Of a DNA stretch of 37,761 bases, positions 1-37,761 are shown piece by piece (position 1 is the first letter of the stretch; the number at the start of each line of letters is the position of its first letter). The DNA comes from a virus. The notes beneath the pieces are model-generated. The model saw nothing but the letters and a program-made list of their open reading frames with translations, was not told the origin of the DNA and ran no database searches. Where the stretch lies: positions 1 through 37,761 of the IMG/VR virus record IMGVR_UViG_3300028384_000669, one strand, 5' to 3'. The position numbers were made by a program, and so were the translations under genes.

Positions 1-606
1 GGCGGCTTCGTGCATCCTCCGACCCGCCAAGACATTACTTACATCGTTCACTTGAGAAGGATTACGGAAAAAGAAATCAAGAGGTGGATGGATGTTGTCG
101 GTTATCGCTTGGTTATTGTCGTTGAAAAATTACCGTCGCTCTCGGAAGCGACTAAGGAAGCCGTGATAATTGACAAGTCGCTACGGGCGGGCAAGTCCAA
201 CTACAAGCGACAGATGGACGCCCTGTTCCGCTGGTCGGACAGGAAGCGAGTCCACCAAGCGTTTGAGGGGATGCCTATCCCGCTTGCTCTTTCCTTTTTA
301 CGGGAAAACAAAAAGGACGATATGCACCTGTGGCGTTTGCTCGCTGATGTGGCGTTCACACTTCCCAACGAATACGCCGAGGCCGTCATGGTCTACGGCG
401 TCAAACCGTCCCGTCAACAAGTCAAGTGGCCCAAGAAGAAGGCCAAGTCCGACGAGCGACCGACGATGTTTCGTGGGTCGGATAAGTATTGGCGTGAAAT
501 TATCGCCGCCGATGCTGAGACTCGCAACGAGGTTCGGATGAACAATGTTGATAACCTGCCGCGCACGCTCAAGAAGCGTCGTGAGAAGGTTTCCCAATGG
601 TTGTAG
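1..606 (+). CDS. Unknown protein, probably truncated at its N-terminus
   Basis: I do not recognise this protein. The reading frame is open to the first base of the window; the first possible start codon is GTG at 10, but the residues before it are compatible with coding, so the gene probably begins outside the window. About 200 residues are visible, soluble, basic and mainly helical by eye, with a hydrophobic strand (LVIVVEK) near residue 37 and a lysine-rich stretch (KWPKKKAK) near 140. There is no cysteine cluster and no NTPase motif. The next gene starts inside its last codons (overlap 597-606), so the two are probably translated together. Its place upstream of the clamp loader leaves open a role as a clamp-loader or replisome partner, but nothing in the sequence proves that. 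Confidence 0.7.
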   Translation, partial: GGFVHPPTRQDITYIVHLRRITEKEIKRWMDVVGYRLVIVVEKLPSLSEATKEAVIIDKSLRAGKSNYKRQMDALFRWSDRKRVHQAFEGMPIPLALSFLRENKKDDMHLWRLLADVAFTLPNEYAEAVMVYGVKPSRQQVKWPKKKAKSDERPTMFRGSDKYWREIIAADAETRNEVRMNNVDNLPRTLKKRREKVSQWL

Positions 607-791
607 AATTTCTTTGGGTGTTGACACCGGTTTGGTTTTTCTTCTACATGTTGCGTTGGGGTTTCAACGAACAAGAAAAAATTAGGGAAGAAGTAAGGGC
701 GATATGGCGTGGTGAGTTGCCGGGGCAAGAGTCGCCCGAAGGAAAGGCCATGCCTCACGACATGAACGCGCTGATGTGGTATGACCTATGA
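597..791 (+). CDS. Small single-pass membrane protein
   Basis: A 64-residue protein with one N-terminal hydrophobic segment (residues about 2-20, rich in V, L, W and F) followed by a charged, partly helical tail (EQEKIREEVRAIWRGE). The likely topology is a membrane anchor with a cytoplasmic tail. The start ATG lies within the last codons of the upstream gene, a 10-nt overlap that suggests translational coupling. No family is recognised. It could be an early membrane-acting protein that modifies the host, but that is only a guess from its size and position. Confidence 0.6.
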   Translation: MVVEFLWVLTPVWFFFYMLRWGFNEQEKIREEVRAIWRGELPGQESPEGKAMPHDMNALMWYDL

Positions 792-827
792 AGGTTCGGC
801 ACAATTATATTAAGTGCAAAGGTAAGC

Positions 828-1232
828 ATGACCATGAGCGCAACGAACAGTAGGATTCGTCGCGCAATCCTTGAAGTGCTGTGGGAACACGGGCCGTTGA
901 CAAAGGAGGAAACTGCAACCCACTTAGGTCAAGCGAAAGGCATCCGACGGGTGCCTTCCCCCCATTCCCTTTCAGCGTTGTTGTGCAAATCCGGTGCCAT
1001 TATTATTGTCGGAAAGAAAACAGTAGAGAACATCATCGGCGTCAAGTCCCAACACGCCTTGTATGACCTCGACCGTGAAATCGTTCTTTCAGCAGACGAC
1101 ATTCAATTTGTGCGTGAGCCGTCCACCATGACTCCGAGCGAAAGAAAGAATTCGCAGAAGTGCGGGTGTGGACGGACTCGTGTTTTCCCCGAAGGTTCGG
1201 ATGAATGTTTATCGTGCCAAAGGCTGTCTTAG
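828..1232 (+). CDS. Winged-helix DNA-binding protein with C-terminal zinc motif
   Basis: A 134-residue protein. Residues about 7-75 read as a winged helix: a helix (RIRRAILEVLWEHG), a short turn, LTKEETATHLG, then a recognition-helix region and a basic wing (IIIVGKKTV). The C-terminus has a cysteine pattern C-G-C-G-R followed about 14 residues later by C-L-S-C, a small zinc-binding unit. This architecture fits a virus-encoded transcription regulator. Two in-frame ATGs compete. ATG 828 has an AAAGG element 5 nt upstream. ATG 834 sits 26 nt after a TATA-like ATTATATTA (about 804-812) and could head a leaderless mRNA. The function as a regulator is inferred from the fold pattern only. Confidence 0.7.
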   Translation: MTMSATNSRIRRAILEVLWEHGPLTKEETATHLGQAKGIRRVPSPHSLSALLCKSGAIIIVGKKTVENIIGVKSQHALYDLDREIVLSADDIQFVREPSTMTPSERKNSQKCGCGRTRVFPEGSDECLSCQRLS

Positions 1233-1245
1233 TCGCTACCACAAC

Positions 1246-1256
1246 GCTTATATACC
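1246..1256 (+). promoter_or_regulatory. Archaeal TATA box upstream of the 1276 gene
   Basis: GCTTATATACC, centred about 26 nt before ATG 1276. In archaea the TATA centre lies about 26 nt before transcription start, so the mRNA would begin at or next to the ATG and be leaderless. This supports 1276 rather than the further upstream in-frame ATG at 1168. Confidence 0.6.
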
Positions 1257-1275
1257 CCGCCGCCTATGTGTATAT

Positions 1276-1512
1276 ATGAGCAAGGGAAACAAGGCGCAGA
1301 CCATACCACATGTTGAACATGAGGTTTTGAAAGAGGTGTTGAACAACATACCTCTTGACGACCTTCATGACGCTATGGTAGCAGACGAGGCCAGCGAGAA
1401 GCGATTCAAGAAAGGGGCAGGGAATGTCGCTAAGTTGATTCGCAACCTCATGGTTCGTCGCCAACACCGCCTTCCCCACGACCATGAAGACTACAAAGCA
1501 AAGGAGGAATGA
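1276..1512 (+). CDS. Small basic helical protein, unknown
   Basis: A 78-residue protein, mostly helical, with an acidic middle (LDDLHDAMVADEASEKRF) and a basic C-terminal half (KLIRNLMVRRQHRLPHDHEDYKAKEE). No recognisable domain. The start at 1276 is chosen because a TATA box sits one promoter spacing upstream; the longer reading (from 1168) would overlap the winged-helix gene heavily in another frame. The stop codon overlaps the ATG at 1509, and a strong GGAGG within its last codons serves the following gene, so it heads a short operon of unknown early genes. Confidence 0.65.
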   Translation: MSKGNKAQTIPHVEHEVLKEVLNNIPLDDLHDAMVADEASEKRFKKGAGNVAKLIRNLMVRRQHRLPHDHEDYKAKEE

Positions 1513-1514
1513 AA

Positions 1515-1835
1515 ATGACATGGAGAGAATTAAGCAACGCACTTTCGTTTGCTGGACACACTACACGCCCCAAGAAACAAAAGGTCGTCAAATTGACCAA
1601 AGAAGAACACGATGCTTCGGTGCGAGACTTGAGCATGGGAGAAATGCGAGAATTGATGCGAAGCATGAGCGAAGCAGACCAAACCCGCATTCACGAATTG
1701 CGTAAGGCTCTACACAACACACCGAGCGAACATGGGCGAAAGGTGGGACACGATGGAATCACACTTTTGGACAACCGACAGGCATGGTGCGAAGCCATGA
1801 TTGTTGTTTTTGACTACAAGGAGGACTCACAATGA
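1515..1835 (+). CDS. Unknown helical protein
   Basis: A 106-residue protein with a long charged helical region in the centre (residues about 32-65, ELMRSMSEADQTRIHELRK) and a hydrophobic end (CEAMIVVFDY). No known family. ATG 1515 is preferred over ATG 1509 because the ribosome-binding sequence AAGGAGG (1501-1507) is 7 nt from 1515 but only 1 nt from 1509. The stop overlaps the start of the next gene by 4 nt (ATGA), and the last codons contain another AAGGAGG, a pattern of tight translational coupling repeated along this arm. Confidence 0.7.
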   Translation: MTWRELSNALSFAGHTTRPKKQKVVKLTKEEHDASVRDLSMGEMRELMRSMSEADQTRIHELRKALHNTPSEHGRKVGHDGITLLDNRQAWCEAMIVVFDYKEDSQ

Positions 1836-2254
1836 CTGTCAAGCGAAGCCCATACAAAGTCGGACAGAAGTTGACTGTCCCACAATTCAAAGCCCAAGCA
1901 CCACGATTTGACAACCGTTCCTTCCCATCGGGAACCGGTGGTTTTGTCGTGAAAGAAATTCACAAGACGAATCACGCCAGCGGCGGCTACATCTTCACCG
2001 CCGAGTCTGTGCGCCGCGTCAACGGTGAGCGCATGAAGGCGACATGGATGGTCACCTTCCCATCCTTCCGTCGCGCCACCGTCAAGACTCCCTACTTCAC
2101 ATCCCTCCGCTTTTGGACGGGTGAAGGGTTCTCCAATGCCGACGACGAGAAGCCTTTTATCCCTACATTGAAAGGCGACATCAATCAGCGAAGGAAACAC
2201 ACACCGGCTGACCGAAACGACAAGATGGTGCTTGCAGACTTTTTGGAGGAATGA
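1832..2254 (+). CDS. Unknown basic beta-rich protein
   Basis: A 140-residue protein that alternates short hydrophobic strands with glycine and basic residues (GGFVVKEIHK, GGYIFTAESVRRVNGERMKATWMVTF), suggesting a small beta barrel. It is net basic, so nucleic-acid binding is possible, but no motif establishes this. Its start overlaps the preceding stop by 4 nt, with AAGGAGG 7 nt upstream. Its own last codons carry GGAGG that serves the zinc-ribbon gene beginning at 2257. Confidence 0.65.
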   Translation: MTVKRSPYKVGQKLTVPQFKAQAPRFDNRSFPSGTGGFVVKEIHKTNHASGGYIFTAESVRRVNGERMKATWMVTFPSFRRATVKTPYFTSLRFWTGEGFSNADDEKPFIPTLKGDINQRRKHTPADRNDKMVLADFLEE

Positions 2255-2256
2255 AC

Positions 2257-2400
2257 ATGCGTGGCAAAATGAAGTGTTCCGAATGTGGTTCAACCACCTT
2301 TACGCTTAGACTAAAGGTCACGCCGAAATACAATCATTGGATTGTTGCTTGCACCGAATGTTCTTGGGGAACGAGAATCAAAGTGGGGGGAAGAAAGTGA
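2257..2400 (+). CDS. Zinc-ribbon microprotein (47 aa)
   Basis: A 47-residue reading frame beginning with ATG 9 nt after a GGAGG. It contains C-S-E-C-G near residue 7 and C-T-E-C near residue 32, separated by a strand-rich segment (FTLRLKVTPKYNHWIVAC), the signature of a treble-clef or zinc ribbon. Such ribbons occur in archaeal transcription and replication factors and in many viral early proteins. The neighbouring 50-residue gene has the same kind of double CxxC pattern and overlaps it by 4 nt, so the two look like a co-translated pair. The specific role is unknown. Confidence 0.65.
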   Translation: MRGKMKCSECGSTTFTLRLKVTPKYNHWIVACTECSWGTRIKVGGRK

Positions 2401-2549
2401 TTCAGCGCGTTGCTCGTTATTTCACCGTAAAGGTTCTCCGCCAAAAGGGGCTTCGCCTGTGTCCTCTGTGCGACGACCATGTGGTTTCCACCGAGGAACG
2501 AGCGTGCGTCTACTGTGAATTATCAGCCGCTTGGGGTGTTGTCCAATGA
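2397..2549 (+). CDS. Zinc-ribbon microprotein (50 aa), GTG start
   Basis: A 50-residue frame with CPLC near residue 22 and CVYC near residue 37, again a two-knuckle zinc-binding unit, preceded by a basic N-terminus (QRVARYFTVKVLRQKG). GTG 2397 overlaps the preceding TGA and is preceded by GGGGGGAAG at 5-10 nt, making it a better start than the ATG at 2337, which would overlap the upstream gene by 64 nt. No family assigned. The next small frame overlaps its stop by 4 nt. Confidence 0.6.
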   Translation: MIQRVARYFTVKVLRQKGLRLCPLCDDHVVSTEERACVYCELSAAWGVVQ

Positions 2550-2623
2550 GTATGCTTGGTCGTGCGTTTTGGGCTATGCTCGGATTCAAGCGTGAACCCG
2601 ATTACAGCAGGGAGGAAGAATGA
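2546..2623 (+). CDS. Very small ORF (25 aa) coupled to the clamp loader
   Basis: A 25-codon frame with an amphipathic hydrophobic start (MLGRAFWAMLGFKR) and an acidic end (SREEE). It starts in a 4-nt overlap with the zinc-ribbon gene and stops in a 4-nt overlap with the clamp loader start, continuing the ATGA chain exactly. That perfect fit is the main reason to list it. It could be a genuine micropeptide or simply a leader whose translation delivers ribosomes to the clamp loader gene. Confidence 0.35.
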   Translation: MSMLGRAFWAMLGFKREPDYSREEE

Positions 2624-3525
2624 TGGTGTGGGCTACCGAATTTCGTCCCGTTCATCTGTCCGGCGTTGTCGGCCAAGATGCCATCGTTTCCGAATTGATG
2701 CAGGTTGTCGTTGGCGATATGCCGATGCAACACTACATCTTCTATTCCCCCGAACCCGGAACCGGCAAGACCTCCGTGGCTCATGCGCTTGCGAATGAGT
2801 TGGGTTGGCAAATTGTCGTGTTCAACGCCTCGTCCAAGCGAGAGCGGGGTATCGCTTTCGTTGAAGAAACAGTCATCCCCATGACCCGTAGTGGTATTAA
2901 GGAAAGAATATTCTTGCTTGACGAAGCCGACCAACTTACCGACGACGCACAATCCGCCTTGAAGGGCGTGATTGAGAACGCCGCTGGTTATTTCATTCTC
3001 ACATGCAACCGATTACCGAAGGTTTCCCGATGGCTTCAATCCCGATGTCAAGTGCGAACCTTCCAACCCATCGCACAAATTGACATGATTAAGCAATTGA
3101 GCAAAATCTCCGCATCCAAGTCTCCCCATGTCAACGAGTCTGCGATAACTGTTATCGCAAAAGCACATGCTGGTGATTTGCGAAACGCCATTGGTGCGTT
3201 GCAGACCTTTGCCAGCATGAAGCGACGCGATGGCGAGATGTTTCTTGACAGTCTTACCGCACCGTCAATTGACTTCAAGCGATTCCTCCGCCTTTGCTTT
3301 GTTGAGAAGGCGTATGAGGATGCAGTCAAATTGTTCACCGGCGAGGTGCGACATCAAGTCCGTGAATGCTTTTCTTTTGCCGTAAAAGGCAACGCTGGAA
3401 CAGAATCCAAAATGCAGGTCATTGAAGCGGCAATCGCCGCCGAGCGAGACTTGCTGAACGGTGTGGATGAAGAAGTGGTGCGTCATAACTTCGTCCGTAT
3501 GCTCGTTGGTGGAGGGCGAGCATAA
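2620..3525 (+). CDS. rfcS: Clamp loader ATPase, replication factor C small-subunit type
   Basis: An AAA+ ATPase of 301 residues that would open the sliding clamp and load it at primer-template junctions for PolB. Visible motifs in order: the RFC box region with VVGQD (residues 16-20), Walker A SPEPGTGKT (43-51), the NAS..ERG element (69-77), Walker B IFLLDEAD (97-104), sensor 1 TCN (128-130) and the SRC arginine-finger motif (141-143), followed by a helical lid and a C-terminal collar. Length is close to archaeal RFC small subunits (about 320). No large subunit is seen in the window; a homopentamer or use of the host large subunit is possible. ATG 2620 and ATG 2623 are both served by GGAGG at 2611. 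Confidence 0.93.
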   Translation: MMVWATEFRPVHLSGVVGQDAIVSELMQVVVGDMPMQHYIFYSPEPGTGKTSVAHALANELGWQIVVFNASSKRERGIAFVEETVIPMTRSGIKERIFLLDEADQLTDDAQSALKGVIENAAGYFILTCNRLPKVSRWLQSRCQVRTFQPIAQIDMIKQLSKISASKSPHVNESAITVIAKAHAGDLRNAIGALQTFASMKRRDGEMFLDSLTAPSIDFKRFLRLCFVEKAYEDAVKLFTGEVRHQVRECFSFAVKGNAGTESKMQVIEAAIAAERDLLNGVDEEVVRHNFVRMLVGGGRA

Positions 3526-3536
3526 GCCTTATAACC
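3526..3536 (+). promoter_or_regulatory. TATA box for the SSB-chaperonin unit
   Basis: GCCTTATAACC overlapping the end of the spacer after the clamp loader. It shares the AAGCCTTATAA half with the palindromic promoter at 13563. A start site about 26 nt downstream gives a leader of about 15 nt that includes AAGGAAG (3559-3565), 7 nt before ATG 3573. Confidence 0.6.
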
Positions 3537-3572
3537 CCACAAAATACCCCGAAAATACAAGGAAGCGATACA

Positions 3573-4805
3573 ATGGTTGCCTACGAAGATATGTTGAAGA
3601 AAGTTGCCGCACAGACGAAAACCGATGCAGACACCCTTTCTGCGAAAGCCGATTCTGTCCTTCTCCAAGAAGGCGCAGGTTGGGAAGCCGCAGGGAAGAA
3701 CGAGGAACAGCGCAAGACGCTGGCTCTCCGAGTCGCCGCTCGCCAACTCGTTGCCGAGAAGGCCAAGTTGTCCCGCAGTGGTGCCACCCTCTACGAAGGT
3801 ATGTTCATCAATGTGCCTCGTGAAAAGGATTGGGCCAAGATGGCTTACAACAAGACCAAGAACACCCTCGCCGGTCTTGACATGGACGGACGCCTCGCTC
3901 TCGTCTCTCAAGGTGCTGTCGTTCTCTACGAGAACAACCACGACGGCACCTTCACCCGCCACGCCAACCCCTCCCTGCTCAACCGAGATGCCTTCTCCGA
4001 GGATGTCACCTCAACCGAAGTCACCTCCGTTCCGCCCCGAAGCATGGACTTGGACGCCAACACTTCGTTCTCTTTGATTTGGGACAAAAACAACACCCAC
4101 TTTGCCAACGGCAATCCCAACTTCAAGTATGGTGCCAACCGCCCGCTTGAGGAACCCGACAGGTCGTGCCTGTTCTTGGGACGGAAGCAGGGGTCCAACG
4201 ACGCCCCCTCCGTCATTTCCATGCGCTTCAACGGTGCTTTGGCGAAGGAGTCATGGCCCACCTTCGTGACCGGCACAATCGGCATGAAGCCAGCCAACCG
4301 TGACGACATGGCTTACGGGACGAAGGCAACGGTGTTCACTGCCGACGCCAACCTCACCAACATCTTCTCCGCCCCACCTCTCGCTCTCGTTGACGGTGCG
4401 CCGCAGGGCATGGTCGCTGACTGGCTCGGTGATACGCTGTGCCAATCCCTGTCCGACTGTCATACCGCCTACGCCGCCCTTGACGACAAGGCCAAGTGGG
4501 ACACAACCTTCGGCACCGTCGTTGAAGTGGTTCACATTGACCCACGAGACAACGGCGGCTTCATCATCACCCTCGGAGACATGGACATCATGTCCGACGC
4601 CGCACCTGTGGAGTTGTATGTTTCCGCCAAAGAAGAAGGCGAGGTTGATTTCGGCGTTGGTTCCGAAGTCCTCATCGTCGGTTCGCCGTGGGTTTCCCGT
4701 GAAGGCGAGCAACGCTTCATGGTCAACGGCTGGTGGTGTATGAACGCCATCGCACCTCTCGCAGACACCGACTTCTCCGGCGACGGCGACGGTTGGGACG
4801 CTTGA
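3573..4805 (+). CDS. Putative single-stranded DNA-binding protein (OB-fold, RPA-like)
   Basis: A 410-residue protein. The first 75 residues are helical and charged. The rest is strand-rich, and a segment at about 313-392 has the pattern of an OB fold: a strand opening FGTVVEVVHID, an acidic turn, VELYVSAKEEG, then GSEVLIVGSPW and a closing strand. The C-terminus is acidic with an aromatic residue (DTDFSGDGDGWDA), like the partner-binding tails of single-stranded DNA-binding proteins. It sits between clamp loader and chaperonin behind its own promoter, as expected for a protein needed in quantity. No zinc finger typical of archaeal RPA41 is seen. Family assignment is by pattern and context; another OB-fold replication protein is the main alternative. 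Confidence 0.55.
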   Translation: MVAYEDMLKKVAAQTKTDADTLSAKADSVLLQEGAGWEAAGKNEEQRKTLALRVAARQLVAEKAKLSRSGATLYEGMFINVPREKDWAKMAYNKTKNTLAGLDMDGRLALVSQGAVVLYENNHDGTFTRHANPSLLNRDAFSEDVTSTEVTSVPPRSMDLDANTSFSLIWDKNNTHFANGNPNFKYGANRPLEEPDRSCLFLGRKQGSNDAPSVISMRFNGALAKESWPTFVTGTIGMKPANRDDMAYGTKATVFTADANLTNIFSAPPLALVDGAPQGMVADWLGDTLCQSLSDCHTAYAALDDKAKWDTTFGTVVEVVHIDPRDNGGFIITLGDMDIMSDAAPVELYVSAKEEGEVDFGVGSEVLIVGSPWVSREGEQRFMVNGWWCMNAIAPLADTDFSGDGDGWDA

Positions 4806-4812
4806 TTTGTTT

Positions 4813-4820
4813 AGGGGGAA
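4813..4820 (+). promoter_or_regulatory. Ribosome-binding site deciding the TTG start of the chaperonin
   Basis: AGGGGGAA, ending about 6-7 nt before TTG 4826. There is no in-frame ATG near the conserved chaperonin N-terminus; the ATG at 4733 lies inside the preceding gene and would add a non-homologous arginine-rich leader. Confidence 0.6.
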
Positions 4821-4825
4821 AAGAA

Positions 4826-6346
4826 TTGCACAACATCGTGAACGGAAGCGAAGCGCGCTTGGCTTTGTCCACAGCGGTTCGTCTGCTTGCAGATAGCGTG
4901 CGTGGCACCCTCGGCCCGAACGCTCGGACTGTTCTTGTTCAGCAAGAGGGGCGACCTCCGTCCGTTCTCAACGATGGCGTGAAAATTGTTTCTGCCGTAA
5001 AATCAAATGACCCTGCCGTTCAAGCATCCCTTGACCTCATCCGCCAAGTTGCCCTTGAAGCACAACAGGCTTCGGGCGACGGGACGACAACCGCTACGAT
5101 TCTTGCCGAGGCTTTGGTTGAGAATTATTCCCGTGTTGAGAGAAACCCATCGGACATGTCTCTCTTTGTGAACCATGTTGAGAACGAAATCAACGGCATG
5201 AAGTGGGAAATCAACATGGACGATGAGGAATTGCTTGACCTTCAACGGGTTGCGACTATCGCCGCCAACAATGATGAATGGATTGGTGAATTGATAACTG
5301 ATATGTTCGCCAGCATCGGTGCTGATGGACTCGTCAATCTCAAGGTCGGTTCCGACGACCACACCACTTGGTCAAAGACGACCGGTTGCGAAGTCCCGAT
5401 GTATTACGCATCCCCGATGTTCTCCAACAACGACCGGCGAACCTTTGAAGTGGACAACCCACTTTTCATTATCACAAAAGAAACCATTGAAGAGTTTGAC
5501 GATTTAACGCCTGCTCTTGAGGTTGCGATTGAGAACAACCGTCCTCTCATCATCATCTGTGAAGACATCAAAGGCGTGGCCCTATCTAATTTAATCGCAA
5601 ATGTAGTTGGTGGTGTTGTGCGTGCGTGCGCCCTGCGTATTCCTCGCAACGATGGCGACGAATGGTTTGACGACCTTTCTGCTTTGACGGGTGGCAAAAT
5701 CCACTTTGAGAGCGAGAAGGAAACGGGTATCGCTCATGCCGTCGTTGGTGCCGGACACTTTGGTTCCGCTGAGCGTATCACCGTTGGACATGCGACAACA
5801 ACCATCGTCGCTGGCGAAAGGACGGACAGATTGAAGGGACACCTTGACGGACTCATCACACAGGCCAACGAAGCCGACCATCCATTTTCAAGGGAAAAGT
5901 TGTTGACTCGTCATTCCCGTCTCGGACAGCACATGGCTACAATCCACATCGGCGGATTCAGTGAGGCTGAAATCCGTGAAACCCGTGAGCGGGTGGATGA
6001 TGCCGTCAACGCTACACGCCTTGCTCTCAAGGGTGGCGTGGTTGTCGGTGCTGGTTGGACGCTCTACACCATCGCAAAGCAGGTGTTGGATAACACGCCA
6101 TTTTCCGATGCTCTCAAGGCACCGATGAACACGCTTCAACAGAACATGTCCGGAAAGAACAACCCTTTCAAGTGGGGAGAGAATTATTACCTCAACACTA
6201 AAACGGACGAAATGGAACCAACGGAAAGCGCAACGGTTCTTGACCCCGCTCTCGTCGTCCTTAATTCGTTGAAGGCGGCTGTGTCCATCGCTCGCCTCGT
6301 CTTGACGACGGACACCATCATTCTCGCTGAACCGCAGGAGTTATAA
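4826..6346 (+). CDS. groEL: Group I (GroEL-type) chaperonin
   Basis: An ATP-driven protein-folding ring subunit of 506 residues. It reads as GroEL rather than thermosome: TLGP (28-31), the nucleotide-loop aspartate in NDG (50), GDGTTTAT (84-91), apical-domain text PLIIICEDIKGVALSNLI matching the GroEL PLLIIAEDVEGEAL region, FSREKL, and RVDDAVNATR (389-398), where D392 corresponds to the catalytic Asp398 of GroEL. The end DPALVV...LLTTD-like (RLVLTTDTII) also follows GroEL. It is about 40 residues shorter than GroEL and lacks the GGM-rich tail. No GroES is in the window. TTG 4826 is chosen for its ribosome-binding site; GTG 4838 is the alternative. Probably co-transcribed with the SSB-like gene, and likely folds capsid or replication proteins. 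Confidence 0.92.
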   Translation: MHNIVNGSEARLALSTAVRLLADSVRGTLGPNARTVLVQQEGRPPSVLNDGVKIVSAVKSNDPAVQASLDLIRQVALEAQQASGDGTTTATILAEALVENYSRVERNPSDMSLFVNHVENEINGMKWEINMDDEELLDLQRVATIAANNDEWIGELITDMFASIGADGLVNLKVGSDDHTTWSKTTGCEVPMYYASPMFSNNDRRTFEVDNPLFIITKETIEEFDDLTPALEVAIENNRPLIIICEDIKGVALSNLIANVVGGVVRACALRIPRNDGDEWFDDLSALTGGKIHFESEKETGIAHAVVGAGHFGSAERITVGHATTTIVAGERTDRLKGHLDGLITQANEADHPFSREKLLTRHSRLGQHMATIHIGGFSEAEIRETRERVDDAVNATRLALKGGVVVGAGWTLYTIAKQVLDNTPFSDALKAPMNTLQQNMSGKNNPFKWGENYYLNTKTDEMEPTESATVLDPALVVLNSLKAAVSIARLVLTTDTIILAEPQEL

Positions 6347-6349
6347 GGC
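6340..6349 (+). promoter_or_regulatory. TATA box for the RecA-like ATPase gene
   Basis: GTTATAAGGC, overlapping the chaperonin stop codon and centred about 25 nt before ATG 6369. It shares the TTATAAGGCT half of the palindrome at 13563. AAAGGAAG (6353-6360) lies between it and the ATG. Confidence 0.5.
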
Positions 6350-6368
6350 TACAAAGGAAGGGTAAATC

Positions 6369-7301
6369 ATGGCTTGGGGACAACAACAACAGAAGGCTGA
6401 CAGCACACCTGCAAAGAGTGGCTACGACAAAGAATACTATCGCAACTTGTTCAAGAACAACACGGCTCATTCCGTGCCTGTTCGCATGGCTCTTGTTGCC
6501 AAGGAGAATTGTGGTAAGACCGGTCTTGCTGTGTCCATCATCCGCCAAGTTAAGTCTAAGGGTAAAATCTATGTCTTTGACATTGACAACTCCGCACAGG
6601 CTACACTTGAGGCCGCATATCCCGACGACGATGAAATCATCGTGCTTCCCTTGTTGGACGAGCGGGACGACTCCATCTACAACGAGGATGCTTCGGTTAA
6701 CTACGCAAACCTCATTGACAAAATGAATTTCTATGTGAACATCGTCGCTGATGAGGCGAAGGAACAGGATGTCGCCGGTATCATCATGGACGGTGGTTCA
6801 ACCTTCCTCAAGTGGTGCGAACACGCCATGACCGATGTTCTCTTGCGCCGTGGCGTCATCAAGGAAGAAGGCGACTCCTTCAACCAAAAGGAATGGCGCA
6901 CACGCAACCAACTCAACCGAGATGTCCTCACCCGACTTCACGGTCTTCCCGTTCCGTGCGTCATCAACACCTTCCACTTGAAGGATGTTAGCAACTATGT
7001 GGACAACGGTTCGGGCGGCAAAGTGCTGATGAAAATTGGTGAACGCCCCGATTGGGACAAAGGCACAATGCGTCTGTTCTCCCAACAGATTTTCCTTTCT
7101 CGCTACATGAAGAAGGCTGACGCCGCCGCAGGAGTCAAGGCTGACCCTTCCCTCAAGAACCCCGACGATTGGGTTATCAAGGGAACGATTGAGGAAATCA
7201 AGGGTAAGCACATGAACCATGTCGGTGAGACACATACCATCCTTTCTGTCATCAAGGGCGATGTGAAGTGGACGGGACTTCCGTTCTTGACTTGGAAGTG
7301 A
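6369..7301 (+). CDS. RecA-fold ATPase, RadA/Sak4-like recombinase candidate
   Basis: A 310-residue single-domain P-loop ATPase. Walker A is AKENCGKT (44-51), retaining GKT but with alanine in place of the first glycine. A strand ending FDIDN (70-74) follows, and Walker B is VAGIIMDG (135-142). This spacing fits the compact RecA-core proteins of phages (Sak4 and related ATP-binding recombination proteins) rather than full RadA, because the N-terminal helix-hairpin-helix domain is absent. The first 20 residues are polar and glutamine-rich. It would handle strand annealing or exchange with the SSB-like protein. It has its own TATA box and is followed by a zinc-motif gene and the clamp gene, probably in one transcript. 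A terminase-like or helicase-like role is less likely. Confidence 0.65.
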   Translation: MAWGQQQQKADSTPAKSGYDKEYYRNLFKNNTAHSVPVRMALVAKENCGKTGLAVSIIRQVKSKGKIYVFDIDNSAQATLEAAYPDDDEIIVLPLLDERDDSIYNEDASVNYANLIDKMNFYVNIVADEAKEQDVAGIIMDGGSTFLKWCEHAMTDVLLRRGVIKEEGDSFNQKEWRTRNQLNRDVLTRLHGLPVPCVINTFHLKDVSNYVDNGSGGKVLMKIGERPDWDKGTMRLFSQQIFLSRYMKKADAAAGVKADPSLKNPDDWVIKGTIEEIKGKHMNHVGETHTILSVIKGDVKWTGLPFLTWK

Positions 7302-7305
7302 TACC

Positions 7306-7569
7306 GTGTGCGACTGCGAACAGCCCGACCCACGACGAAGCGACCCGAACGAGTGCTTCCTTTGTGGGGAACCTTTGTCGGAAAAGCAACTCTTCAACGA
7401 ATTGCTTAGCGAATCCGAATATGTGAAACACCTTGAATCTCGTGTGGCTGACCTTGAAGCCATCCTTGATGACCTTCCAAAAATGACTGCCCTATACCAA
7501 GCCGTGAAGGAAATTCAAGAGCAGTATGAAAAACCGGGCATGACCTTTTCCCACTATCTCGTAGGTTGA
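7306..7569 (+). CDS. Small protein with N-terminal zinc motif and coiled coil
   Basis: An 87-residue protein starting at GTG 7306, 4 nt after the previous stop, with GGAAGTGAT just upstream. The N-terminus has C-D-C and, 13 residues later, C-F-L-C-G, a likely zinc knuckle. Residues about 24-75 form a heptad-like helix (SEYVKHLESRVADLEAILDDL). This combination suggests a dimeric adaptor that docks on nucleic acid or a replisome partner. The gene lies between the RecA-like ATPase and the clamp with only 4-nt spacers, so it probably belongs to the same operon. No known family is recognised. Confidence 0.6.
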   Translation: MCDCEQPDPRRSDPNECFLCGEPLSEKQLFNELLSESEYVKHLESRVADLEAILDDLPKMTALYQAVKEIQEQYEKPGMTFSHYLVG

Positions 7570-7573
7570 TAAC

Positions 7574-8404
7574 ATGACAACAATAAGCATCAGCAATACC
7601 ACCCTCAAGCGCATGTTGAACATCAGCAAGCGCAAGCAGACCGTCAACGGCAAACAGCAATCGCAGGTTGAATCCTGTGTCTTGGTGTGCGACGGAAGCA
7701 AGGCGAGAATCACGAGCCTTACCCGTGATTTGACGGGTCTTACCGAAGTTGTTGGTGATTGTGGCGGGGCGGGAACCATTCCCATCCCCGACATTGACCG
7801 TGTTCTCGGTGTCCTTTCTCTCCACGGCGAGAACATTACCATTCGCTATGGGGACAACAAATTGCGCTTCAAGTCCACAGGCAAGCAAACCACACTTGAC
7901 GCTTCTTTTGAGGCAAAAGCATTCTCGCATAGTCAAGAAACCATCAATGATTTCAGTTTGCGCTCGGAATCACTCGCAAACAAAATTGACCCCGTTATGG
8001 GCATCTACACCAAAGGCGATGGAACCAAGCAACATTCGTTCTGTGCTTTTTCGGTAAATGTAGCCGACCTCTACGACGCTTGCCGTTGCGACACCATCAA
8101 CGGTCAACGCCTCAACCGCTACACCTTCAAGGTTGATTTGGAAGAAACACTTGAGATTGAGGTGACTGTTGGCGACCCGACGCTCGGACAAACAACCAGC
8201 ACGATACCTCTTGAGAACGCAGGGACGAAGCCCGACACGGCTTTCACTTGGGATTTTGACGGTGGACTTGACGAATTGTTCAAGGGTTTTACCGGCAAAG
8301 CAACTTTGCATTTCTTTGACTTCCGTGAACACGGTCAAGGCATCCGCTTCGCTGTTTCTTTCGGACACGGAGAATGGGCTTGGGCGGCAGGAGTCTTGAA
8401 TTGA
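7574..8404 (+). CDS. Putative DNA sliding clamp (PCNA-like)
   Basis: A 276-residue protein with the texture of a DNA clamp: repeated beta-alpha-beta-beta-beta units, including a helix-strand start (SISNTTLKRMLNIS), a regular strand pair (ENITIRYGDNKLRFKS) and two similar halves separated near residue 140. Archaeal PCNA is about 245-250 residues, so it is slightly long. A clamp is expected beside a clamp loader and PolB, and no other candidate is in the window. The primary-sequence similarity is weak, so the call rests on secondary-structure pattern plus context; a structure prediction would settle it. ATG 7574 follows GGTTGAT at 3-4 nt. It is followed by the structured noncoding stretch at 8405-8524. 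Confidence 0.55.
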   Translation: MTTISISNTTLKRMLNISKRKQTVNGKQQSQVESCVLVCDGSKARITSLTRDLTGLTEVVGDCGGAGTIPIPDIDRVLGVLSLHGENITIRYGDNKLRFKSTGKQTTLDASFEAKAFSHSQETINDFSLRSESLANKIDPVMGIYTKGDGTKQHSFCAFSVNVADLYDACRCDTINGQRLNRYTFKVDLEETLEIEVTVGDPTLGQTTSTIPLENAGTKPDTAFTWDFDGGLDELFKGFTGKATLHFFDFREHGQGIRFAVSFGHGEWAWAAGVLN

Positions 8405-8436
8405 ACATCATGGGGGTTTTACACAGGTTCACCACC

Positions 8437-8494
8437 AAAGGCGCATAGTGTCCTCCATGTGTGGAGGGGGTCGGTTTTTCCCTCTCGCGCCTTT
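8437..8494 (+). other. Nested inverted repeats in the longest spacer
   Basis: The 120-nt spacer 8405-8524 has no supported gene. It contains an outer 8-bp inverted repeat AAAGGCGC (8437-8444) / GCGCCTTT (8487-8494). Inside is a perfect 6-bp hairpin CCTCCA-TGTG-TGGAGG (8452-8467), followed by GGTTTTT. A competing pairing GAGGG (8464-8468) / CCCTC (8480-8484) overlaps the inner hairpin. A GGGGG (8412-8416) and a CCCCC (8496-8500) flank the whole. It may be a terminator for the clamp operon, a structured RNA, or a replication-control element. Which one cannot be told from the sequence. Confidence 0.5.
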
Positions 8495-8524
8495 GCCCCC
8501 GCCTGTTGTTTTTGGGTTGATTTT

Positions 8525-8848
8525 ATGGTAGAAGCACAGAAGGTTAGGAATGGCACTATGAAATTACTCACCAACGAGCAGGTCGAAGTGTTGCTTGAAA
8601 GGATGGGGAAGCGACCATCTATGCGTCGTGTTTATCTCAAGTTGGCTTGTCTCGCTGTTCTCAAATATGATGCGGAAGGGCGATACCTCAATGCCACACA
8701 AATAACAGATTTAGCAGAAAAGTATTTGCCGAAAACGGTTGGTATGACGGCTCAACAAGTCGGAACAATTTTGGGAACGATGTCCCGAATGAAAATCGTG
8801 AATCGTTCTTACAACCGACCTCATACCTATTGGTGGAGGGATGACTGA
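8525..8848 (+). CDS. Winged-helix DNA-binding protein
   Basis: A 107-residue protein whose body reads as a winged helix: LKLACLAVLKYDAEGRYLNA as a first helix and turn, TQITDLAEKYLP as a second helix, TAQQVGTILGTMSRM as a recognition helix, and a basic aromatic wing (IVNRSYNRPHTYWWRD). It is likely a transcription regulator acting on viral or host promoters. ATG 8525 follows GGGTTGAT at 4 nt. ATG 8558 is an alternative and would remove 11 residues before MKLLTNEQ. The frame is open further upstream into the inverted repeats, but that region gives an implausible N-terminus. The stop overlaps the next ATG (TGATG), linking it to a zinc-ribbon microprotein. Confidence 0.65.
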   Translation: MVEAQKVRNGTMKLLTNEQVEVLLERMGKRPSMRRVYLKLACLAVLKYDAEGRYLNATQITDLAEKYLPKTVGMTAQQVGTILGTMSRMKIVNRSYNRPHTYWWRDD

Positions 8849-8976
8849 TGTGGTATGACTGTTATTCTTGTGGTAAAAGAAAACATACCTCGTGGACAAA
8901 GAAGAATCCACCAACGAAGTGCGCTCGTTGTTGCCGTTTGGAAAGGGAGGGTCGTCTTGAGCCGTCGTCCTCGTAA
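8848..8976 (+). CDS. Zinc-ribbon microprotein (42 aa)
   Basis: A 42-residue frame starting in the stop codon of the winged-helix gene. It has C-Y-S-C-G at residues 5-9 and C-A-R-C-C at 25-29 with a lysine-rich linker between them, typical of a small zinc ribbon, and a serine-rich end. The alternative frame over the same bases (from 8855) would destroy both cysteine pairs. Probably made together with the upstream regulator. No target is known. Confidence 0.6.
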   Translation: MWYDCYSCGKRKHTSWTKKNPPTKCARCCRLEREGRLEPSSS

Positions 8977-9094
8977 GTGTCTCCGCCGTTGCACGGGTTG
9001 TCAAATGGAGAAGGTGACTTCCATGACCAATCACAAATTTATGACTAACGGCGTGAGGAAACAGTGCGGAATTTTTCGGGTAGCAGACCGTTGA
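8957..9094 (+). CDS. Small basic cysteine-containing protein (45 aa), TTG start
   Basis: A 45-residue frame starting at TTG 8957, 5 nt after GGGAGGG, overlapping the preceding microprotein by 20 nt in another frame. It is very basic (RRPRKCLRRC at the start) and holds C-x3-C-x2-C followed later by QCGIF, which could form an irregular zinc site. The next gene has its own promoter just downstream. Support is moderate because the start is not ATG and the frame is short. Confidence 0.4.
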   Translation: MSRRPRKCLRRCTGCQMEKVTSMTNHKFMTNGVRKQCGIFRVADR

Positions 9095-9104
9095 GTATTC
9101 AAGG

Positions 9105-9115
9105 GTTTTATATTG
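9105..9115 (+). promoter_or_regulatory. TATA box upstream of the HTH gene
   Basis: GTTTTATATTG, centred about 27 nt before ATG 9137, which suggests a leaderless mRNA and decides this ATG over the in-frame TTG 9113 that overlaps the box itself. Confidence 0.5.
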
Positions 9116-9136
9116 GTCGTAAGCGTGGGTCGTAGC

Positions 9137-9442
9137 ATGGTCAAGGTGCGCGACCCCGAAAGCGGCGAATATGTTGATTTGGGAGAAATCGTTCTCCACG
9201 ATGTAGGAACCGAACGACACGAATTAGAAAGCGGCGATAATGTTATTGTCGTAGAAATAAAGCACTTCATCAAGCCCGCTAAACCACTGTATCACCGTAA
9301 GGATTGGTTGGAAGAGGAATACATCGGCAAGAATCGCACGATGGCGGAGATTGCTGGACAATTCGGAATCACGCCGATGAGCATCCACCAATGGCTCGGT
9401 AAGCACGGCATCCCCACCCGTCCCCGTGGACGGCGCACATGA
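9137..9442 (+). CDS. Helix-turn-helix protein upstream of polB
   Basis: A 101-residue protein. The N-terminal half is strand-rich (VRDPESGEYVDLGEIVLHD ... DNVIVVEI). The C-terminal third is a homeodomain-like helix-turn-helix: DWLEEEYI, then TMAEIAGQFG, then TPMSIHQWLGKHGI, ending in a basic arm PTRPRGRR. This is the arrangement of HTH units in phage and archaeal DNA-binding proteins that read a specific site. It lies immediately before the palindromic-type promoter of polB, so it could control that promoter. The start is chosen from the TATA spacing. Confidence 0.65.
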   Translation: MVKVRDPESGEYVDLGEIVLHDVGTERHELESGDNVIVVEIKHFIKPAKPLYHRKDWLEEEYIGKNRTMAEIAGQFGITPMSIHQWLGKHGIPTRPRGRRT

Positions 9443-9443
9443 A

Positions 9444-9455
9444 ACCCTTATAAGC
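9444..9455 (+). promoter_or_regulatory. TATA box of the polB operon
   Basis: ACCCTTATAAGC, centred about 26 nt before ATG 9476, so the polB mRNA is probably leaderless. It shares the CCTTATAAG core with the promoters at 3526 and 13563. Confidence 0.6.
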
Positions 9456-9475
9456 CTGCACGCTTAGGGTGTTAC

Positions 9476-11701
9476 ATGATTGTTGAGCAAGTCGGACGCA
9501 ACGATGTGTTGGTTCGCTATCGTAATGTCAAGGGCAAGCGACAGCAAACCAAAATCACAGACAGGCTTCCTTACCTTTACCTTCGGGATGAGGATGCACA
9601 ATTCGTTGACGAGAAAAAGGAGGCGGGCTACACTGGCGTCTTTGGCGAATCCTTGACGAAGGTCACTTGCTACACGACGGACGCCGTTCGCAACCTTTCC
9701 AAGACAGGGCTAACATGGGAAGGCAACATCCCCTTCACGAATCAAGTCTTGACGGCTCGTGTGAAGGAGGGACGGAAGCCCTTTGCTTCCTACAATCATC
9801 GGGTTTGGTATCTTGACGGTGAATGGAAAACGGATAGCGGGCAAATCACCATGCTTACCGTGTTTGATAGTTTTACCGAAAATCTTTACTCTTGGGCGGT
9901 TCTGCCTCATGGTGTCTCTAAGGGTAAGTATTCTGCGTTGCTTGACGCGAACGACAACCGATACGAATACGACACGCCCGTTCTCGTCTTTGACACCGAG
10001 GCTGAATTGCTCACCCACTTCACAGCGTTCATGCGGAAGCAAGACCCCGACATCATCACGGGCTGGTATGTCGCTGGTGCTGACTTGAAGCAAATCATTG
10101 AGCGGTGCAACAAGGTGGGTGTTCGTGCATCTACCATGTCCCCCCTCAACCGCATTCGCTACGACTTCGGAGATTGGTCGCAACCCATCGTCGGACGGAA
10201 TGTCATTGACTTGCGCCTCGCCTTCACCAAACTTTGGGAATTGAAGAACGGCAAGTTGCCGAATTACAAGTTGGATGATGTCGCATGGGAATGTTTAGGG
10301 GAAAAGAAAACCGAGTTGCCCGATGGACACGACACCTACTATTCCGACCCGATTCTTTACCTTGAATACAACCGACAGGATGTGCGCCTGCTTCCCCGAC
10401 TGAACGGACTCGTCAATGCGTTGGACTATTTCATCGCCGTGCAACACATCGCTCAATGCGAAATCCGAAGCACCCCGTTTGTGACGCAGGTCTTTACCTG
10501 TCTTGCTTTGGGCGACCCGGAATTCAAGAAACAAATCCCGTCCAAGCCGATGTTTGACAAAGAGAATTACGACGGCGCAATCGTCATGGATGGCAAAAAG
10601 GGAATCTACCAAAACATCGGTATTTTTGATGTAAAAGCCATGTATCACAGCAACGCCGCTCTCCACAACATCTCGTGGGACACGCTCGGCCCAAAGGGTG
10701 CCGACTGCGGAAACGGGACGAAGTTTTCACAGGAGAAGAAGGGTTTGTTGGTGCGGCAGATGGACAACATGACCGTGCTACGCGACCACTACAAGCAACT
10801 GATGAAGGACGCTACAACGGACGAAGAACGGGTGCGCTACGACGCCCTACAATACGCCACGAAGTCCCTTGTTGCATCCATGTATGGCGTTGCTGGTGAT
10901 GCCAAGTATGGTCTGTATCACCCCGACATCGCCGCCGCAATCACTTTTACCTCAAGACAAACCTTGCTCAAGTTGAAAGAGGTTGCCGAGGACTTGGGCC
11001 ATCCCGTGGTCTACGGACACACTGACTCGGTGATGTGCAGGGTTCGGACTCCCGACGAAGGCGAGTTGTCGCTCTATGAAATAAACCGCCGTATGCACCC
11101 CATCATCGTGCAGTTTGAGAAGTGGTCGTCGTCGTTCATTCTCATGGAGAAGAATCGCTACGCTGGTCTTGTTTGTTGGACGGACGGGGAACACCACAAC
11201 CCCAAGCGGTATGTGAAAGGTATTGAGTTAAAACAAAACAGGATGCCAACCGTGATGAAGGAGTCAATGGGTAAAGTAATTGACGGCATTCTCGGCGGTT
11301 ATCACGAAGACCAAATCACCGACCCGCTGGTGAAGTCAATTGAAAGCATTATTAGCGGAAAGGTAAATGTTCTTGATTTGTGCATGAAGGGCAAATTGAA
11401 GAAGAATCTCAGCGAATACCGTAGCGTGAGCGGCATGGCCGCAGGCGCACAATGGGCGAACAGAACGCTCGGCAAGGGTTATCGTGCTGGTGATGATTTT
11501 CTCGTAACGATTGACCCGAAGGGCCAATACCTCGCTTTTGACGACCCGAAGGACATTGAGGGAATCGCTGAAATCGGCTATCGCACGATGGTTGAGCGAT
11601 TCATCATAAACCGTGTTCAACCGTATTATGATGTAGCGGGGTGGGACATTTCCCCGTTGTATCGCGCTGTTGAAGGCAAATCAAAGGTGGCTTGGTTATG
11701 A
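9476..11701 (+). CDS. polB: Family B DNA polymerase with 3'-5' exonuclease
   Basis: The replicative polymerase, 741 residues. Exonuclease motifs: Exo I as D114-x-E116, Exo II around TGW with D203, Exo III as Y298...D302. The Y-x-G-A element is EYDGAIV (364-370). Polymerase motif A is DVKAMYHS (385-392), motif B is KSLVASMYG (463-471), motif C is YGHTDS (513-518), and KRYVKGIELK follows as the K-x-Y region. Two residues are unusual: alanine for the usual asparagine in motif B and histidine for the first aspartate of DTDS; the metal-binding second aspartate is kept. There is no TPR insertion typical of protein-primed enzymes, so it should extend primers from the encoded primase with the clamp. 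The stop overlaps the methyltransferase ATG. Confidence 0.96.
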   Translation: MIVEQVGRNDVLVRYRNVKGKRQQTKITDRLPYLYLRDEDAQFVDEKKEAGYTGVFGESLTKVTCYTTDAVRNLSKTGLTWEGNIPFTNQVLTARVKEGRKPFASYNHRVWYLDGEWKTDSGQITMLTVFDSFTENLYSWAVLPHGVSKGKYSALLDANDNRYEYDTPVLVFDTEAELLTHFTAFMRKQDPDIITGWYVAGADLKQIIERCNKVGVRASTMSPLNRIRYDFGDWSQPIVGRNVIDLRLAFTKLWELKNGKLPNYKLDDVAWECLGEKKTELPDGHDTYYSDPILYLEYNRQDVRLLPRLNGLVNALDYFIAVQHIAQCEIRSTPFVTQVFTCLALGDPEFKKQIPSKPMFDKENYDGAIVMDGKKGIYQNIGIFDVKAMYHSNAALHNISWDTLGPKGADCGNGTKFSQEKKGLLVRQMDNMTVLRDHYKQLMKDATTDEERVRYDALQYATKSLVASMYGVAGDAKYGLYHPDIAAAITFTSRQTLLKLKEVAEDLGHPVVYGHTDSVMCRVRTPDEGELSLYEINRRMHPIIVQFEKWSSSFILMEKNRYAGLVCWTDGEHHNPKRYVKGIELKQNRMPTVMKESMGKVIDGILGGYHEDQITDPLVKSIESIISGKVNVLDLCMKGKLKKNLSEYRSVSGMAAGAQWANRTLGKGYRAGDDFLVTIDPKGQYLAFDDPKDIEGIAEIGYRTMVERFIINRVQPYYDVAGWDISPLYRAVEGKSKVAWL

Positions 11702-12897
11702 GATTGTTTGAAGGCAATTGTTTGGATGTGTTGAAGGGACTACCCGACGACTCGGTTGATAGCATCGTCACCGACCCACCCTATGGTCTTTCTTTTATGG
11801 GAAAGAAATGGGATTACGATGTTCCCTCGGTGGAGATATGGCGTGAATGTCTCCGTGTGTTGAAGCCCGGAGGACACCTGCTGGCCTTCGCTGGTTCACG
11901 CACCTATCACCGCCTCGTGGTCAATGTTGAGGACGCAGGCTTTGAGATTCGTGACCAAATCATGTGGGTCTATGGTTCGGGCTTCCCGAAGTCTCATAAC
12001 ATCGGAAAGGCAGTAGATAAGAAGTTGGGTAATGATAGGGTGGTGGTCGGCTCATCAAGAGCGGGAAGTAAAGAAAGAAATGGATACAAAGGTGATATGG
12101 CGATAATGCCATTTGAAACTGAAAGTATAGACTTGGCAGTCACCAAAGGCACATCACAATGGGAAGGTTGGGGTTCAGCCCTCAAACCCGCCCATGAGCC
12201 TATTGTCGTCGCCCGTAAGCCCCTCATCGGCACGCTCGTTGAGAATGTGCTTGAGCATGGGACAGGTGGCTTGAACATTGATGGTTGCCGCATCGGCACG
12301 GAGATTGTCGGGTGGGGCGGCGGTGGACGCAACGGCGACACGGCGACGGCTGGTGCTTCAAGGGGCGGAGAGCAGGGTGGCTACAACTACGATGCTGGCG
12401 AGGCTCGTCCCGTTCAAGGTCGCTTTCCTGCCAATTTCATTCATGATGGCTCGGATGAAGTCGTGAGCCTGTTTCCCGAAGAAAACGCCCGATTCTTCTA
12501 TTGCGCCAAAGCGAGCAAGTCCGAGCGCAACGCTGGACTTGAAGCGTTTGAGGACAAAAAGTCTCAACACAACGCAGGTGGTATTGGGAGAAAAGTAAGT
12601 GTGGAGAAGCGACTTGAGCAGGGCAAGGAGAACGCCCCAATGATGAAGAACATCCACCCAACCGTGAAGCCTGTGGACTTGATGAAGTATTTGTGCCGCT
12701 TGGTCACGCCACCGCAAGGCGTTGTGCTTGACCCATTCATGGGAAGCGGCACGACGGGTATAGCCGCTAAGGTTGAAGGGTTTGATTTTATCGGAATAGA
12801 AATGGATGCTGAATACCTCGCCATAGCAGAAGCCCGAATCGGACATTGGGTTGAGGAGGTAGAGACTACCTACAAGACGCTTCACGATTGGCTTTGA
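11698..12897 (+). CDS. DNA methyltransferase, N6-adenine/N4-cytosine class, beta order
   Basis: A 399-residue amino-methyltransferase using S-adenosylmethionine. The catalytic motif IV TDPPYG is at 25-30 and the cofactor motif I DPFMGSGTT is at 345-353, so motif IV precedes motif I as in the beta class. Between them lies a variable, glycine-rich region (about residues 195-290) that would hold the target-recognition domain, and the conserved HPTVKPVDLMKYL element comes just before motif I. ATG 11698 overlaps the polB stop by 4 nt with AAGGTGG upstream; an in-frame TTG 11692 is less likely. No partner endonuclease is present, so it probably modifies viral DNA for protection from host restriction or to mark replication. 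Confidence 0.93.
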   Translation: MRLFEGNCLDVLKGLPDDSVDSIVTDPPYGLSFMGKKWDYDVPSVEIWRECLRVLKPGGHLLAFAGSRTYHRLVVNVEDAGFEIRDQIMWVYGSGFPKSHNIGKAVDKKLGNDRVVVGSSRAGSKERNGYKGDMAIMPFETESIDLAVTKGTSQWEGWGSALKPAHEPIVVARKPLIGTLVENVLEHGTGGLNIDGCRIGTEIVGWGGGGRNGDTATAGASRGGEQGGYNYDAGEARPVQGRFPANFIHDGSDEVVSLFPEENARFFYCAKASKSERNAGLEAFEDKKSQHNAGGIGRKVSVEKRLEQGKENAPMMKNIHPTVKPVDLMKYLCRLVTPPQGVVLDPFMGSGTTGIAAKVEGFDFIGIEMDAEYLAIAEARIGHWVEEVETTYKTLHDWL

Positions 12898-12900
12898 ACA

Positions 12901-12911
12901 GGTTTATATTG
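12901..12911 (+). promoter_or_regulatory. TATA box upstream of the 12941 gene
   Basis: GGTTTATATTG just after the methyltransferase stop. A start site about 26 nt later leaves a leader of roughly 8-10 nt containing GAAGGGAC before ATG 12941. Confidence 0.45.
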
Positions 12912-12940
12912 TGTGCAGGTATGGAGAGGGATGAAGGGAC

Positions 12941-13258
12941 ATGAACGGTGTGCGTCCACAAAAGAAATTAAGCCAAAACCAATTGACAAATGCGTTAGTT
13001 GAGTTGAACGGGAGGCTTGAGCGTCTGTCAATGGCTGTCGGCCAAGATATGCAACGAACCAACATTCTGTTGTTCACGCTTTTGAAGGAGTTGGGTAAGG
13101 CCGAAGAAGTCAAGTGTGAATCATGCGACACAATCAATATGCGTCCCATCCTAACCGGCATTGAAGTCAACCCCATGTGTGTTGAATGTGGGGCTCGCAT
13201 TGACCCGCTTCCCCAAGAGGCGTTCAACGGCGAAATGATGGACGACTCCGAGGAATAA
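12941..13258 (+). CDS. Coiled-coil zinc-ribbon protein
   Basis: A 105-residue protein. Residues about 10-55 are a helical, heptad-rich segment (LTNALVELNGRLERLSMAV and RTNILLFTLLKELG), followed by a zinc ribbon with CESC (about 59-62) and CVEC (about 80-83), and an acidic tail (MMDDSEE). It has its own TATA box after the methyltransferase. The layout suggests an oligomeric adaptor that contacts nucleic acid or RNA polymerase. No named family is recognised. Confidence 0.65.
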   Translation: MNGVRPQKKLSQNQLTNALVELNGRLERLSMAVGQDMQRTNILLFTLLKELGKAEEVKCESCDTINMRPILTGIEVNPMCVECGARIDPLPQEAFNGEMMDDSEE

Positions 13259-13288
13259 TTTAAACGACAAAAATAATGTGGTGATATT

Positions 13289-13564
13289 ATGCGATTCATT
13301 GTAGGTTCGTCCAATGTTGCAGATGTTGAAGCCGCCGTCAAGGAACATGGCGCGGAATCCGTGTATTGGCTTACCGACGGCACCCGTGGCAGAGATGCCG
13401 CCCGTGCTGGTCTTGACCGCAACCATCTCCTCTCAATCCAAAACCTCGGCAGTATGAAAGCAACGCTTGAATTGTTCGGTGAGGGTTGGGAAGAATGTTC
13501 GTGCCACACCAAAGCGGCCCCCAAGCCCAAGTCCAAGAAATCGGCCAAGAAAGCCGAAGAGTAA
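13289..13564 (+). CDS. Unknown protein with lysine-rich tail
   Basis: A 91-residue protein. The first 70 residues look like a small alpha/beta domain (RFIVGSSNVADVEAAVKEHG, SVYWLTDG). The end is a low-complexity basic tail, KPKSKKSAKKAEE, reminiscent of DNA-coating tails. GGTGAT lies 4 nt before ATG 13289, and an AT-rich TATA-like TAATTTAAAC is centred about 28 nt upstream. A nucleic-acid-binding role is a guess from the tail alone. Confidence 0.6.
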   Translation: MRFIVGSSNVADVEAAVKEHGAESVYWLTDGTRGRDAARAGLDRNHLLSIQNLGSMKATLELFGEGWEECSCHTKAAPKPKSKKSAKKAEE

Positions 13565-13578
13565 GCCTTATAAGGCTT
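13563..13578 (+). promoter_or_regulatory. Perfect 16-bp palindromic TATA promoter
   Basis: AAGCCTTATAAGGCTT is its own reverse complement and is centred about 26 nt before ATG 13596. The promoters at 3526, 6340 and 9444 match one or both halves. The symmetry could let a dimeric regulator cover the TATA box. Confidence 0.6.
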
Positions 13579-13595
13579 CAAACCTATGGTAAATC

Positions 13596-14498
13596 ATGGG
13601 AGAGGCGAAGCGCACATCTACATACGACCCGACGAAGGTCACGGACGAAATGGTGCTACGCGTTAGCAAGTCGTCCTACAACAACTATGCTATGTGCCCC
13701 CGCCAGTATTGGTGGAACAAAATCGCTTTGCCCGACATGGACATACCGTCCAGCGAAGCCGCCATCCGTGGAACGGCGATTCACCAAGTCATGGAGGATG
13801 GTCTGCGTGAGTTGTCCGTTGACAAGACCTGCAACATCATGCCCGATGTGATGATGGACACCGCCTTCAACAAACACGCCATCGCTCAAGGTGTGCAGAC
13901 CGAGACTGGTGTGGACGCTATGCGTGAAATCCTTGAAGCGATTGCCGAAGAATGGGGACACATTGAGATTGTTGAATTGGAGGATAAGCATGTTCACCCA
14001 TACACCATCAGCGTCTTGACCGACGACGGCGAAATACACTATCCTGTTGAATTGGTTGGGATGATTGACGGTGTGTTCCGACACCCCGATGGACACCTTG
14101 TTGTCGTTGAATTGAAGACCGGCAACGCCAACTCATCCAAGTTGTCAAGAACTCGTGGCGAGTTGTGCTTTTACCGCAAACTTCTCATGCTCAAGGGCTA
14201 CGACGAACCGACTCACTTCTTGACGATTTTCCCCGACGCCGACAACCCCGACTTCCTCATGTCGTTGATGGGTAAGCGCAACACCGAAGTCTACATGGGA
14301 GACTCACAGGGCTTGGCCGTGTATGAGGTCGTCGGCACCCGAAGCATCAATGCGATGGAGAAAAAGTTAAGCAACGCCGTTCACGGTATTATGACTCAAG
14401 AATGGCCTATCAAGTGGAACGATTATTTCTGCACGCAATGGTGTGAGTTTCATTTGTCGTGCAACGAAGAATTACTTGGAATCGGTGATGCAATATGA
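13596..14498 (+). CDS. Cas4/RecB-family nuclease with Fe-S-type cysteines
   Basis: A 300-residue PD-(D/E)xK nuclease of the Cas4/RecB group. Visible elements in order: C34 in CPRQYW, H63 in RGTAIHQ, D158 in GMIDG, E172-L-K174 in VVELKTG, and the E-L-C-F-Y element (189-193) in the place of the usual QxxxY. The end has C279, C283 and C289 which, with C34, would hold a 4Fe-4S cluster as in Cas4 and AddB. It would degrade or trim DNA ends during recombination or DNA processing. No Cas1, Cas2 or CRISPR array is nearby, so this is a stand-alone viral nuclease. The mRNA is probably leaderless from the palindromic promoter. The stop overlaps the next zinc-ribbon ATG by 4 nt. Confidence 0.88.
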   Translation: MGEAKRTSTYDPTKVTDEMVLRVSKSSYNNYAMCPRQYWWNKIALPDMDIPSSEAAIRGTAIHQVMEDGLRELSVDKTCNIMPDVMMDTAFNKHAIAQGVQTETGVDAMREILEAIAEEWGHIEIVELEDKHVHPYTISVLTDDGEIHYPVELVGMIDGVFRHPDGHLVVVELKTGNANSSKLSRTRGELCFYRKLLMLKGYDEPTHFLTIFPDADNPDFLMSLMGKRNTEVYMGDSQGLAVYEVVGTRSINAMEKKLSNAVHGIMTQEWPIKWNDYFCTQWCEFHLSCNEELLGIGDAI

Positions 14499-14635
14499 AT
14501 GGATGTCCGAAGTGCGATAGTGGGAATGTTCAAGTTGAAGTGATGTGGCGAGTGACCGGCAAGGAAGGCGATGCACCCGCACAATTAGATGTAGCAGAGT
14601 GCAAGGATTGTGGACACCGATGGCCGCTGGACTAA
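14495..14635 (+). CDS. Zinc-ribbon microprotein (46 aa) before the primase
   Basis: A 46-residue frame starting in the stop of the nuclease gene. It carries C-P-K-C at residues 4-7 and C-K-D-C-G-H at 36-41 with a strand-rich middle (NVQVEVMWRV), closely resembling the TFIIS/RPB9-type zinc ribbon spacing. It overlaps the primase start by 16 nt. A role in primase or RNA polymerase contact would fit the position, without direct evidence. Confidence 0.65.
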   Translation: MNGCPKCDSGNVQVEVMWRVTGKEGDAPAQLDVAECKDCGHRWPLD

Positions 14636-15627
14636 TTTCATTCCCCCGTGAGATGGGACTCAAGCGTTCCCTGTGCAAAAGCCGAGAGCAACTCCGAACA
14701 TACATCGGGAGACTTAACGGTAAAAGTAATCTCTACACTTCGCTCTATGCTTTCCGTGATGTTGAGCGCACAAAGTCTTGGAAGGTTGATACAACAACAG
14801 CCATCATAGACCGCGCGTGGTGGGACTTTGACGCAGGTGAGCGAGGCGATATTGAGCAGGTCAAGAGCGATGTTCGTGAATTGCTCACCCGTTTGGGCGG
14901 AGATTGCCGAGTCGTTGCCACGGGTCGCGGATTTCATGTTCACCAACTGTTTAGCCGACCTGTGGTGGGACGAGATTTTGATACGCATTTACAGCGATAC
15001 CAACGAATGATGAGCGACGGTCTTCCTACGCTGGACGGTTTCGCTTTTCCCGCAAAATTAACTCGCATCCCGAACACTTACAACTGCACCCGCAAGCGAT
15101 GGGCTGTCGTTATTCCTCCGAAGGCCATCCTTGACGATGGCTTCAAAATCCCAAAGCGACCCGTCAAGGAATGGCGCGAGTATTGCCCGTTCTTCGGTAA
15201 GCCCAATGAGAGCGACTTTGACTTCGTTATGTGGGTGAACAATAATCCGCCGCCGAAGGTGGAGATGCAACCGTTCACGGGAGAAGTCGGTTTGGCAGGT
15301 GAAGTCCCCATCATGCCATGTCTTGAGAAGGCCATCAACGCCAACAGCCCTACGCACGAAGTCCGTGTCGCTCTCGTCCAGCACATGAGTCAAGAATTGC
15401 GGTGGTTCGCTGACCCGTCTTCTCTCTCCCAAGAACAGCGTCGGGAGATTGAGGACACCATCTTTTCTTATCTTAAAAGTCTCAAGTGGGACAATTGGAA
15501 CGAACACAAAAGCCGACAAGGAATCCGAACCAATATCGGCTACGCCAACGCCCCGTCCTGCCGCTGGTATAACCTGCGTGGGATGTGTGCAGGCAAATGT
15601 TGGCGTTATGATGGAACCATAGATTGA
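14620..15627 (+). CDS. Archaeo-eukaryotic primase fused to a PriL-type Fe-S domain
   Basis: A 335-residue single-chain primase. The N-terminal part is an AEP catalytic core: D69-F-D71 in WWDFDAG, the GRGFHVH motif with H106, and the RIPNTYN element (149-155) matching the R-L-P region of PriS. The C-terminal part matches the PriL domain: C234 (MPCLEKA), a helical ALVQHM stretch, then APSC (C314), GMC (C323) and GKC (C327). These four cysteines are arranged like the 4Fe-4S ligands of large primase subunits. It should make primers for PolB without a separate large subunit. ATG 14620 is chosen because the longer reading (14545) runs through the zinc-ribbon gene; ATG 14653 is possible. Confidence 0.85.
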   Translation: MAAGLISFPREMGLKRSLCKSREQLRTYIGRLNGKSNLYTSLYAFRDVERTKSWKVDTTTAIIDRAWWDFDAGERGDIEQVKSDVRELLTRLGGDCRVVATGRGFHVHQLFSRPVVGRDFDTHLQRYQRMMSDGLPTLDGFAFPAKLTRIPNTYNCTRKRWAVVIPPKAILDDGFKIPKRPVKEWREYCPFFGKPNESDFDFVMWVNNNPPPKVEMQPFTGEVGLAGEVPIMPCLEKAINANSPTHEVRVALVQHMSQELRWFADPSSLSQEQRREIEDTIFSYLKSLKWDNWNEHKSRQGIRTNIGYANAPSCRWYNLRGMCAGKCWRYDGTID

Positions 15628-15652
15628 TAAAACGGGGGTAAAATTAACCACC

Positions 15653-16372
15653 ATGCTTCTCATAGACCACCGTGAAAATCCCAAATTGATTCACAAGTTG
15701 CTGGTCAAGTTGGGTGATGCAGACAAGGATGAGCGGGGACAAGCACGCACCCTTCAAATGAACACCGGAGATTATGTGCTTGGCGATTGGGGGATTGAGG
15801 CAAAAGAAATCAACGACCTTTACCGTAGCATTCTCGGCATCGGGCGTTCCCGAACAATCGTTGGACAACTCACCGACTTGTGCGAATCGTTTGAGAAGCC
15901 ATTCCTCGTGGTCTACAACACCGAGTTGAAACCGTGGTTCCACGGCAGGAAGCCAAGCGCACGGGAGTTGTCGGAAGAACGACGCAAAATGGCGGCGGTT
16001 ATTCATTCGTTCAAGTTGACGATGCACCAGCGATTCCCCAAGTTGCACTTCCTACAACTCACGACGATGGACGACTTCGTAGAATGGCTCTACATGAACC
16101 ACCGACAGAATGTTATCGCAAAAGTAAAACCACCGAAGGCCCACAAACCGGAACAGGTTATCCTTGAGGAAACCGATGATAGGGTCAAGGCGTTGATGGG
16201 ATGCGGCATTTCACGAGAACAGGCCGTCGCCTTGCTGGAACACTACGGGTCAATCAGCGTGCTGTTGCAGAAGAAGACCCGACAAAAAGAAATGGTAAAG
16301 GTAAGTGGTATCAGCCACAAACAGGCCAAGCGTGTGCTTTCGCTACGCAAGGATTTCATCAATAAGGCTTGA
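15653..16372 (+). CDS. XPF/ERCC4-type structure-specific nuclease
   Basis: A 239-residue nuclease. The ERCC4 fold is shown by LLIDHREN (2-9, with D5 and E8), GDY (39-41) and the catalytic E49-x-K51 within GIEAKEINDL; the canonical text is ERK, here changed to EAK. The C-terminal 60 residues hold tandem helix-hairpin-helix units (MGCGISREQAVALLEHYG and KVSGISHKQAKRVLSL) that bind DNA. Enzymes of this group cut branched DNA, flaps or stalled forks, so it probably resolves recombination or replication intermediates before packaging. It closes the plus-strand arm, and its last 14 bp overlap the end of the convergent virion gene. Confidence 0.92.
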   Translation: MLLIDHRENPKLIHKLLVKLGDADKDERGQARTLQMNTGDYVLGDWGIEAKEINDLYRSILGIGRSRTIVGQLTDLCESFEKPFLVVYNTELKPWFHGRKPSARELSEERRKMAAVIHSFKLTMHQRFPKLHFLQLTTMDDFVEWLYMNHRQNVIAKVKPPKAHKPEQVILEETDDRVKALMGCGISREQAVALLEHYGSISVLLQKKTRQKEMVKVSGISHKQAKRVLSLRKDFINKA

Positions 16373-17087
16373 AGCCCAACGATGAGGTTCCCAAGCCCTT
16401 GATGCTGAACCGCTGGAAATTGACAGCGATGTTGTGAAGCACCAACGACGAATAATCGGCGTCGTCGTCGCCTGTTCCGGGCGTTCTTTTGATTGATACG
16501 CTGATGGTGTTACCCGTAGTAGATGCACCGTTTAGGCTCGTGGTCATGATTGGGAATGAATACTTTTCCTTGTTGCCGCTCAAGGTGATGGTTCTTGTGT
16601 TCGTTGAGCCGGTTTCAAGACATTCAACATCAACGGTCAAGACTGCTTTCGTTGTCCCGTCGCCACCGAGCGAATACATCCCGCCTATTGTAAGGATTTC
16701 ATCGGACACATCGTCGGGGACTTTTACGCTCATAGTATGCGTCTGCGTGAATCGGTTGTTGGATTCGGGATTCACGACTCCGGTAAAAATCATACCCTCC
16801 GACGACGACAAGGCTGTGGCAGATGCCGCTTGCGTATCGTTTCCGAGGCCGTCAACGGCCCGTTGTGTGTTCAAGGGGGGTGGAGTGCGCTTCTGCCCAA
16901 GAACGCTAAAGGAGGACTCGGAAACACCCATTTCTAAGAAGTCCATGCGACCCTTCGTGTTGCCATAAGAAGATGAAGCCATTTGATTACTGTTGAAGGT
17001 CTTGAGAAACGCATCTTGAATGTTTTGCGACTTGCCACCCTCCAACTGCGCCGGTGTCACTGGATTTGTGCCGATAGGGTTTGACAC
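16359..17087 (-). CDS. Putative tail or tail-tip virion protein
   Basis: A 242-residue protein, last gene of the structural arm. The first third is polar and helical (TPAQLEGGKSQNIQDAFLK). The rest is strand-rich with threonine and serine repeats (TVDVECLETGSTNTRTITL, TGNTISVSIKRTPG), as in beta-sandwich tail proteins. No ATG fits the beginning: GTG 17087 overlaps the tail-tip gene by 31 nt, and GTG 17060 would overlap its stop by 4 nt. It probably joins or decorates the tail tip made by the upstream giant gene. No specific family is recognised. Confidence 0.65.
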   Translation of the reverse strand: MSNPIGTNPVTPAQLEGGKSQNIQDAFLKTFNSNQMASSSYGNTKGRMDFLEMGVSESSFSVLGQKRTPPPLNTQRAVDGLGNDTQAASATALSSSEGMIFTGVVNPESNNRFTQTHTMSVKVPDDVSDEILTIGGMYSLGGDGTTKAVLTVDVECLETGSTNTRTITLSGNKEKYSFPIMTTSLNGASTTGNTISVSIKRTPGTGDDDADYSSLVLHNIAVNFQRFSIKGLGTSSLGFKPY

Positions 17088-20000
17088 CGGCGGGCCGACA
17101 GGTGGTCGTGGTGGGCGAGGTCGCTCACGGTATGAGCCACCACCAACTTGACCGCTGGATGCTTGTTGCTGCCGTCAACCCGCCATTCAATGTTCGTAAT
17201 AACCATTGACTCCGACGATAGGCCGAGGCCGCTATCGGTAAAGGTGACCGTCGTCGCCGGACGCCAACGGATGTCTTCAACGATGTGCAACCTTGGGCAA
17301 TACCAAGCGTTTCTCGTTCCCATGAAACCGGACATCGTGTCGTATTTGCGTGCGCCGAGAGGGAAGATGGATTCGCTGTTGGTCGCCGTCCATGCGCTCG
17401 GCCCGAAGTTGGTGATGTCGTGTGCGTTGTGTAGGATTCCCGAACCCGATGGGTCGCCGCATCGGTGATACAGCAGGGACTTGAGATAATCTACATTTAC
17501 CGAAAGAATAAACTTGGCACCCGAAGGTTGGGAAGCCCAATAAGACGAAGGAATGTCAATCTCATAGAAACCGTTGCGCTTGACATTGACAGTAGTGAAA
17601 CCGGAAGATGTTCCGTCCAGCGTTGGTGCGTAGGTGCTTTGTCCTCCGAAGTAGTTGGTGAACGGTGTCGTTCCATCGTTGAAAGCAAAATCAGTCAAAC
17701 CGATGGTGAATTCGGCGTTGTCAATGTCGGTGCCGGCCTGCCCGTCTTTCAATGCGACCCAAACCCGAAGGTCGTTCGTCGTGCTGTCGCTCGTCAAGGG
17801 ACAACCGCTCGGCACATGGACGAGTTGCACTGCATGGCTTACGCTGTGTGCGCCCCACCACCAGTAATGTTCGGTGTAGGACACGGTAGCGTCGGCGGCA
17901 CTTGAAGCAGGGCCAATGAAACCTTTGCCGAAGCGGTCACGATAGAATCTGTCGCTTCCCGTTTGCCGTCCGAGGTTTCCGTCTAAGGCGTTGCACATAC
18001 CGCTTGCCAGCGTCCCGTTCATACCCGACCAATCCCAATTCGTCGTTTGGACGACAGGGGCGTAAGACGGGCCGAGAACGGCCTGTTGCGTGATTCCACG
18101 CTCACCGTGCCGTGTGGGGTCTGCGATGTAGCCGAATCGTCCTTTGTCCAGCATTTTGTCGTCGTGCGTCAAATCCCGCATGACATCGCCCTTGACTCGG
18201 ATGGCTTTTGTTTTAGCCTTGAAGTATTCTTCTTTGGCGACAGCCTCCGCTTCTTCTGCAAAGGTGATTTCCGGCACCTCAACGATTTTCCAACGGTAGG
18301 TTTGGTCAAGCGTCGGTGCGGGGTAATCAGCGAAGGATGCACCGTTGTTGTAGTAGACCCGAACATTCGTGATGTGGCCCGACATTTGAGCGTCAAGGGA
18401 TGATACCGTCAAGATATCGCGATTGACGACTTCACCGAGGTTGTAAGTCGGGCGAATCTCCAACTTGTTGTCCCGTCCCATTTGATAGGTGATGGGCAAA
18501 CGCTTGCTGTTCTCGTAGCCGAACCCTGTGGCTTCTACGGATTCACGGAGGATAGAGAACATGGACTTGCCGCCACGGGCGTCGTAAGGCGCACCGAAGG
18601 AGTCAAAGTTGGCGTCGGTGCCGTCAGTTGTCATGTTGTTGCTCAACGGGATGGAACCGTGGTCAAACCAACACGAAATCGCTGATTGGGCCAGCCAAGT
18701 CTTTGAGAGGTTCAGCGACCACAGGAAACGGGATTTGTCGCTCAACCAATAGGTTCCGAGGTTGGGCGAAACTACATGCCCGTCAACTTTCATCAAGAAC
18801 CGCAAGGCGTATCGTGGGCTTACACTTCCTACAATAATAACTTCGTCAAACGCACCTGCTGTTCCCGTTGAACCGGCGGCGTTGAGAGCGATTTCGGCTG
18901 TGCTTCCGTTGCTCTTGATAACATCGTCCATCAGCACGCCTTCAAGGAATGATTCGGCGGCTTCGGCTGTGTAGTTGGTGGCCGCATCGGATTGAAGATA
19001 AATACCGTAAAGTTGTTGTGGGATGCTGATGCTGTCGCTCACCGCAACATCCTGTCGTGTGTTTCCTGTTTCAGTTTCCGGCGAACCGTCAATCACGATT
19101 GTCGTCGCCGTCACGCTGGAAATCTGTGCAACCCACTTTGCGGTGACATTCCGCACCCGCATACCGGCTTTGACGCCATCGTTCACAAAGTCTGCACCGC
19201 TACAAGTGATGGTCATACCCGAACCCGACGCCGTGCTGGTTGCCGACTCAACAACGCCGGTGTCCAACTTGGCGTCATAGGTGTAGTAGAATACCTCAAA
19301 CGATGGGTTTTGTCCGTTGACATTCCGAGATGCCTTGATTTTACCAAAACCGTTTTCGGGGAAATCAGCGATGAGAGATGAAGACGGTTTGGTTTCAATC
19401 ACGGTATCACCAGCATTGATGGCCCGATTCAATTCAGCGGTCGCACCGACCCACTTTCGGAAGTTTTCGTGGAAGCCGTAAGGTGCGGCGTTGTTGTTGT
19501 TGGTGCTTGTGGCCTGCGACCAATAATTGTCCATCAGCACAGGGAAGCCGTGGTATTCGGTTTCGTAGTCTCCGATGTTGTAGCGTCCACCGCTACGCTG
19601 TCCGAAGGTTCCACTGTTAATAAAAGTATTAAGGTTAAAAAACTTTGAGCAATCGTAGACAAGGAATGAACCACCGGCGTCCTCCCAATCACGAAGCACC
19701 GATTCACGATGCCCCACCTCGGCCTTGCGAACAAATGGCCCGGTGGCTGTGTAGGATTCTGTCGTGGTGTAAGTGGAGGTTGAGCAGGTCACTTCTTTTG
19801 TGCCGGAACCTGTGATGCTTGAGATAGTGTGGATGCCGTCGTAGTTGTCGGAGTTGAAGATAATCACCTTGTCGCCAACGGCCAAGTCGGAAACGCCGCT
19901 ATCCGTAGAAAGCAATTTGAATTTGATTCCACCGCTGGCGTTTGTGATAGCGTTCCCCGTATATCCGTTGGTCATTTGCATGGTCGCACCGGAGCCAAGC

Positions 20001-23000
20001 GGTGTTGACCACGGTGCGTTTGTCGTCGGGTCAATCTCAGCGTCCAACTCCCAAATGTCCAAATCGTCGCTGATTTTCAAATCGGTGAATTCGTCATAGG
20101 AGCCGTCGTCGTTGAATTGGTCAGTGAACGAGAGCGACACCTCATAATTTTCATTGACGGGTTTCATTAAGCCAAAGGTTTTCTTTCGGAAACCACCGTC
20201 GGCGTCAGCGTCGGCGTCATTTCTCATGTCGGCCCATTGAAGCCAAATGTGCTTGTAGTCGTTGCTGGTTGAGAGGGTATAAACATTCTCTCCGCTGTCG
20301 TGGTCAATGGATAGACCCTTAACCCCTACGAGGTAGTGGTTGCCGTCGTCAGCAGGGCTTATGTAGCCGTTGTAGGTGAAGGTGTCAACGAACCCATCCG
20401 AATTGATAACCTGCCCGACACCGTGAGTATCGGATGAATCAATGAACGATGAGGTCACTTGGATAACATCGGAGTTAGCGGTGAATGCCGCTTGAGCCGT
20501 TCCAGCATCCACGAATTGAAATCCGTAGATGCCGAAGTGCTTCTTGAACCAAGCCGACTTCGGCAAGTCCCGCATCCAAACGGCGTGTTGGTCGCGATAC
20601 AGAAGTTGTGTATCGTCGGTGTCGCTTACGAATCCTTCTTCAAAGGTATAGTCCACCGAGCGACCGGTTGTCACAGGAATTGGGCCACTTACTACATCAG
20701 TTTTGACATAAAACTTACCGCCGCTGGTTTCTGTTGCCATCACGGTGTAGAATCCAGCCGTCGGGTCGGGCGAAGAATTGTTGTATTGCGATACGGTGAT
20801 GATGTCCCCTACCTTGAGCAAGGTTCCGTCGCCCTTTTGTGGGTGAACGCTAAATTGAAGAATCACGAAGCCGGACTCGGCACCGGTGGATGGGAATGTG
20901 CTTCGGTCGCCCTCAAGGACACCCGAACCGTTAGTCGCATTGGGGACATAGGGGATGGCCGAGGAAGCGTATTCCAACGCTTGGTTGCCCGACACACCAA
21001 AGGGCGTGGTGTCAATAGAGGTGATGGTTTTACCGTTGGCGTCGTGGTCAACCGTCCCGTAGATGTCGGGGGTGTCGCTCGTCGTGTAGCCTGTTGAGCC
21101 GTGGGCGAGAATCACTTGGGTCAAACCACCGGACTCTTTGTTGATGCCCTTAATTTTGTAGCCCATCCATTCGTTCTCAACGCTGTTTGGGCCAGCGGAG
21201 TCCTCGTTGTTATACATTTGAATCGGGTGCGCTGTGTTGAGTCGCATACGCTGGTTTTCCAACTCGGTGTAGGATGTAGCCGACTCGTAGCCGATTGTGT
21301 TCTGCGACTCTTGAAGGAGAGCCGCACCCATGAACATTGACTCGGAAAGCAGGTTCACTTCTTCTTGTCGTGAAAGCACTTGGTCGCTTTCACCGAGTCC
21401 GATTTGACCAATCTCCCAAGAGGTGATTTGACGGTCAAGCAACGACAGAGAATCGCGAGCCATGATTTGTATCTGTCGTGTTCTGTCTTCTGCTACCTGT
21501 CGCACAGAAACAGACTCAATGATTCCCGACCACAAGGGACGGTCAATGTTTTCGCTGAACATCAGCAACCGCCAATCGGTGATGTCGTCGCTGGTGAACC
21601 AAGGCGTAAGGTTCTGTTCGGTGTCGTCGTCAAGGACGGTGATTTCCGCTTGGCTCACACCGTTGACGGGCATAGTGCAACTCCAAGAATTGACAGGCGC
21701 AGGGAGGCTCGTTCCGTCCGGCATATCGGTGAGGGGACGGTAAAGAGCCACACGGTCAATCAGCGTGGCGACAACCATGTGGTCGTAGGTGGATGAGACA
21801 CCCTTCACGAACAACTCCCACCCGGTCAATTCCGAGGGTAGGAACGCCGACGAGGTTTGCGTGTTGTTGTTCATCGTGTAACCGGATGAGTAAGAGCCAG
21901 CCGTGGGGTTGGTGGCGGTGACCTCGGTGCCGTCGTGATACACCTTGAATTTGTTGTTAGTGTAGTCCAACTTGAAATCCAAGTCAAACCATACATCAGC
22001 CGTTTCACTTCCAATCTTTGTTCCGGCTTGCCAAAGCGTGTGGTATTGGTTGATAACTTCGCTCAAGCCGGTTCCGTCGTGTGGCTTGATAGTCCATTCA
22101 ATCGCCGCCGTTCCGCCACCACTGCCCGTCGTTCCAAAAGTTGTATTTACAGGAAAACCAATTTTCAGCGTGTATTGCGTTTGCCCTTGGCTTTCAGCGT
22201 TTTCGTCAATCACGCCAGCGGCGTAGCCCATCATGGCTTGAACGCTCATGCGGATGGTGAAGTAATCGCCATCGGATTTGCTGTTGAGGTTGGACGACGA
22301 CGCAATCACCGGTCGGTATTGACCGCTCGGCGTTTGATTGTCCAACTGATTCGCCGTGTCGTCTTTCATGTAAGTGGTGACCGCCAAAAAAGGTTTTTTG
22401 GACGGGGATTTTATCGGGATAAAAATAACTTCGGGGTTGTCCTCGTGGGTGGTGGCGTTTCCTGTCGTGCCATCGTAGGCACCCATCTGCAACCTCTCCC
22501 CCATCCAAACTCCCGTCAAGTGAGCGTGCTGAACAAAATCCGGTGCTGTTGAATTGAGTCGTCCGGCCTTTCCCCCAAACCAATTTCTGCCGTTCCATTC
22601 GTATTTGACTTGACGGCCATTGGTGGCATCGGTATCGCCACCGGGAATGTAGTAGCGGATGGACGAATCGGAAGACCCGCTGATGAGCATGTAGGTGTCA
22701 TCGGTGGATGCCGTGTCTGTTTTGTTGTATCGCACACGGTTGGCGTTGGCGTTGCTGTTTGGGTATTGGATTTGTGAGCGACCAGCCCATCGCACGCCTT
22801 TGCTCAAACGGGTTTTGTCAAAGGTTGCCCAACGAGCGATGCCGTCATTGGAGAGTAGATAAGAGGTCGCAGAAGAGAATTCGTTGTTGTTGGCTCGGTC
22901 ACGAACAGACCAGCGATAGCGAGGATTGAGAGGTGCTTCCCCATTGAGAAGGTTTCCGTGGTGCGTGTCGTCGGCGTCGTAAGCCCCATCGGTTGAGGGT

Positions 23001-23095
23001 GCGTTGGCGTCGTCTGCAATCACACGAGAGCCGAGCCAATCCTCGTAGTAGCCAGCGAGCCAAAAACCGTATTTGCTTGTGCCTGTCCTTGTCAT
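17057..23095 (-). CDS. Giant tail-tip/baseplate hub protein with lectin-like insert
   Basis: A protein of 2012 residues starting at ATG 23095, 13 nt after the tape measure. The N-terminal 230 residues are aromatic and aspartate/asparagine-rich. A concanavalin/LamG-like beta-sandwich follows at about 240-450 (FDLDFKLDYTNNKFKVYHDG). Then comes text typical of phage hub proteins, WSCTMPVNGVSQAEITVLD ... PLWSGIIESVSV ... IQIMARDSLSLLD (about 470-560), and a second hub-like part near 1640-1720 (NKLEIRPTYN, HITNVRVYYNNG). The middle is long and beta-rich. It probably forms the tail tip and contacts the host surface. The reading frame is unbroken over 6 kb. The upstream in-frame GTG 23104 is an alternative start. 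Confidence 0.85.
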   Translation of the reverse strand: MTRTGTSKYGFWLAGYYEDWLGSRVIADDANAPSTDGAYDADDTHHGNLLNGEAPLNPRYRWSVRDRANNNEFSSATSYLLSNDGIARWATFDKTRLSKGVRWAGRSQIQYPNSNANANRVRYNKTDTASTDDTYMLISGSSDSSIRYYIPGGDTDATNGRQVKYEWNGRNWFGGKAGRLNSTAPDFVQHAHLTGVWMGERLQMGAYDGTTGNATTHEDNPEVIFIPIKSPSKKPFLAVTTYMKDDTANQLDNQTPSGQYRPVIASSSNLNSKSDGDYFTIRMSVQAMMGYAAGVIDENAESQGQTQYTLKIGFPVNTTFGTTGSGGGTAAIEWTIKPHDGTGLSEVINQYHTLWQAGTKIGSETADVWFDLDFKLDYTNNKFKVYHDGTEVTATNPTAGSYSSGYTMNNNTQTSSAFLPSELTGWELFVKGVSSTYDHMVVATLIDRVALYRPLTDMPDGTSLPAPVNSWSCTMPVNGVSQAEITVLDDDTEQNLTPWFTSDDITDWRLLMFSENIDRPLWSGIIESVSVRQVAEDRTRQIQIMARDSLSLLDRQITSWEIGQIGLGESDQVLSRQEEVNLLSESMFMGAALLQESQNTIGYESATSYTELENQRMRLNTAHPIQMYNNEDSAGPNSVENEWMGYKIKGINKESGGLTQVILAHGSTGYTTSDTPDIYGTVDHDANGKTITSIDTTPFGVSGNQALEYASSAIPYVPNATNGSGVLEGDRSTFPSTGAESGFVILQFSVHPQKGDGTLLKVGDIITVSQYNNSSPDPTAGFYTVMATETSGGKFYVKTDVVSGPIPVTTGRSVDYTFEEGFVSDTDDTQLLYRDQHAVWMRDLPKSAWFKKHFGIYGFQFVDAGTAQAAFTANSDVIQVTSSFIDSSDTHGVGQVINSDGFVDTFTYNGYISPADDGNHYLVGVKGLSIDHDSGENVYTLSTSNDYKHIWLQWADMRNDADADADGGFRKKTFGLMKPVNENYEVSLSFTDQFNDDGSYDEFTDLKISDDLDIWELDAEIDPTTNAPWSTPLGSGATMQMTNGYTGNAITNASGGIKFKLLSTDSGVSDLAVGDKVIIFNSDNYDGIHTISSITGSGTKEVTCSTSTYTTTESYTATGPFVRKAEVGHRESVLRDWEDAGGSFLVYDCSKFFNLNTFINSGTFGQRSGGRYNIGDYETEYHGFPVLMDNYWSQATSTNNNNAAPYGFHENFRKWVGATAELNRAINAGDTVIETKPSSSLIADFPENGFGKIKASRNVNGQNPSFEVFYYTYDAKLDTGVVESATSTASGSGMTITCSGADFVNDGVKAGMRVRNVTAKWVAQISSVTATTIVIDGSPETETGNTRQDVAVSDSISIPQQLYGIYLQSDAATNYTAEAAESFLEGVLMDDVIKSNGSTAEIALNAAGSTGTAGAFDEVIIVGSVSPRYALRFLMKVDGHVVSPNLGTYWLSDKSRFLWSLNLSKTWLAQSAISCWFDHGSIPLSNNMTTDGTDANFDSFGAPYDARGGKSMFSILRESVEATGFGYENSKRLPITYQMGRDNKLEIRPTYNLGEVVNRDILTVSSLDAQMSGHITNVRVYYNNGASFADYPAPTLDQTYRWKIVEVPEITFAEEAEAVAKEEYFKAKTKAIRVKGDVMRDLTHDDKMLDKGRFGYIADPTRHGERGITQQAVLGPSYAPVVQTTNWDWSGMNGTLASGMCNALDGNLGRQTGSDRFYRDRFGKGFIGPASSAADATVSYTEHYWWWGAHSVSHAVQLVHVPSGCPLTSDSTTNDLRVWVALKDGQAGTDIDNAEFTIGLTDFAFNDGTTPFTNYFGGQSTYAPTLDGTSSGFTTVNVKRNGFYEIDIPSSYWASQPSGAKFILSVNVDYLKSLLYHRCGDPSGSGILHNAHDITNFGPSAWTATNSESIFPLGARKYDTMSGFMGTRNAWYCPRLHIVEDIRWRPATTVTFTDSGLGLSSESMVITNIEWRVDGSNKHPAVKLVVAHTVSDLAHHDHLSARRCQTLSAQIQ

Positions 23096-23108
23096 ACTCT
23101 TCACTTCT

Positions 23109-26100
23109 CTATGCTGGCATTGACAGGTTGAGGCCCAACCCGTTCAATTGACTTACTACTTGCTTTGTGATTTCGTTTGCGGCTTGGGAAGTTGTCATTC
23201 CCGTAAAGTTATTCGTCATGATAACCTCGGTGGTGTTGATGAGCGTTTCCACACCTTTGTTCACGACTTGCTTCACCATGTCGCCGGTGATGTTGCCTTT
23301 GCTCATACCGAAGAACATTTCCTCACGGGCGTTGCTAAACTCAAAGGCGGCTTCCTTAGCGGCCTCAATCGGCCCAATGAAGTTATCCTCAATCGCTTCT
23401 TTGGTTCCGGCAAACGGATTCAAGAAGCCTTCGTCGTCGGCCATGCGTTGCACTTGGTTTTGGAATTCCTCAAAGGTTTCGCTGGCAAGAGCCGCCTCCA
23501 TGATGGCACCGTGAAGGTGTTCGGGGATTGCGCCGAAAGCGTCTGCCATCGCACCCTCCATTTCTTCAACGGGCGTGATAAATTCTTTATCGCTAAAACC
23601 TTCTACGACCTTTTCCGATACATAGACCCCAAGACCTTCAACCTTGCGAAGTCCCTTTTTGAAGAAGCCTTCGTTTTCCCGTGCTTGGTAAAATGAGGTT
23701 TCAATGTCTTGGATGTCCTTAATTTGATTGAAATAGTTGCGTGCGGTGTTGGGGTCGTCCACGAACAATTGCGCTTGCTTTTGCGCCGTGATGTCGGTGA
23801 CAACGCCCAACTCTTGTTTGAGCAAATCCAAACGCTGTTGAGCCAATTTGAGAATCGCTGGCTCGGTTTGGTCTGCGAGGATTTGTTTTTGCCGTGCGAT
23901 GTCGGACTCAATCTGTTCTCGGCGGGATGCCATTTGAGCGATAGAAGCGTCGGCGGCATCAGCGGCGATTCGGTTATAGACCTCTTCGCTGGCTTGCATC
24001 GTTTGATTCATCTTTTCAAGAGAAGCCGTGGCATCGTCCGTTGAGTTTTTCAAATCGGGAAAAACCTTGTAGATAAAGTAAGTGATACCTGCAATAGCGA
24101 TGGCCGCGCCAGTTGTTTTTAACGCCATACTAAATCTTGTTGTGGCAACTGCCGCCGTGTTCGCCGCCGCACCTGCGGCTGTAAATCCAGTCATCAAACC
24201 ATAGGAGGCTTTCGTTGCTGTGAACATCTGCACAGTCATGGGAATCATGCTCAAATTGAGCAAGAACATAGAGAATCGTGCCGCTTTCTCATCTTCGGAG
24301 AACATACCGAAGGCCATAGAAAGACCACCAAGCGCACCTGTCATCATCATGATTTTATTATTCACCGCCATTGTGCTTTTTACTACTTTATCGCTTTGAG
24401 CGGCGACTTGGGCCAACCCTGCGTTAAAGACTGGCAACTTTTGAACGACGCCCAAAATTGCCTTTTCGTCCATATTGAAGGCGATAGCCAACTCTCGTGC
24501 GGCTATTTGTGCCGCTTCCATTATCATGTTGTTCTGTGTTTCTGCACTTGAGGATTGACGGACAGCCTGTCCAACTTTGTGATAGGAGGCCGCAAGAATG
24601 CTGTTGGCCGTTGCGTTCCCTGCTGTGCTTTCGCCCATCATCGCCGCCATAAGGACGCGCTTTCCTTCAAGTTGGAGTTGTTGGTTTGTCATTTTCAAAT
24701 TTGCTTGGGCCGCTTTCAACTCCGCTTTTTCTTGTTCAGTAAGCCCGAATTGAATTGCCCGTCGCCGCTGTTGGATGCTTGCGATGGTGTTCTCAAGGTT
24801 CATTCGCTGTGTTGAAATCTTGAAGTTGTGTTCATTCATCAACTTTTCAGCGGCTTTGGAAATAGGAGCCTTGCTTGATATTTCAAGCAATTCTTGTTCT
24901 GTTTTGACAGCCATTCCTCTAAAACGATGTGCTACTTGCATCATCGCCTGTCCTCTTGTCATAAGAGGAATCTCGTTCAACCTTAGACGCATTTCTTGTT
25001 CTCTTAATTTGAGAGTTTCTTTTACCCTATTTGTTCTCGCAAACTCACCCATATTCAAGGTCTGTTGCAGTTGAAATTGTTGCTCTTTGGCTCGGATTTC
25101 AGTAATTTGAGTTTGAAGGGAATCTCTGTGAGCCATAAGAGCCGCACGATTATTGGTGACCTTTCCTGTGGCAAGCCGCAAGGCAACTTCATCTTGACTG
25201 TTTGATGTTGCTTGTAAGCGTAGCATGTTAGACGCCATCAAAGCCTCTCTATCCCGCACAGCGGCGGTTTGGGAAATGGTTCCGAGGTTGGCTCGCAACT
25301 GTTCGCCCTGTCTTCCGTATGCGCTTGCTCTTACGATGTCTTCACCGGCGAGCGCACGCTGAATCTGCAATTGCGTTTGCAGGGAAACATTGAGCGACAT
25401 GATGTTGAGGTTGGCCTCAACAAACGGTGCGTAGAGCCTACCAAGTTGGGACAAATCAAACGCCATGCCGAACAAATCACCGAGGATTGGGATTTGACTA
25501 CCAATCTCTATGAAGTCAGCCATAGCGAGCGTCAATGCGGCTTGGGCGTTTGTAGACTGGATGACCGCCGGTGTGAATTGCTCACCGAGAGCGGCCTTTG
25601 CGTTCTTGAGGTTGGCTTCGGCTTGAGTCAACAGGAAAGCGTTGTCCTCAAACCGCTTATTCAATTCATCCTGTGCCGTGTCCAATTCTTGAACAGCCAT
25701 CTGCTCAAGTTGAATTGTTCGGGTCTTACCTTCTATCAACTTGATAGCACGAACATAGTGGTCGTTGCCAGCAATCGCCTGTGCGATTTCCATTTTAGCC
25801 TGTGCCTGTTGGTCTTTCGCCAACATGCTGATAGCATCGGACGCATCATTGATGATGTCTTTCATTGAGCGCAACTCGCCGTTGACTCCTTTCGTGGTGA
25901 CACCGTATTTTGCTAAAATCTCGCTGTTGTTACCGGTGTCGGCACCAAGGCGGGCATACATCATTTTGAGCGCACGACCGGCTTTTCCTTGTTCTTCACC
26001 GGCTTCAATCAGCGTAGCAGACGCCGCCGCCATGTAGGTGATTTCGTCGCCAGCCAACTTAGCCGACGAAGCGAATTGGTTCATCACGAAGGTGACTTGA

Positions 26101-26783
26101 GCCATCGTTGCCGACGACCGGTTCTCAACGGTGTTCAGTTGGTTGAGCAATTGGATGCTCTCGTTGCGAACCATGTTCGCCTTTTCTTCTGCCGTTAGGC
26201 GGTTGTATTGAGCCTCGGTCAAATTGCCGAACATGAAGCCCGTCTGCTGTTGAAGCGCAATCATGCGCTTCATGGCCTCTTCGGTTTCCATGCCACCAAC
26301 CATACCGAAGGCGATACCGACTTCGGTTGCCGCAGGGATAGCGGCACCGCCACCTACAACCGAGGACAACTGCGCCATCTTAGAACCGGCGGCAAGTGCT
26401 TGGTCGCCAGCGAAACCAAACTGCAAACCAAGTTGTTCAATCTCTCGTCCCATCACATCGGCATTATCGGCGGCAGAAACGAATTTCTCAAACTCAATAC
26501 GAGCGTAGCCTATTTCTTGAGCGAGGGGAACGGTGCTATCCACCAATTCGTTCATTTGCTCGGCAATCAACCCAACGCCTTCGGTAATACCCGACAAACC
26601 GTCAAGCACCAACCCCTGCATGACGGTGATTTTGGCTTGGGCATCACCAATCAATCGCGTGGCTTGGAAGGAACCGACGACATCAAAGAAAATACGGGAT
26701 GCACCGGCTCGCAGAACGAGCATGGTCAATGTGGCGAAAAGAAGCACCACGGGCATAAAGGATAGGAACAATGCTTCTATCAA
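23109..26783 (-). CDS. Tail tape measure protein
   Basis: A 1224-residue protein directly after the tail-assembly chaperones, the conserved place of tape measures. The N-terminus has a hydrophobic segment (residues about 5-27). The region to about residue 350 matches the phage minor tail/tape-measure core with repeated alanine-rich helices (QALAAGSKMAQLSSVVGG, EVGIAFGMVGG, GRALKMMYARLG). A long coiled section follows (400-800), and another hydrophobic stretch near 815-930 could act in membrane passage. At about 0.15 nm per residue the tail would be near 180 nm, an estimate only. It sets tail length and helps genome delivery. Confidence 0.9.
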   Translation of the reverse strand: MIEALFLSFMPVVLLFATLTMLVLRAGASRIFFDVVGSFQATRLIGDAQAKITVMQGLVLDGLSGITEGVGLIAEQMNELVDSTVPLAQEIGYARIEFEKFVSAADNADVMGREIEQLGLQFGFAGDQALAAGSKMAQLSSVVGGGAAIPAATEVGIAFGMVGGMETEEAMKRMIALQQQTGFMFGNLTEAQYNRLTAEEKANMVRNESIQLLNQLNTVENRSSATMAQVTFVMNQFASSAKLAGDEITYMAAASATLIEAGEEQGKAGRALKMMYARLGADTGNNSEILAKYGVTTKGVNGELRSMKDIINDASDAISMLAKDQQAQAKMEIAQAIAGNDHYVRAIKLIEGKTRTIQLEQMAVQELDTAQDELNKRFEDNAFLLTQAEANLKNAKAALGEQFTPAVIQSTNAQAALTLAMADFIEIGSQIPILGDLFGMAFDLSQLGRLYAPFVEANLNIMSLNVSLQTQLQIQRALAGEDIVRASAYGRQGEQLRANLGTISQTAAVRDREALMASNMLRLQATSNSQDEVALRLATGKVTNNRAALMAHRDSLQTQITEIRAKEQQFQLQQTLNMGEFARTNRVKETLKLREQEMRLRLNEIPLMTRGQAMMQVAHRFRGMAVKTEQELLEISSKAPISKAAEKLMNEHNFKISTQRMNLENTIASIQQRRRAIQFGLTEQEKAELKAAQANLKMTNQQLQLEGKRVLMAAMMGESTAGNATANSILAASYHKVGQAVRQSSSAETQNNMIMEAAQIAARELAIAFNMDEKAILGVVQKLPVFNAGLAQVAAQSDKVVKSTMAVNNKIMMMTGALGGLSMAFGMFSEDEKAARFSMFLLNLSMIPMTVQMFTATKASYGLMTGFTAAGAAANTAAVATTRFSMALKTTGAAIAIAGITYFIYKVFPDLKNSTDDATASLEKMNQTMQASEEVYNRIAADAADASIAQMASRREQIESDIARQKQILADQTEPAILKLAQQRLDLLKQELGVVTDITAQKQAQLFVDDPNTARNYFNQIKDIQDIETSFYQARENEGFFKKGLRKVEGLGVYVSEKVVEGFSDKEFITPVEEMEGAMADAFGAIPEHLHGAIMEAALASETFEEFQNQVQRMADDEGFLNPFAGTKEAIEDNFIGPIEAAKEAAFEFSNAREEMFFGMSKGNITGDMVKQVVNKGVETLINTTEVIMTNNFTGMTTSQAANEITKQVVSQLNGLGLNLSMPA

Positions 26784-26801
26784 ACCTCAACCCTCGCTCA
26801 A

Positions 26802-27068
26802 CTATTCGCTACGCTCTACGGGCAAGCCTAAGCCCTGTAAAAAGGCTACACTTTCATTGTCGTTTAAGACTTGGCGTTGTTGTCTCTTTTGGTTGCGACG
26901 AGCCACCATACCTTTACCGTCAAATTTCTTTTTGGACTTGGCGGTTGCGTTGTTGATTTTATCGTTGATGTCCATAGCCACGAGCAAATCAATGCTCATG
27001 CGCTCTTGACCGCCTTCACCGTCATACCTGTCCCACAACTCGGAGGGAAGGGTGCCTTTGTAGGCCAT
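26802..27068 (-). CDS. Tail assembly chaperone, downstream frame (gpT-like)
   Basis: An 88-residue frame in the -1 register relative to the preceding chaperone gene. It is charged and helical (MDINDKINNATAKSKKKFDGKG, RRNQKRQQRQ). ATG 27068 has no ribosome-binding sequence before it, but the frame is open back to a CCCTTTG heptamer at 27101-27107. It is therefore probably made mainly as the C-terminal part of a frameshift fusion of about 214 residues, as lambda gpG-gpGT. The fusion would help load the tail tube protein on the tape measure, whose gene follows 18 nt later. Confidence 0.75.
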   Translation of the reverse strand: MAYKGTLPSELWDRYDGEGGQERMSIDLLVAMDINDKINNATAKSKKKFDGKGMVARRNQKRQQRQVLNDNESVAFLQGLGLPVERSE

Positions 27069-27082
27069 GCACAGCGTTGGTG

Positions 27083-27445
27083 CTACTCGGAAGAATTGTC
27101 CAAAGGGGGCGCACCATCCGGGTCGTCCCCACGCACGAATCCAAGAATCATCCGCAATTCTTCGCTGGTTAGCGAATCCACATCAAAATCCTTTGGCTCA
27201 ACAATTGAACGGGGAACCCATTCACGGATTTGGTGTTCCATGCCTGCGCCTTCTCGTTCCAGCGCATCAGCAAACTCCTTTTGCTGTTCTTCTGTCCATT
27301 GGGTAGTGTCCAACCCAAAGTGCATGTGTTCACGAAAAACCTTCGCTTGGATGTTCTCAATCCGAAGTTTGGTCATACCACCTGCTTGTCGGCAGGTAAT
27401 TTTTGTTCCATCGTCTAATTCAAACTCTTTTGTCAAAACAGGCAT
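27083..27445 (-). CDS. Tail assembly chaperone, upstream frame (gpG-like)
   Basis: A 120-residue acidic protein. It begins with a short strand-rich section (VLTKEFELDDGTKITCRQ) followed by helices (TEEQQKEFADALEREG, TSEELRMILGFVRG). Between the tail tube and tape measure genes, this size and composition fit the first tail assembly chaperone. Near its end the codons CCT TTG preceded by C form a canonical -1 slippery heptamer leading into the next frame. ATG 27445 is taken as start; an in-frame upstream codon at 27457 would add four residues. Confidence 0.75.
   Translation of the reverse strand: MPVLTKEFELDDGTKITCRQAGGMTKLRIENIQAKVFREHMHFGLDTTQWTEEQQKEFADALEREGAGMEHQIREWVPRSIVEPKDFDVDSLTSEELRMILGFVRGDDPDGAPPLDNSSE
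27101..27107 (-). other. Programmed -1 ribosomal frameshift site
   Basis: On the minus strand the heptamer is C-CCT-TTG, the X-XXY-YYZ pattern in the zero frame of the upstream chaperone gene. After slipping one base back, the new frame reads GQFFRVAPTLC and then continues into the 26802-27068 frame with no stop. The product is 115 + 99 residues. Confidence 0.7.
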
Positions 27446-27486
27446 TTCTTTTCTCACTTCTCTTTCCTTTTAGGGGAATACTATAC

Positions 27487-27681
27487 TTATGCTATGATGG
27501 CAACAACGGTGCATGTAATGTTGTTGCTATCTTTTTTTCTGCTGGTTGACGCATTGATAATGATGTCGTCGTTTGCGATTGCGGCTCGCAAAGCCGTAGT
27601 TACTTCGGTAGCCGTTCCTTCAAAGTGCAAAACCGTTAATTTGGTTTTGTCGGGAATAACTGTGCCACCATTGTTTGCCAA
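27487..27681 (-). CDS. Small virion-associated protein (64 aa), TTG start
   Basis: A 64-residue protein between the tail tube and the tail chaperones. It is threonine- and alanine-rich with alternating strands (TKLTVLHFEGTATEV, NNITCTVVAIIA). The start is TTG 27681, with GAGGTG (27688-27693 on the minus strand) about 6 nt upstream, which makes the non-ATG start convincing. It may be a minor tail or tube-associated component. No family known. Confidence 0.55.
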   Translation of the reverse strand: MANNGGTVIPDKTKLTVLHFEGTATEVTTALRAAIANDDIIINASTSRKKDSNNITCTVVAIIA

Positions 27682-27691
27682 TTAAGACACC

Positions 27692-28669
27692 TCAGTAAGC
27701 GGAGGATGTAGCGTTCTTCATGGCAACATCCATCATCTTGTTATCGCTGGTGCTGTAAAGAGCAATAAATGGCACAGACATAGTTTGCGTATCACGGCCC
27801 GACACATTGGCGTCGGGTGCTTCAAAGCGGATTTTGTAGAAGTTGAACACCATCATGTCGGCGGTGCTTTCGTCTCCAAACTGAACCTTCAATTCCACAC
27901 CGCTACCGGACAACTCGTGGCCGTCAGCGGAAGTCAATTGCGTGTAGGTTGGCTCGTCGGAAACTGCCGTGTGAATAATCTTGTTAAACTCAATCGTTCC
28001 GGTGATTTCACGGCGTTGGCTTGGTGGAAGGCGAACATAGGTTGCATCACCAAGTCCACAGGCGTTGTCGCCATCACGGTTGAGGTTGATGTCAAAGGAG
28101 ATGGACTTCACGAGGTTAGAAGCCGTTGCGTTACCGTTAAAGAAAATTTTGGCATCGGAAAAATACAGGGCGGCTCGGTCAGCAAAAGTTGGGGTGCCGA
28201 GGGTGCCAACTGCGCCTTCTGCTTTACCCATCATGGAGGCAGTGACCATAGCGTATTCGTTGATGTTTGCGCTCACAGAAAGACTGTCAATGGCGACACC
28301 TGTGTAGGTGTGTTCCTTTTCTTCACGGCCAACTTTGACGGTAAAAGAACGGTCGGTGCCAGCCTCAGTAAAGGTGTGGGTGTAAGGGTCGGAAGCACCG
28401 GACACGGTGTCCGTTGGGAACAGACCCGAAAGCACGACTCCGGTAAAGTCGTCCGTGGTCATGGCAAGGTTGATGTCGCCCTCGGAAAACTCTTTTCCGG
28501 TGTTGGACTTAGCCGTTCCATAGCGGCTCATGTCGGTGCGTTGAAGCACATCGTAGGTGTGCTTAATGGATTCGTCGTCCACTTCACCATACACTTCGCC
28601 GCTTCCGGGGTCGGTTCCGTAGGTTGTTTCTTTAACAATGGAAACATATCGGTTGCTGAATCCGCTCAT
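27692..28669 (-). CDS. Major tail tube protein
   Basis: A 325-residue protein. The start SGFSNRYVSIVKETTYGT is the typical opening of phage tail tube proteins, and the rest is regular beta structure with repeated strand pairs (YTHTFTEAGTDRSFTVKVG, VKSISFDINLNRDGD, REITGTIEFNK, VELKVQFGDE). It lies between the tail-terminator-like gene and the tail chaperones, as expected. It would polymerise into the tube around the tape measure. No sheath gene is found, so the tail is probably non-contractile. ATG 28669 has AGGTGA 6-7 nt upstream; the earlier in-frame GTG 28678 overlaps that site. A TATA-like box precedes it, in keeping with high expression. Confidence 0.85.
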   Translation of the reverse strand: MSGFSNRYVSIVKETTYGTDPGSGEVYGEVDDESIKHTYDVLQRTDMSRYGTAKSNTGKEFSEGDINLAMTTDDFTGVVLSGLFPTDTVSGASDPYTHTFTEAGTDRSFTVKVGREEKEHTYTGVAIDSLSVSANINEYAMVTASMMGKAEGAVGTLGTPTFADRAALYFSDAKIFFNGNATASNLVKSISFDINLNRDGDNACGLGDATYVRLPPSQRREITGTIEFNKIIHTAVSDEPTYTQLTSADGHELSGSGVELKVQFGDESTADMMVFNFYKIRFEAPDANVSGRDTQTMSVPFIALYSTSDNKMMDVAMKNATSSAY

Positions 28670-28708
28670 GGTATTCACCTTCTCGGTGTTTTCACTACCT
28701 TTAGGTTG

Positions 28709-28717
28709 TTATTTAAG
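28709..28717 (-). promoter_or_regulatory. Possible TATA box for the tail tube gene
   Basis: On the minus strand CTTAAATAA is centred about 44 nt before ATG 28669. A start 26 nt on leaves an 18-nt leader containing AGGTGA. It is one of the few promoter-like sites in the structural arm. Confidence 0.4.
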
Positions 28718-28721
28718 CGTT

Positions 28722-29786
28722 TCACCGATGTCGCATATTGATGCGGCGCATATAGGTCAAAGTAAGCAAGTGCGTGCAAACCGTTGTATCATCGTCTGTC
28801 CGAGTCTGCAACTCCAACTGATACTCATAGAGACTGTCCGTCGTCCCGTTCAAGCCTGTGGTTGTGTATAACTCATCAAAACATTCCCCCACGATGTTGA
28901 GTCCCAAACGGTAGGCATCCTCGTAGGTTGTGCCACGCGTCGTCACATAAATGAGAACATCATATTCTTGGTCAACACGACCACCACCAAGAGCAGCAAA
29001 AGTCGGAGAACCAAGCCCACGCAACAACACATGAATAAACGGAGGAATGCTACGGGACATCATTTCCTGTGAAATGTCATAACCATACTTAATTGAACCA
29101 GCATCAAGGTGAGTCTTGAGATGCGCCCTGCGACTGTTGCGAAGCGACTCCACGATGGATAGACCCATGCGAAGCAGGGTGTCGGTAGCCAAGTCGGAGG
29201 GGGCCAACTCAAGCGGGGAAAAAAAGCCTTTGTCAGTTGCATATACCGAGGCCCATTCTACATTTCCTGTGTTGTTGCCCCATTCAATCGTTCGACTTGA
29301 GCCGGTTGCACCGGTCACCGATAGATACTTTGTTTGAGCATCATCGTCTTCAATCATTTCACGCATATACAGGCGAGCGTTGCCGGATGCGTCAAGGGTT
29401 AGACGAAGCGCAAGGGGAACAGGATTGTCGTTCAGCATTTTGATGTCAAGGTATTCAGTCTCAATTGTTGTCGCACCCACTAACCTAAGCGTTTGGATGT
29501 TGCCGGTCGCTTGGACTTCAACTTTGTGAGTCCCGTTGTCTAACTTCATCAGCACTTCTCCGTTGTCCGGGTCGGTTGAACCGTATTTGATAATCGCAAA
29601 AAGCGTATAAGCGTCGGTTGTGGGCGTCACATTGTATCGGGCGTCGGTGACCACCCACCACTTATTTGCTTCGCTTGCGCCGCTTCCTGTGGCCGTCCAA
29701 GCACCATTGAATTCTCCCGTAGGGGATGTCGGGTCTTCACCATTGAGTCGGTGATTCCAATACTGTTCTGTCGTTGCTATCGCCAT
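28722..29786 (-). CDS. Lectin-like domain fused to a tail-terminator-like domain
   Basis: A 354-residue protein in two parts. Residues 1-195 read as a concanavalin/LamG-type beta-sandwich (YTLFAIIKYGS, GTHKVEVQATG, LALRLTLDASGNARLYMRE). Residues about 200-354 begin with a helix (ATDTLLRMGLSIVESLRN), then a core of strands (PFIHVLLRGLG, QEYDVLIYVTTRG), a helix (YEDAYRLGLNIVGECFDEL) and final strands (YEYQLELQTR, CTHLLTLTYMRR), the pattern of tail-terminator/minor tail proteins that cap the tube. Its place directly before the tail tube gene supports this. A carbohydrate-binding decoration at the neck would be the consequence. The fusion call is from pattern only. Confidence 0.65.
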   Translation of the reverse strand: MAIATTEQYWNHRLNGEDPTSPTGEFNGAWTATGSGASEANKWWVVTDARYNVTPTTDAYTLFAIIKYGSTDPDNGEVLMKLDNGTHKVEVQATGNIQTLRLVGATTIETEYLDIKMLNDNPVPLALRLTLDASGNARLYMREMIEDDDAQTKYLSVTGATGSSRTIEWGNNTGNVEWASVYATDKGFFSPLELAPSDLATDTLLRMGLSIVESLRNSRRAHLKTHLDAGSIKYGYDISQEMMSRSIPPFIHVLLRGLGSPTFAALGGGRVDQEYDVLIYVTTRGTTYEDAYRLGLNIVGECFDELYTTTGLNGTTDSLYEYQLELQTRTDDDTTVCTHLLTLTYMRRINMRHR

Positions 29787-29788
29787 GC

Positions 29789-30415
29789 CTAAAACCTCAA
29801 TCTCTTCTCTACTTCGTTTTTAATCAAACGGTCGAATTCATCCGAAGCCACTTTGATGTAACCAAGACCGGTGATACCCATAAATTGTGCTTGACCTGTG
29901 CCTTTGCCAGCAAACCACGCCGTTTGAGAACCTTTGCGCCCAACTTGACGGCTGTGTTCAGCCGCTTTTGGAGAACGCCAATCAAATACTTTTCTGTTAA
30001 TACCTTCTTCAACTGCTTGACCGATGTTGAATGTTCCGCCGTCGTCGTCGGGGCTTGTGTGAACACCGAACCCGATTTCTCCGCTTCGCTTATTGGGGCC
30101 ACGGCTACCAAACTTTGCTTCAAGAACCAATTCGTCGCCTCTTTGTTTTGCTTTTCTGTCGCCACGCTTGTCATAATCCAGTGAGTCTGCAACTTTTTTT
30201 GCTTGTGGGGTGTGGAACGCATGACCTCGCAGGTATCGGTCTGTTTTGTCCAATGCACGAGAAAATGCGACACCGCTTGCTTCAAACATGGCATTGGCAA
30301 TTACTTTTTGCATATCACGCATAGCCATGTTAAACTCTCGTGTGTCCACGACAATACGAGTTGAACCCCCACCAGTAGAGGTTTTCGTCATTGGGGAAAT
30401 GTGGATGCCACGCAT
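29789..30415 (-). CDS. Tail-completion/neck protein, HK97 gp10-like
   Basis: A 208-residue basic protein. It has a long first helix (TREFNMAMRDMQKVIANAMFE), then a basic central part (DYDKRGDRKAKQRGDELVLEAKFG), glycine-rich strands and a last section (GYIKVASDEFDRLIKNEVEKRL) resembling the family of neck/tail-completion proteins (gp10-like). Position between a head-tail connector candidate and the tail terminator fits. The ATG overlaps the previous stop (TAATG). It probably joins the head connector to the tail tube. Confidence 0.65.
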   Translation of the reverse strand: MRGIHISPMTKTSTGGGSTRIVVDTREFNMAMRDMQKVIANAMFEASGVAFSRALDKTDRYLRGHAFHTPQAKKVADSLDYDKRGDRKAKQRGDELVLEAKFGSRGPNKRSGEIGFGVHTSPDDDGGTFNIGQAVEEGINRKVFDWRSPKAAEHSRQVGRKGSQTAWFAGKGTGQAQFMGITGLGYIKVASDEFDRLIKNEVEKRLRF

Positions 30416-30951
30416 TAGTCCACACTCCCCAAGTGGGCCAGCCGCTTGAGGTTCATGTAGCCCCGCTCTCGCAGGTTGTTTCCACGGATTGTTCCATCGT
30501 TGCTGGCGGTTTGAAAGACGGACTCATCCTCAAGATAATATGCGGCGGCTATGTCGGCGCAAATCTCACGCAGAACATGGGCAAACTCGCCTTCTTGCAC
30601 GGTGACGCCGGACGAATGGCTAAACGAGATGCCTGTGACGCCTGTAAGGTCATTAGAGGATTTACCCGTCCATTTAAAAGAGTCTCCATCTACATTTCCG
30701 TTTCCGGCACTTGAAAAGCCGGAGGCATCGGATAGGGTGATTGTCGTTGCCCCTGCGCTGATTGCGCCGCTGAGAGTTGTTTCTGCGATGTGGTCACTTG
30801 GAACATCTCGCCCGTAGTCTCGGAAGGTTTGGTCAATGTCAATCGTAGCACGACGAATGACACTGGTTAGTCGATTTGATGCACGACTGCGCTGTGCGCT
30901 GTCAAGAGCGAGGCGAGAGCCGACATCGGATGTAGTGCAATAGTAGACCAT
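30415..30951 (-). CDS. Head-tail connector candidate (gp6-like)
   Basis: A 178-residue protein. The first helices (TTSDVGSRLALDSAQRSRASNRL, VIRRATIDIDQTFRDYG) and the last helix (REICADIAAAYYLEDESVF) resemble connector/adaptor proteins that stack below the portal. Between them is an inserted threonine- and serine-rich beta section (ATTITLSDASGFSSAG ... GVTGISFSHSSG) of about 60 residues. ATG 30951 shares bases with the previous stop; GTG 30954 is an alternative. The neighbour at 29789 is a tail-completion candidate, so the two form a neck pair. Confidence 0.6.
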   Translation of the reverse strand: MVYYCTTSDVGSRLALDSAQRSRASNRLTSVIRRATIDIDQTFRDYGRDVPSDHIAETTLSGAISAGATTITLSDASGFSSAGNGNVDGDSFKWTGKSSNDLTGVTGISFSHSSGVTVQEGEFAHVLREICADIAAAYYLEDESVFQTASNDGTIRGNNLRERGYMNLKRLAHLGSVD

Positions 30952-31100
30952 CACATCGCCCCCTGCACATCAACGCCAAGCGAAGCGAACAGGGCAATAG
31001 CGGCATACTTGAGATACTTTGCCATTGTAGACAACTCAAAAACGGCTTGCTCAAGCAGAACAAGTCGTTCTTCTATGGAGTCAAAGCGTTCTTCGCTCAT
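30951..31100 (-). CDS. Small membrane protein with coiled coil, holin/XhlA-like (49 aa)
   Basis: A 49-residue frame that starts in the stop of the previous gene (ATGA overlap). A charged amphipathic helix (SEERFDSIEERLVLLEQAVFELS) is followed by a hydrophobic segment (YLKYAAIALFASLGV). The same order occurs in the 75-residue protein at 31480 and in phage XhlA-type holin-associated proteins. It ends where the neck gene starts. Function in membrane lesion or release is inferred from architecture only. Confidence 0.55.
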   Translation of the reverse strand: MSEERFDSIEERLVLLEQAVFELSTMAKYLKYAAIALFASLGVDVQGAM

Positions 31101-31303
31101 TCTTCTTCGCCTTCCAATTTTTCTACGGTGTCCTTGACTAACTCAACCACTTCTTCGGCGGCATCCACCAATTCGTCAGCGGTAATTTTGCCGTCAGCGG
31201 TAATTTTACGCCAAAGGGCCAGCAGATGCTTACCAGCGTATGCCAAAATCAACAAGTCAACTAAAACAGCCGTAATAATGAATAAAATCAATTCAATGTC
31301 CAT
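31097..31303 (-). CDS. Small membrane protein, holin-like (68 aa)
   Basis: A 68-residue protein with one strong N-terminal membrane segment (ELILFIITAVLVDLLILAYAG), a short basic stretch (LLALWRK), a loop with the repeated words KITADG/KITADE, and an acidic helical tail ending EGEEE. Single-span proteins with this layout are common among phage holins. AAAGGAG lies 11 nt upstream of ATG 31303. It is the third of four overlapping or nearly overlapping small genes, so it probably acts with them. Confidence 0.6.
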   Translation of the reverse strand: MDIELILFIITAVLVDLLILAYAGKHLLALWRKITADGKITADELVDAAEEVVELVKDTVEKLEGEEE

Positions 31304-31307
31304 GTTA

Positions 31308-31478
31308 TCAATCTCCTTTGTAGAGGACTTCTTTTGCGGCGGATAGTGGAATAACGGTAAAATGACGCGTTTCGCCTACCCGATAAATCTTGTAGCCATG
31401 AGGTGTCTCTTCAATGTTCACATTCGTATAGCACCTTTCCGGCGGCTGATACACAATTTTTCCTTTTCTTTTTGTCAT
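31308..31478 (-). CDS. Small basic soluble protein (56 aa) in the membrane cassette
   Basis: A 56-residue frame starting 1 nt after the stop of the XhlA-like gene, with AGGTGATG upstream. It has a basic start (TKRKGKIVYQPPERC), a strand-rich middle (GYKIYRVGETRHFTVIPL) and no membrane segment. Its last codons contain AAAGGAG for the next gene. Family unknown. Its place among small membrane proteins suggests a regulator or partner of the release system, without proof. Confidence 0.55.
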   Translation of the reverse strand: MTKRKGKIVYQPPERCYTNVNIEETPHGYKIYRVGETRHFTVIPLSAAKEVLYKGD

Positions 31479-31479
31479 T

Positions 31480-31707
31480 TCACATCACCTGTGTTCCGCC
31501 TATAACCACCGATAGCACACCGATAATTGCGGCGGCGAGCCGCTTCATCAAATCAAATCCATTTGTCAGCACTTGATTTTGAACTTCAAGCGCACCTGTG
31601 AGGGACGACATTTGCCTATCGCGTTCTGCTTGTGCGTCAGCCATTTTTGTAAAGGCTTCTTCCAGCCTATCAAGCCTGTGATTTTGTAGTGGGTCTTCTT
31701 CGCTCAT
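31480..31707 (-). CDS. XhlA-like protein: coiled coil plus C-terminal membrane segment
   Basis: A 75-residue protein. Residues about 8-50 are a charged coiled-coil helix (HRLDRLEEAFTKMADAQAERD), and residues about 55-73 form one membrane segment (LAAAIIGVLSVVIGG). This is the order of haemolysin XhlA-type proteins of phages, which assist holins. GAGGTGA precedes ATG 31707. Placed between the fibre gene and three other small genes, it opens the putative release cassette. Confidence 0.65.
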   Translation of the reverse strand: MSEEDPLQNHRLDRLEEAFTKMADAQAERDRQMSSLTGALEVQNQVLTNGFDLMKRLAAAIIGVLSVVIGGTQVM

Positions 31708-31718
31708 TTTTCTTCACC

Positions 31719-34517
31719 TCATGGAATCTGCGGGGGTGCGCCGGGAATAGTAACGACATAAGCGGCGAGCCTATCTATTGCTTCTTGGATAGTGGCAGGT
31801 GGAGGCGCAAGCCAAGAAGCCCCCGAAGTAATCGGGTTAAATGGGTCAATTTCCGCTTGACCCGAAGCAAGGTAGGCTTGGTCAGAAAGATTGCTTGCCG
31901 CCGAAATATCGCCGTTTGCGTCTGCAACAAGAACGGCTGATGTAGCGTTTGTTTGTCGGATTGTCCCGCTTACATGGAGCGTCTCGCTCGGTGTGTTTGT
32001 TCCAACACCAAGACGGTTATTTGCGTCGTCATAGTGCAGGTTCGCATCGTCGCTGGCGAAAGCCGCCCCGTCGCTGAATTGGATAGCACCAGCCACACCC
32101 GATGGCGTTCCTCCACCGCCTGTTGTAACAGAACCGTCAGCCATGAGGTATTCTGTCGCCAAACCGCCCGTCTTGATGAAACCCGTTGATGTGGCCGTCC
32201 CCGCAACGGTAATGTCCGTTGAACCATCGGCAATCGTGATGGCTGTTGTTCCCGATGAAGCATTTGTTCCTGTTCCCAATTGAAGCCCGTCATTGTAGGC
32301 ATAGAGGATGCCGCTATCAAGAGTAATGGGCCGGTTGATATAGAATTGACTCCTGTCTGTGTAAAGGTGAGCATAAGACCCGTTGTTCGCACCAATTAGA
32401 ACATAGCCATCGTTGGTTTGTATTTGAAGCATATTCGTTGTCGTTCCCGACTCACCAAGACGGACTTTGTTATCCGTTTGAGGGTCTGCGGGAATGGCGT
32501 TGAGGGTGATTGTCGTTGCTTCAATCTCGCCTGTCATTGTTCCCCCTGTTTTGGGAAGGGCGGCATCTGCCGTAGCACCTTGAGCCGCCGTAGCGTAGTC
32601 AGCAGGGTCAAATGCCTTTACATCAGCAAGATTGGTCACTTCGGAGTCCATGAGCGCACCAGCGGCGGTGACATTGGTCGTATCTGTTACATCGGCACCA
32701 TCTTCAATATTAAGATGGGACAGCATACTGGTTTTATCAACACCGAGAGCGATTGTTCCGCTTGTTGTGATAGGAGAACCCGAATCAACCTCTATACCAT
32801 CCGAACCTGTCAAAGCAACTGATGTGACAGTCCCGCTACCACCACCACCACCAATTCCTAAATCAGAAGGTGTGATTTTCTTAAATGTGTTGCCGTCGTC
32901 AATATACACATAATCTGCATCGGCACTATTTGTTGTAATAACACCATTGGGAATATCGTTAGTCCTACCAATTGCTGATACCTTCATTCCTTGAGAGACA
33001 TTTGCTGATGCTTGTTTAACACAAACGCCCACATTTTGAACAAGATGCGAGCCACTTGTAGGTCGGGTGATTGTAAGATATGGAGCAGTTCCACCGTGAG
33101 GCGCAACATAAACAATGTCTCGCTCAGCAACGCCCGTAATCGTAATGTTCTCGTTGAGAATACCTGTAATAATCATATTGCCATCTTTAGTGGAAGTGGT
33201 GTTCATTTCTTCCATAGCAAGTCCGATTGCTGGCATTTTAGCAGGGTCGCTTGCATCGGCAATACCAACCTTAATTCTGTTACTTCCACCAATTTCACCT
33301 TTGGAATACAGGGGTGCGCCAAGAGGAATTGTTGCGCCTTCATCGTTGCGAACATTGAAGTGAACGGTGGACTCGGTATCTCTATCACCACGGATTAAGT
33401 GACCTGTCTCACTATCAATCCAAATCGTATTTTCGGGATTTGTTGTTTCGGGGTTTGTTGCTTGCGGAGTAAATACCATACCTGTTGGGTCAATTAGACC
33501 ATCCACAGTTAATTTACCCGTGATATGAAAATCACCATTAACCTTGGGCATCGGGCCGGAAGCATGGCGGGGACTGCGGTAAATGCCGGGTGATATTTGA
33601 CTAAACGACCATGTGCCTCGCAACTTAGGTGTTTTGATTGAACGAATGTCAGCACCTTGGGAAGTATCATCAACCGGGCCTTTTAACACCACACCGTCGT
33701 CAATCTCAAACTCTTCAACGGAAATGTAAGTGTTATCGTCCATCAAGCATTTTTGTCCGGCGGTGTTTGTTTTTAGGACAATTTTACGGTAATATGCCGT
33801 AAATCCCGATGGGTAGCCGGTGGCACCTGCTGTTGGGATGTAAAACCCACCGGAAGTAGCGTAGTATTCAGCCGTCGCCAAACCAAAGTCAATGCTGGTG
33901 CTTGTGATTGAAAATACCTTAAAAGAAAACACCTTGAGTCTGTCGTTGTCCACTAAATCTCCATCGGGTGAAAAATCCGTAGGAGATGTCACAGTAAAGG
34001 AGTCAAAGGTGGCTTTACCACTCGTTCCTGTTGGGGCCACATAATCCGGCGCAAAACGACCGATGCTTAAGGTCACGATGGGGTGCGCGCCATCATCAAA
34101 TTTGGTCACAGGACTGGATGAACCAACCATTTCAAAGGTTATGCCCGTGGCATCGCCGCTATCACCAATTAACACAAACCTTTCGTTGTAGGTTTTGTAA
34201 GACCCGAAAAAGTTAGGGGATGCACCATGCTCAAAAAGAATTTTTGATGCGCCGCCAGCGGCAATCGTTTTATTAAGAAACAATCCCTTGATTCTCATAT
34301 TTGTGTTTAGCGTAAGAGTATAAGAAAAAGTTGATTCAAGAATAACTTCATCAACAGAAAAAGCCGATGCGGGAAGGGCAATATCCCAAACACACCCTTG
34401 CGTAGCACCTGCGTCAAAAATAACTACATCGCCTGCCGCTGGCGTTCCCGAAGGAGTCCAATTTGCGGCTGTGCTTGCGCTTGTAGAAGCCGAGCCATTC
34501 CAAAAATAATTTGTCAT
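31719..34517 (-). CDS. Tail fibre / receptor-binding protein
   Basis: A 932-residue fibre. The N-terminus (NYFWNGSASTSASTAANW) starts a beta-rich section of about 320 residues. The middle includes GTVTSVALTGSDGIEV and ITTSGTIALGVD, standard words of phage fibres, then PKTGGTMTGEI and, near the end, NRLGVGTNTPSETLHVSGTI, the segment that often precedes an S74 chaperone. Here no S74 domain follows; the protein ends with a proline-rich tail (IPGAPPQIP). ATG 34517 is used; TTG 34523 overlaps the previous stop. The first part looks AT-rich compared with neighbours (19 of 60 G/C at 34261-34320), suggesting recent acquisition. It should determine host attachment. Confidence 0.85.
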   Translation of the reverse strand: MTNYFWNGSASTSASTAANWTPSGTPAAGDVVIFDAGATQGCVWDIALPASAFSVDEVILESTFSYTLTLNTNMRIKGLFLNKTIAAGGASKILFEHGASPNFFGSYKTYNERFVLIGDSGDATGITFEMVGSSSPVTKFDDGAHPIVTLSIGRFAPDYVAPTGTSGKATFDSFTVTSPTDFSPDGDLVDNDRLKVFSFKVFSITSTSIDFGLATAEYYATSGGFYIPTAGATGYPSGFTAYYRKIVLKTNTAGQKCLMDDNTYISVEEFEIDDGVVLKGPVDDTSQGADIRSIKTPKLRGTWSFSQISPGIYRSPRHASGPMPKVNGDFHITGKLTVDGLIDPTGMVFTPQATNPETTNPENTIWIDSETGHLIRGDRDTESTVHFNVRNDEGATIPLGAPLYSKGEIGGSNRIKVGIADASDPAKMPAIGLAMEEMNTTSTKDGNMIITGILNENITITGVAERDIVYVAPHGGTAPYLTITRPTSGSHLVQNVGVCVKQASANVSQGMKVSAIGRTNDIPNGVITTNSADADYVYIDDGNTFKKITPSDLGIGGGGGSGTVTSVALTGSDGIEVDSGSPITTSGTIALGVDKTSMLSHLNIEDGADVTDTTNVTAAGALMDSEVTNLADVKAFDPADYATAAQGATADAALPKTGGTMTGEIEATTITLNAIPADPQTDNKVRLGESGTTTNMLQIQTNDGYVLIGANNGSYAHLYTDRSQFYINRPITLDSGILYAYNDGLQLGTGTNASSGTTAITIADGSTDITVAGTATSTGFIKTGGLATEYLMADGSVTTGGGGTPSGVAGAIQFSDGAAFASDDANLHYDDANNRLGVGTNTPSETLHVSGTIRQTNATSAVLVADANGDISAASNLSDQAYLASGQAEIDPFNPITSGASWLAPPPATIQEAIDRLAAYVVTIPGAPPQIP

Positions 34518-34519
34518 AC

Positions 34520-34906
34520 TCAAAGCCTCGTCTTGGTTTTACCGGTCTTAAAGGCCGTGCCACCAACTTCCGAGATAAGAGCGAGCATTTCTTCGCCGCG
34601 CTTGATGAAGCCCCGCAACTGTGCGGTTAGCCGGATGTCTTGCTCTTTGCGCTCGGACTCGTTGACATACGAAGGAATAGTATCAATCATCACCTGCAAG
34701 CAATCAGCGCACACGAGAGCCTTAATCGCAGTCTCCTTTTGTGCTTCTGTCACTACATTGGTTGAATCGGCGGCAAGAACGCTTCGGTTGCGAGCGGATT
34801 TGTTGACCTGCTCGGTTCTCATACTGATATACTCAGTGATTGTTGCATCATTCAAGCCTCGTGGCCTGTTGAGCAAATCACGAATGTTGTCCGTGGTCAC
34901 GGTCAT
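34520..34906 (-). CDS. Head-tail adaptor candidate
   Basis: A 128-residue, almost wholly helical protein (TDNIRDLLNRPRGLNDATITEYISMRTE as start, then ETAIKALVCADCLQVMIDTI and ERKEQDIRLTAQLRGFIKRG). Size, helix pattern and location soon after the capsid genes resemble head-completion/adaptor proteins. It starts in a 4-nt overlap with the preceding gene. A role as adaptor is plausible, but an unrelated head protein is not excluded. Confidence 0.5.
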   Translation of the reverse strand: MTVTTDNIRDLLNRPRGLNDATITEYISMRTEQVNKSARNRSVLAADSTNVVTEAQKETAIKALVCADCLQVMIDTIPSYVNESERKEQDIRLTAQLRGFIKRGEEMLALISEVGGTAFKTGKTKTRL

Positions 34907-35256
34907 TCTTCTTCACCCAACCCATTGACAGGCCACCTGTCGTTAAAATCTTTGGGGACATCAATGACTTCAACTCCATTTGGGGCAACGGGTGTGCGTC
35001 CAAGAACAAAAACCAACTTGGTTTCAACGATTTCTTTAGCCATGCGGCTATCGGGAATCCAATAGGTGTTTGCATCGGGAAGAAGCGACAAAGGACTGTC
35101 GGGTTTGCGTGAAGCAGGCTTGGCTAAACGAATAAGCCATCCGTTGCGGGATAGCCAATGTTCGGCACGGTGGCGAAGGTCAGCAACCTTAGCCCCTTTG
35201 GGAATGACGATACCTTTTTTGTTGAGTTGTTTAACCAGTTTTGCACGCTCGCTCAT
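34903..35256 (-). CDS. SAP/HeH-like virion or DNA-binding protein
   Basis: A 117-residue protein. The start LVKQLNKKGIVIPKGAKVADL has the helix-extended loop-helix (SAP/HeH) pattern that binds DNA or acts in phage head proteins. The rest is strand-rich (TYWIPDSRMAKEIVETKLVFVLG) and ends acidic (GLGEEE). It overlaps both neighbours by 4 nt. It probably belongs to the head module; no further function can be read. Confidence 0.5.
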   Translation of the reverse strand: MSERAKLVKQLNKKGIVIPKGAKVADLRHRAEHWLSRNGWLIRLAKPASRKPDSPLSLLPDANTYWIPDSRMAKEIVETKLVFVLGRTPVAPNGVEVIDVPKDFNDRWPVNGLGEEE

Positions 35257-35375
35257 GCCTTCTTCTCCTTCTTTGCTCTACTACTCTTCTTTTTTGGTTT
35301 AACCAACACATAACGATTGGACTTGACATCAAAACGGTAAGTATCACCGTTTTTGTCTTTCCATTCTTCAATCAC
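35253..35375 (-). CDS. Small basic protein (40 aa), GTG start
   Basis: A 40-residue frame from GTG 35375, with a perfect AGGTGAT (35381-35387) 5 nt upstream, overlapping the next gene by 4 nt. It has a short strand section (DTYRFDVKSNRYVLVKP) and a lysine-rich end (KKKSSRAKKEKK). Listed because start signal and overlap are both exact. It may bind DNA or a head surface; function unknown. Confidence 0.5.
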   Translation of the reverse strand: MIEEWKDKNGDTYRFDVKSNRYVLVKPKKKSSRAKKEKKA

Positions 35376-35389
35376 GAAGAATCACCTAA

Positions 35390-35851
35390 TCAGTTGCCTT
35401 CAATGTATTCAACATTGATGAAGAAAACACCTGCGGTCAAAGCGGCAGTTGCCACGGTTGCGAGAACACCCGTAGGAACGGCGACTTTTAGGGGCAAATC
35501 ATTGGTTCCGGCGAAAACGGCATCCTCAGTCAGCGAAGCCTTAGCAGTAGCGGCCTTGAAAGCATCGGTGTTGCCAAGCAGACCAAAAGCAACGGTAGCC
35601 GAACCACTTGAAGTGACCGCCGTTTCAATTTCAATCGTTGCGTTGGTGATGATGGCGTTTTGAGGAATCAGTTGCGCTGTTCCGCTTTCATCGTTAAGGG
35701 TGATAGCCCCAATTGCACCACCGTCAGTAGCAAATGAATACTTGAACGAAAGGTGCTTTGGTTGATTCCCGTCAGTCTTGGCGTTGCTAACAGCGTCGTC
35801 AGCGAGATACTTCGTTTCCACGAAGTCTTGAAACTTTCGGTTTTGAGCCAA
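35390..35851 (-). CDS. Virion protein next to the capsid gene, TTG start
   Basis: A 153-residue protein, strand-rich, alanine- and threonine-rich (GGAIGAITLNDESGTAQLI, NATIEIETAVTSSGSATVAFG, VATVATAALTAGVFFINVEYI). It follows the major capsid gene after 11 nt. The start is TTG 35851 with GAGGTGAT (35857-35864) 5 nt upstream. The regular two-sheet pattern suggests a decoration or minor structural protein on the capsid. No named family. Confidence 0.6.
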   Translation of the reverse strand: MAQNRKFQDFVETKYLADDAVSNAKTDGNQPKHLSFKYSFATDGGAIGAITLNDESGTAQLIPQNAIITNATIEIETAVTSSGSATVAFGLLGNTDAFKAATAKASLTEDAVFAGTNDLPLKVAVPTGVLATVATAALTAGVFFINVEYIEGN

Positions 35852-35856
35852 GTTTA

Positions 35857-35864
35857 ATCACCTC
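35857..35864 (-). promoter_or_regulatory. Ribosome-binding site deciding TTG 35851
   Basis: GAGGTGAT on the minus strand, an exact complement of the usual archaeal 16S rRNA 3' end (ATCACCTC), 5 nt before TTG 35851. No in-frame ATG lies nearby. Confidence 0.6.
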
Positions 35865-36792
35865 AAATGACGCCCGTGATTCGTGCAATACGGTTTGACT
35901 TACCGGAAGCCGCACCGTCTTGGTGTTCGTGAACCACACTGCCCATGTAGCCGGTCAAGAGCCAATCAAAGCCAACACCGGGGAGGCGAGTCAATTCGGT
36001 TTCTTGGTAGCCAGCACCGTTGTAGGTAAAGAATTCAGCCGTTTCAGCACCGGGAATCAACAGGAGAGCATCGTCCTCAATGGCGGCGGAGGCGGCACCC
36101 TCAAGGAGTTTTCCGCCCGTGTAGTCTCGTGTGTAGTAAATGGTCATGTTGGCGATTCGGCGCATGTGGTCTTGGAGGGACTCAACAACATTTCCGTAAA
36201 GTTGGGTGTTGAGAAGTGCGCTTCGGGTGGAGGCAGGGAGGATAAGAGCCATTGGCTCGTCGCCCGACACACGGCCTTCTGCGAAGATTTTGTCCATCGT
36301 AGCCAACAAATCCTTTTCTTCATCAGCGGAGGCTGAACCGAAGGTTGCGGTAGCGGCTTGGGTTTGACCAGCACCGCCATGAAGGGTGGATAGAATGTTG
36401 TTGTCTATCACATCGGCTCGTCCACGAACGATAGCCAATTGCTGGCGGTCAATGTTTTCAAAGGATTCACCACGGAGGCGCACGGTGTCAAGGAAGACAC
36501 AGCGGCCTTGACCCTTCTGCAACTTCACGGTGTAGTTGCTCGTGCCAATCTTGGTGGGGTCAACCGTTGCGGCATCGTCCAGTGGGTAGGAGAATGAGCC
36601 TTGGACACCCGTATACCACTTGAATTCAAGCCAAGGGACGGTTCGGGTTCCAACAACCTGCGTTCCAACAGCAATCCGGGTGGATTGGAGTTGAATGAAG
36701 TCTCGGAGGGTTTGTTCAAGAACAGCGTCACCAGTCCCGAATGGGCCAGCGGCGGCTGATGCGTTCATAATTTCGTGTAGTGATTTGTTCAT
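35863..36792 (-). CDS. Major capsid protein, HK97 fold
   Basis: A 310-residue protein. The N-terminal helix (NKSLHEIMNASAAAG) is followed by a helix-rich section (VLEQTLRDFIQLQS), an E-loop-like strand section (WLEFKWYTGVQGSFSYPLD), a central P-domain with a long helix (EEKDLLATMDKIFAEG) and the line PMALILPASTRSALLN, then the A-domain with DDALLLIPGAETAEFFTYNGAG. Size and pattern fit HK97-type capsid proteins, and flanking decoration-like and scaffold-like genes support it. It should form the icosahedral shell. ATG 36792 is chosen: AAAAGGAG lies 9-10 nt upstream, while the ATG at 36801 is almost in contact with that site. Confidence 0.85.
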   Translation of the reverse strand: MNKSLHEIMNASAAAGPFGTGDAVLEQTLRDFIQLQSTRIAVGTQVVGTRTVPWLEFKWYTGVQGSFSYPLDDAATVDPTKIGTSNYTVKLQKGQGRCVFLDTVRLRGESFENIDRQQLAIVRGRADVIDNNILSTLHGGAGQTQAATATFGSASADEEKDLLATMDKIFAEGRVSGDEPMALILPASTRSALLNTQLYGNVVESLQDHMRRIANMTIYYTRDYTGGKLLEGAASAAIEDDALLLIPGAETAEFFTYNGAGYQETELTRLPGVGFDWLLTGYMGSVVHEHQDGAASGKSNRIARITGVI

Positions 36793-36811
36793 CTTTTTCA
36801 TCTCCTTTTCA

Positions 36812-37225
36812 TCAAGCAGTTGCACATTGGCTGGTGTTCACAGGAATGAGGTCGCCAGCCGTAGCGACAGTTTCACCTTCACCGACATAGACGCCGACCA
36901 ATTTATCGGAGCCTGCCGTTCCGCCGACACGCCCGCTACCCTTGAGGTAGACGAGTTGTCCGGTGGTGTAAGTTTCAGCGAGAGCGGCAACCATGTGGAC
37001 GCCGCCCATTGGGAAGTAAGACACCGTAGCACTTGCGGTTTCAAGCACAAGGTCGGCATCTCGGCTGGATTCGCCAGCGGAAACGCCCAAAGGCACATCC
37101 GTTGCGGCCCCAACTTGAAGTTTGTTGTTTGTTCCATCCTTTGCCAAGATGATGCCGACACCGCTAACGGTTTCAGCGTCTTTCAAAGTTGCGTTTCGTG
37201 GGTCGTTTCCTGTAAATGCTACCAT
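36812..37225 (-). CDS. Capsid decoration/cement-like protein (DUF2190-like)
   Basis: A 137-residue strand-rich protein with the layout of phage decoration proteins: a start with VSGVGIILAKDG, a line LQVGAATDVPLGVSAGE, a middle section (ADLVLETASATVSYFPMGG) and the end TGQLVYLKGSGRVGGTAG ... LVGVYVGEGETVATAG. These glycine-punctuated strands resemble DUF2190 and head-decoration families. Location one gene before the capsid protein fits. AGGTGA lies 6-7 nt upstream of ATG 37225. It would stabilise the capsid shell from outside. Confidence 0.7.
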   Translation of the reverse strand: MVAFTGNDPRNATLKDAETVSGVGIILAKDGTNNKLQVGAATDVPLGVSAGESSRDADLVLETASATVSYFPMGGVHMVAALAETYTTGQLVYLKGSGRVGGTAGSDKLVGVYVGEGETVATAGDLIPVNTSQCATA

Positions 37226-37236
37226 ATTTATTCACC

Positions 37237-37710
37237 TCAAAGTTCGTCAAAGCGTGGGGCGCGAATGCGGTCGTCGTTGCTCTCAACACCCGAAAGGGTC
37301 TTGTTCCAAGCACCGGCCCAAGCGTTCCATGCTTGACTGTAAAGGGACTGTGGGGTTTCCACCATCTTGCCGTTCAAGTAGTTGGCAACAACGGCTTCCG
37401 AGACAGGCTCGGCGGCAGGTGCTTCCGAAGCCACAGCAGGTTCAGCGGGCTTCATGTCCACAACGGGTTCGGGGTGGCTCTCTTTCCAAGAGGCGATGAT
37501 GGACTCAAGGGTTTCGGAGGAAAGGTCTTCGTGGCCCTTCATGCCGAGTTCGGTTGCGGCTTCAACAAGGGACAGTCGGGCTTCTTCGTGCTTTGCGGCT
37601 TCCATAGCACGCATGTTCTCAAGTTCTGCACGGGCAAGGACGAGTTCGGCTTGAAGTGCCTCCATCTCGCCCGCTTCGGCGTTTTCTTCAACGATATGTT
37701 CTTCGGACAT
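37237..37710 (-). CDS. Putative capsid scaffolding protein (coiled coil)
   Basis: A 157-residue acidic protein. Residues about 8-50 form a long coiled coil (EMEALQAELVLARAELENM). A helix section and a proline-alanine linker (PAVASEAPAAEPVSEA) follow, and a C-terminal part (VANYLNGKMVETPQSLYSQAW ... RIRAPRFDEL) that could dock on the capsid protein. Acidic coiled coils directly upstream of decoration and capsid genes are usually scaffolds. ATG 37710 has AAAGGAGAG 8-9 nt upstream; the frame is open to the window end but the longer version has no such signal. No serine protease motif is seen. Confidence 0.6.
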   Translation of the reverse strand: MSEEHIVEENAEAGEMEALQAELVLARAELENMRAMEAAKHEEARLSLVEAATELGMKGHEDLSSETLESIIASWKESHPEPVVDMKPAEPAVASEAPAAEPVSEAVVANYLNGKMVETPQSLYSQAWNAWAGAWNKTLSGVESNDDRIRAPRFDEL

Positions 37711-37761
37711 GATGTCGCTCTCCTTTCGGTATTCTGTGTGAGAAGCGGTTTGACTTATCAA

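Follow-up and report, generated by a model that had tools for sequence, protein, structure and literature searches.

A 335-residue protein encoded on a 37,761-nucleotide stretch of viral DNA (IMG/VR record IMGVR_UViG_3300028384_000669; the whole stretch is called the window below) raises the question of whether one small chain can unite the catalytic core of the small primase subunit, PriS, with the metal-binding domain of the large subunit, PriL, and which metal such a domain would hold. Fused PriS-PriL enzymes (those of DPANN archaea and PolpTN2) and the archaeo-eukaryotic primases (AEP) of magroviruses are already known; what is new here is a viral, compact single chain without the PriL N-terminal domain and with relocating cluster ligands. 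It is disputed whether the iron-sulfur cluster serves primases as a redox switch or only as a structural staple; Holzer et al. described priming by the Sulfolobus enzyme without the iron-sulfur cluster (PMC5700102).

Results

The gene and its viral family

The gene occupies positions 14620..15627 of the plus strand, and its translation and relatives bear out the ATG at 14620, the stop at 15627 and the length of 335 amino acids. An in-frame GTG further upstream at 14545 is not kept among relatives, and the opposite strand is interrupted by stops or holds unsupported frames only. In the translation, D69-F-D71, GRGFHVH (residues 102-108) and the cysteines C234, C314, C323 and C327 stand where a first-pass annotation, made from the DNA alone, had placed them.

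Single-sequence searches of Pfam, PHROGs and the PDB gave no significant match to the protein, sequence searches of the same databases with family profiles gave nothing useful either, and none of 32 family members matched PF01896. A PF01896 match at 2434-2535 of the window (12.8 bits) shares its frame with the RFC-like open reading frame, is located upstream of it and was taken as chance. In IMG/VR the single protein recovered 39 relatives and alignments about 170-220, the best 80 being retrieved per alignment scan. More than 200 viral contigs have a relative; a distant clade (L426-L445) adds 20 further loci, on contigs of up to 97 kb. A viral protein library contains a 332-residue protein that matches over the full length with 46% identity, and a 327-residue ‘primase large subunit’ of an uncultured archaeal virus aligns with the protein too. 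No relative was confirmed in a collection of bacterial and archaeal genomes, and tblastn of GenBank phages with the single protein found none. A search for a cellular or prophage origin in 390 genomes from the phylum of a Thermoplasmatota genome yielded two weak matches only, both to the core.

An AEP core and a PriL-like C-terminal domain

To the N-terminal half (residues 1-209, 14620..15246) we assign a PriS-like AEP core on the basis of fold comparison, profile alignment and conservation. Its motifs are PRExGLKR (residues 9-16), the metal-binding aspartates of AEP motif I in D69-F70-D71 (14824..14832), motif II in G102-RGFHV-H108 (14923..14943), an LD at 138-139 and R149-x-P-x-T-x-N; D139, in LDG (15034..15036), is a candidate for motif III, placed by analogy with PriS. 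Conservation among the 158 non-identical family members is nearly complete, D69 and H106 being present in all and D71 and D139 in 157 each. Similarity to PriS is remote and appears at the level of profile-profile comparison, for which cellular PriS, PriL and fused PriSL sequences were gathered from archaeal genomes: hhalign gave the N-terminal half a probability of 92% for archaeal PriS against 0.2% for PriL, with a PriS score of 54.5 where 100 column shuffles reached at most 25. An AlphaFold model built with 32 relatives had a full-length pLDDT of 85, and Foldseek matched the core to the LigD polymerase (E 9e-5), CAPP (3e-4) and Pfu PriS (6e-3), all with probability 1.00, as well as to the cyanophage S-2L PrimPol, also with probability 1.00. 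In the model, then, the N-terminal half has the RRM-like AEP fold, confirmed by Foldseek.

The inner stretch of lowest confidence in the full-length model, with a pLDDT of about 60 around residues 211-220, is a linker (15247..15288), beyond which profiles, the PriL alignment and the model delimit a helical metal domain resembling the PriL C-terminal domain (PriL-CTD; residues 224-335, 15289..15624). Here the hhalign preference is the reverse, with 95% for archaeal PriL and 0.1% for PriS, and a PriL score of 58, the best of 100 column shuffles reaching 19. Conversely, when 15,176 viral open reading frames were searched with an HMM of cellular PriL, all 43 matches at E<=0.01 were members of the primase family, and no other PriL-like frame was found among them. 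In the alignment C234 (15319..15321, in a PMPC or PPPC context and invariant in the 158), C314 (15559..15561) and C323 fall on PriL cysteines; C234 and C314 would be the first and second metal ligands, C323 and C327 (15586..15600) the third and fourth. The large-subunit cysteine spacing that had been claimed for the protein also holds: its 80/9/4 stands beside 63-72/9/4-10 in most archaeal PriL examined, one Sulfolobales PriL reading 63/9/4. Since C1 and C2 lie 81 residues apart in yeast PriL (PMC2852410), the viral spacing joins a yeast-like C1-C2 distance to the short archaeal tail (9/4-10). The alignment further places H246-x-x-R249 (15355..15366) on the HxxR of the PriL initiation site, a motif kept in nearly all family members and in 8 of 12 cellular PriL. 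Arginine 306 of human and arginine 355 of yeast PriL are required for initiation (PMC5700102), and judging from the HxxR motif R249 would be their counterpart.

The PriL alignment covers residues 230-325 only, and the PriL N-terminal domain is absent. The protein had been called a very compact version at 335 residues; its size stands, with the refinement that the compactness comes largely from this absence. The central claim of the first-pass annotation, a PriS-like core and a PriL-type cysteine domain in one chain, is upheld by profiles, cysteine spacing and HxxR, and for the core by the fold search.

A probable metal ligand that changes place

Among the 158 non-identical sequences, C314 is lost in some relatives, and the loss goes together with a change at the position three residues after the fourth cysteine (C4+3; Y330 in the window protein, 15607..15609). 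The 98 sequences with C-x8-C-x3-5-C have Y, D, N, F or K at C4+3 and never Cys or His (0/98). In the 56 C314-less, C-terminally complete relatives the position is Cys in 32 and His in 23 (55/56), the sole exception being L084, which reads CWCA and whose close sisters read CWAH. A subgroup in which the helix between C2 and C3 is deleted retains one or two cysteines there, and so still has at least four candidate ligands. HVTV-1 gp100, which has four cysteines with a longer last spacing, was set aside from this comparison. On a quick tree of 90 sequences, built with the C-terminal tail left out and with SH-aLRT as its only support measure, we counted nine state changes, at least six of them on well supported branches, and C4+3 changed in the compensating direction in all of six independent pairs (sign test, p = 0.03). 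That the replacement recurs, and compensates each time, is hard to account for unless both positions can reach the same metal. It indicates that the C-terminal cysteines and histidine form a four-ligand metal site, and as a pattern of residues the switch is neutral between Fe-S and Zn.

On balance we favour the reading that these viral primases hold a PriL-type [4Fe-4S] cluster with interchangeable ligands, one of which has hopped between C2 and a Cys or His after C4 at least six times independently. In profile and cysteine spacing the domain matches that of PriL, which in yeast binds [4Fe-4S] (PMC2852410), and the same four cysteines occur in PolpTN2, a brown protein (PMC3973330). Seven of the C314-less members read CX3CX(F/Y/W)C. 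This pattern is a well-known [4Fe-4S] nest, possible for zinc too, and zinc sites exchange Cys for His more commonly than [4Fe-4S] sites do. With the switching ligand a histidine in 23 sequences, and with neither AlphaFold nor sequence able to tell the metals apart, the same single-chain primase might instead use its C-terminal cysteines to bind a structural zinc, comparable to the CHCC finger of PrimPol; in view of the PriL match, the brown colour of PolpTN2 and the nest-like motif we regard zinc as rather unlikely. We found no biochemical work on any family member. Nor did we find an earlier report of ligand relocation in the literature searched, which does not prove that there is none.

The fold of the C-terminal domain

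Structure prediction had been proposed as a check on both halves, and it answered for one of them: the core led to AEP folds, while the C-terminal domain modelled alone, in spite of a pLDDT of 90, had no significant Foldseek match in the PDB, Sulfolobus PriX being among its weak matches (E 3.3). Homology to PriL-CTD therefore rests on the sequence profiles. These weak fold matches, PriX among them, would also suit an AEP core joined to a PriCT-type helical domain that gained its cysteines independently, its likeness to PriL-CTD being convergent. In mobile elements AEPs are usually paired with PriCT domains, whose structure is related to that of PriL Fe-S_N (PMC5862659). That cysteines, their spacing and HxxR all align with PriL columns, in a comparison made against PriL, makes convergence improbable.

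The gene stands in a replication block

The neighbourhood of the gene was counted in 294 loci, which include duplicate contigs. The upstream neighbour, a PD-(D/E)XK nuclease of RecB/Cas4-like type (13596..14498, plus strand), is kept close by and on the strand of the primase in 282 of them, and the downstream one, an ERCC4/XPF-like nuclease with HhH (15653..16372, plus strand), in 277. A family B DNA polymerase, PolB, in the same block and on the same strand (9476..11701) recurs in 244 loci, a PCNA-like protein in 181 and an AAA ATPase in 126. The window itself has an RFC-like AAA ATPase and a chaperonin, and carries its structural genes on the other strand. A 46-residue zinc-ribbon protein (14495..14635, plus strand) overlaps the primase start, and in 206 of the 294 loci a homologue of it stops where the primase begins, which suggests a small partner of the primase or translational coupling. 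The 46-residue frame is TFIIS-like (CPKC...CKDC) and its overlap with the primase amounts to 16 bases.

Two other genes of the block were recorded. The TCP-1/cpn60 chaperonin gene (4733-6346, plus strand; Pfam E 2e-38) lies inside the replication block, and 30 related loci have a homologue of it no more than about 6 kb from the primase. At 3573-4805 (plus strand) the window encodes a 410-residue protein without a significant Pfam match, whose N-terminus resembles that of HVTV-1 gp104 by eye; its position suggests a role in ssDNA binding.

A search for an MCM helicase gave no match in 13 related viral records of 60-97 kb, despite their AEP primase and, usually, PolB, and 13 long related viral contigs gave no PriL-family match. 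One copy of the family per record was found in 15 of 16 records. The exception, a 73.8-kb record (IMGVR_UViG_3300030117_003378, L122/L049) in which the two primase genes are divergent, starts with part of a second PolB, and we rejected it as a virus with two primases; the 6.8-kb L045, rejected likewise, joins genes of two distant clades. Since both two-primase records look like joined or chimeric assemblies, we claim no paralogy. The block resembles the replication blocks of Magrovirales and Druskaviridae (PMC10768690, PMC12999244), which makes a marine archaeon the probable host of this uncultured tailed virus.

That the protein is a repair-type Prim-Pol like LigD or CAPP, viral replication being primed by a host enzyme, has little probability: LigD polymerase and CAPP are its best solved-structure matches and its flanking genes are nucleases, but those are low-identity fold matches, the gene belongs to a replication block that also encodes PolB, an RFC-like AAA ATPase and a PCNA-like protein, and it is the sole family member in 15 of 16 records, with no PriL-family gene found beside it. 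We conclude that the protein is very probably the replicative single-chain primase of a tailed archaeal virus, composed of a PriS-like core and a PriL-CTD-like metal domain.

Comparison with known primases

The PriS-PriL heterodimers of archaea and eukaryotes, in some cases with PriX, share with the viral primase the AEP core, HxxR and the four PriL-CTD cysteines; they differ in consisting of two or three separate chains and in possessing the PriL-NTD, and the viral protein is too distant from them for PF01896 or PF04104 matches.

Fused PriS-PriL primases are known from Undinarchaeota and DPANN Cluster 2 (PMC7414124), and the first-pass annotation had compared the protein with fused forms from reduced archaea. 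The comparison holds in so far as the DPANN fusions (Nanoarchaeum and relatives) also place a PriS-like core before a PriL-CTD in one chain, three of them (L282, L283 and L284) with cysteines in the order FPPC...C...GVC...C in the PriL-CTD; it has to be amended in that the protein here is viral and belongs to the replication block of a tailed archaeal virus. The fusions, moreover, are cellular, have frames of 419-454 residues in three examples and showed no HxxR, hhalign of the viral family against four of them gave a probability of 3%, and no ligand relocation was seen in those examined. In another fused PriS-PriL, from a nanohaloarchaeon (L285:811-2286, minus strand), the cluster cysteines appear lost, with PPT for PPC and NYN for the second; this is perhaps a natural cluster-less primase.

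PolpTN2, from the Thermococcus plasmid pTN2, resembles the viral primase as a mobile-element protein with an AEP and a PriL-like four-cysteine domain, and it primes PolB in vitro; unlike the viral primase it has 923 residues and includes a PriL NTD, a PriCT-1 and a winged helix (PMC3973330, PMC5862659). Its motif II carries Gln in place of the His that is invariant as H106 in the viral family, a difference that sets the family apart from PolpTN2 / PrimPol-PV1.

Among viruses, the family profile, not tblastn with the single protein, recovered gp100 of the halovirus HVTV-1, which is homologous over the core and the C-terminal domain (A2 profile, E 3e-7) but has 382 residues and a wider gap between the last two cysteines, and is very divergent. 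Homologues of gp100 occur in HVTV-2, HCTV-1, HCTV-5 and HCTV-16 (Druskaviridae), with a ‘DNA primase’ annotation in HVTV-2 and HCTV-16. Magrovirales (Aoguangviridae, Apasviridae), tailed viruses that infect marine archaea, are described as having an AEP primase, PolB, clamp, clamp loader and chaperonin; their genomes are 90-110 kb, one with an MCM (PMC10768690, PMC12999244), whereas the longer contigs of the window's clade are mostly 60-75 kb.

Discussion

By analogy with PriSL (PMC5700102), from which we infer priming activity, cluster type and the order of steps, the single chain could work as follows. The PriS-like core would bind two metal ions through D69, D71 and D139 and hold the incoming nucleotide at the elongation site, and the PriL-CTD-like domain, on its short linker, would hold the initiating nucleoside triphosphate with H246xxR249 at the initiation site. 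A metal cluster on C234, C314, C323 and C327, most likely [4Fe-4S], would pin the C-terminal tail onto the bundle of helices; the second ligand has shifted to C4+3, as Cys or His, in sister lineages. Together the two sites would make the first dinucleotide and then a short primer, the linker allowing the CTD to move in when the first phosphodiester bond is made and to remain on the 5' triphosphate as extension proceeds, and the neighbouring viral PolB would extend the primer. The chain has done away with the PriL N-terminal domain, the part that otherwise holds CTD and PriS together.

The analysis gives a name to a gene that Pfam and PHROGs miss and that is present in more than 200 viral contigs, and a very small self-contained PriS-PriL-CTD primase should be useful for structures of initiation complexes. 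The natural ligand variants of so compact a primase allow the role of the cluster to be tested, also by a two-residue exchange. If the [4Fe-4S] reading is true, there are natural primases with four-cysteine, relocated four-cysteine and three-cysteine/one-histidine clusters, and one would expect their redox potentials to differ, with the enzyme retained by the virus.
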